Made by a program: the position numbers and the translations under genes
Shown: positions 1 through 64,000 of the stretch, in pieces
Layout: every line of letters starts with the position of its first letter
Numbering within the stretch: position 1 is the stretch's first letter
Assembly: GCA_018266955.1 (NCBI GenBank)
Contig: JAFDZI010000003.1
Location: forward strand, 1 to 64,000
DNA: 64,000 nucleotides
Direction: 5' to 3'
DNA from: Bacteroidota bacterium
Lineage (GTDB): Bacteria; Bacteroidota; Bacteroidia; Flavobacteriales; Weeksellaceae
The notes under the pieces: model-generated
The model's database searches: none
Seen by the model: the letters and a program-made list of their open reading frames with translations, nothing else
What the model was told of the DNA's origin: nothing

Positions 1-20
1 TTTTCGGACAGCCTCTTTTT

Positions 21-1502
21 TTATAATTCTTTTCGTAACCTTGCAACTGGAATATTGAGTTGTTCCCGATATTTAGCAATAGTTCTTCGGGCAATATTAT
101 AGCCTTTTTCCTTTAATACTGTTACCAAAGCATCGTCGGTTAGTGGTTTTCTTTTATTTTCATTATCAATGGCTTCTTGTAGATATGTCTTGATTTCCTT
201 AGTCGAAACTTCCTCTCCATCGTCATTGGTCAAAGAATCCGAAAACAAATCTTTCAGTAGAATGATTCCATTGGGGGTATCGGCATATTTACTTTTTACC
301 ACTCTAGAAATTGTAGAAATATCGAAACCTGTTTCTTCGGCAATATCCTTTAAAATCATCGGTTTCAAAGTTTTCTCATCCCCAGTAACAAAATAGTCTT
401 TTTGTTTTTTAACAATAGCGGTAATGGTTTTCAACAATGTATTTTGCCTTTGGTTGATGGCATCTATATACCATTTTGCTGCATCTAATTTTTGTTTGAT
501 AAAAAGGGCCGCTTGCTTGTGTTCTGCGGATTTTTTATCATGAGAATAAGTAGCCAAAATATCTTTATATTCATCAGACACACGAAGGGATGGTGCATTT
601 TTGCTATTCAGCATCGGGATTACTTCGGGCTTTCCATTTTTCCCATCACGGATTTGGATGACAAAATCTGGGATGATCTCTTGATTGATGGTAATGGTTT
701 GGGTATCAAAATTACCACCAATTTTAGGGGATAAATGAGCAATTTCATCCAAAGCATCTTTTAGATCTTCCTCCTCAATATCATATTTTTGGATAATTTT
801 ATTGTAATGCTTATTGGTCAGAGCATCAAAATGATTTCTCAGAATATTGGCTGCCAAAATCACCGCTTTATTCGCGCTCACTTTTTTCTCAATTTGCAAT
901 AACAAACATTCTTGCAAATTTCTAGCACCCACACCAGGGGGATCCAGCTTCTGTATGTAATTTTCCAACACATCCTTCACCTTTTCCATGGTCGTGTATA
1001 TCCCTTGGGAGAAGGCCAAATCATCTACAATAGCTTTCAATTCCCGTCTAAGATAGCCATCGTTATCTAGATTCCCAATAATATATTCGGCTATTTTCAA
1101 ATCATCATCTTCGATATGGATCAGGTGTATTTGCTCCATGAGATAATCATACAAAGTCTGGCCTTCAGTCAGCAAACTTTGGCTATCGAACTCTTCATCA
1201 TCTGCAGAATAATTACTAGAAGCCGTTTTGTAGGAAGGTTCATCATCATACAAATATTCATCAACATCAAAATCGGTTTCTATGCTTTCACTTCCTTCTT
1301 CTTCATACTCTGAGCCTAAGTCTTCAAAATCAGAATCTTTTTGGTCGTCCTCTGTTACTTTTTCCAACGCTGGATTTTCCTCCAATTCTCGCTCCAATTC
1401 TTGTTCAAACTCAAGGGTATGAAGCTGTATCAACTTCATTAATTGAATTTGTTGTGGGGCAAGCTTCTGCCCGAGTTTCATTTGGAGATGTTGCTTCAGC
1501 AT
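21..1502 (-). CDS. rpoN: RNA polymerase sigma-54 factor
   Basis: Alternative sigma factor that directs RNA polymerase to -24/-12 promoters and needs AAA+ activators to open them. The 493-residue protein has the full sigma-54 plan: a Gln/Leu-rich region I (about residues 1-50), a very acidic region II (about 50-105), a core-binding domain, and a C-terminal DNA-binding part with a helix-turn-helix. The RpoN box ARRTIAKYRE is at residues 471-480. The start is the Met that begins the conserved region I. It follows asnS on the same strand with a gap of about 43 bases, so the two may be co-transcribed. No -24/-12 promoter was identified in the window by eye. Confidence 0.97.
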   Translation of the reverse strand: MLKQHLQMKLGQKLAPQQIQLMKLIQLHTLEFEQELERELEENPALEKVTEDDQKDSDFEDLGSEYEEEGSESIETDFDVDEYLYDDEPSYKTASSNYSADDEEFDSQSLLTEGQTLYDYLMEQIHLIHIEDDDLKIAEYIIGNLDNDGYLRRELKAIVDDLAFSQGIYTTMEKVKDVLENYIQKLDPPGVGARNLQECLLLQIEKKVSANKAVILAANILRNHFDALTNKHYNKIIQKYDIEEEDLKDALDEIAHLSPKIGGNFDTQTITINQEIIPDFVIQIRDGKNGKPEVIPMLNSKNAPSLRVSDEYKDILATYSHDKKSAEHKQAALFIKQKLDAAKWYIDAINQRQNTLLKTITAIVKKQKDYFVTGDEKTLKPMILKDIAEETGFDISTISRVVKSKYADTPNGIILLKDLFSDSLTNDDGEEVSTKEIKTYLQEAIDNENKRKPLTDDALVTVLKEKGYNIARRTIAKYREQLNIPVARLRKEL

Positions 1503-1545
1503 GATTTATTTTTAAGATGAGCTCGAAATTTTGGGATTAAATTAT

Positions 1546-2994
1546 TTAAAATTCTGCAGTTTTTGGAGTTCTAGGGAAAGGTATTACATCCCGAATATTG
1601 GTCATACCGGTAACGAAAAGAACCAATCTTTCCAACCCTAAGCCAAAACCTGCATGAGGTACAGAACCGAATTTTCGAGTATCCAAATACCACCAAAGTT
1701 CGTGTTCGTCCACATTCATTTTCTTCATTTTTTCTTTAAGGACAGATAGTTTTTCTTCTCTTTGGGAACCCCCAATAATTTCTCCAATGCCTGGGAAAAG
1801 GACATCCATGGCACGAACGGTTCTGCCATCTTCATTTAATTTCATATAAAACGCTTTGATTTCTGCCGGGTAATCAAACAAAACCACTGGGCTTTCAAAG
1901 TGTTTTTCCACCAAATATCTTTCGTGTTCGCTTTGCAAATCGCACCCCCAAGCTTCTACAGGAAATTGGAATTTACCTTTTTTATTTTCTTTAGAATTCA
2001 TCAAGATTTCTACGGCTTCAGTATAAGAAACACGCATAAATCTCTTCTTCACTACATTTTCTAGTTTTTCTATTAAGCCTTCTTTGGCTCTATCTTTTTC
2101 TGGTTTTTGTTTTTGTTCTTCGGCAAATCTCTTGTCTAAGAATTCTAAATCGTCTTTACAATTTTCCAAAACATAAGTAATCACATATTTTAGGAAATCT
2201 TCAGCCAAATCGATATTGTCTTCCAAATCATTAAACGCTACTTCTGGCTCTACCATCCAAAACTCGGCTAAGTGTCTTGTAGTGTTAGAGTTTTCTGCAC
2301 GGAAAGTAGGTCCGAAAGTATATACCCTACCCAATCCCATCATGGCTGTTTCCACATTAAGCTGGCCAGAAACGGTAAGACTGGTTTTTCTTCCAAAAAA
2401 ATCCGAATCATAATCGATGTTGCCTTCTTCATTTCTAGGAATATTGTTTAAGTCGAAACCTGTAACATTAAACATTTCTCCAGCACCTTCTGCATCGGCT
2501 CCTGTGATAAGTGGTGTATGAATATAAAAGAATTCTCCTTGATTAAAAAACTGATGTATGGCAAAGGATATTGCGTGACGAATTCTGAATACTGCCGAAA
2601 ACAGATTGGTTCTAAATCTGAGATGCGCTTGTTCTCTAAGTACTTCTAAAGAGTGTTTTTTAGGTTGAAGTACTGTTTTCTCCAAATCTTCTGTGAAATT
2701 ATCACCCAAAATTTCAATTTTTTTGGCAATAATCTCTATACTCTGTCCAGCACCTTGACTTTCCACCACTTCACCAGTTACTTTCAAAGAAGAGGCGGTT
2801 TTAACATTCTTAATGGTTTCTTCGTCAAAATTTTCAAAATCCACCACCACTTGTAAATTATTGATGGTTGAGCCATCATTCAGTGCTATAAAACGATTAG
2901 AACGAAATGCCCTAACCCATCCTTGCACGGTGATGTCGTGGTGAAGTACTTTTTTATAATCGGATAATAATGATTTTATGGTTTGTCTTTTCAT
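1546..2994 (-). CDS. asnS: asparaginyl-tRNA synthetase
   Basis: Charges tRNA-Asn with asparagine in the cytosol. It is a class II enzyme of about 482 residues: an N-terminal OB-fold anticodon-binding domain ([13 protein letters not shown]), then a catalytic core with motif 2 ([16 protein letters not shown]) and motif 3 ([12 protein letters not shown]). The frame is open for eight codons further upstream, but the family normally begins at MKRQTIK, so base 2994 was chosen. A TAnnTTTG-like -7 box (TAAATTTG, minus strand, 3016-3023) lies just upstream, although no clear -33 TTG was found. rpoN follows on the same strand. Confidence 0.97.
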
Positions 2995-3102
2995 TTTGAA
3001 TATTTGAATGAACCGCAAATTTAGTAAATTTTGGTTTAATTTTTGCTATGATAGGAAATTTCCATAAAGCTTTCACATGCTTGTTGGGGGCAGAAAGTAA
3101 AC

Positions 3103-3645
3103 CTATTCGTCTTTAATGGCTTTGGTAAGAAAAACATCCAACAATCCTTCTGGCAGTTGCATTTGTATCTTTTTTTCTTCCCGATTTACATTTAAAATCC
3201 AATCTTTAATAATAGGAATAATAATTTCTTTACCATTTAGATTTAAAATAAAATAATGCTGTGCCGTTTGGTCATTTACTTCTTTTATTTCTCCACAAGT
3301 TGTATTTTTTTCATCTACAATGGTAAATCCTACAACCTCGTGATAGTAAAATTGATTTCCAGTAAGAATAGGCAACGAAGAAAGTGGCAAGAATACATTT
3401 TTCCCTATACTTTGTTCTACCATTTGTTCGCTGGCATTTTTAAAGCTAATGATTTTAGTATCTGCTTTAGACCATTGTTGTTTCTCGATAAAGAAGGGCA
3501 CCAAAAGTCCGTTTACTTCCAAGAAAATCCCTTCTAATTTATTATAAATTTCTGGCTGATCTGTATCCAGTTTCAACATAACATTGCCTTGCAGCCCGTG
3601 TCTTCTGGTAATTTTGCCTAGAAAATAACAATCTTTTTTGTTCAT
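3103..3645 (-). CDS. rimM: ribosome maturation factor RimM
   Basis: Helps assemble the head of the 30S ribosomal subunit and binds S19. The 180-residue protein has an N-terminal RimM barrel starting with the family signature (FLGKITRRHGLQG) and a C-terminal PRC-barrel (YYHEVVGFTI onward). It lies 71 bases downstream of rpsP on the same strand, the usual rpsP-rimM pairing, so both are probably transcribed from the rpsP promoter. The Met used is followed directly by the conserved first strand, so the start is well supported. Confidence 0.95.
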   Translation of the reverse strand: MNKKDCYFLGKITRRHGLQGNVMLKLDTDQPEIYNKLEGIFLEVNGLLVPFFIEKQQWSKADTKIISFKNASEQMVEQSIGKNVFLPLSSLPILTGNQFYYHEVVGFTIVDEKNTTCGEIKEVNDQTAQHYFILNLNGKEIIIPIIKDWILNVNREEKKIQMQLPEGLLDVFLTKAIKDE

Positions 3646-3716
3646 ATCAATTGGGTTAAAAATAATAGAGACGCGAAAATTCGCGTCTCTGCAAAGATAA
3701 TTATTTTTATAATTTC

Positions 3717-4259
3717 TTAAGCTTCAGCTTGCTCTTCTCCTTCAGTTGCTGGAGTTTCTTCAGCTACCACTTCTTCTGTAGCTTCTGCTGCTGCTTTTGC
3801 ATCAGCTTCTGCTTGTGCAACTGCTGCAATCCTTGCTTCATTTACTTTAGCTTCAGCTTCCAAAGCTGCTTTTTTAGCATCTTCTTTAGATTTTGCCAAA
3901 CCTTCAACTTTACCTTGAATTTTAGCTTCTTTAGCTTCTACCCAAGCGGCAAATCTCTTTTCAGCTTCAGCTTCGTCAAAAGCACCTTTAGCTACACCAC
4001 CTTGCAAGTGTTTTTTGTACATTGCACCTTTGTAAGAAAGGATTGCTCTAGCAGTATCCGTTGGTTGTGCACCATTGTTTAACCACTTTACAGCTGCATC
4101 AACATTCAAATCGATGGTTGCAGGATTGGTAATTGGATTGTAAGTACCCAATTTCTCGATGAATTTACCATCTCTTCTCGCTCTTGAGTCTGCTACTACG
4201 ATGTGAAAAAAAGGTTTTCCTTTTTTACCGTGTCTTTGTAATCTAATTTTTACTGACAT
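3717..4259 (-). CDS. rpsP: 30S ribosomal protein S16 with long Ala/Glu-rich tail
   Basis: Structural protein of the small ribosomal subunit. Residues 1 to about 80 are a normal S16 ([20 protein letters not shown], then the [20 protein letters not shown] motif). About 100 further residues follow, made mostly of Ala, Glu and Lys, predicted helical and ending in an acidic stretch. S16 is about 80 residues in most bacteria; such extensions are common in Bacteroidota. A good promoter sits 50-80 bases upstream, and a small GGGA/TCCC hairpin lies in the leader (4275-4287). rimM follows. The function of the tail is unknown. Confidence 0.97.
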
Positions 4260-4305
4260 AATTGATTGTTTTAAGGGAACTCGTCCCAGTTAATATTTAA
4301 GTGTG

Positions 4306-4336
4306 CAAAAATAAACTTTTATTATCAATCTCACAA
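4306..4336 (-). promoter_or_regulatory. promoter of rpsP-rimM
   Basis: On the minus strand a TTG (4334-4336) and a TATTTTTG box (4306-4313) are separated by 20 bases, matching the Bacteroidota consensus. The predicted transcript start is about 40 bases before the rpsP ATG. The leader contains a short hairpin with GGGA and TCCC arms at 4275-4287. Confidence 0.7.
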
Positions 4337-4351
4337 AATATTTTTTACATT

Positions 4352-4876
4352 CTATTCCGAAGTAGTTTCTATCGTTCCTATGTAAAATAAGCCCAAACAT
4401 TCTTGGTTTTCTTCCAATTTCAGAAAACCTCCCAAATGATGAAATATAGGATGCGAACTCCAATAACAACCCAACTGATGGGCGGTACATGTAAGGTACA
4501 TATTCTGCACTGCCATGGAAACAGCTGCTATCTCTTCCCATTTCGGCACCAAATCACTGTACTGCACAACAATAGGAATAATTGCGGAGGTCTGACTCAT
4601 CTTCAATGCAAAGTCATCGTATTTTTTTTGCAAAAATAATTTTTCAGGTGTCTGTTGTTGGTACAACGATTGAATTTCTGAACTTAACTTCCCCAAATCT
4701 TCGCCTTTTAAGATTTGAAAACGCCATGGCCTTGTCTTTTTATGGTTGGGGGCAAAATTAGCAGAGCGAAGAACAGCCTCCAATACGGTTGAACTTATTT
4801 CCTGCTGTGTGTAGGCCTTAGGATAAATACTTCTTCTGTTTTCTATAAGGTGTTGTAAAGTTTCTACTACGGACAT
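4352..4876 (-). CDS. nitroreductase family protein
   Basis: Probable FMN-dependent NAD(P)H oxidoreductase of the nitroreductase fold. The 174-residue sequence starts with the family pattern of a helix and an Arg-rich FMN phosphate site (LIENRRSIYPKAYTQQEIS), followed by the typical ANFAPNHKKTRPWRF segment, which resembles the YdjA-type short nitroreductases. The C-terminal half has the expected VSMAVQNMYLTCTAHQLG helix and ends with FYIGT. It is near the short end of the family. The substrate cannot be told from sequence. It is divergent from the LtaS-like gene and separate from rpsP. Confidence 0.85.
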   Translation of the reverse strand: MSVVETLQHLIENRRSIYPKAYTQQEISSTVLEAVLRSANFAPNHKKTRPWRFQILKGEDLGKLSSEIQSLYQQQTPEKLFLQKKYDDFALKMSQTSAIIPIVVQYSDLVPKWEEIAAVSMAVQNMYLTCTAHQLGCYWSSHPIFHHLGGFLKLEENQECLGLFYIGTIETTSE

Positions 4877-4995
4877 ATTATTACTTCATTTTAAAACACA
4901 AAGGTAGTGGGAAATTATTCACCCCTCTCGTTTTTCTTAAACTTTCAATAATTCATTTTGAACTAAAGCTTAAATTTGCCCTTTATTTTAATAAT

Positions 4996-6921
4996 ATGAA
5001 AGAATTTCGTAAGCAAGAAATTGCTGTATTAGCATATAGAATTTTTTTGGTCTTTGTTTTTTACCAAGTCATTCGGCTTTTGTTTTGGTGGTACAACAGA
5101 AATCTCATCAAAGTAGATGGCATTGAAGACTATCTTAACATCGCCTATCATGGCACCCAGTTCGATACGACCGCAATTCTTTACCTCAATGCACTTTTTA
5201 TCTTTTTCAGTGTACTTCCTCTCACCATCAATACCCATAAAAAGTATCAGAAATTTTTATTTTTCCTCTATTTTATTCCTAATACTATAGGATTGTTGAT
5301 GAATTTTGGCGATTTTATTTATTTTAAATTTTCCCAAGCCAGACTTACCACTACAGCAATGACAGTGGCACAACACGAAAATAATCTATTTAAAGTATTT
5401 TGGGCTTCCCTCATTCAAAATCCATCTGTCGCTTTGGCTTTCGTCTTCTGCTTGGGATTATGGATTCTTTTATACAAAAAAAATAAGATTCAAGATTTTA
5501 CGCCCCAAAAAAAACTCATTTATTTCAGTTCCTCACTTTTCACCCTTATCATCGTTACTATTTTGGCAATAGGTGGAATAAGAGGCGACTTCAAACACAG
5601 CACCCGACCTGTAAATTTGGTAGATGCCAATCGGTATATTAAAAACCCAGTGCAAGCTAATTTGGTGCTCAATTCGGTTTTTTCTTTTTTTAGAACTATG
5701 AATACCAACAATTTTCAAGAAGTTCATTTTGTGGATGAAAAATTCATTGATGAAAACATAAAACCATACAAGATTTACAACCAAAGAACCCCTGAACAAA
5801 AACCAAACATTGTTATTTTCATCCTTGAAAGCTTTGGTAAAGAATATTCGGGCGCCTTTAATAAAGACACAAAAATTAAAAATTTTGTATCATACACCCC
5901 TTTTGTCGATAGCTTGGCACAACACAGCCTTATCCTAAGCAACGCTTTTGCCAACGGCCGACAATCCATCCATGGGATGAGTTCGGTATTGGCAGGAATC
6001 CCTAGTCTGACCGATGCATTCACAAGTTCACCTTTTTCCAACCAAAAAATACAATCCATTGTCTCCGTGGCTAATGATATGGGGTACGACACCTCATTTT
6101 TTCATGGTGCTCCAAATGGCAGTATGGGATTTCTGGGTTTTGGGAATATTTTAGGATTCAAACATTATTATGGAAAAACAGAATACAACAACGATACTGA
6201 CTTCGATGGAATATGGGGAATTTGGGACGAACCTTTCTTTCAATATTTTGCAAGAACCATCAACCAAACCCAACAACCTTTTATGACTACTCTATTTTCT
6301 GTATCCTCGCACCATCCATTCAAAGTGCCTGAAAAATACAAAGGAAAATTCAGAAAAGGGCCATTGGAAATCCACGAACCAATAGGATATACAGATTATG
6401 CTCTGAAAAAATTCTTCGAAACAGCAAAAAAAATGCCTTGGTACCACAACACCATCTTTGTAATGGTTGCCGACCATACCAACCAAATAGCATATCCGGA
6501 ATACGAAAAAGCCATGAACCGTTTTGCCATTCCTATCCTTTTTTATTCGCCAAATCCACAATACAAATTACAAGGAGACATACAAGAAACCACCCAGCAA
6601 ATGGACATTTACCCAACTTTGGTGGACTTGATGGGCTACCATGAAAAAATAAGAAGTTGGGGGCAAAGCGTCGTATCACCCCTTCAATCTACTCCTATTA
6701 TTGTCAATTCTGATTCGGTGATGGAGAACTTCATTATCAGAAATTACATCTATCGGTTTGATGGAAAAGAAGTAGTTGGTCTTTACAATAAAAGCGATTT
6801 GAACATGGAAAACAACATTTTATCGACAACAAAAAATCCTGAAATCACCAAAGGAATCTTACTTTGCAAAGCTTGGTATCAGGACTATATGCATCGAGTA
6901 ATCAATAGAAAACTACAATAA
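4996..6921 (+). CDS. LtaS-like membrane sulfatase / phosphoglycerol transferase
   Basis: Integral membrane enzyme of the alkaline-phosphatase superfamily. Residues 1 to about 195 hold about five transmembrane helices; the rest is an extracytoplasmic sulfatase-like domain. Visible metal or catalytic motifs are IFILESFGKEYS, the nucleophile region NGRQSIHGMSSVLAG (Ser324 where LtaS has Thr) and VMVADHT. Relatives move phosphoglycerol or phosphoethanolamine onto envelope polymers. A Gram-negative flavobacterium has no lipoteichoic acid, so the acceptor here is unknown. Length (641 residues) is normal. A TAAATTTG -7 box lies at 4971-4978, 17 bases before the ATG, with no convincing -33. Confidence 0.88.
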   Translation: MKEFRKQEIAVLAYRIFLVFVFYQVIRLLFWWYNRNLIKVDGIEDYLNIAYHGTQFDTTAILYLNALFIFFSVLPLTINTHKKYQKFLFFLYFIPNTIGLLMNFGDFIYFKFSQARLTTTAMTVAQHENNLFKVFWASLIQNPSVALAFVFCLGLWILLYKKNKIQDFTPQKKLIYFSSSLFTLIIVTILAIGGIRGDFKHSTRPVNLVDANRYIKNPVQANLVLNSVFSFFRTMNTNNFQEVHFVDEKFIDENIKPYKIYNQRTPEQKPNIVIFILESFGKEYSGAFNKDTKIKNFVSYTPFVDSLAQHSLILSNAFANGRQSIHGMSSVLAGIPSLTDAFTSSPFSNQKIQSIVSVANDMGYDTSFFHGAPNGSMGFLGFGNILGFKHYYGKTEYNNDTDFDGIWGIWDEPFFQYFARTINQTQQPFMTTLFSVSSHHPFKVPEKYKGKFRKGPLEIHEPIGYTDYALKKFFETAKKMPWYHNTIFVMVADHTNQIAYPEYEKAMNRFAIPILFYSPNPQYKLQGDIQETTQQMDIYPTLVDLMGYHEKIRSWGQSVVSPLQSTPIIVNSDSVMENFIIRNYIYRFDGKEVVGLYNKSDLNMENNILSTTKNPEITKGILLCKAWYQDYMHRVINRKLQ

Positions 6922-7030
6922 TTTCAACAATTACACAATGGCATTTTTATTGTAAACTATGCATCGGATAACAATATTATCTGTTATATCAAAAATTTAT
7001 TTAATTTTAACCAAATAAATATTAAAAATT

Positions 7031-7450
7031 ATGAGAAAATTACTTTTAGCATTCGGAGCAATACTTATCAGCACTGTTTCCTTTGCACAAATTGAAGGAA
7101 AATGGAAAACTATAGACGACGAAACCGGCAAAGCAAAATCGATAGTTGAAATTTTTAAAAAATCCGATGGTAAATATTACGGAAAAATTAATCAACTTTT
7201 ATCAAAACCAGAACACGAAACCTGTGTAAATTGTAAAGATGACAGAAAAAACAAACCACTAATAGGATTAGAAATCATCCGTGGACTAAGTAAAGATGGT
7301 GACGAATTTTCTGGTGGCACGATAACCGACCCTAAAAACGGGAAAAGCTATAAATGCCTGATAAAGAAAGATGGCAACAAACTTAATGTAAGAGGATATG
7401 TAGGTTTCTCATTAATTGGTAGAAGCCAAATATGGCAAAAAGCAGATTAA
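7031..7450 (+). CDS. DUF2147 exported protein
   Basis: A 139-residue secreted or periplasmic protein. It has a clear signal peptide (residues 1 to about 19, ending SFAQ), then the DUF2147 hallmark start (EGKWKTIDDETGKAKSIVEI) and a later NGKSYKC segment. A CVNC pair in the middle could form a disulfide. The fold is a small beta structure of unknown function that is widespread in Bacteroidota and Proteobacteria. It is monocistronic: about 110 bases after the LtaS-like gene and followed by its own hairpin terminator. Confidence 0.85.
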   Translation: MRKLLLAFGAILISTVSFAQIEGKWKTIDDETGKAKSIVEIFKKSDGKYYGKINQLLSKPEHETCVNCKDDRKNKPLIGLEIIRGLSKDGDEFSGGTITDPKNGKSYKCLIKKDGNKLNVRGYVGFSLIGRSQIWQKAD

Positions 7451-7461
7451 CAACATAGCAA

Positions 7462-7488
7462 AGGCATCTTTTTTAGATGCCTCTTTTT
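7462..7488 (+). terminator. terminator after DUF2147 gene
   Basis: Hairpin with arms AGGCATC and GATGCCT and a T-rich loop, followed by a C and five Ts. Confidence 0.8.
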
Positions 7489-7689
7489 ATTTCTGAAATT
7501 ATTAATAATAAAATTGAAAACAAAATTGAGCTGTAAACAGATAAGCAGTTCATAGAAATCCCTCATAATATTTAAGCACAAGTACATTTTAGAATACTAT
7601 ATGGGGTAGAAATTCTTTATATATTTAAAAAGATTTTCAAGTTCTGATAAAATCATTATTTTTGCATTTCAATAAATTAAAATACGATT

Positions 7690-8673
7690 ATGGCAGAATA
7701 TACTTTTCGTGAAGTAATTGCACAAGCAATGAGCGAAGAAATGCGCAAAGACGAATCAATCTATTTGATGGGCGAAGAAGTTGCAGAATACAATGGTGCC
7801 TACAAAGCATCCAAAGGTATGTTGGATGAATTTGGCGCTAAAAGAGTAATCGACACTCCTATTGCCGAACTCGGTTTTGCCGGTATTTCTGTAGGTGCTG
7901 CCATGAATGGGAATCGTCCTATAGTAGAGTTTATGACTTTCAACTTTTCTTTGGTAGGAATAGACCAAATCATCAACAATGCAGCAAAAATTCGTCAAAT
8001 GAGTGGCGGACAATGGAATTGTCCTATCGTTTTCCGTGGACCAACCGCCTCTGCAGGACAATTGGGTGCTACCCACTCCCAAGCATTGGAAAGTTGGTAC
8101 GCCAACTGTCCAGGACTAAAGGTTGTCGTTCCGTCCAACCCGTATGACGCTAAAGGTTTATTAAAAACAGCCATTCAGGACAACGACCCTGTTATCTTCA
8201 TGGAGTCCGAACAAATGTATGGGGACAAAATGGAAATTCCTGAAGAAGAATACTATATCCCATTAGGAAAAGCCGATATAAAAAGAGAAGGTAAAGATGT
8301 AACTTTGGTTTCTTTTGGTAAAATCATGAAATTGGCGCTACAAGCCGCCGAAGATTTAGCAAAAGAAGGAATTTCTGTAGAAGTAATCGACCTTAGAACC
8401 GTTAGACCTTTAGACTACGACACTATATTAACATCAGTTAAAAAAACCAATCGTTTGGTGGTATTAGAAGAAGCTTGGCCATTTGCAAGTGTTGCTTCAG
8501 AAATCACCTATATGGTACAGCAAAAAGCATTTGATTATCTTGATGCACCTATCAAAAGAATTACGACGCCAGATGCACCTGCACCATATTCAGCTGCATT
8601 ATTTGCAGAATGGTTCCCGAAATTGGAAAAAGTAAAAGAAGAAATTAAAAAAGCAATGTACATCCGTGCATAA
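7690..8673 (+). CDS. pdhB: pyruvate dehydrogenase E1 component subunit beta
   Basis: Beta subunit of the thiamine-diphosphate E1 enzyme, which decarboxylates pyruvate for acetyl-CoA formation. The 327-residue protein shows the conserved beta-subunit order: GEEVAEYNGAYKASKGM near residue 30, the DTPIAELGFAGISVGAA segment, FRGPTASAGQLGATHSQ, and the C-terminal TTPDAPAPYS. No E1 alpha, E2 or E3 gene is adjacent, so the partners must lie elsewhere, as is common in flavobacteria. A TATTTTTG box lies at 7657-7664, 25 bases before the ATG. A branched-chain 2-oxoacid dehydrogenase beta subunit is the main alternative, but the match is closer to PdhB. Confidence 0.9.
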   Translation: MAEYTFREVIAQAMSEEMRKDESIYLMGEEVAEYNGAYKASKGMLDEFGAKRVIDTPIAELGFAGISVGAAMNGNRPIVEFMTFNFSLVGIDQIINNAAKIRQMSGGQWNCPIVFRGPTASAGQLGATHSQALESWYANCPGLKVVVPSNPYDAKGLLKTAIQDNDPVIFMESEQMYGDKMEIPEEEYYIPLGKADIKREGKDVTLVSFGKIMKLALQAAEDLAKEGISVEVIDLRTVRPLDYDTILTSVKKTNRLVVLEEAWPFASVASEITYMVQQKAFDYLDAPIKRITTPDAPAPYSAALFAEWFPKLEKVKEEIKKAMYIRA

Positions 8674-8690
8674 ACAGAACACATATTAAA

Positions 8691-8716
8691 AAAGACGCAA
8701 AATATTGCGTCTTTTT
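8691..8716 (+). terminator. terminator after pdhB
   Basis: Perfect 10-base arms AAAGACGCAA and TTGCGTCTTT around an AATA loop, then a T tract. Confidence 0.85.
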
Positions 8717-8732
8717 GTTTTTATAAAAACAA

Positions 8733-8766
8733 TTGAGCTATTGATTGTAAAAAAAAATTAAATTTG
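8733..8766 (+). promoter_or_regulatory. promoter of kup
   Basis: TTG at 8733-8735 and TAAATTTG at 8759-8766, 23 bases apart; the ATG follows 18 bases later. Confidence 0.65.
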
Positions 8767-8784
8767 CACCCTATTTTATAACAA

Positions 8785-10773
8785 ATGACAAAAAACACGG
8801 ACGGAGGTCATCATTTCGACACTTCTAAATTAACCTTTATAGGGGTTTTAGTTTCATTAGGTATTGTTTTTGGTGACATCGGCACCTCACCCTTGTATGT
8901 AATGAAAGCCATTGTTAGCGCATTCAAAAGTGGATCTGCAATGCCATTTGACGAGTACATAGAGGGTGCACTCTCTTGTGTTATATGGACACTTACCTTA
9001 CAAACCACCATTAAATATGTTGTCATTGCGCTTCGTGCAGACAATAAAGGAGAGGGTGGTATTTTGGCATTATTTTCATTGGTGAAAAATCTAAAAAAAG
9101 GTTGGCTGTATCTCATAGCAATTGTGGGGGCAGCAGCATTGGTTGCCGATGGTGTAATTACCCCTTCTCTTACGGTTATGTCGGCCATTGAAGGGCTTCA
9201 AATTTACAATCCACATACACCGGTTGTTCTGATTACTTGTGTTATTCTACTAATAATTTTCATTATACAACAATTCGGAACTTCTTTTATAGGGAAATAC
9301 TTTGGACCAATCATGGTGATTTGGTTTTTGGTTTTGGGAGGTATTGGAACCAAACATTTAATTACCAATTTTGAAATATTAAAAGCATTCAACCCATATT
9401 ATGCTTATAATTTAATTGTTCATTCACCAAGTGCAATTATTATTTTAGGTGCTGTATTCCTTTGTACCACGGGTGCCGAAGCTCTATATTCGGATTTGGG
9501 GCATTGTGGTAAGAAGAACATCAGAATAAGTTGGATTTTTGTTAAAGTAATGCTTATTTTAAATTATTTAGGACAAGGTGCTTGGTTACTCAACGAACAT
9601 AATTCTGGAGTTACCGTTTCCGTGAATCCATTTTTCGGAATTATGCCGGAATGGTTCGTAATCCCAGGAGTAATCCTTGCAACTGCAGCTGCCATCATTG
9701 CTAGTCAAGCATTAATATCAGGTTCTTTCACCATTTTCTCCGAAGCGATGTCTCTTAACTTTTGGCCCAATCAAAAAATTGATTACCCATCTGGTGTTAA
9801 AGGACAAATGTACATTCCAAGAATAAACTGGGGCTTGTTACTATTTTGCTTAATTGTGGTACTTCATTTCGAAGAATCTGGAAAAATGGAAGCTGCTTAC
9901 GGACTCTCCATCACTCTCACCATGCTTATGACGACCATATTGCTCATCTATTGGTTGCTGAAAAAAAGAGTAAACAAATTGTTAATTCTAGTATTTACGA
10001 TTATCTATTTTGCAATAGAAATTGGTTTTTTCTCAGCAAATGTGATTAAGTTTTTTGAGGGCGGATGGATTACCGTTGTCTTAGGAGGCTTTATTGGCGT
10101 TTGTATGTATGCATGGTTTAATGGGCGAAGAATTAAAACTAAATTCATTAATTATGTTAAATTAAATAAATATGTCCCTATCATTAAGGACATGAAATTA
10201 GACGAATCCATCCCTAAATACGCAACTAATTTGGCCTTTCTCAGCCGTGCCAAAAGAGAAGACGAAATTGAGTCTAAAATTATTTATTCCATCATAAGAA
10301 AACAACCTAAGAGAGCAGATCATTATTTCATCCTCAACATCATCAACCAAGAAGATCCCTATACCTTCAAATATTTTGTGGACGAGATTATGCCTGGAAC
10401 AATTTATAGGATTAATTTTCTTTTAGGATTTAAAGTGGATAGGAGAATTAATGATTATTTTGACCAAGTATTAAAGGACATGATGGACGAAGAAATTATT
10501 TCTGCGAGAAGTTCGCATCCATCGTTACGAGATCACAACATCCCGCCAGATTTAAAATATGTCATTATAGACAACACCTACATCAACGAAACTTTACTTA
10601 CAGTAAAAGAAAAAATCACTCTTAATATTTACAATTTTGTAAAGTACATTGGTAGTGACGACTTTAAAGCTTGGGGGGTTTCTCCACACAATGTGGTGGT
10701 AGAATCGGCTTCACTGATGGATCAAGAAGTCTCTACCCGAAAAATTGAACAAATGAAAACCAACCATCGATAA
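8785..10773 (+). CDS. kup: KUP/HAK/KT family potassium uptake transporter
   Basis: Inner-membrane, proton-coupled K+ importer. The 662-residue protein starts with the family signature GDIGTSPLY at residues 30-38. About 12 transmembrane helices run to about residue 455, and a soluble cytoplasmic tail of about 200 residues follows, as in typical Kup. LGDLG-type variants are not seen; the motif is canonical. It is a single gene with its own promoter and terminator. Nothing in the sequence points to a riboswitch or cyclic di-AMP control. Confidence 0.95.
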   Translation: MTKNTDGGHHFDTSKLTFIGVLVSLGIVFGDIGTSPLYVMKAIVSAFKSGSAMPFDEYIEGALSCVIWTLTLQTTIKYVVIALRADNKGEGGILALFSLVKNLKKGWLYLIAIVGAAALVADGVITPSLTVMSAIEGLQIYNPHTPVVLITCVILLIIFIIQQFGTSFIGKYFGPIMVIWFLVLGGIGTKHLITNFEILKAFNPYYAYNLIVHSPSAIIILGAVFLCTTGAEALYSDLGHCGKKNIRISWIFVKVMLILNYLGQGAWLLNEHNSGVTVSVNPFFGIMPEWFVIPGVILATAAAIIASQALISGSFTIFSEAMSLNFWPNQKIDYPSGVKGQMYIPRINWGLLLFCLIVVLHFEESGKMEAAYGLSITLTMLMTTILLIYWLLKKRVNKLLILVFTIIYFAIEIGFFSANVIKFFEGGWITVVLGGFIGVCMYAWFNGRRIKTKFINYVKLNKYVPIIKDMKLDESIPKYATNLAFLSRAKREDEIESKIIYSIIRKQPKRADHYFILNIINQEDPYTFKYFVDEIMPGTIYRINFLLGFKVDRRINDYFDQVLKDMMDEEIISARSSHPSLRDHNIPPDLKYVIIDNTYINETLLTVKEKITLNIYNFVKYIGSDDFKAWGVSPHNVVVESASLMDQEVSTRKIEQMKTNHR

Positions 10774-10780
10774 AATATAA

Positions 10781-10805
10781 AAGCTGCCCAAAGGCAGCTT
10801 TTTTT
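10781..10805 (+). terminator. terminator after kup
   Basis: Arms AAGCTGCC and GGCAGCTT with a CAAA loop, followed by Ts. Confidence 0.9.
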
Positions 10806-10868
10806 AATACGATCATTCAATGAATTCAACTACTTATGACTATTAACAAGGAATCATTTATTTCGTTT

Positions 10869-11639
10869 TTAGTTCTCCTCCAGCTTGGCAATATTCCAAA
10901 GCAAATCCATTTCTTCAAGACTCAAATTCTCTAATTTATCTTGCTTTTCCGCCACCATAGCTTCCATTTTCATAAATCGCTTGATAAACTTTTGATTGGT
11001 TCTTTCCAAAGCTGTATCTGGATTAATGCCGATTATCCGAGCATGATTGATAAGCGAAAAAAGAACATCGCCCAATTCCAATTCCTTCTTTACCGGATCG
11101 TCTTCTGCCATAAACTCAGCAAATTCCTCTTCTATTTTCTTCCATGAAGCCGAAGGATTCGGAAAATCGAAACCAATTCCTTTTACTTTATCTTGAATCC
11201 TATAAGCTTTAACGAGGCTTGGCAGACTTTTCGGAACACCAGAAAGTATGGATTTATTTCCTTCCTTTAGCTTCAGTTTTTCCCAATTTTGCTTTACTTC
11301 TTCCTCATTGGCAACAGTTACATCGCCATATATATGAGGATGTCTGAAGATTAGCTTCTCATTTAGTGAAGTAATAACATCCGCTATATCAAAAACATTC
11401 TCTTCGGAGCCCAATTTAGCATAGAAAACCAAATGCAAAAGTACATCGCCCAATTCTTTCTTTATTTCCGATTGATCTTGTGCAAGTATCGCATCCGAAA
11501 GTTCATAAACTTCCTCCAGAGTCAGGTGGCGAAGAGATTGCCAATCTTGTTTTTTATCCCATGGACATTTCTCTCGCAAATCATCCATTATATCGAGTAA
11601 TTGTCCGAAGGCTTCTAATTTTTTCTCTTTAGAATTCAT
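10869..11639 (-). CDS. mazG: nucleoside triphosphate pyrophosphohydrolase MazG
   Basis: Hydrolyses (d)NTPs to the monophosphate and pyrophosphate, cleaning the nucleotide pool. It has the two tandem MazG domains expected of a full-length protein: the first from about residue 25 (LREKCPWDKKQDWQSLRHLT, then EEVYEL) and the second around 165-235 (EEEFAEF, then ELGDVLFSLINHAR). The frame extends four codons upstream, but homologues begin at MNSKEKKLEAF, so 11639 was chosen. It sits directly after rsmD in a three-gene minus-strand cluster with DUF3822. Confidence 0.93.
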   Translation of the reverse strand: MNSKEKKLEAFGQLLDIMDDLREKCPWDKKQDWQSLRHLTLEEVYELSDAILAQDQSEIKKELGDVLLHLVFYAKLGSEENVFDIADVITSLNEKLIFRHPHIYGDVTVANEEEVKQNWEKLKLKEGNKSILSGVPKSLPSLVKAYRIQDKVKGIGFDFPNPSASWKKIEEEFAEFMAEDDPVKKELELGDVLFSLINHARIIGINPDTALERTNQKFIKRFMKMEAMVAEKQDKLENLSLEEMDLLWNIAKLEEN

Positions 11640-11653
11640 TTCTATTAACAAGT

Positions 11654-12232
11654 TTACAATGCTTCTTCAACTGTTGCTGTACTTTCATTTTTAAAAAATG
11701 AAAAACTTACATTGCCATATTTCCTGGTTTCTTGCAGCATAGGATGTTCCCATTTCATACGGCTTTGATGTTCTAGAATAAAAATACCATTGGGTTTTAA
11801 AAACGAATTTTGAAGAACCAAAGAAACCAGTTCCTCATACTTGTTTTCGTCCATATCATACGGTGGATCGGCAAAAATTATATCGAATTGTTTTTTATTT
11901 CTCTGCTTTTTAAGCCATTCAAAAACATCGGCTCTTTGCACATTCAAAGCCAAAGAAAAACCTAAATCGGAAGCAGTAGAATTAATAAAAGTTGCATGCT
12001 TGGTATTCATCTCCACAGAAGTTATGTCCTCACAATAACGAGATGCAAATTCTAAAGAAATAGAACCAATACCGGCAAACAAATCCAAAACGGAACAAAA
12101 TTCTACATCATATCTATTCTCCAAAATACTAAAAAGTGCCTCTTTAGCAAAATCGGTGGTGGGTCTTACTTCGAAATGTTTGGGTGCAGCAATTTTCTTT
12201 GCTTTCCATTGACCCGATATTATTCTAAACAT
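11654..12232 (-). CDS. rsmD: 16S rRNA (guanine966-N2)-methyltransferase RsmD
   Basis: Methylates G966 of 16S rRNA using S-adenosylmethionine. The 192-residue protein has the family N-terminus (FRIISGQWKAKKIAAP, then RPTTDFAKEALFSIL), SAM motif I (DLFAGIGSISLEFASR) and the catalytic DPPY motif (IIFADPPYD). It is 30 bases downstream of the DUF3822 gene and about 14 bases before the chosen mazG start, so an operon is likely. Start and length are normal for the family. Confidence 0.94.
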   Translation of the reverse strand: MFRIISGQWKAKKIAAPKHFEVRPTTDFAKEALFSILENRYDVEFCSVLDLFAGIGSISLEFASRYCEDITSVEMNTKHATFINSTASDLGFSLALNVQRADVFEWLKKQRNKKQFDIIFADPPYDMDENKYEELVSLVLQNSFLKPNGIFILEHQSRMKWEHPMLQETRKYGNVSFSFFKNESTATVEEAL

Positions 12233-12262
12233 GTATTGTCTATAAAAAATTAAAGGAAGAAT

Positions 12263-12979
12263 TTATTTTAAAATAAAATTCTTTCCCGGTAGATTATCAA
12301 AATTTATTTTAAGATGCTTAACGAATTTTCTTAATTCAGAAATAAAGGTTTCGTTTTCTGTTGTTTCTCCATACACATAGAAATGGGTATCTTGAGTACC
12401 AAATCCTATTTTGCTAAGGGTAAACATGATGAAGTATAAAAAATCAACCTCCGAAGTTACATCCAAATTATTGTATAAAACCACTTGTCTTTCGCTTATG
12501 GCAAAAAACTCGCATTGGTGGTGGTAGAGATTGATGTGTATTTCCTTTCTGTTTTTGTTGAGAATGCTGTTAAGAAACTTCTCTCCAGAAAAGTTAAAAT
12601 GAACCATCGCAGATTGGCTTTTCAATTTTTGGTAAAAAGACTTAGGAAAAGCATAGTAAAACTGCACCTGATACTTCTTATTGATGGACAACATTAGTTC
12701 TTCTGTTTCTGGTTCTACTTGAGCATTTAGCGCAATAAGATCCATCCCTACACTATGCTCTTGAAAGGAATCTGGCATTAGGGAAAAATGGTTGAGTGCA
12801 GAAATAACTTTAATTTCTTTGAAATTTCTTTTTGCCAAAACTTCTTCCAGCTTTTCCAAAACCGAAAATACGGGTTGATCCAATTGAGGAACATACGAAT
12901 TTTCTTCCAAAACTGTTTTATTTTTAACAATTTCGTACTGTAAACCGTCTTTAGTAAATAATAATTTTAATTTCTCCAT
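12263..12979 (-). CDS. DUF3822 family protein
   Basis: A 238-residue protein of the DUF3822 family, found next to rsmD in many Bacteroidota. It lacks signal peptide and membrane segments. The fold has been compared with actin-like or type II/IV secretion ATPase-related proteins, but I see no catalytic motif and assign no function. It is first in the DUF3822-rsmD-mazG cluster. It reads away from the DUF6370-like gene, and the 120-base gap between them contains that gene's promoter. Confidence 0.75.
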   Translation of the reverse strand: MEKLKLLFTKDGLQYEIVKNKTVLEENSYVPQLDQPVFSVLEKLEEVLAKRNFKEIKVISALNHFSLMPDSFQEHSVGMDLIALNAQVEPETEELMLSINKKYQVQFYYAFPKSFYQKLKSQSAMVHFNFSGEKFLNSILNKNRKEIHINLYHHQCEFFAISERQVVLYNNLDVTSEVDFLYFIMFTLSKIGFGTQDTHFYVYGETTENETFISELRKFVKHLKINFDNLPGKNFILK

Positions 12980-13049
12980 GGTTGAAAAGACAAATTTATT
13001 AAAATATTCTGGCTTTCAAAACTTAAGCCTAAAATGCTGAGGAAAATCA

Positions 13050-13082
13050 TTGCCTTCCATTGATAAAATATTTTTACCTTTA
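13050..13082 (+). promoter_or_regulatory. promoter of the small Cys-rich exported protein gene
   Basis: TTG at 13050-13052 and TACCTTTA at 13075-13082, spacer 22; the last base departs from the TAnnTTTG consensus. The ATG at 13102 follows. Confidence 0.5.
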
Positions 13083-13101
13083 TCCTGTAAAATTTAAAAA
13101 A

Positions 13102-13425
13102 ATGAAAAAGTTATTTGGATTATTCCTAATGTTGCTTTCACTAAGCGTATTTGGACAAAAAAAATTAAACAATCAAATTGTAGAAGCTGGTTGTGGCATG
13201 TGCATCTACAATATGGAATCCGACAAAGGTTGCGCTATTGCTGTTAAAATTGATGGAAAACCTTACTATGTTGAAGGGGTGAGTAAAAAATCCCTTGGAG
13301 ATGCTCATGCGGACGATGGCTATTGTAATGTTACGAAAAAAGCAGTTGTAACTGGTGAGTTGAAAAACAACAAATTCTATGCGAAAAGCTTTAAGTTTGT
13401 TGCGGATGAACCCAAGAAAAAATAA
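13102..13425 (+). CDS. small exported Cys-containing protein (DUF6370-like)
   Basis: A 107-residue protein with an N-terminal signal peptide (about 18 residues, MKKLFGLFLMLLSLSVFGQ). The mature part carries four cysteines (EAGCGMCIYN, DKGCAIAV and DGYCNV) and the segment DGKPYYVEGV. The pattern matches my memory of the flavobacterial DUF6370 family, function unknown; a metal-binding or disulfide role is only a guess. The frame is open 14 codons further up, but that would run through the promoter, and MKKLFG gives a proper signal peptide. Confidence 0.7.
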   Translation: MKKLFGLFLMLLSLSVFGQKKLNNQIVEAGCGMCIYNMESDKGCAIAVKIDGKPYYVEGVSKKSLGDAHADDGYCNVTKKAVVTGELKNNKFYAKSFKFVADEPKKK

Positions 13426-13450
13426 GCGACATCGTTTTCAAAAAAAACAT

Positions 13451-13480
13451 TCCACCTTCCCTACTGGGTTGGTGGATTTT
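13451..13480. terminator. bidirectional terminator
   Basis: Arms TCCACC and GGTGGA with an inner CCC/GGG stem, lying between two convergent genes; T-rich on the plus side. Confidence 0.6.
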
Positions 13481-13978
13481 TCATTTAAAATACACCATTA
13501 TATTTCCCGATTGCTGTTGCAAAATTTCTAAATGATGAAATTCTAAATCCACTTGATCTTGAAGGGCATTTATCACCATGGTTTGCACTGTTCCTTCGCC
13601 TAATCCATGGATGATTTCCATTTTTTTCAAACGATGTTCTCTACAAAACTCCAGTGTATCTAATAATTTTTGTTTTTGAATGAATAGTCTTTCGAAACCG
13701 ATATAATCAGTGGGGTTGTCCACCAATTTTTCGAAATGTAAATCGAGAATTAAGTGGTTTTTATTGTGCTTTTTAGAAGTTTTAACACGCTCCTTTTCAA
13801 TTTTTTTTTCGACTTTTAAATTATGATAAAATTGTTCATCACGGGGCAGTAAGTCACTTTTTTTGTAACGATGAGTGAAACCAAATTCATCTTGTACAAT
13901 CACTTCATCACCATGCACCGACATGATTTCACCCTTCATATCCTCATTAATTACAGAAACCAAATCGCCTTTCTTCAT
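13481..13978 (-). CDS. Smr-domain (MutS2-like) protein
   Basis: A 165-residue soluble protein. Residues 1-45 form a small KOW/SH3-like barrel (KKGDLVSVINEDMKGEIMSV). A charged linker follows, then a C-terminal Smr domain with the LDLH motif and the HGLGEGTVQ motif. Smr domains are DNA or RNA nicking or binding modules found at the end of MutS2. The N-terminal arrangement resembles the flavobacterial DUF2027/Smr proteins. It lies 11 bases after the phosphoesterase gene on the same strand, so the two are probably co-transcribed. Confidence 0.85.
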   Translation of the reverse strand: MKKGDLVSVINEDMKGEIMSVHGDEVIVQDEFGFTHRYKKSDLLPRDEQFYHNLKVEKKIEKERVKTSKKHNKNHLILDLHFEKLVDNPTDYIGFERLFIQKQKLLDTLEFCREHRLKKMEIIHGLGEGTVQTMVINALQDQVDLEFHHLEILQQQSGNIMVYFK

Positions 13979-13989
13979 GCTTTTACAAG

Positions 13990-14481
13990 TTATTTCGCAC
14001 CCAATTCTATCACTTCTAAATCTCTAATTCCCTTACCATCAACTACAAAACGAAGCATGGTTCTTACTTGATGCCATCCTACCTTCCCACAAGCACCAGG
14101 ATTAAGGTGTAACAATTGATAATCTTTATCATACATCACTTTAAGGATATGTGAATGTCCAGAAATAAAACAATTGGGTTTATATTTTTGTATAGCTCTT
14201 TTGGCCATTGGACTATATTTTCCAGGATAGCCTCCTATATGGAGCATCAAAATACGACAATCTTCGCATTGAAAATGAAGCAGTTCTGGAAAATCTTTTC
14301 TAATTTCTGTACCATCAATATTGCCATACACCCCCTTCAGTGGTTTCACTTTATCCAACTGATCGGCTACATGGACACCAAAATCACCAGCATGCCAAAT
14401 TTCATCAACCCCTTGTGCATAGGCAATAATCCTTTCGTCGCAATACGAATGCGAATCTGATAGTAATAAAATCCGTGTCAT
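13990..14481 (-). CDS. YfcE/MJ0936-family metallophosphoesterase
   Basis: A 163-residue cytosolic phosphodiesterase-like enzyme with the complete set of metal-binding motifs in order: DSH (LLSDSHSY), GD (WHAGDFG), GN (YGNIDG), and the GHSH motif (ISGHSHI). The family hydrolyses small phosphodiesters; the natural substrate is not known. It is the first gene of a pair with the Smr protein. All catalytic positions appear intact. Confidence 0.9.
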   Translation of the reverse strand: MTRILLLSDSHSYCDERIIAYAQGVDEIWHAGDFGVHVADQLDKVKPLKGVYGNIDGTEIRKDFPELLHFQCEDCRILMLHIGGYPGKYSPMAKRAIQKYKPNCFISGHSHILKVMYDKDYQLLHLNPGACGKVGWHQVRTMLRFVVDGKGIRDLEVIELGAK

Positions 14482-14546
14482 AATATTGGTGTAAAGCTAT
14501 GTCAAAAAACGGTAATTTTCCAAATACCCAAAGAAATAGACACTAA

Positions 14547-14858
14547 CTAAATGGAAGAAACATCTGGGGTGATAGAAAATTTTATAAGCAAATCTCGAAA
14601 TTCAGATTTAGTAAAAAGTCCCGTTTTTCGCCATACAATTTCACCTTTATGAAAGAGAATATAGGATGGGACAGATTGGATATTGTATAATGAGACAAAA
14701 AAATTATGGACTTCCACATCAATGGAAAAAAAGTAAATCAACGGACTGAATTGTTTTTCTAAATCCTCAACCAAGGGAATCATGGTTTGGCAAGAACTAC
14801 AAGTAGGGGAATGAAAACTGAGAAAAGCCCAATCCTGAATCACTTCTCGTAGTTTCAT
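14547..14858 (-). CDS. thioredoxin-family protein
   Basis: A 103-residue single-domain thioredoxin fold with a CSSC active site (Cys20 and Cys23, in place of the usual CGPC) and the cis-Pro loop (IQSVPSYILF). It has no signal peptide, so it is cytosolic. The start codon overlaps the sixA stop by four bases (14855-14858), showing translational coupling. The altered dipeptide between the cysteines should shift its redox potential, so it is probably not the main thioredoxin. Confidence 0.85.
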   Translation of the reverse strand: MKLREVIQDWAFLSFHSPTCSSCQTMIPLVEDLEKQFSPLIYFFSIDVEVHNFFVSLYNIQSVPSYILFHKGEIVWRKTGLFTKSEFRDLLIKFSITPDVSSI

Positions 14859-15334
14859 TCTAATTTTTGAGGTTCGAAAAAGAAAATCATTTTTTTGTGA
14901 GCAGCATCAAAATCCGACCATTTTTCACAAGCTATTTCAAAGCCAGCCGTACCACAAGTCGGGAAATGAAATAAATCTTCCGTCATATAATTCGCAAAAT
15001 TAGAAATCCCATTATTATGAGAAAAAAGAGCTACTGTATTCACACAATCATCCAAATTATAAATGACCGATAGAAAACTATTTTCAGAAGGATTATATAA
15101 CTGCTGATTGGTTGTACACTCAACATCGAAAACATCATTAAAAATCTCACAAGTTTTCAAAGCTCTTGTGGCAGGACTAGATATCAACTGATCCATTTCT
15201 ACTCCGTATTCATTTAAAAATTCTGACATTTTTATCGCATCTTGGACTCCCGAATCCGCTAAAGGTCTATCAAAATCTTCAGTGTTTTCTGGCCAATCGC
15301 TTTTGGCATGACGAACGAGTATTAATTTTTTCAT
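14855..15334 (-). CDS. SixA-type histidine phosphatase
   Basis: A 159-residue histidine phosphatase. The catalytic RHG-type motif appears as LVRHAKSDW (His9), and the second histidine is in FSHNNGISNF. SixA of E. coli dephosphorylates phosphohistidine in a phosphotransfer protein; the target here is unknown. It overlaps the thioredoxin-like gene by four bases. Its upstream gap to ruvX (128 bases) holds the divergent starts. Confidence 0.88.
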   Translation of the reverse strand: MKKLILVRHAKSDWPENTEDFDRPLADSGVQDAIKMSEFLNEYGVEMDQLISSPATRALKTCEIFNDVFDVECTTNQQLYNPSENSFLSVIYNLDDCVNTVALFSHNNGISNFANYMTEDLFHFPTCGTAGFEIACEKWSDFDAAHKKMIFFFEPQKLE

Positions 15335-15447
15335 CTCAATCTATTTTTTTCAAAAAACTAAATTAAATATAATTTTTGAAACATCGTAAAAAATAAAGTA
15401 TGAAGTGTATAACTTAAATCATGGACTTATAATTTTTTAAAATTTAG

Positions 15448-15455
15448 TACATTTG
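15448..15455 (+). promoter_or_regulatory. -7 box of ruvX
   Basis: TACATTTG ends seven bases before the ruvX ATG, so the transcript should have almost no leader. A -33 TTG was not clear. Confidence 0.5.
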
Positions 15456-15462
15456 CAAATCT

Positions 15463-15879
15463 ATGGGACAAATTTTAGCATTGGATTACGGAAAGGTTCG
15501 TTGTGGACTTGCAGCTACTGACGATTTACAAATTATCGCCAGTGGACTAGAAACGGTGCCAACTAAGGAACTGATGTCTTTTTTTAAGAAATATTTCAGC
15601 TTAAATTCTGTCGAAACATTGGTCGTAGGGCAACCTGTAGATTTAAAAGGCAATCTATCCGAAGTAGAAAAAGATATTACTGCGTTTATTGCGCAATTTT
15701 CTTTGGAATTCCCGACCATCTCCGTAGAAAGAATGGATGAACGATTCACTTCCAAAATGGCATCATTTTTTATTAGCCAAAGTGGAAAGAGCAAAAAATC
15801 CAGACAAGAAAAAGGACTTATCGATAAAGTAAGTGCCACAATAATTTTACAAAATTTTTTAGAAGTTAAGCAAAAATGA
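15463..15879 (+). CDS. ruvX: Holliday junction resolvase-like RuvX (YqgF)
   Basis: A 138-residue RNase H-like nuclease of the YqgF family, essential in E. coli and involved in 16S rRNA 5'-end processing or recombination. It has the family motif at the N-terminus (ALDYGKVRCGLAATDD, with the first catalytic Asp), the VVGQPVDLKG segment and the later DERFTSKMA motif. Its stop overlaps the def start by four bases (15876-15879), so the two are co-translated. The -7 box lies seven bases before the ATG. Confidence 0.94.
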   Translation: MGQILALDYGKVRCGLAATDDLQIIASGLETVPTKELMSFFKKYFSLNSVETLVVGQPVDLKGNLSEVEKDITAFIAQFSLEFPTISVERMDERFTSKMASFFISQSGKSKKSRQEKGLIDKVSATIILQNFLEVKQK

Positions 15880-16448
15880 TATTACCTGTAAGAGCTTTTG
15901 GCGATCCAGTTTTAAGAAAAGTAGCACGAGATATTGATGCACAATATCCAGAATTGGCAACCTTGATAGAAAACATGTTCGAAACCATGTATGCTGCCAA
16001 CGGAATTGGTTTGGCTGCACCACAAATTGGACTGGACATTCGCATGTTTTGTGTGGATGTTTCTCCACTTGCAGAGGATGAAGATTATGCAGACATTGCC
16101 GATGAACTAAAAACTTTTAAAAAAGTTTTCATCAATGCACAGATCTTAGAAGAAAGTGGAGAAGAATGGAAGTTCAACGAAGGCTGTTTATCCATTCCCG
16201 ATGTGCGAGAGGATGTAAAGAGAAAAGAAACCATCGTTATAGAATATTTTGACGAAAATTTCGTTAAAAAAACCGAAACTTATTCCGATATTCGTGCCCG
16301 AGTAATTCAACACGAGTACGATCATATTGAAGGGGTTTTGTTTACTGATCATCTTTCCCCTTTGAAGAAAAAAATGGTAAAAGGAAAACTCAATAAAATA
16401 GCACATGGCGAGATACATGTGGCATACAAAATGAGATTCCCTAAATAA
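15876..16448 (+). CDS. def: peptide deformylase
   Basis: Removes the N-terminal formyl group from nascent proteins; a Fe2+/Zn2+ metalloenzyme. All three family motifs are present: GIGLAAPQ (residues 43-50), EGCLS (102-106, Cys ligand) and HEYDH (146-150, His ligands and Glu base). It has 190 residues. An acidic insertion with repeated Asp/Glu (about 65-80) is common in Bacteroidota. The start overlaps the ruvX stop by four bases, and the DUF5606 gene follows 34 bases later. Confidence 0.97.
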   Translation: MILPVRAFGDPVLRKVARDIDAQYPELATLIENMFETMYAANGIGLAAPQIGLDIRMFCVDVSPLAEDEDYADIADELKTFKKVFINAQILEESGEEWKFNEGCLSIPDVREDVKRKETIVIEYFDENFVKKTETYSDIRARVIQHEYDHIEGVLFTDHLSPLKKKMVKGKLNKIAHGEIHVAYKMRFPK

Positions 16449-16482
16449 GAAAAAATATAAAAATTACATAAATTACAGCATT

Positions 16483-17052
16483 ATGCAGTTAGAGAAAATT
16501 ATTTCAATTTCTGGTAAGCCAGGACTTTACAAGCTTGTTTCTCAGGTAAGAAACGGATTCATCATTGAAGACATCAGTACCAGAAAAAAAATTAGCATTG
16601 GAAATTCATCACAAGTAAGCTTGTTGGACAATATTGCTATGTTCACTCAAGAAAAAGAAGTTCCTTTGTTCGAAGTATTTGAGAACATTGCAAAGATGAG
16701 CGAATACAAAGAAACGATAGCTCACAAATCAGCAGATACAGATTTAAGAGAATTCATGGGTAAGGCACTTCCTAATTATGACAAAGACAGAGTCTATATT
16801 TCTGATATTAAAAAATTGGCACAATGGTATAACTTACTTAACAAAGCCGGGTATATTACACCTGAAAGTTTTGTGAAGCCAGAAATTACAGAAACTGAAG
16901 AAGTAGTAGCAACCACAGAAGAGCCAGTAAAAAAAGCAGCTCCTAAAAAAGCGGCGGCTCCTAAAGCTGAAAAAGTAGCTACACCCAAAGTTAAAGAAAG
17001 CACTAAAGCCGCAAAAGCTGCACCAAAAACAGCCAATAAAAAACAAGGTTAA
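16483..17052 (+). CDS. DUF5606 protein with histone H1-like tail
   Basis: A 189-residue protein conserved next to def in flavobacteria. Residues 1 to about 135 are the DUF5606 domain (ISGKPGLYKLVSQVRNGF at the start). The tail from about residue 140 is a Lys/Ala/Pro-rich stretch made of KKAAP-like repeats, resembling eukaryotic H1 or bacterial HU tails. That tail suggests nucleic-acid contact, which is inference. It ends the ruvX-def-DUF5606 cluster and is followed by a terminator. Confidence 0.8.
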   Translation: MQLEKIISISGKPGLYKLVSQVRNGFIIEDISTRKKISIGNSSQVSLLDNIAMFTQEKEVPLFEVFENIAKMSEYKETIAHKSADTDLREFMGKALPNYDKDRVYISDIKKLAQWYNLLNKAGYITPESFVKPEITETEEVVATTEEPVKKAAPKKAAAPKAEKVATPKVKESTKAAKAAPKTANKKQG

Positions 17053-17085
17053 GAAAGAAAGTTTAACAGCAATCAAAAAAAAAGC

Positions 17086-17118
17086 CCGTTTCAGATTTCC
17101 TGGAACGGATTTTTTATT
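17086..17118 (+). terminator. terminator after DUF5606 gene
   Basis: Arms CCGTTTCA and TGGAACGG (one wobble), then a T tract. Confidence 0.7.
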
Positions 17119-17145
17119 GTACTACTAAAAAATGTATGTGTATGC

Positions 17146-17976
17146 TTACAATATCTGAAGCTCCAATTGTATTGCATTACCAAAAATCTTTTTCGAAATT
17201 TTCTCGAAATTCTTTGTTAAATCCGATAAATAAAAATGATATTCTGGTTGTTTGTTTTTACTATTCAGTAAATTATTTCTTTCTAAAATTTGCTTTAATT
17301 CATTGGCTACTATGTTGGGCGAATCTATTACCCGTACCCTATTGCCATAAAATTGTTTAATTTCATCGATCAATAAGGGATAATGCGTGCAACCCAATAT
17401 GAGGGTTTCTATATCTTTTAACTTATTATTACTCAAATAATTATAGATAATAGCATGAGTAATAGGATGGTTTTTAAACCCCTCTTCTATTGCCGGCACC
17501 AACAAAGGAGTCGCAAGCTCATCTACTTGTATAAATTTATTATGCTTTTTGATTGTTTTTTTGTACAAACCAGTGGCAACCGTTGCTTTGGTAGCTATAA
17601 CGCCCACATTATTATGCAGTTCAAAAGCTACTTTTTCTGCAACAGGATTTATAACATCTATTACAGGTACAGAACAAGCTACAACATCCAAAACCTCTTT
17701 TAGTGCATTGGCAGTGGCCGAATTACATGCAATAACAATAGCCTTACAGTTTTTTTCCAATAAAAACTGGGTAATTTTTGTAACATAGCCCTTTATTGCT
17801 TCTTTGGATTTTTCTCCATAAGGTAAATGCTTGGTATCTCCATAGTAGATAAAATTCTCGTTGGGCAATAATCGTTTAATTTCTTTTGCTACCGTTAATC
17901 CTCCCACACCTGAATCAAAAATACCGATGGGTTGTTGGGCCTTTAAATGGGAATAATCTGGACTATTCTTTTTCAA
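17146..17976 (-). CDS. murI: glutamate racemase
   Basis: Interconverts L- and D-glutamate to supply D-Glu for peptidoglycan. The 276-residue protein has the family start motif IGIFDSGVGGLTV (Asp21) and the two catalytic cysteines, Cys84 in IACNSATANAL and Cys196 in LGCTHYPLL. All are intact. It is convergent with the DUF5606 gene and stands alone. The first 15 residues are a variable lead-in; a start at or near this Met is typical. Confidence 0.96.
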   Translation of the reverse strand: MKKNSPDYSHLKAQQPIGIFDSGVGGLTVAKEIKRLLPNENFIYYGDTKHLPYGEKSKEAIKGYVTKITQFLLEKNCKAIVIACNSATANALKEVLDVVACSVPVIDVINPVAEKVAFELHNNVGVIATKATVATGLYKKTIKKHNKFIQVDELATPLLVPAIEEGFKNHPITHAIIYNYLSNNKLKDIETLILGCTHYPLLIDEIKQFYGNRVRVIDSPNIVANELKQILERNNLLNSKNKQPEYHFYLSDLTKNFEKISKKIFGNAIQLELQIL

Positions 17977-18038
17977 AATGAAAATTTTTGTGCAAAATTA
18001 AACAATTCCCAATGACAAAGCTTTAAAATGAAGAAAAA

Positions 18039-19166
18039 TTATTCTACAAAAAACAAGTCTGAAGCAATTCCATCGGCCATAAACCAATGTTTTTCCGGAA
18101 TTTTTAGAAATCCATTTTCAATAATTAAATTACCTGAATCTAATTTTGGAGCAATAACCTTTTGAAAATAAGTTAATATTTTTTCTGAAAATTGATTTTT
18201 GAAACCCTCTACACAAACACCAATTTTGGTTCTTAACCCAATCATTAACGCCTCGTTGTAGCGATCACTTTCAGTAAGCATTTCTCTCTCCAATGGCAAT
18301 TGGTGGTTCAAAATATTTTGCGCATAAATAATGTTATTGGACACATTCCAACTTCTTTCATTATGCCCATTATAAGAATGAGCAGAAGGACCTAATCCAA
18401 GATACGGTTCGTAACGCCAATAAGCCGAGTTATGCTTGGATTGAAATCCGGGAAGTGCAAAATTTGAAATTTCGTAATGTTCAAAACCATGTTCCTTTAA
18501 AAATTGAGACATCCAGAAAAATTCTTCATTCTGATGGGCTTCATTAGGGGCTACAATTTTACCTGAATTCACCCATTGGTTCAGTGCTGTTTTAGGTTCT
18601 ATGGTAAGTGCATAGGAAGATAGGTGGGGCACCTGTAGCTCCACCACTTTATTAAGATTTTTTTTCCATAACTCCAAGTTGGATGTTGGGCTTCCATAAA
18701 TAAGATCGATGCTTATGTTATCCAAACCGCTATCCTGGGCCCTTTTGATGGCAGCATCAGCTTGGGATGCATTATGGGCACGGTTCATCAGTTGCAAATC
18801 GGCATCAAAAAAACTTTGCACCCCTATGGACAAACGATTAATTGACGATTGTGATAAATCTTTCACATAAGCACTCGTCAAATCATCTGGATTTGCTTCT
18901 AGCGTTATTTCTATATCGTGAGAAAAATCAAAATAAATAAGCAAATGATCCATTATTTTTTTCAATTCATCTACGGACAACATAGAAGGAGTACCACCGC
19001 CAAAATATAAAGTCTTGAGGGTTTTATTTTGAAGTTCATCTTTTCTAAGATCAATTTCTTTACACAAAGCCTCTAGAACCTTGTCTTTCGAATGTAAAGA
19101 AGTTGAAAAATGAAAATTGCAATAACTGCACTTTTGTTTGCAAAAAGGGATATGGATATAAATCAT
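18039..19166 (-). CDS. hemW: radical SAM heme chaperone HemW
   Basis: Cytosolic radical-SAM protein that binds heme and delivers it to apoproteins. The cluster motif is Cys9-X3-Cys13-X2-Cys16 at the very N-terminus, as in HemW, and YFGGGTPSML follows. It lacks the N-terminal extension and extra motif of true coproporphyrinogen III dehydrogenase HemN. The length of 375 residues is normal. The start codon lies directly against the T tract of the upstream gene's terminator, which leaves little room for a separate promoter; the start itself is fixed by the cysteine motif. Confidence 0.92.
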   Translation of the reverse strand: MIYIHIPFCKQKCSYCNFHFSTSLHSKDKVLEALCKEIDLRKDELQNKTLKTLYFGGGTPSMLSVDELKKIMDHLLIYFDFSHDIEITLEANPDDLTSAYVKDLSQSSINRLSIGVQSFFDADLQLMNRAHNASQADAAIKRAQDSGLDNISIDLIYGSPTSNLELWKKNLNKVVELQVPHLSSYALTIEPKTALNQWVNSGKIVAPNEAHQNEEFFWMSQFLKEHGFEHYEISNFALPGFQSKHNSAYWRYEPYLGLGPSAHSYNGHNERSWNVSNNIIYAQNILNHQLPLEREMLTESDRYNEALMIGLRTKIGVCVEGFKNQFSEKILTYFQKVIAPKLDSGNLIIENGFLKIPEKHWFMADGIASDLFFVE

Positions 19167-19192
19167 AAAAAAGCTCCGAATAATTCGGAGCT
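19167..19192 (-). terminator. terminator between sprF-like gene and hemW
   Basis: Read on the minus strand: arms AGCTCCGAA and TTCGGAGCT around a three-base loop, then a T run that ends at the hemW ATG. Confidence 0.85.
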
Positions 19193-19212
19193 CAAAAGTA
19201 ATATTTTTTTTA

Positions 19213-20163
19213 TTAGTATCTAAATCCTCTTCGGTTCAGTACATTTTCGAAATTATAGCCTACACCTAACATAAAGCTGTTTCCTCCGTATTTTTGAATA
19301 TCGGAAAGTCCGATATTATAAGTAGCACCAAATACGAAACGATTGAATTTAGCTTTAATAACTGGTGACATTTCCAAGGATTGGTTGTCATATCTATTTT
19401 GAACATATCTAAAGCTAGCTCCGGCAGAGAAAGAAGTATTATCATTAAAGAAAGTACCCAGCAAACTAGCATCCATTGTTCTGGAAGAGTTTGTGTTCAA
19501 ATTTACCATTACTTGTGGAGTAACATACATATTGTCTGCAAAATGCCAATCGTATCCTAAGTTCATAAATACTTTAATTGGCGAAGGTTCTACACCATTT
19601 ACAATAGAAGCATCATTGGACAGTGCGATATCATTAACAGAGACCCCTCCAAATAAGTTTCTATAAGAAGCAGCCAAACCTAAATTAGCATATACCATAA
19701 AGATATTACTACCATCGCCTTGCAATAATTGGTCATTTTGGTTCTCTACATTTATTTTGGTATAATCAAAATTCATGTTATAGGCACTCACACTGGTACC
19801 GAAAGAGAATTGGTCTTTTCTTTCCCCTTCATCAGAAATTGGAATAAAATATGATAAACCGGCAGTAACCCCTCCAGACGAAATAGGTCCGTTTGCATCT
19901 CTAAAAACAGTAATACCAGCACCCAATCTATCATATACATTCGCATGTACCCCTACGGATTGTACATTTGGGGAGTCATCAAACTTTGAAAATTGTTTTT
20001 GATAATTAAGGTTAACATGAATGTCATCCGTTTTACCATATTGTGCAGGGTTAAATAAGAAATCACCATCTAAAAGATATTGTTGATAATACGGCAAAGT
20101 TTCTTGTGCTTGATACGCCCCCGACAAGAAGGCTAAACATACGATAGCATATAGTTTTTTCAT
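19213..20163 (-). CDS. PorP/SprF-family outer-membrane protein
   Basis: Probable type IX secretion-associated outer-membrane beta-barrel. The protein (316 residues from the chosen start) has a signal peptide (MKKLYAIVCLAFLSGAYQAQ), then the family lead QQYLLDGDFLFNPAQYGKTD and alternating hydrophobic strands to a C-terminal aromatic (GFRY). SprF helps export the large adhesin SprB in gliding bacteria, and PorP anchors the secretion machine. Usually a very long adhesin gene sits next door; none is present here. The frame is open 12 codons upstream, but only MKKLYA gives a signal peptide. Confidence 0.88.
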   Translation of the reverse strand: MKKLYAIVCLAFLSGAYQAQETLPYYQQYLLDGDFLFNPAQYGKTDDIHVNLNYQKQFSKFDDSPNVQSVGVHANVYDRLGAGITVFRDANGPISSGGVTAGLSYFIPISDEGERKDQFSFGTSVSAYNMNFDYTKINVENQNDQLLQGDGSNIFMVYANLGLAASYRNLFGGVSVNDIALSNDASIVNGVEPSPIKVFMNLGYDWHFADNMYVTPQVMVNLNTNSSRTMDASLLGTFFNDNTSFSAGASFRYVQNRYDNQSLEMSPVIKAKFNRFVFGATYNIGLSDIQKYGGNSFMLGVGYNFENVLNRRGFRY

Positions 20164-20214
20164 AACAAATCTGAATTTCAATTCAACAAATATAAACAAA
20201 AACTTGATATAAAT

Positions 20215-21276
20215 TTAATTTTCTAAATATTTTCTCCATTTTTTTACAGCATTCTCCATATCTTCTGGCATGGGGCTTTCAAAATACATTTCTTTCTTGG
20301 TCGTAGGATGTACAAACCCTAGGGTATGTGCATGAAGCCCATGTCTTGGCAATGTACCAAACATATTTTGTATAAATTGCTTATACTTAGGCAAGTTCAC
20401 ACCACGAAGGGGTACATGGCCTTCGTATCGTTCGTCATTAAACAAAGTATGACCGATATGTTTAAAATGAGCTCTTATCTGGTGGGTTCTTCCGGTTTCT
20501 AATTTACATTCTACCCAAGTCATGTATCTAAATCGTTCCAATACTTTATAATGAGTGATTGCATGTTTTCCTTGGCTTCCATCTTCGTAAACGGACATTT
20601 GCATTCTATTTTTAGGATGTCTGCCGATATGCCCTTGTATGGTACCTTCATCTTCTTTCATATTTCCCCATACAAATGCCCAATACAATCTTTTGGTGGT
20701 TCTTTCGAAAAATTGTTTGGCTAAAAAACTCAAAGCATATTCATTTTTGGCTATTACCAAGAGACCCGATGTGTCTTTATCTATCCTATGCACCAATCCT
20801 ACCCTATCCAAATCGGATTTCTCTCCATTTTTCTCAAAATGAAAAGCAAGGGCGTTCACCAATGTTCCGTCCCAATTTCCAAATCCAGGGTGCACCACCA
20901 TCCCAGGTTCTTTATCTACAACAACCAAATCGTCGTCTTCATAAACAATATGCATTGGGATATCCTGAGGAATAATAACATTTTCTCTAGGAGGGTGTGT
21001 TAAAAGCACCGAAATTTCATCTCCTGGTTTTACTCTATAGTTCTGCTTCACCGCCACCCCATTCACCATTACATTACCGGCTCTACAGGTTTGGGAAATC
21101 TTATTTCGAGATGAATTCTGTCGGTAAATCAATAAAAACTTATCAATTCTTTGAGGTTCAGTTTTTTTATCAACTGTTATTTTCAAATGCTCATAAAGTC
21201 CGCTATTTTCATCATCCAACGATACATTTTCAATAGAAAAATTTTCTTCTAAAAAATCTTCATTATCTTCCAACAT
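20215..21276 (-). CDS. rluD: RluD-family 23S rRNA pseudouridine synthase
   Basis: Converts uridines to pseudouridine in 23S rRNA helix 69. A 353-residue RluA-type enzyme with an N-terminal S4 RNA-binding domain (about residues 40-100) and the catalytic motif HRIDKDTSG (163-171, Asp166). The first 35 residues are an acidic lead-in common in flavobacterial homologues. The gene follows the PASTA gene on the same strand, with a hairpin between them. RluC is an alternative within the family, but the RluD-like domain order fits best. Confidence 0.9.
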   Translation of the reverse strand: MLEDNEDFLEENFSIENVSLDDENSGLYEHLKITVDKKTEPQRIDKFLLIYRQNSSRNKISQTCRAGNVMVNGVAVKQNYRVKPGDEISVLLTHPPRENVIIPQDIPMHIVYEDDDLVVVDKEPGMVVHPGFGNWDGTLVNALAFHFEKNGEKSDLDRVGLVHRIDKDTSGLLVIAKNEYALSFLAKQFFERTTKRLYWAFVWGNMKEDEGTIQGHIGRHPKNRMQMSVYEDGSQGKHAITHYKVLERFRYMTWVECKLETGRTHQIRAHFKHIGHTLFNDERYEGHVPLRGVNLPKYKQFIQNMFGTLPRHGLHAHTLGFVHPTTKKEMYFESPMPEDMENAVKKWRKYLEN

Positions 21277-21296
21277 GGCTTATTTTTAAATTAATA

Positions 21297-21323
21297 CGGC
21301 TTCAAAATACCCTTGAAGCCGTA
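21297..21323 (-). terminator. hairpin between PASTA and rluD genes
   Basis: Perfect 10-base arms ACGGCTTCAA and TTGAAGCCGT. The T tract on the minus side is weak (ATTAATTT), so it may only attenuate read-through from the PASTA gene into rluD. Confidence 0.5.
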
Positions 21324-21327
21324 GTGT

Positions 21328-22365
21328 TTACTCTACTATTACTTTTCTTGCTTTAGGCTTTTCTACCTTTGGCTCTTCCGATTTTGGTTTTGTAGTTGTA
21401 GGTCCAGTAACATTTTTAGGCGCTTCGGGCTTTACATCTGGTTTAGTTGCAGGTTTTACAGTTTCTGGACTTACAGTTGAACTTGTGGCGGGCACTGGCG
21501 CAACCTCTGGACTTGGTGCATCTTGTATTACCTCATCATAGCGTACCGGTGGCAAAGTAGTATCCACCTTCATACGGTATATGGCATTCAATTGTTTAAT
21601 TTTTGCGTGCATTTCTGCGGGTGTTTTTTTACTTGCCCACAAATCTATTTGCATTCCTTGATCTCTGGTACTCATCGCTCCAGGATCTTGGTAATAAACA
21701 ATATCGCTCTCATCCTTTCTTCCGTCTTCGTACTCTATTAGTCCTATCTCAAATAAATTTTGTTTGATGATGGCTTTAGCTTCCGCAATTGTTAACCCAA
21801 CTACATTCGGCACAGGAATATTTCTTTTTGGTCCAGCGCCAATCACCAAATCAATAGAAGCAAATCTTGGCAATAAAGTACCGGGCTTCAAATCTTGTCC
21901 ATTATACGACATTCGGATTACGGCATCTCTCTGTATGCTAGGCTCAAACAAGGTATCGCCTACTTTTAATCCTACTCTATCCAATTGACGGAATGCCAAT
22001 CCTTTGTATCGATCCAAAATATCAGGAACCGCAACTGGTGCCCAAGTTTTAGGATTCACTCTTATCTCTATAGATCGACCATCTTTAACATGAGAACCAG
22101 GGTAAGGCCAAACTTTGAGCACTTGATATGGTTTAAACTTAGGGTCGTATTGTAAGCTATCCACTTCATATTCTAAACCGGCATCATCTAATATTTTGAT
22201 GGCTTCGTGTACGGATTTGTTCATCACATTGGGCACTTCTACCTCCTTACCATGATTGGTATGAAACTCTAACCAACGAAAGGTAAGCCAAACCAAACCT
22301 AAAAAAATACCCGCTGCTACAATAATATTTAGGAAAACTTTCCAATAGAAAAGCGATTTAAACAT
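21328..22365 (-). CDS. PASTA-domain membrane protein
   Basis: A 345-residue protein with one N-terminal membrane anchor (about residues 8-28), then three PASTA repeats on the outside (starting near residues 38, 110 and 185; each with the VPNV-type start and the EAI helix). A Pro/Lys/Thr-rich C-terminal tail follows from about residue 290. PASTA domains bind peptidoglycan or muropeptides. There is no kinase or transpeptidase domain attached, unlike the Firmicute proteins; stand-alone PASTA proteins are typical of Bacteroidota. Divergent from ddl. Confidence 0.87.
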   Translation of the reverse strand: MFKSLFYWKVFLNIIVAAGIFLGLVWLTFRWLEFHTNHGKEVEVPNVMNKSVHEAIKILDDAGLEYEVDSLQYDPKFKPYQVLKVWPYPGSHVKDGRSIEIRVNPKTWAPVAVPDILDRYKGLAFRQLDRVGLKVGDTLFEPSIQRDAVIRMSYNGQDLKPGTLLPRFASIDLVIGAGPKRNIPVPNVVGLTIAEAKAIIKQNLFEIGLIEYEDGRKDESDIVYYQDPGAMSTRDQGMQIDLWASKKTPAEMHAKIKQLNAIYRMKVDTTLPPVRYDEVIQDAPSPEVAPVPATSSTVSPETVKPATKPDVKPEAPKNVTGPTTTKPKSEEPKVEKPKARKVIVE

Positions 22366-22612
22366 AAATTTTTGTCTTTAATACAATAGGCAAATATATA
22401 AAAATAATACTTTTTCTCTCTTGCTTTCTTTTGTTTTATTCAAATTTTGAGATTAATAAAATTATTGATCATAAGCAATCGTCTGTCATCATTGGTTTTG
22501 ATTTTTAGTATCGTTCATCGTGGTGATTTCAGATGAAAATGCAACAAAAAAAATAATTCAAATTATAAAATGTTTACTTTTGCTTTAGAAACGAAAAACA
22601 GATTTTTTCATC

Positions 22613-23596
22613 ATGAGCAAAAAGAATATTGCAGTAGTCATGGGAGGTTACTCCGATGAGTATAAAGTGTCATTGAAAAGTGGTCAACTTATTTACGATT
22701 CATTAGACCGAAACTTGTATCTAGTATATAAAGTAGTTATCTTAAAAGACGAGTGGTATTATTTAGACGAAAACAACAAGCAATTGCCCATTAGTAAAGG
22801 GGACTTTTCGGTTGAATTAGGTGATGGCCAAAAATTAAAATTCGATGTATGTTTTAACATTATCCACGGAAAACCAGGCGAAAATGGCGAGTTACAAGCC
22901 TACTGGGACACCATTGGACAGAAATATACCGGTTGTAATTTTTATCAAAGTGCGCTTACATTTAACAAAAAAGACACCTTAGCGGTACTCTCCAAATACG
23001 GAATTCCTGCAGCAAAAAGCATTTATGTAAAAAAAGGAGATGCCTTGGATGTTAATAAAATCATCGACGAATTAGGACTACCTCTTTTTGTAAAACCCAA
23101 CCAAAGTGGCTCCTCATTGGGAATTTCCAAAGTAAAAAAAGCCGAAGAAATGCAAGCTGCTTTGGATTTTGCTTTTGCTGAAGACGATGAAATCCTGATT
23201 GAACGATTCCTCAACGGCACCGAAGTATCGGTAGGTGTGGTCGATTTTGGTGGCAAAACCATCGTACTAGGAATTACGGAAATCGTTCCCAAAAACGAGT
23301 TTTTCGACTATAAAGCCAAATACGAAGGCGAATCCGAAGAAATTACTCCCGCCAGACTGGATGAGGAAACCCGAAAAAAAGTAGAAGAAATAGCCATAAA
23401 AGCATACGAATCTTTGGGCATGAGTGGTTTCTCCAGAAGCGAATACATCATCATGAACGGCACACCTTATATGTTGGAAATGAATACCAACCCAGGGTTT
23501 TCACCTGCAAGTATCTTACCTCAACAAGCTAAAATATACGGCATATCCATCAAAGATCTTTGTGGTAACGAAGTGGAAAAAGCCCTTAAAAAATAA
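22613..23596 (+). CDS. ddl: D-alanine--D-alanine ligase
   Basis: ATP-grasp enzyme that makes the D-Ala-D-Ala dipeptide for peptidoglycan. The 327-residue protein has the N-terminal GGYSDEYKVSLKSG motif, the ATP-binding stretch (VKPNQSGSSLGISKV), and the C-terminal metal site EMNTNPGFSP. A TACTTTTG -7 box lies at 22575-22582, 30 bases before the ATG, without a clear TTG. coaD follows 20 bases later, so an operon is likely. In flavobacteria ddl is often next to PASTA and rluD genes, as here. Confidence 0.96.
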   Translation: MSKKNIAVVMGGYSDEYKVSLKSGQLIYDSLDRNLYLVYKVVILKDEWYYLDENNKQLPISKGDFSVELGDGQKLKFDVCFNIIHGKPGENGELQAYWDTIGQKYTGCNFYQSALTFNKKDTLAVLSKYGIPAAKSIYVKKGDALDVNKIIDELGLPLFVKPNQSGSSLGISKVKKAEEMQAALDFAFAEDDEILIERFLNGTEVSVGVVDFGGKTIVLGITEIVPKNEFFDYKAKYEGESEEITPARLDEETRKKVEEIAIKAYESLGMSGFSRSEYIIMNGTPYMLEMNTNPGFSPASILPQQAKIYGISIKDLCGNEVEKALKK

Positions 23597-23616
23597 TTTC
23601 AACCGTAACAAAAACT

Positions 23617-24075
23617 ATGAAAATAGCCGTATTCCCTGGTTCTTTTGATCCCATTACTTTGGGGCATTATGACATCATCGAAAGAGCTGCTCCATTGTTC
23701 GATAAATTAATCATCGCCATTGGACAAAATTCTCAGAAAAAATACATGTTCCCGCTGGAAAAAAGAATAGAATTTATAAAAAACTCTACCCAACATTTTG
23801 GTAATGTGGAAGTTGATTTTTTCGAAGGTTTAACCGTGGACTATTGTTTGCAAAAAAATGCTCAGTTTATCCTAAGAGGACTCCGCAACCCTGCCGATTT
23901 CGAATTTGAAAAAGCCATTGCCCATACCAATCGTACCTTGGCACATAAAAAATTAGAGACGGTATTTTTGCTTACCTCCTCCGGGAAATCCTTCATCAGC
24001 AGCAGCATCGTTCGGGAAATCATCACCAATGGTGGCGAGTACGAGCTTCTCGTACCCGATGCAGTGCGGGTTTAG
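23617..24075 (+). CDS. coaD: phosphopantetheine adenylyltransferase
   Basis: Makes dephospho-CoA from 4'-phosphopantetheine and ATP. The 152-residue nucleotidyltransferase has the family motifs FPGSFDPITLGHYD (the T/HxGH site) and the C-terminal ISSSIVREII signature. Length and start are normal. It is 20 bases downstream of ddl. The next gene starts about 100 bases later. Confidence 0.96.
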   Translation: MKIAVFPGSFDPITLGHYDIIERAAPLFDKLIIAIGQNSQKKYMFPLEKRIEFIKNSTQHFGNVEVDFFEGLTVDYCLQKNAQFILRGLRNPADFEFEKAIAHTNRTLAHKKLETVFLLTSSGKSFISSSIVREIITNGGEYELLVPDAVRV

Positions 24076-24179
24076 ATTTTTTAATGAAATAGTAAACTAC
24101 AACAAGAGTATTGAATCCCACAAATTCTTTACTCTTTTTTTTCCTTTTTTTCATCATGATATAAAAAAAACTACCATTC

Positions 24180-24815
24180 ATGCACGAACAATTCAACCAA
24201 ATAATAGAAATTTTAGGAACTATTTCCTTTGCCATGTCGGGGAGTTTTGCCGCCATGCAAAAAAGGCTCGATCCTTTTGGGGTGCTCATTATCGCATTTA
24301 TTACTTCGGTTGGTGGGGGTACTGTTCGGGATTTACTCTTGGATGTCCCAGTTTTTTGGATGCACGACCTATGGATGTGTGTCCTTATTTTTACCACGGC
24401 CATTATGGCGATGATTTTTAAATCCATTGAAAAAAAATTCCGAGTTACCTTGTTTATTTTCGATAGTTTTGGCTTGGGATTATTCACCATTATTGGACTT
24501 CAAAAAGGACTCAACGCCAATTTGCATCCACTTATTTGTATTACATTGGGTACAATTACGGGTTGCTTTGGAGGGATTATTCGGGATATATTGCTCAACA
24601 GAATTCCACTCATTTTCCGAAGAGAAATTTATGCTACTGCCTGTATTTTGGGCGGAAGTATTTATTTGATTTTGGTTAAATTCACACCACTCTCTTATCC
24701 ATTGATACAAATTGCAACCATATTGCTCATTGTTGCCATTCGTACTTTTGCCGTACGACTTCAGTGGCAAATGCCCAAATTCTACGACAGAGGCGACGAC
24801 TCGTTTGAAGCTTAA
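24180..24815 (+). CDS. TRIC-type (UPF0126/YadS) membrane channel
   Basis: A 211-residue membrane protein with about seven transmembrane helices and an internal duplication: each half carries a GGG(T)xRD motif (GGGTVRDLLLD near residue 43 and GGIIRDILLN near residue 129). This matches the prokaryotic relatives of TRIC cation channels, formerly called the glycine-type UPF0126 family. Ion selectivity cannot be read from sequence. It shares a strong bidirectional terminator with the convergent TPR-like gene. Confidence 0.87.
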   Translation: MHEQFNQIIEILGTISFAMSGSFAAMQKRLDPFGVLIIAFITSVGGGTVRDLLLDVPVFWMHDLWMCVLIFTTAIMAMIFKSIEKKFRVTLFIFDSFGLGLFTIIGLQKGLNANLHPLICITLGTITGCFGGIIRDILLNRIPLIFRREIYATACILGGSIYLILVKFTPLSYPLIQIATILLIVAIRTFAVRLQWQMPKFYDRGDDSFEA

Positions 24816-24817
24816 AA

Positions 24818-24855
24818 AAAATCCTGAGTTAGAAAAGAACTCAGGATTTTTTTTA
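24818..24855. terminator. bidirectional terminator
   Basis: Arms ATCCTGAGTT and AACTCAGGAT with A and T tracts on both sides, between convergent genes. Confidence 0.9.
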
Positions 24856-24875
24856 CTATTATAAAAGAGATTGAT

Positions 24876-25445
24876 TTAGAAAAATTTACCTCTTTGTCTC
24901 ATATTCGGGTTGTGCATGTGTTTTTGCATGGAAGGCATTTTAAGTTGGTCTTTCATCATTTTTATTTGATCGGTCATCATTCCAGCGGAATCCAATTTCT
25001 TGGCTTCATCCAATAATTTTTGTCCTTCTTGTTTTCTACCTGCCGCAATGGCTGTTGCAGCCAAATTGAGGGTTGCCATGGCACGATCTTGTTTCATATT
25101 CAATCCATACTCCAAAGCTTTTCTCATTAGCGGTTCTACTTTTTTTGGATGTTCTTGTGCTAAAGTAAGTCCTTGCAAATAATGAAAATATCCATACTGG
25201 GAGCTGTGCAATTGGGCTTTATAATTTTTAATTCCCGTTAACCACTGTGATGCTTTTTCCATATTTTGTTTTCTTAATTGCCAAAATGCCAACAAGATGT
25301 ATTCATTTTTATAAAAAAGTGCCACTGGAATTGCGGTGAGTAAAGTAACCACAATGCCCCAACCCAAACTTCTGGTAAAAAACATCATGTAAATTCCTAA
25401 AGCAAGGATTAATCCGGCAACTACAAGTTTTATGTATTTATTCAT
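24876..25445 (-). CDS. membrane-anchored TPR-like protein, function unknown
   Basis: A 189-residue protein with two N-terminal transmembrane helices (about residues 5-22 and 28-46). A helical region follows with repeat-like pairs (LQGLTLAQEHPKKVEPLMRK, then MATLNLAATAIAAGRKQEG) resembling degenerate tetratricopeptide repeats. The C-terminus is rich in Met, His and Arg. I do not recognise a specific family beyond a Bacteroidota-type conserved hypothetical. It is convergent with the TRIC-type gene and upstream of nothing on its strand. A scaffold role for TPR proteins is general knowledge only. Confidence 0.75.
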   Translation of the reverse strand: MNKYIKLVVAGLILALGIYMMFFTRSLGWGIVVTLLTAIPVALFYKNEYILLAFWQLRKQNMEKASQWLTGIKNYKAQLHSSQYGYFHYLQGLTLAQEHPKKVEPLMRKALEYGLNMKQDRAMATLNLAATAIAAGRKQEGQKLLDEAKKLDSAGMMTDQIKMMKDQLKMPSMQKHMHNPNMRQRGKFF

Positions 25446-25655
25446 TCTTTAATTTTTAAACGGTGCAAATATAATGCTTTCGAGCTGAAAATAAAAGCTG
25501 ATTTTCTATGCCTTAAATGTGCAAAATTAGCTTAAGATTATATTTTGTTATAATCATTTTCACCTCTATTTTGGATTTATTATTCAAAATTCAGTAATGA
25601 AACTTTTCAATATTAATTTGAAAATAGCAAAATATCAGTTCAGATTAAAGTTTTT

Positions 25656-26150
25656 CTAATCAATTTTAATTCTTTCATAGGTTTTAAATGCAAAAGAATA
25701 AGGATTTTTTTCATCTGTAGTTTGTACCTCATCTTTAACCAAAGTCCATATTTTATCATCTATTTTGGGAAAAAATGTATCGGCTTCAAATGCTTCATCC
25801 ACTAAGGTCACTTCCAATTTATCCGCTAATGCTATGGTTTGTTTAAAAATTTCTGCCCCACCAATCACCATTACTTCAGTATCTATTTTCTGAGCAAACT
25901 TCAGTGCTTCTTTCAAACTTCCAACGATTAAGATCCCCTCTTCAAACCAATTTTCCTTTCTGGAAACTACAATATTGGTTCGGTTAGGCAAAGGTTTTCC
26001 AATGCTTTCATAAGTTTTTCTTCCCATCACAACAGGATGTCCGGAAGTAATGTCTTTAAAATGTTTCAAGTCTTTGGGCATGTGCCACAACAACTGATTA
26101 TCTTTACCTATTTCACCATTTTTGCCCATCGCCACCACAAGTGTAATCAT
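25656..26150 (-). CDS. folA: dihydrofolate reductase
   Basis: Reduces dihydrofolate to tetrahydrofolate with NADPH. The 164-residue protein has the classic N-terminal pattern (VAMGKNGEIGKDNQLLWHMP, with the Trp-x-x-Pro of the active site), the acidic substrate-contact region, and the NADPH segment MGRKTYESIGKPLPNR. It is a single gene. A folA-thyA pairing, often seen elsewhere, is not present here. Confidence 0.96.
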   Translation of the reverse strand: MITLVVAMGKNGEIGKDNQLLWHMPKDLKHFKDITSGHPVVMGRKTYESIGKPLPNRTNIVVSRKENWFEEGILIVGSLKEALKFAQKIDTEVMVIGGAEIFKQTIALADKLEVTLVDEAFEADTFFPKIDDKIWTLVKDEVQTTDEKNPYSFAFKTYERIKID

Positions 26151-26233
26151 TTTTTAATATTTTTTGCAATTTTACAAATTTAGGCAGATAATTTGTATAT
26201 TTGATTTCAAAACATTCAATAAAAATTCAAATT

Positions 26234-26842
26234 ATGAACAACAAAGGCTGTCTAAGTGCAGGAACTCTGGGCATTGCACTATTAGTTATTGTAGGTATTA
26301 TTTTCTTTTGGGGAAAAAGTGGTTACAATTCATTTGTAGAAAAAGAGCAAGATGTGAACACCAAATGGTCCAATGTGGAAACGGTGTACCAAAAAAGAGC
26401 CAATCTTATCCCTAACCTCGAAAGAACGGTAAAATCGTATGCTACTTTTGAAAAAACAACCCTGACCGATGTAATAGCAGCAAGGTCCAAAGCTACATCG
26501 GTTAACATAGATCCTACCAATATGACCGAAGCAGATTTGGCAAAATTTCAAGCGGCGCAAGGTCAGTTATCTGGTGCATTGAGCCGATTGATGGCTGTGG
26601 TAGAAAGCTATCCTAACTTGAAAGCCGACCAACAGTACATTAACTTCCAAAGAGAATATGTAGCTATTGAAAATAGCATTCGAGCAGAAACGGTGAATTA
26701 TAACGAGTCCGTTAAAAATTATAACACCAGCATTAAACAATTTCCAAGTAATATCTTGGCCAACTTTACTAATTTTAAAGAAAAACCTCTCTTTAAAGCA
26801 GAAGCTGGAGCCGAAAAAGCACCTGAAGTATTTAGCGAATAA
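26234..26842 (+). CDS. lemA: LemA family protein
   Basis: A membrane protein of unknown biochemical role, found with TPM-domain proteins in many bacteria. From the chosen start it has about 202 residues: one transmembrane helix (about residues 8-26), then the coiled-coil LemA domain (VNTKWSNVETVYQKRANLIP). The frame opens 11 codons upstream, but MNNKGC matches homologues. The stop overlaps the next start (26840-26844). A TATATTTG box lies at 26196-26203 with no well-spaced -33. Confidence 0.92.
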   Translation: MNNKGCLSAGTLGIALLVIVGIIFFWGKSGYNSFVEKEQDVNTKWSNVETVYQKRANLIPNLERTVKSYATFEKTTLTDVIAARSKATSVNIDPTNMTEADLAKFQAAQGQLSGALSRLMAVVESYPNLKADQQYINFQREYVAIENSIRAETVNYNESVKNYNTSIKQFPSNILANFTNFKEKPLFKAEAGAEKAPEVFSE

Positions 26843-27288
26843 TGAAAAGAATTTTTACAGACCAACAATTGGCAACGCTTACCGAAGCCATTCGTATGGC
26901 TGAGCACCAATCAACCGGTGAAATTCGTGTGCATATAGACCAAACAACGACTAACCAAACTGAAAATGCCACAGATAATGCATCTGTGGCTTTTGATGTA
27001 TTCAAATCTTTATGTATGGGCAAAACCAAAGAAAAAAATGCGGTTTTGTTCCATATTAATTTTCATCAAAAATACCTCACCATTATTGGAGATACGGGAA
27101 TTCACGAGAAAGTAAAACAAGATTTTTGGGATCAATTACATGACAAAACAACTGCTGAATTTGCCAACGGAAACTATTTAAAAGGTCTCGAAAAAGCTAT
27201 ATTAGAAACAGGAACCGAACTAAAAAAACATTTCCCTATTGAGGGAGAAAACCCAAACGAACTACCCGATGAGATTACCTTCTCTTAA
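26842..27288 (+). CDS. TPM-domain protein (short)
   Basis: A 148-residue cytosolic TPM-domain protein (formerly DUF477). It begins with the family helix (TDQQLATLTEAIRMAEHQST) and has the conserved GEIRVHI and GDTGIHEKV segments. It lacks a signal peptide and membrane segment, unlike its neighbour. Its start overlaps the lemA stop, and its 3' end overlaps the next start by 20 bases, so lemA and two TPM genes form one translationally coupled operon. Confidence 0.88.
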   Translation: MKRIFTDQQLATLTEAIRMAEHQSTGEIRVHIDQTTTNQTENATDNASVAFDVFKSLCMGKTKEKNAVLFHINFHQKYLTIIGDTGIHEKVKQDFWDQLHDKTTAEFANGNYLKGLEKAILETGTELKKHFPIEGENPNELPDEITFS

Positions 27289-28078
27289 AATAATTCTTTT
27301 TACTTTTTTTGTTTTTTGCATTCAATGTATCCATGCACAATTTAAAGTTCCGACTAAGCCCGATGTTTTATATCCGGTGTACGATGTTACAGGAACATTA
27401 AGTGAAAGCCAAAAAGAATCGCTCAATCAAAAACTCATCAAGTTTAACGATTCTACTTCTGTGCAAATAGAAGTTGTTATCCTGCCAACAACCCATGACG
27501 AAGATGTTAATTTTGCCGCTTGGCAAATTGGGGAACAATGGGGCATTAGAAATAAAGACCAAAAAAATGGAATTGTTTTTCTCATTGCAAAAGACGACAG
27601 AAAAATGTCCATACAGCAAGGCCGAGATGCCGAGCAATACATAACGGCATCCACTGCCGGACAAATCTTGGACTACATGGTTACACCTTACTTTAAGCAA
27701 GGAGATTTCTATAGTGGTATAGACCATGGTACCTCGGCAATTATGGATGCGGTGCGTGGAAAATTCAAACCGATAAAAAATGAAAAATCCAACGATGATT
27801 CCATGGACGGTTTCACATTATTTATTGTCGTATTTGTCATCATCTTGTTTCTCATTATTATTTCTAAAAATAATCGTGGCGGTGGTGGCTACTACAACGA
27901 CGACGAAGATGTCATCATCAGCCGTAGAGGAAGAAGATCCTATCCTGGAGGGTTTTTCCCATTTCCAGGCAGCTTTGGCGGAGGCGGATTTGGTGGTGGT
28001 TCTGGAGGCGGATTCGGTGGTTTTGGTGGCGGCGGCTCTGGCGGTTTTGGCGGTGGCGGTGCATCTGGAGGTTGGTAA
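27269..28078 (+). CDS. YgcG-type TPM-domain protein with Gly-rich tail
   Basis: A 269-residue exported membrane protein: signal peptide (about residues 1-24, ending CIHAQ), TPM domain (about 35-165, with the VYDVTGTLSESQK start), a transmembrane helix (about 187-205), then a tail of almost pure Gly, Phe and Ser repeats. This is the standard YgcG layout. A start 10 codons upstream is possible, but MRLPSLK gives a cleaner signal peptide. It overlaps the short TPM gene by 20 bases. Confidence 0.88.
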   Translation: MRLPSLKIILFTFFVFCIQCIHAQFKVPTKPDVLYPVYDVTGTLSESQKESLNQKLIKFNDSTSVQIEVVILPTTHDEDVNFAAWQIGEQWGIRNKDQKNGIVFLIAKDDRKMSIQQGRDAEQYITASTAGQILDYMVTPYFKQGDFYSGIDHGTSAIMDAVRGKFKPIKNEKSNDDSMDGFTLFIVVFVIILFLIIISKNNRGGGGYYNDDEDVIISRRGRRSYPGGFFPFPGSFGGGGFGGGSGGGFGGFGGGGSGGFGGGGASGGW

Positions 28079-28196
28079 TTTTCGTAAAAAAACAATCCTC
28101 AACTTAATTAAAAATCAACTTCAAAAAAAAGTTGTTTTCCATTTCACGAGAATAGCTTGACACTATAATTTAATTCAACTAAATGATATAAAGACA

Positions 28197-30371
28197 ATGA
28201 AAAATACGGCAACTCTATTTTATTTGGCAACATTGGCATACACCACTACCGGATGCATTGCCATTACCCATAACACGAATAATTATTACGATTCTAAAAG
28301 AAACGATATGGAAAAGACACAAGCGGCACAGAATAATAATCCATTGCTCAGAAAAAGCACACTGCAATACCAAGCACCTGAATTTGATAAAATTAAAGAC
28401 GAACATTTTAAACCCGCCTTTGAAATTGGACTGAAAGAACAGTTGCAGGAAATAGAAAGCATTGTTAAAAACAATCAAAAACCCAATTTTGAAAATACCA
28501 TTTTGGCATTGGAAAACTCTGGGCAGAATTTACGAAGAGCCACAACGGTTTTCTCCAACCTCAACTCTGCCAACACCAATGATTATTTACAAAAACTAGA
28601 CGAAGAATTCGCTCCCATTTTTGCGGCACATTCCGATAAAATATACCTGAATGACGCCTTATACCAAAGGGTAAAAGCCGTATATAACGAAAGACAGAAA
28701 CTAAATTTGGATCCCGAAAGCCTAAGATTGGTTGAGTATTATGAACAGCAATTCGAAATTGCAGGAGCCAATCTACAAGCCGACAAAAAAGCTGAACTTA
28801 AACAAATCAACGAGCAGCTTGCCTCTTTGCAATCTCAGTTCACCAACAAATTATTGGCCGCCCGAAAAGCAGGTGGTTTACTCATCAGCGATGTAAAAGA
28901 ATTGGACGGACTTTCTGCTGACGAAATTGCCGCCGCTGCGGAAGATGCCAAACTAGCAGGAAAATCGGGTCAATATCTATTGGCTTTGCAAAACACCACA
29001 CAACAACCTTTGTTACAGAATCTTAAGAACAGAAATACTCGAGAAAAACTATTCAAAGCCTCGTGGACAAGAGCCGAGAAAGGTGATGCCAATGATACAC
29101 GGGAAACCTTGCACCAATTGGCTGCTTTGCGTTTGAAAAAAGCACAACTGATGGGTAAGAAAAACTTTGCCGAATGGAAATTGCAAGATCAAATGGCGAA
29201 AACACCAGAAAAAGCCATGAATCTCTTAGCGCAATTGGCTGCACCTGCTACCCAAAGAGTACACCAAGAAGCAAAAGAAATACAACAATTAATCGATGAG
29301 CAAAAAGGAAATTTCCAGTTAGAACCTTGGGATTGGAATTTTTATGCAGAACAAGTGAGAAAAGCCAAATACGACTTAGACGAATCCGAAATAAAACCTT
29401 ATTTCGAAGTAACCACCGTGTTAGAAAAAGGCGTTTTCTTTGCTGCTGAAAAACTCTATGGATTAAATTTCAAGAAAAGACCTGATCTTCCTGTTTACCA
29501 TCCAGATGTGGTGGCGTATGAAGTCTTTGACCATGATGGTAAATCTTTAGCGATTTATTATTTGGATTTCTATACCCGAAGCAACAAAAATGGAGGCGCA
29601 TGGATGAGTAATTTTGTAGAGCAAAGTCATTCGCTTGGTCAAAAACCTGTTATTGTGAATGTCTATAACTACCAAAAACCCGCTGCTGGAAAACCATCAC
29701 TCATTTCTTTTGATGATGTTACCACGCTATTCCACGAGTTTGGACACTCTATCCATGGGATGTTTGCCAACCAAAAATACACCTCACTATCTGGAACCAA
29801 TACACCTAGAGATTTTGTTGAATTCCCATCACAAATCAACGAATATTGGGCATTGGAACCTAGTGTGCTAAAAAATTATGCCATCCATTACCAAACCGGA
29901 AAAAACATTCCTAATGCATTGTTAGAAAAAATTAAAAAATCCAAAACTTTCAATGAAGGTTATAATGTAACGGAACTAGTGGCAGCCGCTACTTTGGATA
30001 TGTCTTGGCATACTGTAACCGATGAAAAACAATTGCTCCCCGCCAATGAATTTGAAAATAATGCACTGAAAAAATACGGATTATTGGTAAAAGAAGCCCC
30101 TACCCGATACCATTCACCCTACTTTGCTCACATTTGGGGAGGAGGATATTCGGCAGGATATTATGCTTATATGTGGAGCGAAATGTTGGATTTTTCGGCA
30201 TTGGATTGGTTTGAAAAAAATGGTGGTATGACACGAGAAAATGGAGATCGCTTCCGCAAATACATTCTTTCGGTAGGAAATTCTTTGGATCTGAACCAAG
30301 CGTTTAGAAATTTTACCGGTAAGGATCCACAGATACAACCCTTGCTTAAAGGAAGAGGTTTAGTGGAATAA
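28197..30371 (+). CDS. M3-family zinc metallopeptidase (Dcp-like)
   Basis: Peptidyl-dipeptidase or oligopeptidase of the thimet oligopeptidase family. The 724-residue protein has the zinc site HEFGH at residues 513-517 in the context FHEFGHSIHGMFA, and the typical GGGYSAGYYAYMWSE segment near the C-terminus. The N-terminus is a signal-like hydrophobic stretch with a possible lipobox (TTGC), so it may be a periplasmic lipoprotein; Dcp from E. coli is similar. It belongs to a run of peptide-use genes. A 27-base palindrome follows the gene. Confidence 0.93.
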   Translation: MKNTATLFYLATLAYTTTGCIAITHNTNNYYDSKRNDMEKTQAAQNNNPLLRKSTLQYQAPEFDKIKDEHFKPAFEIGLKEQLQEIESIVKNNQKPNFENTILALENSGQNLRRATTVFSNLNSANTNDYLQKLDEEFAPIFAAHSDKIYLNDALYQRVKAVYNERQKLNLDPESLRLVEYYEQQFEIAGANLQADKKAELKQINEQLASLQSQFTNKLLAARKAGGLLISDVKELDGLSADEIAAAAEDAKLAGKSGQYLLALQNTTQQPLLQNLKNRNTREKLFKASWTRAEKGDANDTRETLHQLAALRLKKAQLMGKKNFAEWKLQDQMAKTPEKAMNLLAQLAAPATQRVHQEAKEIQQLIDEQKGNFQLEPWDWNFYAEQVRKAKYDLDESEIKPYFEVTTVLEKGVFFAAEKLYGLNFKKRPDLPVYHPDVVAYEVFDHDGKSLAIYYLDFYTRSNKNGGAWMSNFVEQSHSLGQKPVIVNVYNYQKPAAGKPSLISFDDVTTLFHEFGHSIHGMFANQKYTSLSGTNTPRDFVEFPSQINEYWALEPSVLKNYAIHYQTGKNIPNALLEKIKKSKTFNEGYNVTELVAAATLDMSWHTVTDEKQLLPANEFENNALKKYGLLVKEAPTRYHSPYFAHIWGGGYSAGYYAYMWSEMLDFSALDWFEKNGGMTRENGDRFRKYILSVGNSLDLNQAFRNFTGKDPQIQPLLKGRGLVE

Positions 30372-30399
30372 TTACCAAGCAATCTTCAAAGATTTCAAT

Positions 30400-30426
30400 C
30401 CTTCAAGGTTTTAAAAACCTTGAAGG
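30400..30426. terminator. palindrome after the M3 peptidase gene
   Basis: Perfect 13-base arms CCTTCAAGGTTTT and AAAACCTTGAAGG with one base between. It may end the M3 transcript, or be a copy of a dispersed palindrome; an AT-rich run follows rather than a clean T tract. Confidence 0.6.
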
Positions 30427-30529
30427 TTTAATGATTAATTGACCTCCGCTGGTGACAGCGCCTCGCTGGTATCAAAAAAATTAATCATCAGAAAAAATGT
30501 ATTACAATTAAAATAATAAATTAACACTA

Positions 30530-31315
30530 ATGAAAACAAAGTATTTTTTCCTATTCCTCGGATTATTGTTGTGGAACATAAGTTTTTCACAAGACAACAT
30601 ACAAATATCAGTACAGTACAAATTGCAATTCAAAACAGACTCATTGGCTACCGACTACGAGACGGAAAACTTCATTTTGCTAGCCAATAAAGAAAAAGGA
30701 CACTTCCAATCGACCGTTACCTATGTAAAAGATTCGCTATTGGCAAATCCTAAAAATGATATTTCTAACATCATGGAAACTTACAACACCGATAATGGTT
30801 ACTATATAGAAATGACCCCTTCGAAAAATACGGTAATCCATTATCAACCCACCAATTCTTCCAAAATATTTTATGAAAACAATTCTAAAATAAATTGGAA
30901 AATTCAAAACGAATACAAGACTCTACTTGGCTTTAAGTGTAAGAAAGCAACAACCTCACATTTAGGTAGAAATTGGGAAGCATGGTTTACTGAAGAATAT
31001 CCATTTGCGTTGGGTCCATATAAATTCTATGGTTTACCTGGGTTGATTTTACAGTTGAATGACACCAAAAATGACTATAATTTTGAAGCTTTTAGAATAA
31101 AAAAATACAAAAACAAAGTTTATACATTCAATTCTCAACCTTATTTAAAAGTAGATAAGAATAAATTTTGGGAAATATACAACCAAGATAAGTATCGTTT
31201 GAACCCGCTTTTTGATGGCTTAAGCTTTGAAAATGAAAAAGTGATTCCTACCATGCAAAGAAACCTTCAACTACAACAAAAAAAAGAAAACAATCCGTTA
31301 GAAAGAAAACACTAA
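30530..31315 (+). CDS. GLPGLI family protein
   Basis: A 261-residue exported protein with a signal peptide (about residues 1-20) and the motif that names the family, GLPGLI (in YKFYGLPGLILQL, about residue 165). The upstream part is a mixed beta region. Flavobacterial genomes carry many such genes, often next to TonB-dependent receptors or peptidases; the function is unknown. It stands alone between the M3 peptidase and the structured repeat at 31333. Confidence 0.9.
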   Translation: MKTKYFFLFLGLLLWNISFSQDNIQISVQYKLQFKTDSLATDYETENFILLANKEKGHFQSTVTYVKDSLLANPKNDISNIMETYNTDNGYYIEMTPSKNTVIHYQPTNSSKIFYENNSKINWKIQNEYKTLLGFKCKKATTSHLGRNWEAWFTEEYPFALGPYKFYGLPGLILQLNDTKNDYNFEAFRIKKYKNKVYTFNSQPYLKVDKNKFWEIYNQDKYRLNPLFDGLSFENEKVIPTMQRNLQLQQKKENNPLERKH

Positions 31316-31332
31316 TCATTTAGTACTTTCTT

Positions 31333-31434
31333 GCGTGAAGGATTGCAGTGGAAATCCTTGGGTGAGGCACGAGCCCAAGATTGCAACGGAAAGCCTGGTG
31401 CCTAATATGGGAAAAGCCTAGGCAAGGCACACGC
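31333..31434 (+). repeat. structured intergenic repeat, copy 1
   Basis: An element of about 102 bases bounded by GCGTG (31333-31337) and CACGC (31430-31434). Inside are AAGGATT/AATCCTT (31338-31344 with 31353-31359) and an alternative stem CTTGGGT/GCCCAAG (31357-31363 with 31373-31379) that encloses the loop GAGGCACGA. A second part has GTGCC/GGCAC arms. The two stems share three bases, so they cannot both be complete. The partner is at 47960-48065. It lies 20 bases before the next gene. No coding potential was seen. Confidence 0.8.
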
Positions 31435-31453
31435 CATAAAAAATTATAAAAAA

Positions 31454-31912
31454 ATGAAAGAAATAAAATTGAAACCTCCAATCTGGAAGCCTCTTCTTGC
31501 GCTTCTATTGAATTTAAGTTTTGTCATTCTCGGACTTTATCTGCTGTGGGTAAAAGGAGTCAACTTTGCTTGGTTTACCATTGCATTGTTTGGTACTGGA
31601 ACGGTCTTGAGCATCGTACAACTCATTCCCAATTCCTCTTACCTCATTATTGGGAGCAAAGGAATTACAATAAAAACGCTATTGCAGACTACAAAATTAG
31701 AATGGAAAGACATCCAAGGATTTTATACTAAGAAAATATTGTTCAGCAATTTGGTTATGATTCAGTTTTCGGATAGTTTCCATGGGAAATATCTTTCTGT
31801 AAAGGTGGACAGCATGCTTACATCTCGCGAAAACACCTTGCCTGGAAATTATGGTAAAAGTGCCGATGAACTTTGCGAAATACTGATGAAATATAAAAAT
31901 TATTTTCAATAA
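31454..31912 (+). CDS. two-TM protein, STM3941-like
   Basis: A 152-residue protein with two transmembrane helices (about residues 12-33 and 38-60), followed by a PH-like beta domain (GSKGITIKTLLQTTKLEWKD) and a short helix at the end. The layout resembles the STM3941 family of conserved hypotheticals, recalled from memory and not certain. The function is unknown. The structured repeat lies directly upstream, so the mRNA 5' end may contain it or start within it. Confidence 0.6.
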   Translation: MKEIKLKPPIWKPLLALLLNLSFVILGLYLLWVKGVNFAWFTIALFGTGTVLSIVQLIPNSSYLIIGSKGITIKTLLQTTKLEWKDIQGFYTKKILFSNLVMIQFSDSFHGKYLSVKVDSMLTSRENTLPGNYGKSADELCEILMKYKNYFQ

Positions 31913-31964
31913 AAAATTTCAAGTGATAGAAAAAGATTTACTTTTGCACGGAAAATAGAAAATT

Positions 31965-32423
31965 ATGAAAAAAACATTATTCGCACTGCTAACCATAGGT
32001 TTGGTTGCAACTTCATGTAGTAAAGACAACACGGAAGAAACTGTACAAGAAAAAGCACAAATATTGGGCACTTGGAAATATTCCAAATTTGTTACCTATT
32101 CCGGTAAAGATGGTTCGGTATTGAGTTCAGAAACCGTTTCTGGCTGTCAATTACAAGACAATATAGAATTTAAAGCAGACAATACTTTTACCGAAAAATA
32201 TTACAATTCTAATGTAGGTGGTCCATGTACCTTAGGAGGAACAGACAATGGCAGTTATACCTATAATGAAACCACCAAGGAAATTAGCACCACTTTAGGT
32301 TCTGCTACACATGTTGTAAAAGTACAAAAACTCACTTCTACCACTTTAGAAACCTACAACACTTCATCCGATGAAAATGGTGATGGCTTTCTGGACAAAG
32401 AAATTGTTTATCTGTATAAATAA
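31965..32423 (+). CDS. lipocalin-like lipoprotein
   Basis: A 152-residue outer-membrane-type lipoprotein. The signal peptide ends in a lipobox-like ATSC with Cys at about residue 18. The mature part begins ILGTWKYSKFVTY, the short lipocalin-like pattern common in Bacteroidota (GxW near the start and a run of beta strands). There are two more cysteines that could pair. The ligand is unknown. It is followed by a hairpin terminator and then the promoter of the M13 peptidase gene. Confidence 0.75.
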   Translation: MKKTLFALLTIGLVATSCSKDNTEETVQEKAQILGTWKYSKFVTYSGKDGSVLSSETVSGCQLQDNIEFKADNTFTEKYYNSNVGGPCTLGGTDNGSYTYNETTKEISTTLGSATHVVKVQKLTSTTLETYNTSSDENGDGFLDKEIVYLYK

Positions 32424-32448
32424 TAATAGATTATTACTCGCAAATCCT

Positions 32449-32479
32449 ATCCCTCCACTGCAAAGTGAGAGGGATTTTT
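32449..32479 (+). terminator. terminator after lipocalin-like gene
   Basis: Arms ATCCCTC and GAGGGAT with an inner CACT/AGTG stem, then Ts. Confidence 0.75.
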
Positions 32480-32511
32480 GATGCTGTTTTTGCAATTTTA
32501 ATGTACATTTG
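32478..32511 (+). promoter_or_regulatory. promoter of the M13 peptidase gene
   Basis: TTG at 32478-32480 and TACATTTG at 32504-32511, spacer 23. The predicted start is about 140 bases upstream of the ATG, leaving a long leader that contains the repeat at 32581-32661. Confidence 0.65.
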
Positions 32512-32580
32512 CTCTTTAAAATTATTGATACTCTAAAAATGAAATTGCCATGGTCTAATCTTCTTTGTACACCAGCACCC

Positions 32581-32661
32581 ATGAAGATAGGCGATTGACT
32601 TCGTCGAGCCACTTCGTTAGGTTTGTATTTGACCATTAAAAAAAATAACTATCTACAAATG
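32581..32661 (+). repeat. leader repeat, copy 1
   Basis: About 81 bases ending at the M13 peptidase ATG, nearly the same as 50769-50850. It contains GGCGATT, which can pair with AATTGCC upstream (32543-32549), and a hairpin with arms AGCC and GGTT around an AC-TTC-GT core. Confidence 0.75.
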
Positions 32662-34755
32662 AAAAAACTAAACTTAAGCATTCTTGCATTGGGCGGAATC
32701 TTGTCATTTACCGCGTGTAGCACACAGAAAAACACAACCTATACACCACCCACGATGGAAAAAAAACCTACAGAAGAAATAAAGAAAACCGAAACCCCAG
32801 ACTTGGGATTGGACAAAGCATCGATGGATCTTTCGGTAAAACCTCAAGACGATTTCTACAATTTCGTAAATGGAACTTGGATGAAAACAGCCAAAATACC
32901 GGCTGACAAATCAACTTGGGGAAGTTTCAACAAATTGGCTGAAGATACCGATAACAACTCGATGACCATCCTCAACTCTTTGTTGAAAGAACAATTTACT
33001 CCAGGCAGCGAAGGTAAAAAAATTCAGGATCTGTATGCTACCTATATGGACATGAACAAGAGAAATGCAGATGGAATCAATCCCATTAAAGGAGATCTCG
33101 CCAAAATAGATGCGATAAAAAATATGAGCGATTTGCAAAAATATTTAATAAGCGCAACCAAAGATGGCGACAATACGCTCTACGCTTGGGGTATAGATGC
33201 CGATATGAAGGACAGTAAAATGAATGCCGTATATCTTGGAAACCCAGAATTGGGATTGGGTAGGGACTATTACCAAAAAACAAACACGAAAAATACCGAA
33301 ACCCTCGCAAAATACACTCAATATGTAGGTGAAATGTTGCAAGTATTGGGATATAAAAATGCAGAAGATACGGCAAAAAAAATAGTAGAATTTGAAAAGA
33401 AAATTGCCAATACCTACCTGACCAACGAACAAATCCGGGATGCTACCTTACAGTACAACCCCGCCACCATGAGTGATTTGAAGAAAATGGTAAAAACGGT
33501 AAACTTACCGGATTATTTAACTAAAGCTGGTGTTACAACCGATAAAGTAATTTTGGGAGAAAAGAAATTTTACCAAAATTTTGATCAACTCATCAACGAG
33601 AAAAATTTAGCTGTCATCAAAGATTATCTAAAATTCCATCTTCTTTCTGGAGCTTCTGGCTACCTTACCCAAGATTTGGACAATAAAAAATTTGAATTTT
33701 ATGGCAAATACCTCAACGGACAACAAGAGCAAAGAGCCTTAAACAAAAGAGCCTATCAGTTAATTAACGGTAGCTTGGGTGAAGCATTTGGTAAATTGTA
33801 TGTTGAAAAATATTTCTCAGCTTCGGACAAACAAAAAATGGTAGAGCTGATAGACTATCTAAAGAAAAGTTTTGGTCAGCATATAGAAAACCTTAGTTGG
33901 ATGTCGGACACTACCAAGAAAAAAGCTTTGGAAAAACTGAATAAATTTACGGTAAAAGTTGCCTATCCCGACAAATGGAAAGACTATTCCAAACTAAATA
34001 TTGAAGCAGAAAGCCAAGGAGGTTCCATCTACAAAAACCTACAAAACATCAGCGAATGGCAATACCAAAAAGATTTGGACAAAATAGGAAAACCTGTGGA
34101 CAAAACAGAATGGGGCATGACACCACAAACGGTAAACGCCTACTACAACCCTTTGAACAACGAAATCGTTTTTCCAGCGGCCATTTTGCAACCTCCATTC
34201 TTTAACCCTAAAGCCGATGCAGCCATTAATTTTGGCGGAATTGGAGCGGTAATCGGACACGAAATCACCCATGGTTTTGATGACTCTGGTGCCCAGTTTG
34301 ATGCCGATGGCAACCTTGTCGATTGGTGGACATCGGAAGATAAAGCCAACTTCGAAAAAGCAACCAAAGCTTTAGCTGCTCAATACGACCATTACGAACC
34401 AGTAAAAGGTACAAAAGTAAACGGAACCTTTACCAATGGAGAAAACATTGCCGATTTAGGAGGAGTAAACATCGCTTATGATGCTTTGCAATTATATCTA
34501 AAAGACCACGGAAACCCTGGTAATATTGGCGGTTATACCCAAGATCAACGATTTTTCTTAAGCTGGGCAACGGTATGGAGAACACTTTCATCTGAAAAAT
34601 ACATGATGAACCAAGTGAAAACAGACCCACACTCTCCGGGGTACTTCAGAAGCTTTGGTCCGTTGGTGAATACGGATGCTTGGTACAAAGCATTCAATGT
34701 GCAACCAGGAGATAAGCACTATAAAGCACCAGAAGAAAGAGTAAAAATCTGGTAA
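32659..34755 (+). CDS. pepO: M13-family metallopeptidase (PepO-like), lipoprotein
   Basis: Neprilysin-like zinc endopeptidase that cuts small peptides in the periplasm or on the cell surface. From the chosen Met it has 698 residues: a lipoprotein signal peptide (lipobox FTAC, Cys at about residue 20), the M13 N-terminal lobe, and the catalytic lobe with NAYYNP, the zinc site HEITH (534-538), GENIADLGG, and a C-terminal W after the HSPGYFR motif. The frame opens 12 codons upstream, inside the leader repeat, which is unlikely. A promoter is at 32478. Confidence 0.95.
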   Translation: MKKLNLSILALGGILSFTACSTQKNTTYTPPTMEKKPTEEIKKTETPDLGLDKASMDLSVKPQDDFYNFVNGTWMKTAKIPADKSTWGSFNKLAEDTDNNSMTILNSLLKEQFTPGSEGKKIQDLYATYMDMNKRNADGINPIKGDLAKIDAIKNMSDLQKYLISATKDGDNTLYAWGIDADMKDSKMNAVYLGNPELGLGRDYYQKTNTKNTETLAKYTQYVGEMLQVLGYKNAEDTAKKIVEFEKKIANTYLTNEQIRDATLQYNPATMSDLKKMVKTVNLPDYLTKAGVTTDKVILGEKKFYQNFDQLINEKNLAVIKDYLKFHLLSGASGYLTQDLDNKKFEFYGKYLNGQQEQRALNKRAYQLINGSLGEAFGKLYVEKYFSASDKQKMVELIDYLKKSFGQHIENLSWMSDTTKKKALEKLNKFTVKVAYPDKWKDYSKLNIEAESQGGSIYKNLQNISEWQYQKDLDKIGKPVDKTEWGMTPQTVNAYYNPLNNEIVFPAAILQPPFFNPKADAAINFGGIGAVIGHEITHGFDDSGAQFDADGNLVDWWTSEDKANFEKATKALAAQYDHYEPVKGTKVNGTFTNGENIADLGGVNIAYDALQLYLKDHGNPGNIGGYTQDQRFFLSWATVWRTLSSEKYMMNQVKTDPHSPGYFRSFGPLVNTDAWYKAFNVQPGDKHYKAPEERVKIW

Positions 34756-34860
34756 GTACATAATGCACACAATCGTCAGCCAAAAGGTTGACGATTTTTT
34801 TAGCGTTTGAAAAAATAAACAACACCATCGGTTGTATCGCTTATATTATCTTCAAAACAC

Positions 34861-34868
34861 TATCTTTG
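34861..34868 (+). promoter_or_regulatory. -7 box of esterase gene, leaderless
   Basis: TATCTTTG ends four bases before the ATG. The nearest TTG (34832-34834) is 26 bases upstream, wider than consensus. Confidence 0.5.
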
Positions 34869-34872
34869 CCTT

Positions 34873-35511
34873 ATGGAATTACAATATCTGGTTAGAGAAC
34901 CCCAAAACATTACCCCTCAAACTCCCATTTTATTTATGCTCCACGGCTATGGCAGCAATGAGGAAGATTTATTTTCTTTTGTTCCTACACTACCCAAAGA
35001 TTGGATAGTGGTCAGCTTCAGAGCACCAAAAACTACTCCATTTCAAGGATTTTCTTGGTATGACATCGACCTGAATGATCCAGAAAAATTTATTGATGTT
35101 CCCCAAGCCAACGAAGCATTGAATATTTTGATAAAAGATATGCTAAAAATATCCAACCACTATGGCTTAGCTAATAATCCTACCCATTTATGTGGATTTT
35201 CACAAGGAGGTGTTTTAAGTTACGCTTTGGCTTTGAGTTGCCCTGATATGTTTAGTAAAGTGGCTATTCTAAGTGCCTATCCTGAGGAGAAAATACTAAA
35301 CAACATAATGAAGAATAGAAAAAAATTAGAAAAATTGCGATTTTTTGTTTCTCATGGCAGTGATGATGCGATTATTCCATTTGACTGGGGAAGAAAAGGG
35401 GCCGATTTATTGTACGATATGAGTTGCTTTTTCACCTTCAGAGAGTACATGAATGGACATGGCATCAACCAAAAAAACTATATGGATCTGATGAATTTCT
35501 TCGAAAAATAA
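34873..35511 (+). CDS. phospholipase/carboxylesterase-like hydrolase
   Basis: A 212-residue alpha/beta hydrolase. The oxyanion region is LHGYGSNEEDLFSF, the nucleophile is in GFSQGG, the acid in SHGSDDAIIP and the catalytic His near NGHGINQ. This is the YpfH / acyl-protein thioesterase-like family. There is no signal peptide, so it is cytosolic. The TATCTTTG box ends just four bases before the ATG, so the mRNA is probably leaderless. The substrate is not known. Confidence 0.88.
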   Translation: MELQYLVREPQNITPQTPILFMLHGYGSNEEDLFSFVPTLPKDWIVVSFRAPKTTPFQGFSWYDIDLNDPEKFIDVPQANEALNILIKDMLKISNHYGLANNPTHLCGFSQGGVLSYALALSCPDMFSKVAILSAYPEEKILNNIMKNRKKLEKLRFFVSHGSDDAIIPFDWGRKGADLLYDMSCFFTFREYMNGHGINQKNYMDLMNFFEK

Positions 35512-35697
35512 GCCTGTACTTTAAGTTTTATTATTTCAATAGATGAATCCCATTATGGGAATTAAATAATTGTAACTAAAATCACGGATAGGTTCTTTTA
35601 ATTTTCACTAAATTTGCACCGCTTTTTACTTGTTCTTTAGAAATTGTAAAAAGTGGTGTTTAATTTTTTAATAATTTTTACAATTCAAAATAAATTC

Positions 35698-36750
35698 ATG
35701 ATAACAACTGATTTATTGATCATTGGAGCAGGTCCCACTGGATTATTTTCGGTATTCGAAGCCGGTTTGCTTAAAATAAAATGTCATATCATCGATGCCT
35801 TGCCACAACCGGGTGGACAGTTGGCGGAACTCTATCCTAAAAAACCTATTTTCGATATTCCGGGGTATCCGTCGGTGAATGCTGGTGAATTGGTGGACAA
35901 TTTAATGGAACAAATCAAGCAATTTCAACCCGGATTTACCTTGGGCGAAACTGCGGAAACACTTAATAAAATAGATGATGTATGGTTTGAAGTCATTACC
36001 AACAAAGGGACAGTTCATCGTGCCAAAGCCATTGCTATTGCTGGCGGATTGGGCACTTTTGAACCTAGAAAACCAGAAATTGAAAACATCAGTGACTTTG
36101 AAGAAAAAGGAGTAGAATATTTTGTGAAAGACCCTGAACATTTCAGAGACAAAAAAATTGTAATTGCCGGAGGTGGCGACTCGGCATTGGACTGGTCTAT
36201 TTTCCTATCCAACATTGCCAGCGAAGTTACCTTAATCCACCGAAGAAATGAATTTCGTGGTGCATTGGATTCAGTAGAAAAAGTACAAGATTTAAAAAAC
36301 CAAGGAAAAATAAACTTGATTACACCTGCCGAGGTTACTGCCATTAACGGAAATGGTACTTTAAATGGTATTACCGTGGAAAAAAACGGTGAAAAATTCG
36401 ATATAGAAACCGACTATTTCATTCCACTTTTTGGGCTTACGCCTAAGTTGGGAGCTATAGGAAATTGGGGACTAGAAATTGAGAAAAACGCCATTAAGGT
36501 AAACAATGCTTTGGACTACCAAACCAATATAGACGGGGTATATGCCATTGGCGACATCAACACCTATCCTGGTAAATTAAAATTAATTCTCTGTGGTTTC
36601 CATGAAGGAACGATGATGTGTCAATCGGTTTACAAACGATTGAATCCGGGCAAAAATTTCGTTTTGAAATACACGACGGTAAGCGGAGTTGATGGTTTTG
36701 ATGGAAGCCGTAAAGAAGCTGAAAAAGCAGTGGTTAAGAAAATTGATTAA
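35698..36750 (+). CDS. ferredoxin--NADP reductase, thioredoxin reductase-like type
   Basis: An FAD flavoprotein that exchanges electrons between NADPH and ferredoxin or flavodoxin. From the chosen start it has 350 residues: an N-terminal FAD motif (GAGPTG, residues 10-15), the QPGGQL segment and a second dinucleotide motif (AGGGDSALD). It has no CxxC pair, so it is not a true thioredoxin reductase, but matches the YumC-type reductases. The frame is open 15 codons upstream, but those are hydrophobic and AT-rich and unlike homologues. The ferredoxin gene starts 16 bases after its stop. Confidence 0.92.
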   Translation: MITTDLLIIGAGPTGLFSVFEAGLLKIKCHIIDALPQPGGQLAELYPKKPIFDIPGYPSVNAGELVDNLMEQIKQFQPGFTLGETAETLNKIDDVWFEVITNKGTVHRAKAIAIAGGLGTFEPRKPEIENISDFEEKGVEYFVKDPEHFRDKKIVIAGGGDSALDWSIFLSNIASEVTLIHRRNEFRGALDSVEKVQDLKNQGKINLITPAEVTAINGNGTLNGITVEKNGEKFDIETDYFIPLFGLTPKLGAIGNWGLEIEKNAIKVNNALDYQTNIDGVYAIGDINTYPGKLKLILCGFHEGTMMCQSVYKRLNPGKNFVLKYTTVSGVDGFDGSRKEAEKAVVKKID

Positions 36751-36766
36751 TCTAAAATCCTGAAAA

Positions 36767-37099
36767 ATGTCTGATATCAACATAAAAATAACCGACAGAA
36801 ATGGCGTTACCCACGATTTGGTAGCTCCTACCGATATGTCGATGAACCTGATGGAAGTAATGCGCTCCTACGAATTAGCAGAAGAAGGTAGCATTGGCGT
36901 TTGTGGTGGCATGTGTATGTGTGCTTCATGCCAAGTTTATGTAGTCAATGGTGAAGAAAAACTTCAGACCATGGGCGATGAAGAGGACGCCATGTTGGGA
37001 GAAGCCTTTCATGTGAAAGACAACTCTCGCTTGGGATGTCAGATTTTCATCACCGAAGAACTGGAAGGACTCGAAGTTCAAATGGCGGCTTATCCTTAG
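36767..37099 (+). CDS. adrenodoxin-type [2Fe-2S] ferredoxin
   Basis: Electron carrier of 110 residues. Cluster ligands match the adrenodoxin spacing: Cys46, Cys52, Cys55 and Cys91, with an extra Cys50 in the loop (CGGMCMCASC). The pattern fits bacterial Fdx proteins used by P450s or Fe-S assembly. It starts 16 bases after the ferredoxin reductase gene, so the two form a reductase-ferredoxin pair. Its stop codon begins a tandem hexamer tract (37096-37149). Confidence 0.95.
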   Translation: MSDINIKITDRNGVTHDLVAPTDMSMNLMEVMRSYELAEEGSIGVCGGMCMCASCQVYVVNGEEKLQTMGDEEDAMLGEAFHVKDNSRLGCQIFITEELEGLEVQMAAYP

Positions 37100-37149
37100 A
37101 TTAAGATTAAGATTAAGATTAAGGTTGAGGTTGAGGTTGAGGCTGAGAC
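37096..37149 (+). repeat. tandem hexamer tract at the ferredoxin stop
   Basis: About nine units drifting from TTAGAT through TAAGAT and TGAGGT to TGAGAC, starting at the stop codon. Almost every unit carries a stop codon (TAA or TGA) in one fixed register. Confidence 0.85.
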
Positions 37150-37161
37150 ACTTAGATAAAG

Positions 37162-37198
37162 AAATAGGCTGTTCATTTTTTTTGAACAGCCTATTTTT
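37162..37198. terminator. bidirectional terminator, ferredoxin and pepD
   Basis: Perfect 14-base arms AAATAGGCTGTTCA and TGAACAGCCTATTT with a T loop, followed by TTG; the genes converge. Confidence 0.9.
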
Positions 37199-37201
37199 GT
37201 A

Positions 37202-38647
37202 TTATTTAGCAGGAATGTTGGCTAAAATTTCTTGTAGGTATTTCCAGAATTTTTGCACCGATGCCACATTGGCTCTTTCGTCGGGAGAGTGAGCCCCACG
37301 AATGGTCGGTCCGAAACTCACCATTTCCATTGCCGGGTAATTGGCTCCGATGATACCACATTCCAAACCAGCGTGACAAGCCACCACCATTGGTTTTTCC
37401 GAGAATTGTTTTTCATAAATCTCCACCATGGTTTTTATGATTTCTGCCTCTGGTTTGGGCTTCCAACCGGGATAAGAACCAGAGAAAACCACATTCATAT
37501 CCGCCAATTCAAATACCGATTTTAGCTGTTCGGCAACTGCCATTTTGGTAGATTCTACAGACGAACGGGAAAGATTTAGGATTTTCAAACTTCCATTTTT
37601 CAATTCAACTCTTGCCACATTATTCGAGGACTCTACCAAGCCTTCCACATCGGGCGACATACGATAAACCCCATTATGAGCAGCTTTCAAAGCCAAAATA
37701 ATTCTTTTGGAATCCGAAATTGAAATTCCTTGTTCGCCAGAATCGTCCGATTTTTCGATTAGGATTTGAATATCTTTTTCTACGGTAGCAAATTCTTCCA
37801 AAATTTCGGATTGTAAAGCACTAAGATTTTGAATGAAATCTTCTGCATTTCTAACCGAAACAATTGCTGTAGCCTCTCTAGGAATGGCATTTCTCAGTCC
37901 ACCCCCATCTATGGAAACCAATTGCAAATCATGAGCATCAACCCCAACAAAAAGCAATCGACCCAAAATAATATTGGCATTACCAAAACCTTTATGAATG
38001 TCCATTCCCGAGTGTCCTCCTTGCAAACCTTTAACTGTAATAATTACATTTTCTCCTTTCGCACCGATAACATCATAGTTTTGAGAAGCAGTAACATCAA
38101 TTCCACCGGCACAACCGATATCGATTTCGTCATCTTCTTCGGTATCTAGGTTCAAAAGAATTTCGCCTTGCAATTCACCAGGTTTTAAGCCAATCGCTCC
38201 TGTCATTCCTGTTTCCTCATCAATGGTAAACAAGGCTTCTAAAGCAGGATGTGGTAAGTCTTTACTTTCCAAAATAGTCATAATGGTTGCCACACCCAAG
38301 CCGTTATCGGCACCCAATGTTATTCCTTTGGCTTTCACCCATTCGCCATCGGTTTCCATAAGAATCCCTTGGGTATCGAAATCAAAATCGACATCATTAT
38401 TTTTTTGGCAAACCATATCCAAATGCGATTGCAGAACGATGGTTTTTCTGTTCTCCATTCCCAGAGTAGCGGGTTTTTGAATGATGACATTGCCCACTTC
38501 ATCTACTTTGGTTGGCAATCCCAAAGATTCTCCAAAATTTTTGATAAAAGCAATTACTTTTTCTTCTTTTTTTGACGGACGGGGTACGGAATTAAGGGCT
38601 GAAAAGTTTTTCCAAATTTCTTTGGGTTCTAAGTGTAGTATTTCCAT
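37202..38647 (-). CDS. pepD: aminoacyl-histidine dipeptidase
   Basis: Cytosolic metallopeptidase that cleaves Xaa-His and similar dipeptides. The 481-residue protein is an M20-type enzyme: the metal-binding LQSHLDMVCQ, the GADNGLGVA motif (bridging Asp), the acidic DEETGMTGA (catalytic Glu), and a C-terminal His ligand (SFGPTIRGAHSPDE). All are intact and the length is typical of PepD. With the M3, M13 and S46 peptidases and the POT transporters it fits a peptide-feeding physiology. Confidence 0.94.
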   Translation of the reverse strand: MEILHLEPKEIWKNFSALNSVPRPSKKEEKVIAFIKNFGESLGLPTKVDEVGNVIIQKPATLGMENRKTIVLQSHLDMVCQKNNDVDFDFDTQGILMETDGEWVKAKGITLGADNGLGVATIMTILESKDLPHPALEALFTIDEETGMTGAIGLKPGELQGEILLNLDTEEDDEIDIGCAGGIDVTASQNYDVIGAKGENVIITVKGLQGGHSGMDIHKGFGNANIILGRLLFVGVDAHDLQLVSIDGGGLRNAIPREATAIVSVRNAEDFIQNLSALQSEILEEFATVEKDIQILIEKSDDSGEQGISISDSKRIILALKAAHNGVYRMSPDVEGLVESSNNVARVELKNGSLKILNLSRSSVESTKMAVAEQLKSVFELADMNVVFSGSYPGWKPKPEAEIIKTMVEIYEKQFSEKPMVVACHAGLECGIIGANYPAMEMVSFGPTIRGAHSPDERANVASVQKFWKYLQEILANIPAK

Positions 38648-38727
38648 TTTGTTATTTTAAAATTTCTCAAATTTACGAACAAAATTTCAAATTCATAGGC
38701 TACAAATACGCGTTTTAACTTTAAAAA

Positions 38728-39216
38728 TTAACAAGCACAAGCTCCATAAATAGGCGTTGTATAGGATTTCCCATCTGGAGTGGTTAGCGTCATTACACCT
38801 TTAAAAATCATAATCTCTGGATCAGAATTCACTTTTTCAGCGTTCATTTTCAAGATAAAGCCTTTATTTTTCAATACTCTTTCGAAGTGTGAAGGATCAA
38901 AATCACCTTCATCCATAGGGAAATTCAAAAACTGACCTTGGTATTTAATTGTCGCTTGTGCACCATAATCATCCACAAAGACAAAATTTCCTTTTTCAAA
39001 ATTGGTTTTATCTGTAGCAAACGAACAAGCGCAGCCTTGCATATCAGGAAAAGGAAAGGTTTCAAACCCCTCATTCGAACGATAAATCACAGACGAGTCC
39101 GAATTTATCCCTGCAATAGAGTCTATACTATCCATAGGACTGTTCTCCAATTTTTCTTCTTTTTTACAAGCCAAAAGCAAAAAAGTCAAGAATACAATGA
39201 CCCATTTTATTTTCAT
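38728..39216 (-). CDS. lipoprotein, function unknown
   Basis: A 162-residue lipoprotein: signal peptide with lipobox LLAC (Cys at about residue 17), an acidic Ser/Asp-rich linker, then a beta domain with the segment MQGCACSFA, further strands and a terminal GACAC. The paired Cys-x-Cys motifs suggest a metal site or disulfides, which is inference. I do not recognise the family. A well-spaced promoter lies upstream on the minus strand. Confidence 0.7.
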   Translation of the reverse strand: MKIKWVIVFLTFLLLACKKEEKLENSPMDSIDSIAGINSDSSVIYRSNEGFETFPFPDMQGCACSFATDKTNFEKGNFVFVDDYGAQATIKYQGQFLNFPMDEGDFDPSHFERVLKNKGFILKMNAEKVNSDPEIMIFKGVMTLTTPDGKSYTTPIYGACAC

Positions 39217-39308
39217 ATGTAGTTATTTATTTTTTTTAACACCAACTTTACAAGTGTTTATCTTCATTTTTAATGTTTCCCTTAGATTCAAAGTTGATTC
39301 ATTGTTTG

Positions 39309-39341
39309 CAAAAATATATTTCTATATCCAACAAAGTCCAA
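39309..39341 (-). promoter_or_regulatory. promoter of the lipoprotein gene
   Basis: On the minus strand TTG (39339-39341) and TATTTTTG (39309-39316) are 22 bases apart; the ATG follows after about 90 bases. Confidence 0.6.
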
Positions 39342-39538
39342 CCATTAAATAAAAAGTAAATGTACTAAAGAATATTTATTTATCCGACCCTTCAACTGGT
39401 GTCAGAGGAATAATATTTTGATAATTTCAATAGAAATCGGAGAATTACAAGGCAAATTTTATTTTAAAAAATCAAATATTCACTTATCAAGAACAACAAA
39501 GGCAAGGGGAAAACTTTTTTTCTTGGGTTGAAAAAAAT

Positions 39539-39546
39539 TATCTTTG
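39539..39546 (+). promoter_or_regulatory. -7 box of recR, leaderless
   Basis: TATCTTTG ends four bases before the recR ATG; no properly spaced TTG was found. Confidence 0.55.
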
Positions 39547-39550
39547 CACC

Positions 39551-40162
39551 ATGGATTATCCAAGTAGAGTTTTGGCCAAAGCAGTTGAAGAAATTTCCGG
39601 CTTACCGGGAATTGGTAGAAAGTCGGCCCTAAGATTGGCATTGCATTTACTAAAGCAACCCAGCAGCCAGGCATTGGCCTTGAGCGATGCGCTTAAACAT
39701 TTGGTTGTGGACATTAAATATTGTAAAGAATGTAGAAATTTTTCGGATTTCGAAATTTGTGAAATATGCGACAATCCGAAAAGGAATCCCGAAATACTGT
39801 GCATTGTAGAAGATGTACGCGATGTAATGGCCATAGAAAACACTGGTAAATACACTGGTAAATATTTGGTTTTGGGAGGCAAAATCTCACCAATGGAAGG
39901 CATTGGCCCTAACCAACTAAACATAAGTGGCATTGAAAGTAAAATCCAAAAAGGCGAAGTGAGGGAAATTATTTTTGCTCTTTCTGCCACCATGGAAGGC
40001 GATACCACTGCCTATTACATTTACAAAAAATTTAAAAACCAACCCATTTCCTTTTCTAGTATCGCCAGAGGTATTTCTGTAGGTGACGAGTTGGAGTATG
40101 CCGATGAAATATCTTTAGGCAGATCCATCATACACCGATTGCCTTACAACGAGAGGTCTTAA
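39551..40162 (+). CDS. recR: recombination protein RecR
   Basis: Works with RecO and RecF to load RecA on gapped DNA. The 203-residue protein has a helix-hairpin-helix ([18 protein letters not shown]), a four-Cys zinc site (Cys58, 61, 70 and 73), and a Toprim domain ([18 protein letters not shown]). All features are intact. A TATCTTTG -7 box ends four bases before the ATG, so the transcript is probably leaderless. Confidence 0.97.
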
Positions 40163-40205
40163 TAGTATAGTAAAAGAAAAACAAAATTCAATATAACAAT
40201 CGAGC

Positions 40206-41630
40206 ATGTTCATCAATCTCAATCAAAATAAAAATTTAAAACTTTTTAAAATTATTTCTGAAGTAGCCCAGCAAGAAAACCAAACCGTATATGTGGTAGG
40301 TGGTTTTGTAAGGGACTTATTGATGGGCAGAACATCCGCCACCGACATCGATTTTGTGACCGAGCAAAGTGGCATTCACTTGGCACAAAAAGTAGCTGAA
40401 AAAATTAATCCCAAACTGAAAGTAGCTGTTTTCAAAAATTATGGAACCGCAGCCTTCAAGCATCAAGATTTGGAATTGGAATTTGTGGGCGCCAGAAAAG
40501 AAAGCTATAGCGAAGAATCGCGAAACCCAGAGGTGGAAGCAGGCACATTGGAAGACGACCAAAAAAGAAGAGATTTCACCATTAACGCCATGGCTATATC
40601 CTTGAATCAGGAAAACTTTGGCGAACTGATGGATCCCTTTAATGGTATGGAAGATTTAGGAAATAAAATTCTGAGAACACCGCTAGAGCCTGTACAAACC
40701 TATTCCGATGATCCATTGAGAATGATGCGTGCCATTCGTTTTGCATCTACCCTAAATTTCATGATTGAGGAAGCGTCATTACAAGCCATATCCCAAGAAG
40801 CAGCAAGGATAAAAATAGTTTCAGTTGAAAGAATTATGGTGGAATTTAACAAAATCATGCTTTCCGAAAAGCCATCCAAAGGTTTGACACTCATGGAAAA
40901 GACGGGTCTTATGGAAATCGTAATCCCAGAGCTTACCGCCCTGAAAGGAATTGAAGAAATAGAAGGACAAAAACATAAAGATAATTTTTACCACACGCTG
41001 GAAGTAGTGGACAACATCTCCAAAAACACCGACAAACTATGGCTTCGTTGGGCTGCCTTGCTCCACGACATAGGCAAAGCACCTACCAAAAAATTTATTG
41101 AAGGAACAGGCTGGACCTTCCGTGGTCATGAGTTTTTGGGAGGCAAAATGGTTAAAAAACTTTTTCAAAGACTTAAATTACCTTTGGGTAATGACATGAA
41201 GTATGTGCAAAAAATGGTAACTCTTTCGTCCAGACCAATCGCCTTGGTCACCGATGATGCATCGGACTCCGCGCTTAGGCGAATGCTTTTTGATGCAGGA
41301 GAAGATTTAGAGGATTTGTTTACGCTTTGCAAAGCGGACATCACGACGAAAAATGAAGCCAAGCAGAAGAGATTTACAACGAATTTTGTATATGTTGCGC
41401 AAAAAATAAAAGAGGTAGAGGAAAAAGATCAGGTTCGTAATTTTCAGCCGCCTATTTCGGGGGAAGAAATCATGGACTTATTCTGTATAAAACCAGGGCG
41501 TGAAATAGGTATCTTGAAAGAAAAAGTAAAGGAAGCGATACTAGAAGGCATCATTGAAAACAAGCCAGAACAAGCCAAAACTTTTGTGATTGCAGAAGCC
41601 GAAAAACTTGGTTTGAAAGTGATGGAATAA
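40206..41630 (+). CDS. CCA tRNA nucleotidyltransferase / polynucleotide adenylyltransferase family with HD domain
   Basis: Adds CCA to tRNA 3' ends, or a poly(A)-type enzyme of the same superfamily. The 474-residue protein has the nucleotidyltransferase signature (VGGFVRDLLMGR, then TDIDFV), the RRDFTINAMA motif, the RNA-binding neck (DDPLRMMRAIRFAS) and a C-terminal HD phosphohydrolase domain (LLHDIGKAP). That HD layout is typical of the CCA enzymes in Bacteroidota. It starts 43 bases after recR and ends before a strong terminator. Confidence 0.93.
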   Translation: MFINLNQNKNLKLFKIISEVAQQENQTVYVVGGFVRDLLMGRTSATDIDFVTEQSGIHLAQKVAEKINPKLKVAVFKNYGTAAFKHQDLELEFVGARKESYSEESRNPEVEAGTLEDDQKRRDFTINAMAISLNQENFGELMDPFNGMEDLGNKILRTPLEPVQTYSDDPLRMMRAIRFASTLNFMIEEASLQAISQEAARIKIVSVERIMVEFNKIMLSEKPSKGLTLMEKTGLMEIVIPELTALKGIEEIEGQKHKDNFYHTLEVVDNISKNTDKLWLRWAALLHDIGKAPTKKFIEGTGWTFRGHEFLGGKMVKKLFQRLKLPLGNDMKYVQKMVTLSSRPIALVTDDASDSALRRMLFDAGEDLEDLFTLCKADITTKNEAKQKRFTTNFVYVAQKIKEVEEKDQVRNFQPPISGEEIMDLFCIKPGREIGILKEKVKEAILEGIIENKPEQAKTFVIAEAEKLGLKVME

Positions 41631-41641
41631 GCGTTGTAAGG

Positions 41642-41677
41642 ATGGTGTTTTTTTTTTTAAAAACACCATTTTTTTTA
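41642..41677. terminator. bidirectional terminator
   Basis: Arms ATGGTGTTT and AAACACCAT separated by a T-A tract, then Ts; convergent with the KTSC gene. Confidence 0.8.
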
Positions 41678-41693
41678 TCCCCCAAAACCTCCA

Positions 41694-42140
41694 CTATTCC
41701 GTCATTGCTTCACCATCTTTTCGGTAGATGAAACTTCCGTAAATATGCCTTCTGGCAAATCTACTTGGCGAATCTGCGTTCACCATTTTAATATAAGTAT
41801 TTCTAGGTACACCAATATATTCGTACATTTTACCATTCAAATGCTGAATTTTTAAAATTGATTTTTCATAAAAAAAGTCCTGAATATTCGATTTAGAAAT
41901 CGTCTCCGTGTATTCTTCCTTGTACTTTTCCTGCGTTTCTGGGTTGATGCTCACCAAGAAATGATAGGCTTCTATCACAGCTTTGCTTTTTTCCTCAGCT
42001 TCCAATTTACCCGCTTCATCATTCACAAATTTATCCGGATGCGCATCCTTCATCGTGTTTCTGTAAATAGTTTTTAGGTCTTTCAAAGTTACCGTTTTAT
42101 CAACTCCCAAAAGTTTTCTGTGTTCACCGATTCGTTTCAT
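41694..42140 (-). CDS. DnaJ-domain protein with C-terminal KTSC domain
   Basis: A 148-residue protein. Residues about 1-65 are a J domain (VTLKDLKTIYRNTMKDAHPD with the HPD motif); the C-terminal half is a KTSC domain (YIGVPRNTYIKMVNADSPSR and ARRHIYGSFIYR). J domains stimulate Hsp70 ATPase; KTSC is a small domain of unknown role that occurs in phage and bacterial proteins. The fusion is known in Bacteroidota. Its upstream 420-base gap holds the structured-repeat relative. Confidence 0.85.
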   Translation of the reverse strand: MKRIGEHRKLLGVDKTVTLKDLKTIYRNTMKDAHPDKFVNDEAGKLEAEEKSKAVIEAYHFLVSINPETQEKYKEEYTETISKSNIQDFFYEKSILKIQHLNGKMYEYIGVPRNTYIKMVNADSPSRFARRHIYGSFIYRKDGEAMTE

Positions 42141-42214
42141 AACTCTATCTTTTTTTGCGGGTGCAAAATTAGTCTTTTAATTTTTAATGTAAACTGATTA
42201 ATTTCTAATTATTT

Positions 42215-42298
42215 GGGCGCCAATTTCCGCCCTCCATTCCCGCTTTTTTGTTCGTCGTACCTCCTCACAAAAAGAGCTCCATTCAGGTCGGGGCGCAG
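42215..42298 (-). repeat. relative of the structured intergenic repeat
   Basis: Read on the minus strand: stem CTTTTTGT (42074+200 region, 42267-42274) and ACAAAAAAG (42243-42251), around a 15-base loop that starts GAGG and contains ACGA. It ends in GGCGCC. Matches the other copies only in parts of the hairpin and in a CGGAAA run. Confidence 0.5.
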
Positions 42299-42548
42299 AT
42301 TTGAAAAAAAATCAAAAGGATTACTTCTAAGCACCGTTATCGGATAAAAACTAAAATTTAATCAAAAGCTTGCATCTGCGGAGCTTCAAATGTAATAACA
42401 ATAATGGTCTTTTAAGTTTGCTCCTAATAGAACTGTTTCCAACTCCATCGATGCATTCTGTTTATCAAAAAAAAATAGAACAACACTCAAAAAAACATCA
42501 AACAGAAGATTAAAACTTAACAAACAAAAACTTCGCTTAATTTTTTTT

Positions 42549-42556
42549 TACATTTG
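42549..42556 (+). promoter_or_regulatory. -7 box of TauE-family gene, leaderless
   Basis: TACATTTG ends four bases before the ATG, the same spacing as for recR and the esterase gene. Confidence 0.55.
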
Positions 42557-42560
42557 TGCC

Positions 42561-43391
42561 ATGCTAGAAATTCTTATTTTACTATTGGGTGCTATTGCAG
42601 CAGGACTTATAGGATCGCTAACTGGTTTGGGAGGTGGCGTCATCATTATTCCTTTACTTACTTTGGTTTTTGGAGTTCCCATGCATTTTGCCATAGCTGC
42701 TTCTTTGGTATCGGTCATTGGCACCTCATCGGGTTCGGCAGTGGCTTATGTTAAAGAAGGTTTTACCAACATCAGAATTGGGATGTTCTTAGAAATAGCC
42801 ACCACAGGCGGAGCCATCATTGGGGCTTTAATTTCAGGATTGTTGGATGCCAATACCATTGGGATTATTTTTGCCAGCATCCTCATCCTCACCGTTATCC
42901 TTAACCTGAGAGGGAAACCAGATCATCAAGAACCTATTATAGATGGTAGTTTGGAGCATAAACTGAAATTATACGGAACATTTCCGGACAACGGAGCCCT
43001 AAAAAAATATTCTGCTAAGAATACTATTCCCGGTTTTCTCATGATGATTTTTGCTGGTGCCATGTCCGGGCTTTTGGGTATAGGATCGGGAGCATTGAAA
43101 GTTTTGGCGATGGACAATATGATGCGTTTGCCTTTTAAAGTATCCACCACCACTTCCAATTTCATGATTGGCGTTACGGCTGTTGCCAGTTCTTTAATCT
43201 ACTTTCAAAGAGGCGAGATAATTCCTGTAATCGTAGCACCTGTACTGATTGGAGTAATCGTGGGAAGTTGGATAGGCTCAAAAACACTGATGGTTTCGCA
43301 AACGAAAAAACTGAAAATAATTTTCGCCATAGTCGTTGGCATTCTCTCCGTATATATGATGTATAACGGGATTAATAAAAATTTCAAATGA
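42561..43391 (+). CDS. TauE/SafE-family sulfite/anion exporter
   Basis: A 276-residue inner-membrane protein with about eight transmembrane helices in two halves (repeated GLGGGVIIIP and GIGSGALKV), typical of TauE/SafE (DUF81). Family members are linked to export of sulfite, sulfoacetate or other organosulfur compounds; the substrate here is unknown. The stop overlaps the DUF1634 start by four bases, so the pair is co-translated. Confidence 0.9.
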   Translation: MLEILILLLGAIAAGLIGSLTGLGGGVIIIPLLTLVFGVPMHFAIAASLVSVIGTSSGSAVAYVKEGFTNIRIGMFLEIATTGGAIIGALISGLLDANTIGIIFASILILTVILNLRGKPDHQEPIIDGSLEHKLKLYGTFPDNGALKKYSAKNTIPGFLMMIFAGAMSGLLGIGSGALKVLAMDNMMRLPFKVSTTTSNFMIGVTAVASSLIYFQRGEIIPVIVAPVLIGVIVGSWIGSKTLMVSQTKKLKIIFAIVVGILSVYMMYNGINKNFK

Positions 43392-43765
43392 GAAAAAAAT
43401 TCAATGATTTGGATCTGAATCGATCGGTGGGCAACTTGCTCCGATTAGGTGTTATACTATCTTTAGCCATGACTGCCTTAGGATTGATTATGTTATTTGC
43501 CGAAGGATTTTCCATGCCCAATAACTACAGTGATCTCAATAAAAATACCGATCGTATTTTACAAGATTTTTGGAATGGGTTAATCGACCTCCACGCAACT
43601 TCTATTATTTTATTGGGAATTTTAATTTTAATATTCACACCACTCATGCGAATAATTTTTGCTTTGGTGGGATACATCAAAGAAAAAGACCATACCTACA
43701 CCATTATTTCTCTGATTGTTTTGTTTATCATGTTGATTAGTTTTATGATGGGTTTCACTCATTAA
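43388..43765 (+). CDS. DUF1634 membrane protein
   Basis: A 125-residue protein with three transmembrane helices (about residues 17-37, 60-85 and 100-120). It is the usual partner of TauE/SafE genes in Bacteroidota and archaea and overlaps the TauE gene by four bases, so a role in the same transporter is likely but inferred from context. No catalytic motif was seen. Confidence 0.88.
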   Translation: MRKKFNDLDLNRSVGNLLRLGVILSLAMTALGLIMLFAEGFSMPNNYSDLNKNTDRILQDFWNGLIDLHATSIILLGILILIFTPLMRIIFALVGYIKEKDHTYTIISLIVLFIMLISFMMGFTH

Positions 43766-43779
43766 ATCTTAATTTAAAA

Positions 43780-45042
43780 ATGAAAAAACTATTTTGGCTT
43801 TTGGCTTTATTTTTTATGCTCTTGGTTAATTCTCAAGTTCCCAAAGATACGGCGCAAATCATAACTTCTACCTTCAACAACTCCGAAATGACGGAACAAA
43901 AACCCTATGTTATCCTCATTTCTTCCGATGGTTTTCGGTATGATTACATGGAAAAATTTCAAACCAAAAATCTATTAAAATTAGCGAAAAATGGCGTTTG
44001 GGCTACAAATGGAATGTACCCGTCTTACCCGTCGATTACCTTTCCCAACCATTATTCGTTGGTAACTGGACTTTATCCTGCACACCATGGTTTGGTGGAC
44101 AATATTTTTTATGATCCTCAAAGAAATGAAACCTACAAAATAGGGAGCAAAACCGTTACCGATGGCTCTTGGTACAAAGGAACACCCCTTTGGACCTTGG
44201 CAGAAAACCAAGGCATGAAAGCAGCCAGCTTGTTTTGGGTAGGTTCCGAAAGTAATGCTGGTGGCAAAAGACCAAGTTACTACTATCCTTATCACGAAAA
44301 ATTTTCGGGAAGCGACAAAGTTAAAATCATTAAAAATTGGCTTACACTACCTAAAGAACAAAGACCACATTTAATAACCCTTTACTTCCCAGAGGTGGAC
44401 CATGCAGGACACCGCTATGGACCAGATGCCCAACAAACCAAAGACGCTGCTTTGCTTGTTGACAAAGCAATTCAAGAACTAACTAATGAATTGGCAGACC
44501 TCCACTTACCCATCAATTATATTTTTGTTTCCGACCATGGAATGATAAAAATTGATGAAAAGGATTATATAAAAATGCCAAAAATAGACAAAGAGAAATT
44601 TGTGGTGGTCAATAGTACCAGCTTTGCAAGGATAACCGCAAAAAACACCAGCGACATTATCGGTCTTTACCAAGAATTGAAACAGCAACCACATTCAGAT
44701 TATAAAATTTATTTGACTAAAAAAATCCCTAAAAGACTACATTATAGCAGCAGAGAGGATAGCACCCGAAGAATAGGTGACATCATCTTGGTACCCAAAA
44801 GAAGTAAAGGATTAATTGACGAAGGAAGGAAAATTTCACTTGGAAAACACGGCTTTGATTCGCACAGAATCCCTGAAATGAAAGCTATTTTTTTCGCATG
44901 GGGACCTGCCTTCAAAGAAAACAAAAAAGTGAGCTCCTTTGAAAACATCCATATTTACCCTTTGGTCGCTTCAATATTAGGACTGGAAATCTCAGAACCC
45001 ATCGATGGAAAAACAAAAAAAATAAAACGATTTTTAAAATAG
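43780..45042 (+). CDS. ectonucleotide pyrophosphatase/phosphodiesterase-like enzyme
   Basis: A 420-residue exported alkaline-phosphatase-superfamily enzyme. Signal peptide about residues 1-18; metal-binding ISSDGF (Asp50) and nucleophile Thr87 in the TFPNHYSLVTG motif, which is the NPP signature. Later motifs are the metal site PEVDHAGH and VSDHGM. Substrates are likely nucleotides or phosphodiesters outside the membrane. It is followed by a shared terminator with ferritin. Confidence 0.93.
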   Translation: MKKLFWLLALFFMLLVNSQVPKDTAQIITSTFNNSEMTEQKPYVILISSDGFRYDYMEKFQTKNLLKLAKNGVWATNGMYPSYPSITFPNHYSLVTGLYPAHHGLVDNIFYDPQRNETYKIGSKTVTDGSWYKGTPLWTLAENQGMKAASLFWVGSESNAGGKRPSYYYPYHEKFSGSDKVKIIKNWLTLPKEQRPHLITLYFPEVDHAGHRYGPDAQQTKDAALLVDKAIQELTNELADLHLPINYIFVSDHGMIKIDEKDYIKMPKIDKEKFVVVNSTSFARITAKNTSDIIGLYQELKQQPHSDYKIYLTKKIPKRLHYSSREDSTRRIGDIILVPKRSKGLIDEGRKISLGKHGFDSHRIPEMKAIFFAWGPAFKENKKVSSFENIHIYPLVASILGLEISEPIDGKTKKIKRFLK

Positions 45043-45080
45043 AAAAAACCGGTTTCAGCACTATGAAACCGGTTTTTTTT
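45043..45080. terminator. bidirectional terminator, NPP-like gene and ferritin
   Basis: Arms AAAAAACCGGTTTCA and TGAAACCGGTTTTTT, six-base loop; A and T tracts on both sides. Confidence 0.9.
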
Positions 45081-45093
45081 ATTAGGAATAAAA

Positions 45094-45606
45094 TTAATTT
45101 GCTGTAGTATCCGGAGTAAATACTCGCTGTGCCAACTCCTGATCGAACAAATATAAAGCGGATGGATTATCGCTTACCATTTTTATTTTCGTTACCAATT
45201 GTGATGCACTTGCCTCTTCTTCTACCTGCTCATTCACAAACCACTGTAAAAAAGAAACCGTTGCATAATCACCCTCTTCATTGGCCAATTTCATGATGTT
45301 GAAGATGCTTTTGGTTACCAATTTTTCATGCTCCAAAGCTCTTTCAAAAATTTCAATGGCATTTTTAAAATCGTGTGGTGGTTTTTCCACCGATTCCAAA
45401 ATAATATCGGCACTCACATTGTTCAGATAATCAAACATTTTGTCGGAGTGCATTAATTCTTCTTTGCATTGCACACGGAAATAATTGGCAATTCCGTCCA
45501 AATCATTTTTATAAAACCAAGCCGACATAGACAGGTAATATTGTGCAGCAAATTGTTCTTTTGCTATTTGCTCATTAATTGCTTTTGCTATTTTTTCGCT
45601 AACCAT
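45094..45606 (-). CDS. ftnA: ferritin (bacterial, FtnA-like)
   Basis: Stores iron as a 24-mer shell. From the chosen start it has 170 residues with four main helices. Ferroxidase-site residues are visible in EQFAAQYYLSMSAWF and CKEELMHSDKM. The frame runs 25 codons further up, but MVSEKIAKAINEQ matches homologues. No heme-binding Met is expected, so this is not bacterioferritin. It reads away from the P-type ATPase gene; both have metal links, but shared control is only a guess. Confidence 0.93.
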   Translation of the reverse strand: MVSEKIAKAINEQIAKEQFAAQYYLSMSAWFYKNDLDGIANYFRVQCKEELMHSDKMFDYLNNVSADIILESVEKPPHDFKNAIEIFERALEHEKLVTKSIFNIMKLANEEGDYATVSFLQWFVNEQVEEEASASQLVTKIKMVSDNPSALYLFDQELAQRVFTPDTTAN

Positions 45607-45782
45607 AATAATTCTTTTATTCAAAATTACGAATAATAAGGTTGCCTTGCAAAAATGTAAGCTTTTAAAATTAAAACCCAATCATGCACCATGGAAGGTT
45701 TTCTTAAATTTAGCTTAAAAAAAGAATTAAAAATAATCTGTATTAAAAAAACTAGTAAATTCGTATTTAAAACCAATGTTGT

Positions 45783-47729
45783 ATGGCAAAAGAATGCTGC
45801 ACTAAAGACCATGTCCATCATCAATCCGAGCATGAGTCCCATGAAGAACACCAACACCAACACCAACACGGAAATTCGCCTTTGAGTTTATTTGTACCGG
45901 CTAGTATTTCCGCTTTAATTTTAGGAATAGCTTTGGTTTTAGATTTTCACCTAAAACCCTTATGGTGGACGGGTTGGGTTCGGTTATTGGCTTACATTCT
46001 AGCCTATTTACCCGTTGGTTTCCCGGTAATGAAGGAGGCATTAAAAAATATGCTAAAAGGCGAAATTTTTTCCGAATTTTTCTTAATGTCCATCGCTACA
46101 ATCGGTGCTTTTGTCATTGGAGAATTTCCGGAAGGAGTTGCGGTGATGTTATTTTATTCCGTAGGCGAAGCATTTCAGGAAATGGCAGTGGCCAAAGCGA
46201 AATTCAACATCAAAACACTTCTTGACCAAAGACCCGATGTCGTAAACATTCGAGTGGACAACCTAACGAAAACGGTAGCTGCAGCTGATGTAAAAATTGG
46301 ACAAATCATACAACTAAAACCTGGAGAAAAACTAGCTTTGGATGGGGAATTACTCACAGACACAGGCAGTTTTAACACCGCAGCACTTACTGGTGAAAGT
46401 AAACCTGACACCAAAAAAAAGGGAGACATTGTTTTGGCTGGTATGATTAATATGTCAGCCGTAACCGAAGTTTTGGTCACCACCGAGTTTAGGGATTCCA
46501 AATTATCAAAAATCTTGGAATTGGTACAAAATGCGACTGCCGAAAAAGCACCTACCGAACTCTTCATTCGAAAATTCGCCAAAATTTATACGCCAATCGT
46601 TGTAGCGTTAGCCATTGCCATTACCTTTCTACCCTATTTTTTTGTTGGTGATTATCAACTGAAAACTTGGCTGTATCGGGCATTAATATTTCTGGTTATC
46701 TCTTGTCCATGTGCCTTGGTTATTTCCATTCCACTGGGCTATTTTGGAGGTATTGGAGCCGGAAGCCGACACGGAATTCTCTTTAAAGGAAGCCATTATT
46801 TGGATGTTATTGCTCAAATTCAGAATGTAGTCGTGGACAAAACCGGTACCATGACCGAAGGTATTTTTAAAGTAAAAGAAGTAGCGATAAAAAACGACAA
46901 CAAAAAATTTATTCTCAATTTACTCAACACCATCGAAAGCAAATCTACACACCCCATTGCCACTGCCATACACGAATATGTTGGAGAAATTTCGCCCGAT
47001 ATTCAGTTTGATAGCATTAAAGAAATCCCTGGTTATGGTTTGGTAGGAAAGATTTATAATGCTACTTTATTGGTAGGAAATTTTGGACTTTTGGACCAAT
47101 ATGGAATCGCTTACAACCCCTACGAAAAACCCGATACTGTAGTCGCAATTGCCTATAATGACCAATACCAAGGTTATGTGAGTATTTCGGATCAAATAAA
47201 AACCCAAGCCCAACCTACGGTGGAGGTATTGAATAACATGAACATCACTACCACCATGCTGAGTGGCGACAAAAGAGCGGTGGTAAAGGAAGTAGCACAA
47301 CAAATAGGCATCAAAAATTATTTTGGCGATTTACTTCCCGAAGACAAGGTAAACCAAGTAAAACGCATAAAAGCAAGAAACGAGTCGGTAGCCTTTGTTG
47401 GCGATGGAGTAAACGATGCTCCTGTTTTGGCCATGAGTGATGTAGGAATTGCCATGGGAGGATTGGGAAGCGATGCCGCCATTGAAACTGCTAATATCGT
47501 GATACAAGACGACAATCCTTACAAAATACCAATGGCAATAAAAATAGGGAGAGCCACAAAAAAAATTGTCACTCAGAATATTATTTTGGCTTTTGGGGTA
47601 AAAGCCATTGTCCTTTTTTTGGGCGCTGGAGGAATTGCTACTATGTGGGAAGCAGTATTTGCCGACGTAGGCGTGGCATTATTGGCCATTTTGAATGCGA
47701 TAAGAATACAGAAAATGAATTTTTCATAA
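45783..47729 (+). CDS. zinc/cadmium-type P1B ATPase
   Basis: Metal efflux pump. The 648-residue protein begins with two Cys (MAKECC) and a His-rich stretch of about 20 residues, in place of a heavy-metal-associated domain. It has the transmembrane CPC (308-310), phosphorylation motif DKTGT (352-356), GDGVNDAP, a Lys in the seventh helix (GVKAIVLF) and an Asp in the eighth (DVGVALLAILNAIRI), the P1B-2 pattern seen in ZntA and CadA. Zinc, cadmium or lead export is therefore expected. Confidence 0.94.
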   Translation: MAKECCTKDHVHHQSEHESHEEHQHQHQHGNSPLSLFVPASISALILGIALVLDFHLKPLWWTGWVRLLAYILAYLPVGFPVMKEALKNMLKGEIFSEFFLMSIATIGAFVIGEFPEGVAVMLFYSVGEAFQEMAVAKAKFNIKTLLDQRPDVVNIRVDNLTKTVAAADVKIGQIIQLKPGEKLALDGELLTDTGSFNTAALTGESKPDTKKKGDIVLAGMINMSAVTEVLVTTEFRDSKLSKILELVQNATAEKAPTELFIRKFAKIYTPIVVALAIAITFLPYFFVGDYQLKTWLYRALIFLVISCPCALVISIPLGYFGGIGAGSRHGILFKGSHYLDVIAQIQNVVVDKTGTMTEGIFKVKEVAIKNDNKKFILNLLNTIESKSTHPIATAIHEYVGEISPDIQFDSIKEIPGYGLVGKIYNATLLVGNFGLLDQYGIAYNPYEKPDTVVAIAYNDQYQGYVSISDQIKTQAQPTVEVLNNMNITTTMLSGDKRAVVKEVAQQIGIKNYFGDLLPEDKVNQVKRIKARNESVAFVGDGVNDAPVLAMSDVGIAMGGLGSDAAIETANIVIQDDNPYKIPMAIKIGRATKKIVTQNIILAFGVKAIVLFLGAGGIATMWEAVFADVGVALLAILNAIRIQKMNFS

Positions 47730-47755
47730 AAATTTTAATTCGCACTAAATATCAA

Positions 47756-47932
47756 CTCCGTAGGAGCGACATCATATAAAAAACATTTTTTTTTAATCTC
47801 CAAAAAGCTCCGTAGGAGCGACCTATTAATAGAAACATAATTTTTACAAGTTCATAAAACAGCTCCGTAGGAGCGACCTATTAATAGAAACATAATTTTC
47901 ACGAACGCAAAAAAAACTCCATAGGAGCGACA
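47756..47932 (+). repeat. REP-like array of four palindromic units
   Basis: Four copies of a CTCCGTAGGAG-type hairpin plus GAC, starting near 47756, 47808, 47863 and 47917 (period about 52-55). The two middle copies share about 37 bases, including CTATTAATAGAAACATAA. One unit has CTCCATAGGAG. A REP-type role is inferred. Confidence 0.8.
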
Positions 47933-47959
47933 TCATAATAACGCTCCCAATGTAGTTTT

Positions 47960-48065
47960 GCGTGAGGGATTGCAGTGGAAATCCTTTTTTCTGAGGCACG
48001 AAGAAAAAAGATTGCAACGAAAAGCCCGACCCGAGCTAAGGGAAAAGCCATGGCGAGGGACACGC
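47960..48065 (+). repeat. structured intergenic repeat, copy 2
   Basis: Outer arms GCGTG (47960-47964) and CACGC (48061-48065). Inside are AGGGATT/AATCCTT (with one wobble) and a 9-base stem CTTTTTTCT/AGAAAAAAG (47984-47992 with 48002-48010) around the same loop, GAGGCACGA, as copy 1. It lies 85 bases before the S46 peptidase gene. Confidence 0.8.
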
Positions 48066-48150
48066 CCAAATAAGCATTCCTAGAACTGTATTAACTGTGT
48101 TTTTATTATCCCATTGAAAATGCTTATTTTTAGCCAAAATTTTAAAATTC

Positions 48151-50295
48151 ATGATTAGAAATAGTATCAAGGTTGCTGTTTTATTTTTTGCAACTACCCT
48201 TACTTGGGCGCAACAATACGGTGGAATGTGGATTCCCACGGAGATAAACGAAAAGGAAATGAAGGATTTGGGCATGAAAATATCTGCCAAGCAAATTTTT
48301 GATGCAAGCAAACCGAGCATAAAAGATGCCGTCGTACAGTTTAATGGAGGTTGTACTGCTGAAATTATTTCGCCAAAAGGTTTGTTACTGACCAATCACC
48401 ATTGTGGTTATGGGCAAATTCAGGCGCATTCTACGGTGGAAAAAGATTATTTGAGCCAAGGTTTTTGGGCTAAAAACATGGGAGAAGAATTGCCTAATCC
48501 TGGAGTAACGGTTGATTTTATTGTGGACATAAAGGAGGTAACAAAGGAGATACTGAACGGAACGGCAGGATTGACTGATGCGCAAAGCAAAGACCTCATC
48601 AAAAAAAATACAGCGTTGGTACAAAAGTCTTTTCCATTGGAATCGTACCAAAAAGTTGTCATCAAGCCAATGTATTATGGCAATAAATATTATGCCTACA
48701 TCATAGAAACCTACAAAGACATCCGACTGGTAGGAGCTCCGCCACAAAGTATAGGGAAATTTGGTTCGGATACCGACAACTGGGTTTGGCCAAGACATAC
48801 GGGAGATTTCTCGATGTTCAGAATTTATGCCGATAAAAACAACAAGCCTGCGGAGTACAGCAAGGACAATGTACCGTATGTACCTAAGCATTATTTACCC
48901 GTTTCCATAAAAGATAAAAAAGAAAATGACTTCACTTTCGTTTATGGTTTTCCAGGGAGAACAACAGAATATTTGCCCTCGATAGCGATTGATAAAATAA
49001 TGACGGAAATAGATCCGGCAAGAATTGAGGTAAGAGAAATAGCCCTAAAAACACTAGATGAAAAAATGCGTACCGATGATGCTACTCGAATAAAATATTC
49101 GTCGAAATACGCATCGGTGGCCAACTATTGGAAAAAATGGATAGGCGAAGTGGAAGGTTTGAAAAAATCCAAAGCGGTGGAAAAAAAACGAGCCTACGAA
49201 CAATCGTTGTCCACCAAAAATCCAGAAATAAAACAAACCATCTCCAAGATGTACGATTTGTACAACCAACAAGCGCCGTATGCATTAAATAATGCTTACT
49301 ATGGCGAATTGGTAAGAAATGCGGAAACCTTGAGTCTTGCCAATCGTTTCCTAAATTATATGAATGCTGCTGAACAAGGAAAATTGGATGATAAATCCTT
49401 GGCTGATTTTAAAAAAGGACTTACCGCCTTCTACAAGGATTATAGCGGTGAGTTGGATGCCCAAGTAACGGCAAAACTATTGGCCTTATATGCCAAAAAA
49501 ACACCAGAACAATATCTACCTGATGGCTTTAAACAAGGATTTGGCGACGAAAAAAGAAATCTAATCACCATTGAAGATTGGTCAAAAAAATCATTCCTAA
49601 CGGGTAGAACGGCACTCAACCAAGCGATGATTACCGAAAACATCAATCAAGTATTTGAAAATAAAAACTTACTGTTAGAAACCCTTGCCAAAGACCCATT
49701 CATTATGCTAATGGCTGGGCTTAGAAATTCGTACATGACCAAGGTGGATGGCCAATTTTCGTCCATGCAACAGGAAATTGATGCTTTGCAAAAAAAATAC
49801 ATGGCACAATTGATGGAAACCGACAAGGATAGAAAATTTTTCCCGGATGCCAATTCGACTCTTAGGGTAACTTATGGGCAAGTAAAAGGCTCTAGTCCTA
49901 GAGATGCTGTGAGCTACAACTACCAAACGCATGTTGCTGGAATTATGGAAAAATACATTCCTGGCGATTATGAGTTTGATGTTCCTCAAAAACTCATCAA
50001 CCTATACAATGCCAAAGATTTTGGAATATACCAAGACAAAACAGGCGATGTTCCTGTGGCTTTTACGGCTACCAACCATACGACTGGTGGAAATTCTGGT
50101 AGTCCCGCTTTGGATGCCTATGGTAATTTGGTGGGATTAAATTTTGACCGTCAATGGGAAGGTACGATGAGTGACATAAATTATGACCCGAAATTGTGTA
50201 GAAACATCATGGTGGACACCAAATACATTTTGTTTATTGTGGATAAATTTGCCGATTCTAAATGGCTGATCGATGAAATGAAAATCGTGAAGTAA
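48151..50295 (+). CDS. S46-family dipeptidyl-peptidase (DPP7/DPP11-like)
   Basis: Exported serine exopeptidase that releases dipeptides from oligopeptides in the periplasm. The 714-residue protein has a signal peptide (about residues 1-19), catalytic His in NHHCG (H84), a family-typical lid helical region, and the nucleophile in GNSGSP (Ser651). An Arg at residue 667 (NFDRQWEG) lies where DPP11 enzymes carry an Arg for Asp/Glu at P1; this points to DPP11, but the alignment is by eye. Dipeptide release suits the neighbouring POT transporters. Confidence 0.93.
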   Translation: MIRNSIKVAVLFFATTLTWAQQYGGMWIPTEINEKEMKDLGMKISAKQIFDASKPSIKDAVVQFNGGCTAEIISPKGLLLTNHHCGYGQIQAHSTVEKDYLSQGFWAKNMGEELPNPGVTVDFIVDIKEVTKEILNGTAGLTDAQSKDLIKKNTALVQKSFPLESYQKVVIKPMYYGNKYYAYIIETYKDIRLVGAPPQSIGKFGSDTDNWVWPRHTGDFSMFRIYADKNNKPAEYSKDNVPYVPKHYLPVSIKDKKENDFTFVYGFPGRTTEYLPSIAIDKIMTEIDPARIEVREIALKTLDEKMRTDDATRIKYSSKYASVANYWKKWIGEVEGLKKSKAVEKKRAYEQSLSTKNPEIKQTISKMYDLYNQQAPYALNNAYYGELVRNAETLSLANRFLNYMNAAEQGKLDDKSLADFKKGLTAFYKDYSGELDAQVTAKLLALYAKKTPEQYLPDGFKQGFGDEKRNLITIEDWSKKSFLTGRTALNQAMITENINQVFENKNLLLETLAKDPFIMLMAGLRNSYMTKVDGQFSSMQQEIDALQKKYMAQLMETDKDRKFFPDANSTLRVTYGQVKGSSPRDAVSYNYQTHVAGIMEKYIPGDYEFDVPQKLINLYNAKDFGIYQDKTGDVPVAFTATNHTTGGNSGSPALDAYGNLVGLNFDRQWEGTMSDINYDPKLCRNIMVDTKYILFIVDKFADSKWLIDEMKIVK

Positions 50296-50410
50296 CGAGG
50301 AGAAGAAAGAAGAATGAGGAAGGAAAAAGGAGGAAGGAAAAAGGAAAAAGTTGAAAGGATAATGAAAAAGAAATCTTCTTAGTTTTTTTCACGATATAAA
50401 AGCAATACAA

Positions 50411-50437
50411 AAAGTCATCTTTCGGGATGGCTTTTTT
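50411..50437 (+). terminator. terminator after S46 gene
   Basis: Arms AAAGTCATC and GATGGCTTT (one wobble) with a TTTCGG loop, then Ts. Confidence 0.75.
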
Positions 50438-50636
50438 GATTGATGATTTGTGTAGCGATCGACTTATTAATTTAACAATAAAGCTCATTATAATTTATAC
50501 TTTTTTCTCAAGCTAACTTATTATTTTTCATCAAACAATTCATTTCAATAAATTATAAAATAATGAGGTAGTAAATCCTTGAATACTCATATAAATCATA
50601 AAAAACAACTTTAACCATGAAAATAATCAAAAAAAA

Positions 50637-50667
50637 TTGTCGTATCTCATGATAAATCTTATTTTTG
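50637..50667 (+). promoter_or_regulatory. promoter of the first POT gene
   Basis: TTG (50637-50639) and TATTTTTG (50660-50667) with a 20-base spacer. The start is about 175 bases before the ATG, so the leader carries the repeat at 50769-50850. Confidence 0.75.
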
Positions 50668-50768
50668 GCACTTTACAAATAAAATAGGATGAAATCGCCA
50701 TGCACAAATTTGCTTTTACGCAATTAACAATCATCGACTCCAATTTAAAATAAAAAAAATGGACACTG

Positions 50769-50850
50769 ATGAAGATTGGCGATTGACTTCGTCGAACCAC
50801 TTCGTTAGGTTTCCATTTGACAAATAAAAAACAATAAATATCTACCTATG
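50769..50850 (+). repeat. leader repeat, copy 2
   Basis: About 82 bases ending at the POT ATG and close to 32581-32661. GGCGATT can pair with AATCGCC upstream (50694-50699 area). The internal hairpin has arms AACC and GGTT around AC-TTC-GT. Confidence 0.75.
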
Positions 50851-52503
50851 AAATCTAAACACCCTAAAGGTTTACCTTATTTATTTTTAACCGAAATGTG
50901 GGAACGATTTGGTTATTACCTCATGCTGGGAATTTTTGTTCTCTATATGATTGACCCCAAAGACACTGGAGGCTTGGCTTTTCCAGATAAAAGTGCTGAT
51001 GATATTTTCGGAACCTTTATCGCACTCACCTACCTCACTCCTTTTTTGGGTGGGTTTTTAGCCGATCGATTATTGGGATATGTTAAGTCCATCTACATCG
51101 GAGGTGCATTGATGGGAGCCGGATATATTGGACTGGGGGCTTTTCAAGAAGAATCAATGTTTTTCTTATCCATGGCACTCATTATTATAGGGAATGGATT
51201 TTTTAAACCAAGTATTTCCACTTTATTAGGCAATTTATATACAGAAGAACCTTACAAAGAGAATAAAGATTTCGGGTACAATATCTTCTACATGGGTATT
51301 AATATTGGCGCTTTTATCTGTAACATCATCGCTGCCTTTATGCGAAATAAATTTGGATGGGGCGAAGCATTTATTACCGCAGGTGTGGGAATGTATGTAG
51401 GACTTATCGTGTTTAGTTTAGGATTAAAACATGTTCGACAAGCCAATGTATTAAAACCTAAACAGGAAGGCGATGTAGGAATTGGCGGGATATTGGCAAA
51501 GGTATTTTTACCAGCAATTATTGTAGGAGCCCTAGGTTGGATTATCCCTGGGAATATCTTTGGAAGCGACTCTACCGATGCTTTTATTTTCGCTTGTCTT
51601 CCGGTGGTTGCGTTTTATCTCTCTCTTTATATTCGTGCCAATAGCGAAGATAAAAAACCAATTGGTGCTTTGCTAGCCATTTTTGCTGTAGGAATTATGT
51701 TTTGGGCTGTATTCAAACAAAACGGAACCGCACTTACCCGTTGGGCCAATTATTACACCGACAGATCTGTTCCAAAAGTGCTTGAAAAACCTTTAGAAAG
51801 CATTTTCTTGGTCGAAACCAAAGAATATAAAGACCAAAATGTAACGGTGTACGACAATCAGTTCCGTGCACAAAAAAACGAAGCTGGAGAAAGTAAAAAA
51901 GAAATGGGCAAAGATGTTTATTTTAAAAACATGAGTGCCGAACAAAAAGCAAGTTTGGAAAGTCAAGAAGCGCCTAAGGTTTATTTGTATAATACTGAGC
52001 TCTTCCAATCCATAAATCCATTTTGGGTAATTGCCTTAACACCAGTTGTGGTAGGATTTTTCATGATGATGAGAAGAAAAGGCAAAGAACCTACTACTGC
52101 CAGCAAAATTATTATCGGAATTTTTATCTCGGCATTATCCTGTTTGGTTATGGTTGCAGCTGTCCATTTGGGAGACAATGGAGCCACCAAAGTTTCGGCT
52201 TTATGGCTGGTAGGGACTTATGGCGTCATCACCATAGGGGAATTGTGTCTTTCGCCAATGGGATTGTCTTTGGTATCCAAACTTTCGCCACCAAGACTAA
52301 CTGCTCTGATGATGGGAGGTAATTTCTTGGCCATTTCAATAGGAAATAAACTTTCGGGTATCTTGGCCAGTATGTGGTACGATTACGAAGACAAAGCCAA
52401 TTTTTTCTGGGTAAATTTAGGACTTTTACTACTGGCATTTGTCATAGGACTTTCTATTTTAAAAAACCTCAACAAAATACTGAGAGACAAAGGAGTAAGT
52501 TAG
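50848..52503 (+). CDS. POT-family peptide transporter with soluble insert
   Basis: Proton-coupled di/tripeptide importer of the inner membrane. The 551-residue protein has the family ExxER motif in TEMWERFGYYLM and about 14 transmembrane helices. A hydrophilic stretch of about 80 residues (RWANYYTDRSVPKVLEKPLE onward) separates helices in the second half; such inserts occur in some bacterial POTs. It has its own promoter, the leader repeat and a terminator, so it is monocistronic. It is the first of three consecutive POT genes. Confidence 0.93.
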   Translation: MKSKHPKGLPYLFLTEMWERFGYYLMLGIFVLYMIDPKDTGGLAFPDKSADDIFGTFIALTYLTPFLGGFLADRLLGYVKSIYIGGALMGAGYIGLGAFQEESMFFLSMALIIIGNGFFKPSISTLLGNLYTEEPYKENKDFGYNIFYMGINIGAFICNIIAAFMRNKFGWGEAFITAGVGMYVGLIVFSLGLKHVRQANVLKPKQEGDVGIGGILAKVFLPAIIVGALGWIIPGNIFGSDSTDAFIFACLPVVAFYLSLYIRANSEDKKPIGALLAIFAVGIMFWAVFKQNGTALTRWANYYTDRSVPKVLEKPLESIFLVETKEYKDQNVTVYDNQFRAQKNEAGESKKEMGKDVYFKNMSAEQKASLESQEAPKVYLYNTELFQSINPFWVIALTPVVVGFFMMMRRKGKEPTTASKIIIGIFISALSCLVMVAAVHLGDNGATKVSALWLVGTYGVITIGELCLSPMGLSLVSKLSPPRLTALMMGGNFLAISIGNKLSGILASMWYDYEDKANFFWVNLGLLLLAFVIGLSILKNLNKILRDKGVS

Positions 52504-52536
52504 GCAACTTTACCATTCATTAAACTTAAAATGATA

Positions 52537-52570
52537 AAAGCTGGATCAATAATTTTTGATTCGGCTTTTT
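52537..52570 (+). terminator. terminator after first POT gene
   Basis: Arms AAAGCTGGATCAA and TTGATTCGGCTTT (with G-T pairs), then Ts. Confidence 0.75.
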
Positions 52571-52721
52571 TTATTAACCATTGTGTCGTGTGGGACATTA
52601 GCCTAAATACATCAACAAATAAAGAGAAAAATAACTTTCGAAAGCATAATGCAAATACGGCAAATAAGTCGGAATGAAAACATAAATTCATTAACAATTT
52701 AAACTTTCAAAACAAATACTA

Positions 52722-52751
52722 TTGCAGCCAATGTAAAAAAAACTATATTTG
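52722..52751 (+). promoter_or_regulatory. promoter of the second POT gene
   Basis: TTG (52722-52724) and TATATTTG (52744-52751), spacer 19; about 35 bases to the ATG. Confidence 0.75.
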
Positions 52752-52785
52752 CGAGTCTTAACAAAAAATTAACAATCTAATTTAT

Positions 52786-54180
52786 ATGGATACAGTACAG
52801 CAAAAAGGACATCCTAAAGGACTCTACTTATTGTTCTTTACCGAGATGTGGGAAAGATTTTCTTATTACGGAATGAGGGCCATCCTTATCCTTTATCTTA
52901 CCAAAAAATTAATGGAAGGAGGATTGGGAATGGACGAATCAAAAGCAATGCTTTTGTATGGTTACTTTACCGGACTCGTTTATTTCACTCCACTTATCGG
53001 GGGTTGGCTTGCTGATAAATTTTTAGGCAAAAGACTATCCATCACCATTGGAGGGATTACCATGATGATTGGTCAGTTTGTACTTTTTTCCATGACCAAT
53101 ATGACGGGATTATACATCGGTTTAATTTTATTAATCATCGGTAATGGATTCTTTAAACCCAATATTTCTACCCTTGTAGGTGGATTGTATAAAGACGGTG
53201 ACAGCCGAAGAGATTCTGCCTTTTCTATCTTTTATATGGGGATAAATTTGGGAGCACTTTTGGCACCTTTTGTCATCGGTTATTTTACCGACAATTTATT
53301 TAAAACCGTAAATGCGGATGGCACTATTGCATACGGATACCGCTATGGTTTCTTGGCTTCAGGGGTAGGAATGCTTTTGGGACAGTTGATATTCAATACT
53401 TTTGCTCAAAAATATTTGGGCGATTTAGGGAAAAAGCCCGTGGCTCATATCGACCACAGCAGCGAACATGCAGAATCCATGAAATCTGTAAATCCTGTTA
53501 CCGGTGAGGTTTTAAATTCGGCTCAGGAAAAACAAAGAATCTCGGTTATCTTTATTTTATTCTTATTTGCGGTATTCTTCTGGGCAGGTTTTGAACAGGC
53601 AGGTTCGTCCTTATCACTTTATACGGATAAATTTATTAACAGAAATGTATTCGGTTTCGAAATTCCGACTTCGTGGTTTCAATCGGTTAATCCTATTTTC
53701 ATTGTAACTTTAGCACCATTATTTGCTATGTTTTGGAGTTCTAAATTAGGAAGCAAACTCTCTACTCCTATCAAAATGGGGGTAGGAATGGTGATTTTAG
53801 GTGTAGGATTTTGGTTTATGTTAGGTGCGGTTGCCGAAAGAAATGCCAATGGAAACATTGAAGACATTGCCAACAAAGCTGGAATTATGTGGCTTATTAT
53901 GACTTACTTACTTCACACCATAGGCGAATTATGCCTTTCCCCGGTTGGATTATCGGTTGTTACCAAATTATCTCCACCTAAATTAGCTTCTATCTTAATG
54001 GCGGTTTGGATGTTGTCTTCATCAGTAGCCAACTTCATCGGTGGTTTTGTAGCTTCGGTGGTAGAAAGCTTAGGAGCTGGGCAAGTATTCACTTTCATTT
54101 CTGCATTTGTTATTGTATGTGGATTATTACTCATTTTACTCAACAAATTCATCGGAAAAATGATGCATGGTATAAAATAA
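52786..54180 (+). CDS. POT-family peptide transporter
   Basis: A 464-residue proton-coupled peptide transporter with about 12 or more transmembrane helices. The ExxER motif is in TEMWERFSYYGMRAIL, and the GNGFFKPNISTLVGGLY motif of the POT family follows. It lacks the large insert of the first gene. It has its own promoter and terminator. It is a paralogue of the two flanking POT genes. Confidence 0.94.
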   Translation: MDTVQQKGHPKGLYLLFFTEMWERFSYYGMRAILILYLTKKLMEGGLGMDESKAMLLYGYFTGLVYFTPLIGGWLADKFLGKRLSITIGGITMMIGQFVLFSMTNMTGLYIGLILLIIGNGFFKPNISTLVGGLYKDGDSRRDSAFSIFYMGINLGALLAPFVIGYFTDNLFKTVNADGTIAYGYRYGFLASGVGMLLGQLIFNTFAQKYLGDLGKKPVAHIDHSSEHAESMKSVNPVTGEVLNSAQEKQRISVIFILFLFAVFFWAGFEQAGSSLSLYTDKFINRNVFGFEIPTSWFQSVNPIFIVTLAPLFAMFWSSKLGSKLSTPIKMGVGMVILGVGFWFMLGAVAERNANGNIEDIANKAGIMWLIMTYLLHTIGELCLSPVGLSVVTKLSPPKLASILMAVWMLSSSVANFIGGFVASVVESLGAGQVFTFISAFVIVCGLLLILLNKFIGKMMHGIK

Positions 54181-54201
54181 ACTTCAAAATTATACCTCAA
54201 A

Positions 54202-54228
54202 AACCTCCGATTGTTCGGAGGTTTTTTT
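54202..54228 (+). terminator. terminator after second POT gene
   Basis: Arms AACCTCCGA and TCGGAGGTT with a short loop and a T tract. Confidence 0.85.
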
Positions 54229-54254
54229 TATTTTCGTTAATAATTTTTATAAAT

Positions 54255-55766
54255 ATGAACCTCACCCTAGACCAAATACAAGACTTCAAAGGGAAATACC
54301 CAAAACAAATTTGGAGCTTATTTTTCTCCGAAATGTGGGAACGATTTTGCTTCTACGGAATGCGTGGAATGCTGGTTTTCTTTATGATTTCTCAGCTCAA
54401 TTTTGGGGAAAAAGAAGCCAACCTGCAATATGGCGCAACCCAAGCCTTTGTGTATGCCTTTACCTTCATTGGTGGTTTGTTTGCCGATAAAATATTAGGT
54501 TTTAGAAAATCCCTATTTTGGGGTGGACTACTGATGATCACTGGAAGTTTAATCTTAGCCACAGATCCGCACCAGTTCTTTTTCCTAGGAATTGCCTTTA
54601 CCGTGGTAGGTACTGGCTTTTTTAAACCCAATATTTCCTCCATGGTGGGACAATTGTACAAACCCAACGATTCCCGTGCCGATGCTGGATTTTCCTTATT
54701 TTATGCAGGGATTAATTTGGGTGCTTTACTGGGAGGTTATGTCTGTATTGCCATAGGAAAAGGGCAACTTTTTAGCCAAGTTATTCCAGAAAACAGCCGT
54801 TGGAATATCGCCTTCGGATTGGCAGCAGTGGTCATGGTGATTAGTTTAATTAATTTCGTGATTACGCAAAAATCATTAGGAACCATCGGATTACAACCGG
54901 GACATCCTTTTTTGGAAGACAATAAAAAAAGAATTCCCAAAAGAAAAGAATATGCGGTATATGGCTTGTCTTTGGTATTTGTTCCCATCATCCAAATTAT
55001 GGTGGCCAAAACCGAATTTACGGATTATTTTATGTACACCATTGGTCCACTCACGCTGATTTATCTTTTTTACGAAATGACCAAAGTAACCTCTGCTGAA
55101 CGAAAAAAACTGTGGGCTGCCTTGGTTTTCATCTTATTTTCTATCTTATTTTGGGGAATATACGAACAAAGTGGAGGCTCTTTAAGCATTTTTGCGGCCA
55201 AAAATCTGAACAACGACTTGTTGGGGTTGGATCCGAATGGCGTTAATAATTCGGGTGGTGCTTTCTTCATCATCTTTCTTGCTCCACTCATTGGATTGCT
55301 TTGGATATGGCTCGGTAAAAGAAAAGCAGAACCCAACACCATCATCAAATTTGGCTTGGGATTCTTATTTTTAGGCTTAGGCTATTATGTATTATTTGCT
55401 ACTAAGTTTTTTGCCAATGCAGCAGGAATTACCTCGCTCAACTTTTTCACTATCGCTTTGTTGGTCATCACTTTAGGTGAATTGTGCCTCTCACCCATCG
55501 GACTTTCCATTATGACAAAACTATCCACCAAAAACCTACAAGGAATGATGATGGGGATGTGGTTTCTGGCTTCCGCTTACGGACAATATGTTGCGGGAAT
55601 CATTGGAGCCAATATGGCGAGTGCCAAAGAAGGTGCTACCAACTTACAAAGCTTGATAACCTATGCCGAAGGGTACAAACAATTGGGAATGTACGCCATG
55701 GTAGCTGGGATTATTCTTATTGTACTTTCGCCCTTGATAAAAAAACTGATGCAGGAAGTGAAGTAA
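54255..55766 (+). CDS. POT-family peptide transporter
   Basis: A 503-residue peptide transporter. ExxER is in SEMWERFCFYGMRGM; GTGFFKPNISSMVGQLY follows. The frame is open far upstream, through the end of the second POT gene, but those codons are that gene read in another frame, so the Met at 54255 (MNLTLDQIQDFKGKYPKQIW) was chosen. No good promoter was found in the 75-base gap, so some transcription may read through the terminator at 54202. A heptamer repeat follows the stop. Confidence 0.93.
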   Translation: MNLTLDQIQDFKGKYPKQIWSLFFSEMWERFCFYGMRGMLVFFMISQLNFGEKEANLQYGATQAFVYAFTFIGGLFADKILGFRKSLFWGGLLMITGSLILATDPHQFFFLGIAFTVVGTGFFKPNISSMVGQLYKPNDSRADAGFSLFYAGINLGALLGGYVCIAIGKGQLFSQVIPENSRWNIAFGLAAVVMVISLINFVITQKSLGTIGLQPGHPFLEDNKKRIPKRKEYAVYGLSLVFVPIIQIMVAKTEFTDYFMYTIGPLTLIYLFYEMTKVTSAERKKLWAALVFILFSILFWGIYEQSGGSLSIFAAKNLNNDLLGLDPNGVNNSGGAFFIIFLAPLIGLLWIWLGKRKAEPNTIIKFGLGFLFLGLGYYVLFATKFFANAAGITSLNFFTIALLVITLGELCLSPIGLSIMTKLSTKNLQGMMMGMWFLASAYGQYVAGIIGANMASAKEGATNLQSLITYAEGYKQLGMYAMVAGIILIVLSPLIKKLMQEVK

Positions 55767-55782
55767 TTGGGTTTATTTGAAT

Positions 55783-55813
55783 AGAGAAAAGAGAAAAGAG
55801 AAAAGAGGAAAGA
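55783..55813 (+). repeat. tandem heptamer after third POT gene
   Basis: Three perfect AGAGAAA units and a fourth with one change (AGAGGAA). Starts 17 bases after the stop codon. Confidence 0.8.
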
Positions 55814-55944
55814 CTTACAAACTGGATTATTGAATTGCAAATAATAAATTTGTTATTATAATGACATCAAATCAAGGTTTACGAATAAGCAGATTGAGAA
55901 AATCATAAAAATTTAAAAAAATCTATTATAACAATATACTTCCC

Positions 55945-56478
55945 ATGATTTTTCCCACCATAGAAACCGAAAGATTAAACCTCAACCAACCACATGAAAA
56001 TGATGCTGAACAGGTAGCCAAAAGTTTGAATCATAAAGAATTTTCGGACAATACCCTCACCATTCCTTTTCCATATACGATGGAGAATGCTCAATTTTGG
56101 ATTTCGCTTTCCCAACAAGGTTTTGAGAGCGAAACCAATTACATTTTTGCCATTCGCCAAAAGGACAATCCTAGACTCATTGGTGCCATTGGTTTGCATT
56201 TAGATAAAAACCACAACAAGGCAGAGCTTGGATATTGGCTGGATAAGGAATACTGGAACAAAGGCTATGCAACCGAAGCGGTGAAAGCCATCATTGAGTT
56301 TGGCTTTTCAAACTTGGGTTTGAGAAGAATTTTCGCCACTTTTTTTGATTTTAATCTCGCTTCTGGAAGGGTATTAAGAAAAGCTGGAATGGTACAGGAA
56401 GGAAAACTCCACAGTTATACCAAAAAAGGAAATACCTACCAAGACCACATTATGTATGCCATAGTGCACAATGCTTAA
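55945..56478 (+). CDS. GNAT N-acetyltransferase (RimJ-like)
   Basis: A 177-residue acetyl-CoA-dependent transferase. It has the RimJ/RimL-type start (IETERLNLNQPHENDAEQVA), then the acetyl-CoA loop region (ELGYWLDKEYWNKGYATEAV) and the NLGLRRIFATF segment, with a final YQDHIMYAI. The substrate may be a ribosomal protein, a small amine or an antibiotic; it cannot be told. No promoter with good spacing was found. The ion channel gene follows 48 bases later. Confidence 0.9.
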   Translation: MIFPTIETERLNLNQPHENDAEQVAKSLNHKEFSDNTLTIPFPYTMENAQFWISLSQQGFESETNYIFAIRQKDNPRLIGAIGLHLDKNHNKAELGYWLDKEYWNKGYATEAVKAIIEFGFSNLGLRRIFATFFDFNLASGRVLRKAGMVQEGKLHSYTKKGNTYQDHIMYAIVHNA

Positions 56479-56526
56479 CCCAAATATCGCCCTACTCCTC
56501 TATTGTTTGCTTACAGAACAATCTAA

Positions 56527-57201
56527 ATGATGAATAATTTTTTAACATTCATACACCAAAGAAAATATGAAGTATTGCTTTTTGCATTAGTTCAGCATCT
56601 TTTTATCGGAATTTTTGTTCAGGATTTACCATTGTACACACAGGTAATTTGGCCCATAAACATGCTGATTTTGGGACTAGCTAGCATTGGAGTATTCATA
56701 GAAAAAGGTCAATGGAAAAATATAATTCAGAAAATTTTATTTTTTATTGTTTTACTCCTTCCTATTGGGCTCACTTTTGTGGGGAAAAACCATTGGTATT
56801 TTATTTTTCTCAATATTGCTTATGTTGTTTTCTACCTATATATACTTTTGGAAGTTTTAAAATTTTTAATAAAACCCAGCTACATCAATGCCGACATCAT
56901 TTCGGCATCGGCGTGTGGGTATTTTTTGTTGATAGAAATCAGTACTTTTTTGTTTCAATTTTTTGTGTACCAAAACCCACTTTCATTCAAAGGTATTGAC
57001 ACTTCTAGTCCAGCACAAACTTATATGGATTTGGTTTACTTCAGTTCCATAACCCTAACCAGTATTGGCTATGGAGATATTACACCCAATGTTTACCAAA
57101 CCAAGCTTATCACTTCCCTATTTGGTATTGTCGGTCAGTTTTATTTGGTTATTTTGGTGGGGATCATCATTAGTAAATTTACTTCAAAGTCGGATAAGTA
57201 A
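56527..57201 (+). CDS. two-pore-domain-like potassium channel
   Basis: A 224-residue inner-membrane protein with about six transmembrane helices and a C-terminal pore loop with a canonical selectivity filter (SITLTSIGYGDITP). The pore segment is followed by the last helix. There is one filter per chain, so it would function as a tetramer. There is no C-terminal RCK domain. It may be co-transcribed with the upstream GNAT gene. Confidence 0.9.
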   Translation: MMNNFLTFIHQRKYEVLLFALVQHLFIGIFVQDLPLYTQVIWPINMLILGLASIGVFIEKGQWKNIIQKILFFIVLLLPIGLTFVGKNHWYFIFLNIAYVVFYLYILLEVLKFLIKPSYINADIISASACGYFLLIEISTFLFQFFVYQNPLSFKGIDTSSPAQTYMDLVYFSSITLTSIGYGDITPNVYQTKLITSLFGIVGQFYLVILVGIIISKFTSKSDK

Positions 57202-57346
57202 ATCTGAGAAAATAGGAAATAGAAAAAAAGTTAAAAAGTATAAAAGAATATAAATCATTGATTTTTAAAGAATAAAATATATTAGTTTGAAAAACTTTGG
57301 TAAATACTAGCGTAAACTGAAATAATACACCAAAAATCCGTATAGT

Positions 57347-57377
57347 TTGTAATTTAGATAACTTGTACATATATTTG
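57347..57377 (+). promoter_or_regulatory. promoter of yefM-yoeB
   Basis: TTG (57347-57349) and TATATTTG (57370-57377) with a 20-base spacer, a near-consensus promoter. Confidence 0.85.
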
Positions 57378-57381
57378 TACA
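57364..57381. promoter_or_regulatory. predicted YefM operator
   Basis: Two TGTACA boxes (57364-57369 and 57376-57381) with centres 12 bases apart, on either side of the -7 element; the second overlaps its last two bases. In E. coli, YefM-YoeB represses through TGTACA cores with the same spacing (established knowledge). Confidence 0.75.
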
Positions 57382-57398
57382 AATAAAAATACAAAATT

Positions 57399-57653
57399 AT
57401 GCTAATTACAAGTGTTTCTGATTTTAGAAAAGACATAAAATCATATTTAGATAGGGTTGCAAAAAATTTTGAAACTTTAATTATCAATCGTGGAAAAGAT
57501 TCGGGTATTGTTGTAATGTCTTTAGAAGAATATAATTCTTTGATGGCTACTAATTACGAATTAACATCTAGAAAAAATGAAAATCGATTGGATTCAGCAA
57601 TTGAAAAATTGAAAAGTGGAAAATCATTTTCAAAGGATTTAATTGAAGAATAA
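57399..57653 (+). CDS. yefM: antitoxin YefM (Phd/YefM family)
   Basis: Neutralises YoeB and represses its own operon. The 84-residue protein shows the YefM body (RGKDSGIVVMSLEEYNSLMA, then LKSGKSF) that resembles E. coli YefM in the middle. The C-terminus is the expected flexible acidic region. yoeB starts one base after the stop. An operator of two TGTACA boxes sits on the promoter. It opens the accessory block. Confidence 0.95.
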   Translation: MLITSVSDFRKDIKSYLDRVAKNFETLIINRGKDSGIVVMSLEEYNSLMATNYELTSRKNENRLDSAIEKLKSGKSFSKDLIEE

Positions 57654-57654
57654 T

Positions 57655-57912
57655 ATGAAATATACTTTTGTTGACGAATCTTGGGAAGACTATTTGTATT
57701 GGCAGAAATTTGATAAAAAGAAATTAAAACGAATTAATGAGCTTCTAAAAGATATTTCAAGGAATCCATTTGAAGGAATTGGAAAACCAGAACCTTTAAA
57801 ACATAAATATTCTGGATTTTGGTCTCGTCGAATTGATGATGAACACAGATTAATTTATAAATATCAAGAAAACGAAATCTTAATTGCAAAATGTAGGTTT
57901 CATTACGATTAG
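57655..57912 (+). CDS. yoeB: mRNA interferase toxin YoeB
   Basis: A ribosome-dependent endoribonuclease that cuts mRNA at the A site. The 85-residue protein is very close to E. coli YoeB, with the catalytic positions at the same numbers: Glu46, Arg65, His83 and Tyr84 are all present. The start chosen (one base after yefM) drops four upstream codons and matches the family's MK start. The operon is intact and should be active. Confidence 0.96.
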   Translation: MKYTFVDESWEDYLYWQKFDKKKLKRINELLKDISRNPFEGIGKPEPLKHKYSGFWSRRIDDEHRLIYKYQENEILIAKCRFHYD

Positions 57913-57957
57913 AAAAAAGTCTTACTACAGCCAACCGCCAGATTAACACAAACACAA

Positions 57958-57991
57958 TTGAGCTTCCCAGTTTAAAATTTTGGTATATTTG
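57958..57991 (+). promoter_or_regulatory. possible promoter of the membrane protein gene
   Basis: TTG (57958-57960) and TATATTTG (57984-57991), spacer 23. The ATG is about 100 bases on. Confidence 0.5.
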
Positions 57992-58090
57992 AGGTATCAA
58001 CTTCGCTTCAAGTGTTGGGATAAAAAGTTCAGACTGTGGCAAAGCTGAGAAAATACTAGTGGAAATTAGGACAACCATTCAACATAAAAT

Positions 58091-58852
58091 ATGATATCGA
58101 AAACTGTACTCTTTAAATTCATTTTGGAATGGAAGTCAACATCAATGATATTGTGGACACTTACTTTTATATTTATAATTCTCAGCATAAAGAGCTCTAA
58201 TGAACCAGTCATCTCTCTATTTGAAGAAACTGTAATAGAAAAATATTTATTACAATTTTCAAATGCAAACAACTTTATTTGGGACATTTCTATTGGGTTC
58301 CTATTAAGCGAAATTTTTTACATCATTGTAGTTTACTTCCCTGAAAAACAGAAGAAAAAAGACATTTCTCCTTTTATAAATAGTAAATGTGAGTCGATAA
58401 TCTTTTCATCTTATTCATTAATACAAGAAATAATAAGGTTATCAAATCTTACTTATAATTACAAAAATCTTACTTCAGAGCAATTAAATGAAGCTTGCAA
58501 AATAGTAAATCCAAAGGAACACATTTTTAAATTTGCAAGTAATATTGCTGACATTACTGAAGGTCATTTTGGTTTTAAAATTTATAATAGTTGGGCTAGA
58601 ATCATAAACGAAATTGATGAAACAACAAGATATCCTTATATAGATTCGGGTTTACTAAAAAGACTTTATAAACTCTTTAATAATTTTTTGAGATACACAG
58701 CAAAAGATTTGGCTGTAATTGATAGATTAAATAATGATTCATTGGAATCTTGGTCATCAACATTTTATGATTTTTATTTAGAAACAAAAGATCTAAGAGA
58801 TTATTATATATTGTATTCTGGAAAAGAATTCAAAAATGATCCTTGGAAATAA
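58091..58852 (+). CDS. membrane protein, function unknown
   Basis: A 253-residue protein with two transmembrane helices near the N-terminus (about residues 16-36 and 62-82). The rest is hydrophilic and mainly helical. I do not recognise the family. It uses A/T-ending codons more than its core-genome neighbours. It is followed by the copy A of the repeat. It is likely accessory; an abortive-infection or envelope role is possible but has no direct support. Confidence 0.6.
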   Translation: MISKTVLFKFILEWKSTSMILWTLTFIFIILSIKSSNEPVISLFEETVIEKYLLQFSNANNFIWDISIGFLLSEIFYIIVVYFPEKQKKKDISPFINSKCESIIFSSYSLIQEIIRLSNLTYNYKNLTSEQLNEACKIVNPKEHIFKFASNIADITEGHFGFKIYNSWARIINEIDETTRYPYIDSGLLKRLYKLFNNFLRYTAKDLAVIDRLNNDSLESWSSTFYDFYLETKDLRDYYILYSGKEFKNDPWK

Positions 58853-58856
58853 AAAA

Positions 58857-58985
58857 ACTACGCCCAACAACCAGAGTTTCGTTGGGGTTCAAGAACCAAA
58901 AATGATCCACCGCGGCGGAGAACGAAACCAATTAGTTGTCACATACATTGATGTTTTCGTGAAGTGGATATTTAATAAACATTGG
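58857..58985 (+). repeat. accessory-block repeat, copy A
   Basis: Aligns without gaps over about 53 bases with copy B (61241). It has the common TTTCGTTGGG, a hairpin GGTTC-AA-GAACC, and arms AACAAC...GTTGT and GTTTCGTT...AACGAAAC. A further match is GTGAAGTG near its end. Confidence 0.6.
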
Positions 58986-59059
58986 TAACTAGAAATTCAA
59001 TATTAAAAAATAAAAACCTATTGTTTCAGGTTAATATAAAACGAAAGAGGATAGCGCAA

Positions 59060-60580
59060 ATGGATGATGAAATTCAATTAAAGGAGATTATATTAAATTA
59101 TTACAACAATAAAGACTTTGTTGGAATGATTAATTATTGTAATTCAAAAATAGAATTAGAAGATTCAAATTATTTACTTTTCGGAGCAAGAGGAATGGGA
59201 TATATTGAAATGGATAATTTTGAACATGCAATTATTGATATTTCACGAGCGTTAGAATTGAATCCTGAATATGCGAGCGGACTAAGAAATAGAGGTATTT
59301 GTTACTATTTAACAGATAAATATGATTTAGCAATTCAAGACTTAGAAAGTGCAAAACTATTAAATAGTGAATTGGAAAATATCGATTATTATTTAGGTGC
59401 TTGTAATTATTTTACTGAAAACTATGAAAAATCGATAGATTTTTTTTCAAAACATTTATTAAACATTGAGGATGAAGTTGCTTTAAAGTGGAGAGCAGAA
59501 ATATATAATTTGACTGAACAATTTGATAAAGCAAAAATTGATATTAACAAATTACTATTAAATGAAGTTAAAAACATTGAACGCTTTCGAAAAATTAATA
59601 AAATTGAAAAAATAAAAACTGAAATTCAAAAAGACATTAATAAATTAAATTTAATCAGTACAAATGGATTCAAAAATCTAAAAGATGAAAAACATAGTGG
59701 TATTTACATACTTGAATTCAGTAATAATGAATATTATATAGGACAAGCTAAAAAAATTCAGGTAAGAATAAAACAACATTTTAAAAAGTTCAATGATATT
59801 ATTGCAGTATTTTTTAAACCTACATCTGAAGACTTATTACTTTTAGAAGAAAATGCAACAATTGCTATTTTTGAAACCAATGAATTAAGAATTCGTAACT
59901 TAAAACAAATTGAATTCTTAAATGTTTTCAATGAAAAACATCAAGAAAAATGGAAAAATGATTGGACTTACAACGCATTAACAGGTAGTAAATTTAATAA
60001 TGATATCGTAAGAGATAAGTTTGCAGAAAGGTATCTAAAACTTAAAGCAAAAATATATTTTGAAGAAATTATTCAGCTATTGAGAAAGTACATCCAATCT
60101 ACTATTCCGAATTACCTTGCTAGTGAATTCAATTATTGGAATATCACTTGTTTACCGAATTATATGAAAAAATCAAATTGCATTACAAGAATAAACATCA
60201 ATTCAGTACCCGTATTATCTGTATTTGAAGAGACTGATAACTCTTTAACTTTTATGCTCTATGTTTCTAAACTACCCTTTTTGGAAGACCTTAAACATAA
60301 CAATAACTTATTTTTGACAAATTTTAAAACTATACCATCACTTAGGTTTGATTTAAGGGACGCTTTTTTAGAGAAAACTGAGGGAGATGAGATTACAGTT
60401 TTTATTAACCAAAAAGATTTCCAAAAAGCACTTGAAAATCGATTACTAATTTCCTCAATCCGTCTTTTCAATCTTCGAATGATGAATAAAACAGGAAAGG
60501 AGGATAAATATAGACGAGCAATAAGTCATTGTTTAGATCTTTCTGACAAGATTTTAGATATACCACAAACTTTAGAATAA
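59060..60580 (+). CDS. TPR protein with GIY-YIG nuclease-like domain
   Basis: A 506-residue soluble protein from the chosen start. About residues 20-165 hold several tetratricopeptide repeats (GYIEMDNFEHAIIDISRALE is typical). A GIY-YIG domain follows: GIY at 214-216, YIG at 226-228, a well-placed Arg236 and a Glu at 263 or 264 that could bind metal. The last 200 residues match no domain I know. The frame is open 26 codons upstream, but MDDEIQLKEI follows an AAAGAGGA site. Function is unknown. Confidence 0.75.
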   Translation: MDDEIQLKEIILNYYNNKDFVGMINYCNSKIELEDSNYLLFGARGMGYIEMDNFEHAIIDISRALELNPEYASGLRNRGICYYLTDKYDLAIQDLESAKLLNSELENIDYYLGACNYFTENYEKSIDFFSKHLLNIEDEVALKWRAEIYNLTEQFDKAKIDINKLLLNEVKNIERFRKINKIEKIKTEIQKDINKLNLISTNGFKNLKDEKHSGIYILEFSNNEYYIGQAKKIQVRIKQHFKKFNDIIAVFFKPTSEDLLLLEENATIAIFETNELRIRNLKQIEFLNVFNEKHQEKWKNDWTYNALTGSKFNNDIVRDKFAERYLKLKAKIYFEEIIQLLRKYIQSTIPNYLASEFNYWNITCLPNYMKKSNCITRININSVPVLSVFEETDNSLTFMLYVSKLPFLEDLKHNNNLFLTNFKTIPSLRFDLRDAFLEKTEGDEITVFINQKDFQKALENRLLISSIRLFNLRMMNKTGKEDKYRRAISHCLDLSDKILDIPQTLE

Positions 60581-60654
60581 TGAAGAACATTAAAAAATAA
60601 AATAGTCATCAACACACTACTTGGAGATTTAACTAACAAATCTTACTGAAAAAA

Positions 60655-60684
60655 TTGCATTCTTACCAATTTTTGGTAACTTTG
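60655..60684 (+). promoter_or_regulatory. promoter of parDE
   Basis: TTG (60655-60657) and TAACTTTG (60677-60684), spacer 19. The ATG follows 15 bases later. Confidence 0.8.
60663..60679. promoter_or_regulatory. predicted ParD operator
   Basis: Perfect inverted repeat TTACCAA (60663-60669) and TTGGTAA (60673-60679) with a 3-base centre, between the -33 and -7 boxes and overlapping the latter. Confidence 0.65.
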
Positions 60685-60699
60685 AGAAAAGTTTAAACA

Positions 60700-60954
60700 A
60701 TGAAAAATACATCAATATCACTAGGTAATTATTTTGACCAATTCGTAAGTAGTCAAGTTTCGGTGGGACGTTACAAAAATGTGAGCGAAGTTATTCGTGC
60801 TGGCCTTCGACTTTTGGAAGACGAAGAAAATAAAGCCATTGCTTTAAGAAGTGCCATTCAAGAAGGAATAGATAGTGGAATTGCCCACGATTTTGACCCG
60901 AAAAAAAATCTGGAAAATTTGAAAGCAAAACGAACCGCAAATGGCAGCGTATAA
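60700..60954 (+). CDS. parD: antitoxin ParD
   Basis: An 84-residue ribbon-helix-helix DNA-binding antitoxin that blocks ParE and represses the operon. The N-terminal part (SISLGNYFDQFVSSQVSVGR, then KNVSEVIRAGLRLLED) is the standard ParD fold. The C-terminal tail wraps the toxin. parE overlaps the 3' end by 14 bases. The promoter and an inverted repeat lie upstream. Confidence 0.93.
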   Translation: MKNTSISLGNYFDQFVSSQVSVGRYKNVSEVIRAGLRLLEDEENKAIALRSAIQEGIDSGIAHDFDPKKNLENLKAKRTANGSV

Positions 60955-61240
60955 ACTAACCAACAAAGCGGTTGATGACTTGAACCAAATTTGGGAATAC
61001 ACCATATACAAATGGTCTGAAAAACAAGCGGATTACTACTACTACTTACTGCTTGAAAGTTGCCAAAACATAGCTGACAATCCGAGTTTGGGGAAAAATT
61101 ATGACGGAATAAGATGTGAATTATTCGGGCTTAAAACAAATCGCCATATAATCTTCTACCGAAAAACATCAGACGAATATGTTGAAATAACAAGGATTTT
61201 ACACGAACGAATGGATTTAAAAAACAGATTAAACGAATAA
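60941..61240 (+). CDS. parE: toxin ParE
   Basis: A 99-residue toxin of the RelE/ParE superfamily; ParE proteins act on DNA gyrase. The pattern is typical: KLTNKAVDDLNQIWEYT at the start, a central NPSLGKNYDGIR, then RHIIFYRKT and ILHERMD at the end. It overlaps parD by 14 bases. RelE-type activity cannot be excluded, but sequence and partner favour ParE. Confidence 0.92.
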   Translation: MAAYKLTNKAVDDLNQIWEYTIYKWSEKQADYYYYLLLESCQNIADNPSLGKNYDGIRCELFGLKTNRHIIFYRKTSDEYVEITRILHERMDLKNRLNE

Positions 61241-61365
61241 AAACTGCCTCCAAAAACTAAGCTTTCGTTGGGCTTGAAAAGCCAACAATGAAACTCCAGT
61301 TGAACGGAACCGGTTTCTGTCCATCCAGTATGGGTTTTTAGTGAAGTGAATTTAGGGATTTATTC
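61241..61365 (+). repeat. accessory-block repeat, copy B
   Basis: Homologous to copy A (58857). Its central hairpin is GGCTT-GAA-AAGCC in place of GGTTC-AA-GAACC, in a register shifted by one base. AACT lies at both ends of a larger imperfect hairpin. Confidence 0.6.
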
Positions 61366-61598
61366 AGTCTCTCCCGATATTTTCGGGAGTGTTCAGCAAT
61401 ACACCATATTTTCTCGTAATTTTTTTTTACAGCTTTTGGATTGCGTCCAACGAAATTTCGCCATAAATGTTAAAAGATACTTGTACCCTAGTATTTCTCA
61501 CTTAGTTTGGTATATTTGTAAGCGAAATTACCAGAAATAGAATCATTGGATGTCCTAGTAATAGCCAATTGGTTCAGTTTTAATTAAAACCGAAAAAA
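61241..61598. other. intergenic gap of 358 bases after parE
   Basis: Contains repeat copy B (61241-61365), a hairpin CTCCCGA/TCGGGAG (about 61370-61388), and a GTCCAACGAAA sequence that inverts the TTTCGTTGG of copy B. A TATATTTG at 61511-61518 may be the next gene's -7 box, but the nearest TTG is 27 bases away. A small open frame at 61346-61540 has no support. Confidence 0.65.
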
Positions 61599-63245
61599 AT
61601 GTCAAACCCTAAAAAATCTTTTTTTGAAACCGTACAATCATTAAACAAAACCTTTTGGACAGCCAGTTTTATGGAACTCATGGAACGATGGGCTTGGTAC
61701 GGAATTTATACCCTTTTCGGATTGTACTTGGTGGGCTCTACCGATACGGGTGGACTGGGTTTCAACCACATACAAAAAGGGAGTATTATGGGAAATATTG
61801 TTGCCATACTCTATCTTTTGCCCTTATTTTTTGGTGAAATTGCCGACCGAATTGGTTACAAAAAATCTTTAATCATTGCCTATCTCATCATGATATTGGG
61901 CTATTTTTTCTTGGGCGAAGCCAAAACTTATTCCAGCGTCTATCTCCTATTTTTGTTGGTTGCCGTAGGTGCAGCACTCTTCAAACCCGTTGCCTCTGCT
62001 ATAGTCGCAAGAAATACCGACGAAACTACAGGCACCATTGGCTTTGGAGTATTTTACATGATGGTCAATATCGGGGGTTTCATAGGTCCTTCCATGTCAT
62101 CGGTTTTGCGAACTTCTTACGGTTGGAAAATTATTTTCCTGCAAGCCGCAGCGGTTATCACCATCAATTTATTGGTCGTTCTTTTCTTTTTTAAAGAACC
62201 AAAAATTGAGAAACCCAAAGAAAATTTACTCACCGCACTAAAACTGTCCGTCACCAATATTTTCCAAGCGCTAAAAGATACTCGATTAAGCATTTTATTA
62301 TTGCTGATGATTGGCTTCTGGACCATGTTCAATCAGTTATTCAACACTCTGCCTAATTTTATCGAAGATTGGGTTAATTCATCATCTATTAGTCATTGGC
62401 TGAATACTAACCTGCCTTTTATTGGCTCTGGACTTACCCAAGACGGATTGGTAAAACCCGAATGGTTTACCAACATCGACTCGTTGATGATTATTTTTTT
62501 ACAAATTTTCATCTCTTTTTATGTGACGAAAATGCGGCATATTTCTGCTGTAATTCGTGGTGCTGTAATTGCCACTTTGGGTGTTGGACTTACTTTTTAC
62601 ACCCATAATGTATGGTTTACCATCATAGGAACCATGATATTTTCTTTGGGCGAAATGATGTCCAGTCCTACTGTTTCTTCCTTTATTGCACTGATTACTC
62701 CGAAAGGAAAAGAAGGATTGTACCAAGGAACTTATTTTTTACCCGTTGCAGCCAGCTATTCTGTCACCAGCTATATCTCTGGAGATTTGTACCAATCTTG
62801 GTCGGACAAATTGAGTCTTTTGCAAAAAGAAATGGGAAAGAGAAATCTAGCCATGCCCGAAGTGGTAAGCAAAGAACAGTTTATAGAAGCCGGTTCCAAA
62901 GCTTTAAAAATGCCCATGACCCAATTTGAAAATCAATTTCATCTAAAGGAAGAAAACATCAACTGGACATCTGTTGGTAAAAGCTTCAACGAAATGGCTG
63001 CGAAACAAAACATTGATGTAAGCCAAGTTCATTTACCTTTTTCTAAAAACGAATACTATACTTTGGCCGAACAAAAATTGGGAATGAGCCATTGGGAAAT
63101 GACCCAGATGCTTTGGGACAATTACCAACCAAATAAAATATGGTGGGTAATCGTTGGTATTGGGATGTTTTCCATCATCAGTTTATCTTTGTACGACAGG
63201 CTCATCATTAGACCTAGAGAAAGAAAAATGCAACCAATGCAGTAA
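61599..63245 (+). CDS. POT-family (divergent) peptide transporter
   Basis: A 548-residue transporter with about 12 or more transmembrane helices. The ExxER motif is in ELMERWAWYGIYTLF, and the motif after the second helix pair is replaced by a variant. It has a long hydrophilic stretch near the C-terminus (QMGKRNLAMP-like to about residue 510). It is clearly related to the other three POT genes but more divergent. It is separated from them by the accessory block. Confidence 0.88.
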   Translation: MSNPKKSFFETVQSLNKTFWTASFMELMERWAWYGIYTLFGLYLVGSTDTGGLGFNHIQKGSIMGNIVAILYLLPLFFGEIADRIGYKKSLIIAYLIMILGYFFLGEAKTYSSVYLLFLLVAVGAALFKPVASAIVARNTDETTGTIGFGVFYMMVNIGGFIGPSMSSVLRTSYGWKIIFLQAAAVITINLLVVLFFFKEPKIEKPKENLLTALKLSVTNIFQALKDTRLSILLLLMIGFWTMFNQLFNTLPNFIEDWVNSSSISHWLNTNLPFIGSGLTQDGLVKPEWFTNIDSLMIIFLQIFISFYVTKMRHISAVIRGAVIATLGVGLTFYTHNVWFTIIGTMIFSLGEMMSSPTVSSFIALITPKGKEGLYQGTYFLPVAASYSVTSYISGDLYQSWSDKLSLLQKEMGKRNLAMPEVVSKEQFIEAGSKALKMPMTQFENQFHLKEENINWTSVGKSFNEMAAKQNIDVSQVHLPFSKNEYYTLAEQKLGMSHWEMTQMLWDNYQPNKIWWVIVGIGMFSIISLSLYDRLIIRPRERKMQPMQ

Positions 63246-63379
63246 TGGTATTGATTTTGATTGAAGAGAGTTTCTAAATTTCCCTTAAAGAATTCGTCCG
63301 CTACAAACCAGTTTTACAAGCAATATGAAATAAGGGCGATTTAATAAGACCATTAAAAAGAAAATTAAAAAAACTTCAA

Positions 63380-63913
63380 ATGAAAAAGTTAATTACATCC
63401 CTACTTTTGTTCTGTTTCTCCTTTGGATTCTCCCAAGTACAATGGCGAACAATGGACGAAGCCCTGAAATTACAAAAGCAAAATCATAAAAAAATACTCA
63501 TCGATTTTTATGCAACTTGGTGTGGTCCTTGTAAAATAATGGAGAAAAAAACCTATGGACATCCCATTATTTCGCAATACATCAACGACAATTTTTTGGC
63601 GGTAAAATTTGATACCGAAGGGAAAGAATCGGTTACTTATTTGGGACATTCGTTTAAAAACACGAAATACAAAGAAAATAAATCGAGAAATTCTTTGCAC
63701 GAATTTGCGGAATACATGAACATCAACTCGGTGCCCAGTTTGGTTTTCCTGGATGAAAAGTCCAATCCCATCACGATACTCAACGGATTACTCACGGCTT
63801 CTGAGCTAGAACCGTACCTTAATTTAATCAATACTAATGAGTTTAAAAAAATTAAAACTCGTGAGGAATGGGATAATTACCAGAAAAAATTCAAATCGAA
63901 ATTAAAAGAGTAA
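63380..63913 (+). CDS. exported thioredoxin-family protein
   Basis: A 177-residue protein with a signal peptide (about residues 1-18, ending SFGFSQ) and a thioredoxin fold. The active site is Cys48-Gly-Pro-Cys51 in FYATWCGPCKIME, with the cis-Pro loop INSVPSLVFLD. It should act as a periplasmic thiol oxidoreductase or reductase; its partner is unknown. No transcription signal with good spacing was seen. It is the last complete gene in the window. Confidence 0.9.
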   Translation: MKKLITSLLLFCFSFGFSQVQWRTMDEALKLQKQNHKKILIDFYATWCGPCKIMEKKTYGHPIISQYINDNFLAVKFDTEGKESVTYLGHSFKNTKYKENKSRNSLHEFAEYMNINSVPSLVFLDEKSNPITILNGLLTASELEPYLNLINTNEFKKIKTREEWDNYQKKFKSKLKE

Positions 63914-63940
63914 TAAATATCCAGCCAATTAAAGCTCCTT

Positions 63941-64000
63941 TTTTCAAATGTAGATATTTATTGTTTTTTAATGGTCTTTTGTAATCGCCAAATCTTCATT
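63941..64000 (-). repeat. leader repeat, degenerate copy 3
   Basis: Read on the minus strand it begins ATGAAGATTTGGCGATTA and then matches the 3' part (AAAAAACAATAAATATCTAC) of copy 2, but lacks about 40 central bases. No start codon or open frame follows. Confidence 0.65.

Follow-up and report, generated by a model that had tools for sequence, protein, structure and literature searches.

Flavo-1 motifs in a Weeksellaceae genome as possible small mobile or recombining repeats

The Flavo-1 RNA motif (Rfam RF01705) was published by Weinberg et al. (2010; PMC2864571) as a structure motif of unknown function, and it has remained an orphan 'RNA' since 2010, with the Rfam type 'Gene; sRNA'. Hits to the motif in F. 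psychrophilum lie sense or antisense and many are outside transcribed regions, although some hits fall at 5' transcript regions (PMC9723704). Several kinds of small repeat resemble Flavo-1 in part. REP and REPIN sequences, which are associated with RAYT (Y1) transposases, have in common with it that they are short, folding, intergenic repeats present in tens of copies, without target duplication and with a bias towards gene 3' ends, but Flavo-1 differs in its three-part fold with GNA/GGA loops and in not flanking the Y1 genes examined. MITEs and RU/ERIC-type small mobile sequences share with Flavo-1 a length of ~100 bases, terminal inverted repeats, an intergenic location and the capacity to fold; Flavo-1 differs from these in its internal covarying core, in its exchangeable tip and in that no target-site duplication was found. 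Within the Y1 transposases, the IS200-like class has been reported to occur without repeats, and genes of Bacteroidetes subclass 2.6 have 'atypical' structures on their flanks, with copies elsewhere (PMC6006769).

An Rfam 15 search of the window, which is the whole 64,000-nucleotide stretch analysed here, identifies two stretches as Flavo-1. Copy 1 matches RF01705 at 31328-31404 (44.8 bits, E 2e-6) and copy 2 at 47950-48035 (60.4 bits, E 1e-10). Both pass the gathering cutoff of 42 bits and span positions 1-76 of the 76-position model, and the consensus core pairs are kept in the minimum-energy fold of copy 2 as well as across 189 cores collected for comparison. The initial annotation had proposed a real structured intergenic element at these positions, which the Rfam matches show to be more than chance, but it missed the identity with a published motif. 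Its unit of ~105 bases nevertheless describes subtype A, the form of both copies, better than the smaller Rfam model does. RF01705 ends before the outer stem, P1, is closed; beyond the model, the subtype A unit includes P1, a further hairpin (P3) and CCAAA as a tail.

Both units lie on the forward strand. Copy 1 occupies 31331-31438 (TT-GCGTG ... CACGC-CATAA), with ends placed from 108 subtype A copies, and copy 2 occupies 47958-48069 (TT-GCGTG ... CACGC-CCAA). The GCGTG/CACGC ends described previously for both copies are the two arms of P1 and are present in the sequence at 31333-31337 and 31430-31434 in copy 1 and at 47960-47964 and 48061-48065 in copy 2; pairing at positions 4-5 of these arms is seen in most of the 108 copies and, for copy 2, pairing of the arms in the RNA fold. 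Comparison with the 189 cores places the 5' half in copy 1 at 31339-31356 (AGG-ATT-GCA-GT-GGA-AATC) and its partner, the 3' half, at 31380-31396 (ATT-GCA-AC-GGA-AAGCCT). The corresponding halves in copy 2, which the RNA fold also pairs, are at 47966-47983 (GGG-ATT-GCA-GT-GGA-AATC) and 48011-48027 (ATT-GCA-AC-GAA-AAGCCC). Enclosed by the core is a tip hairpin at 31357-31379 in copy 1 and 47984-48010 in copy 2. As had been observed, the arms of the tip differ and yet pair, being CTTGGGT/GCCCAAG in copy 1 and CTTTTTTCT/AGAAAAAAG in copy 2 (where the RNA fold agrees), and the loop, GAGGCACGA, is identical in the two. From sequence and RNA fold, P3 is a GTGCC...GGCAC hairpin at 31398-31430 in copy 1 and a hairpin with tandem G-A mismatches (CCC-GA-GC ... 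GGC-GA-GGG) at 48030-48059 in copy 2. The neighbours of copy 1 are a Porph_ging-type gene and a small, uncharacterised ORF. Copy 2 is flanked by genes for a P-type ATPase and an S46 peptidase, and close upstream of it (47756-47927) are four CTCCGTAGGAG palindromes, where 0.19 would be expected.

The general plan of the element was drawn from the 189 distinct cores. The 5' side consists of TT, the P1 arm GCGTKA, the P2 arm NNG, ATT-GNA-RY-GGA-AATC, a bulged C and the tip hairpin, and the 3' side of ATT-GNA-RY-GNA-AAG, CNN, the short hairpin P3, TMACGC and CCAAA, which gives a unit of roughly 95-115 bases. The frame is thus P1 together with a core in which two symmetric GNA/GGA internal loops surround two covarying pairs. 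The tip, in contrast to the frame, is free in sequence and length (14-125 bases by our own measure), usually starting with CTTTT and ending with AAAAG. Some tips hold another repeat, CCCTTCGACTGCGCTCAGGGTGACA or a close form of it (loci L248, L259 and L319), and so the tip accepts foreign palindromes. Subtype A has sharp ends, TT-GCG ... CGC-CCAAA, and no conserved flanks were found beyond them in the 108 copies. Two further forms are subtype B, in which TAGCCC...GGG...AGCTCCTAAA replaces P1, and subtype C (GCAGCCCGACTTGAGTGGA...).

Selection on a folded single strand, which had been suggested from the two window copies, is supported by the many further copies that keep their pairs. Pairs X1 and X2, which the search pattern left wholly free, are Watson-Crick in 373 of 378 cells (about 99%), and all four Watson-Crick types occur at X2. 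The two central RY/RY pairs show G-U 20 times and A-C not once, even though the pattern admitted both equally, which argues that it is one strand, the one with the purine GNA/GGA loops, that is folded and constrained. Positions 4-5 of P1 are paired in >94% of the 108 subtype A elements (as T-A, G-C or A-T). A coupled change, GGAAATCC with ATTGNAA as opposed to GGCATCC with ATNAG, corresponds to one pair gained or lost on both sides jointly. Folded as RNA by minimum energy, copy 2 adopts the consensus structure. A second, mutually exclusive fold that had been proposed on the basis of a local GGATT/AATCC stem did not hold up. This stem is present in the two window copies, but it needs G at X2 (the second G of GGATT), where the 189 cores have G 123, C 43, A 12 and T 11 times, and since X2 varies jointly with the distant base after AGC, following Watson-Crick rules in 187 of 189 cores rather than tracking the constant local C, the alternative stem is not conserved.

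A search with the Flavo-1 model gave 43 matches at E<1e-3 in the genome to which the window belongs (G000; 2.45 Mb in 59 contigs), 34 of them over the cutoff, or ~40 copies in all; a 131-base query covering copy 1 gave 23 matches in the same genome. Flavo-1 is present in most tested genomes of the family, with a match at E<=1e-10 in 107 of 148 genomes and 23 of 33 genera and per-genome counts from 1 to at least about 29, and it also occurs across Bacteroidota. At least 117 stretches in named genomes match the exact pattern, and the matches listed include Flavobacterium, Polaribacter, Tamlana, Pedobacter, Chitinophagaceae, Arcicella, a Spirochaetales MAG and others, with the qualification that records assigned to unrelated phyla could be misbinned. 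On viral contigs, 48 stretches fit a stricter pattern, while matches to a looser one are mostly chance. No cargo beyond 142 bases was found between the halves of 103 paired elements. Subtype A is dominant in G000 and subtype B in its sister species, G001.

Comparison of G000 with 2.28 Mb of G001, assembled from fetched stretches, reveals that many sites differ in occupancy. Colinear flanks without Flavo-1 were found in G001 for 21 of the 43 G000 sites, and at 17 of these the deficit is >=96 bp, although exact empty-site junctions are mostly unreadable at the 75-80% identity of the two genomes. Both window copies are among these 17; G001 also lacks the gene upstream of copy 1 (deficit 1079) and the palindromes next to copy 2 (deficit 280), and a clear example of absence is site C10:9868. 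Four sites (C13:50359, C38:13304, C4:4978 and C16:39619) are common to G000 and the listed G001 copies. In genus g9, the element at site L205 is present in G010, G126, G118, G067 and G114 and absent in close relatives such as G038. At a second site in this genus, L201, 11 of 13 aligned species have Flavo-1, and in these 11 the frame TAGCCCCGATAGTARCGG ... ATAGYGGATAGCGGGA is constant, whereas three hairpins with no relation to one another occur as the tip; the tip of G126 differs from that of G010 despite 93% identity over the region. Given that tips are swapped at L201 within a constant frame, arms that differ yet pair must at least partly reflect replacement of whole hairpins. The tip stem had been described initially as fully covarying, of which the pairing stands, but independent compensation does not, as hairpin cassettes are at least partly replaced wholesale at fixed sites. 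Because of tip exchange the two window copies alone say limited things about compensation, and the evidence for compensation is carried by the frame pairs, not by the tip stem.

Flavo-1 copies are intergenic. In ORF-based counts, 26 contexts are convergent and 9 divergent, and the 3' end of the element faces a gene 3' end in 55 of 80 cases (p about 0.001 by our own arithmetic). Flavo-1 does not serve as a leader for the genes next to it, in that a leader would be placed and oriented alike before genes of a single class, and what was found was mixed orientation and enrichment at gene 3' ends; nor do the at least 117 named loci have a common neighbouring gene family, the largest clusters of neighbours not being mobile-element genes. 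The choice between a mobile palindrome, an RNA and a regulatory leader had been left open, and on the evidence a mobile or recombining repeat is more likely than a leader. All six 5S genes detected in G112 (C1) have a sense copy 105-275 bp downstream, and these make up half of the 12 copies among the matches listed for that genome, with the qualification that rRNA operons are themselves repeats and the six cases are not independent events. Both 5S ends seen in G001 (C10 and C5) are likewise followed by a sense copy, located beyond a terminator. Copies at contig edges in further genera (e.g., G116, G141, G119 and G115) suggest the same position after 5S. The element itself was rejected as an intrinsic terminator, as its end sequences have no T-run after the fold on either strand.

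On balance, Flavo-1 is probably a non-autonomous small repeat, ~95-115 bases long, whose copies arise in and disappear from intergenic positions. Evidence for a repeat that moves or recombines comes from the identity of the family, the copy number, the absences between G000 and G001 and at L205 and the shift in subtype, together with the tip swap at L201, the constraint on pairs, the sharp ends, the lack of a promoter signal and the mixed orientation. Some factor would recognise the folded strand, as either single-stranded DNA or RNA; copies that fold would propagate, and recombination between copies through the conserved frame would swap tips. Counting against a mobile repeat are that no mover and no target-site duplication were found and that gain and loss are inseparable in most comparisons. 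In addition, the four sites shared by G000 and G001 and the one kept over much of a genus could reflect a selected function. A more specific version, which we offer tentatively and rate as possible rather than probable, is that Flavo-1 represents a new kind of modular mobile element, in which an enzyme recognises a fixed folded frame as a single strand and the hairpin cassette is exchangeable, and that it has repeatedly come to lie behind transcription units, among them all rRNA operons of one genome. The gain and loss, the tip exchange and the rRNA-operon position are new here, and no description of turnover, tip exchange or rRNA-operon placement was found in the searchable literature. If Flavo-1 is mobile, covariation in such motifs is not proof of an RNA gene, the motif ought to be re-annotated and it becomes possible to find the enzyme that acts on it. 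Sites that differ only in the tip are a natural record of short-repeat recombination.

Alternatively, Flavo-1 could act as an RNA, either as a small RNA gene or as a selected structured part of transcripts. The strand-specific fold with G-U tolerated and A-C absent, the better folding, as RNA, of the top than of the bottom strand in 172 of 189 cores and the coincidence of hits with F. psychrophilum 5' transcript regions are in line with this, but tolerance of G-U fits RNA and single-stranded DNA alike. An RNA role is made unlikely by the hits in both orientations and outside transcribed regions in that species, by ~40 copies per genome with rapid change in presence and absence, and by the lack of a promoter at a fixed distance among the motifs examined upstream of 108 elements (other promoter types being possible), where TAnnTTTG occurs 9 times versus 6.4 in shuffles and no motif is conserved. 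G-U is also scarce for an RNA family, and this scarcity together with the absent transcription signals leans towards DNA. A fixed-function chromosomal site, bound by a nucleoid, processing or termination factor and preferred behind transcription units including rRNA operons, would account for the copies after 5S genes in G112 and G001, the excess of convergent contexts and gene 3' ends, and terminator-like flanks (15/338 versus 11/1014). Most places differ between the sister species, however, the rRNA operons are not independent, and tolerance of 3' ends suits a mobile repeat too, all of which leaves such a site with a low probability.

Among the candidate movers, subclass 2.6 Y1 transposases were the best lead. 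A Y1 (HuH) transposase, perhaps from this Bacteroidetes subclass with its atypical flanking structures, could have Flavo-1 as its REP-type repeat and move it as single-stranded DNA, in agreement with the lack of target duplication and with the co-occurrence of Y1 genes and Flavo-1 over 148 genomes (Fisher p 6e-7, uncorrected for phylogeny). One G001 copy is ~250 bp from a REP-type transposase gene, but the sequences immediately on either side of that gene are other palindromes (GGGCTCGCC...GGCGAGCCC; L138 6900-7800), which are possibly the transposase's own atypical REP. Five genomes with 17-29 Flavo-1 copies have no Y1 match, no copy adjoins a REP transposase among the matches listed in 18 genomes with REP-transposase matches, four of these 18 lack Flavo-1 altogether, and there is no replication-strand bias (18/37). 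The feet of the Flavo-1 hairpin are TT-GCGTKA and CCAAA or TAGCCC, and not the GTAG/GGAG (or CGTC) tag of REP/RAYT. Movement by a Y1 enzyme is quite improbable, and a RAYT was rejected as the general rule for the mover. The Y1 transposases of G000 were also rejected; they are IS200-like, neither has Flavo-1 beside it, and the Y1 gene that was read with its flanks (L039 1200-1950) sits among CTCCGTAGGAG repeats, the palindrome that is found upstream of copy 2. It is very unlikely that Flavo-1 is a MITE of a DDE transposase. Although it is short and dispersed and has MITE-type terminal inverted repeats (GCGTKA/TMACGC), no target-site duplication was detected in 108 elements, with no offset or length standing out, the neighbours of at least 117 named copies include neither an autonomous transposon nor a regularly adjacent transposase family, and a MITE has no need of the conserved internal structure.

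An HNH endonuclease group is found near Flavo-1, with only 5 members among the matches listed for the at least 117 loci. In several genomes the element is beside HNH endonuclease or restriction-modification genes (L271, L293 and L305; L073; L190 6800-9500), and these neighbourhoods are possibly a hotspot for such genes.
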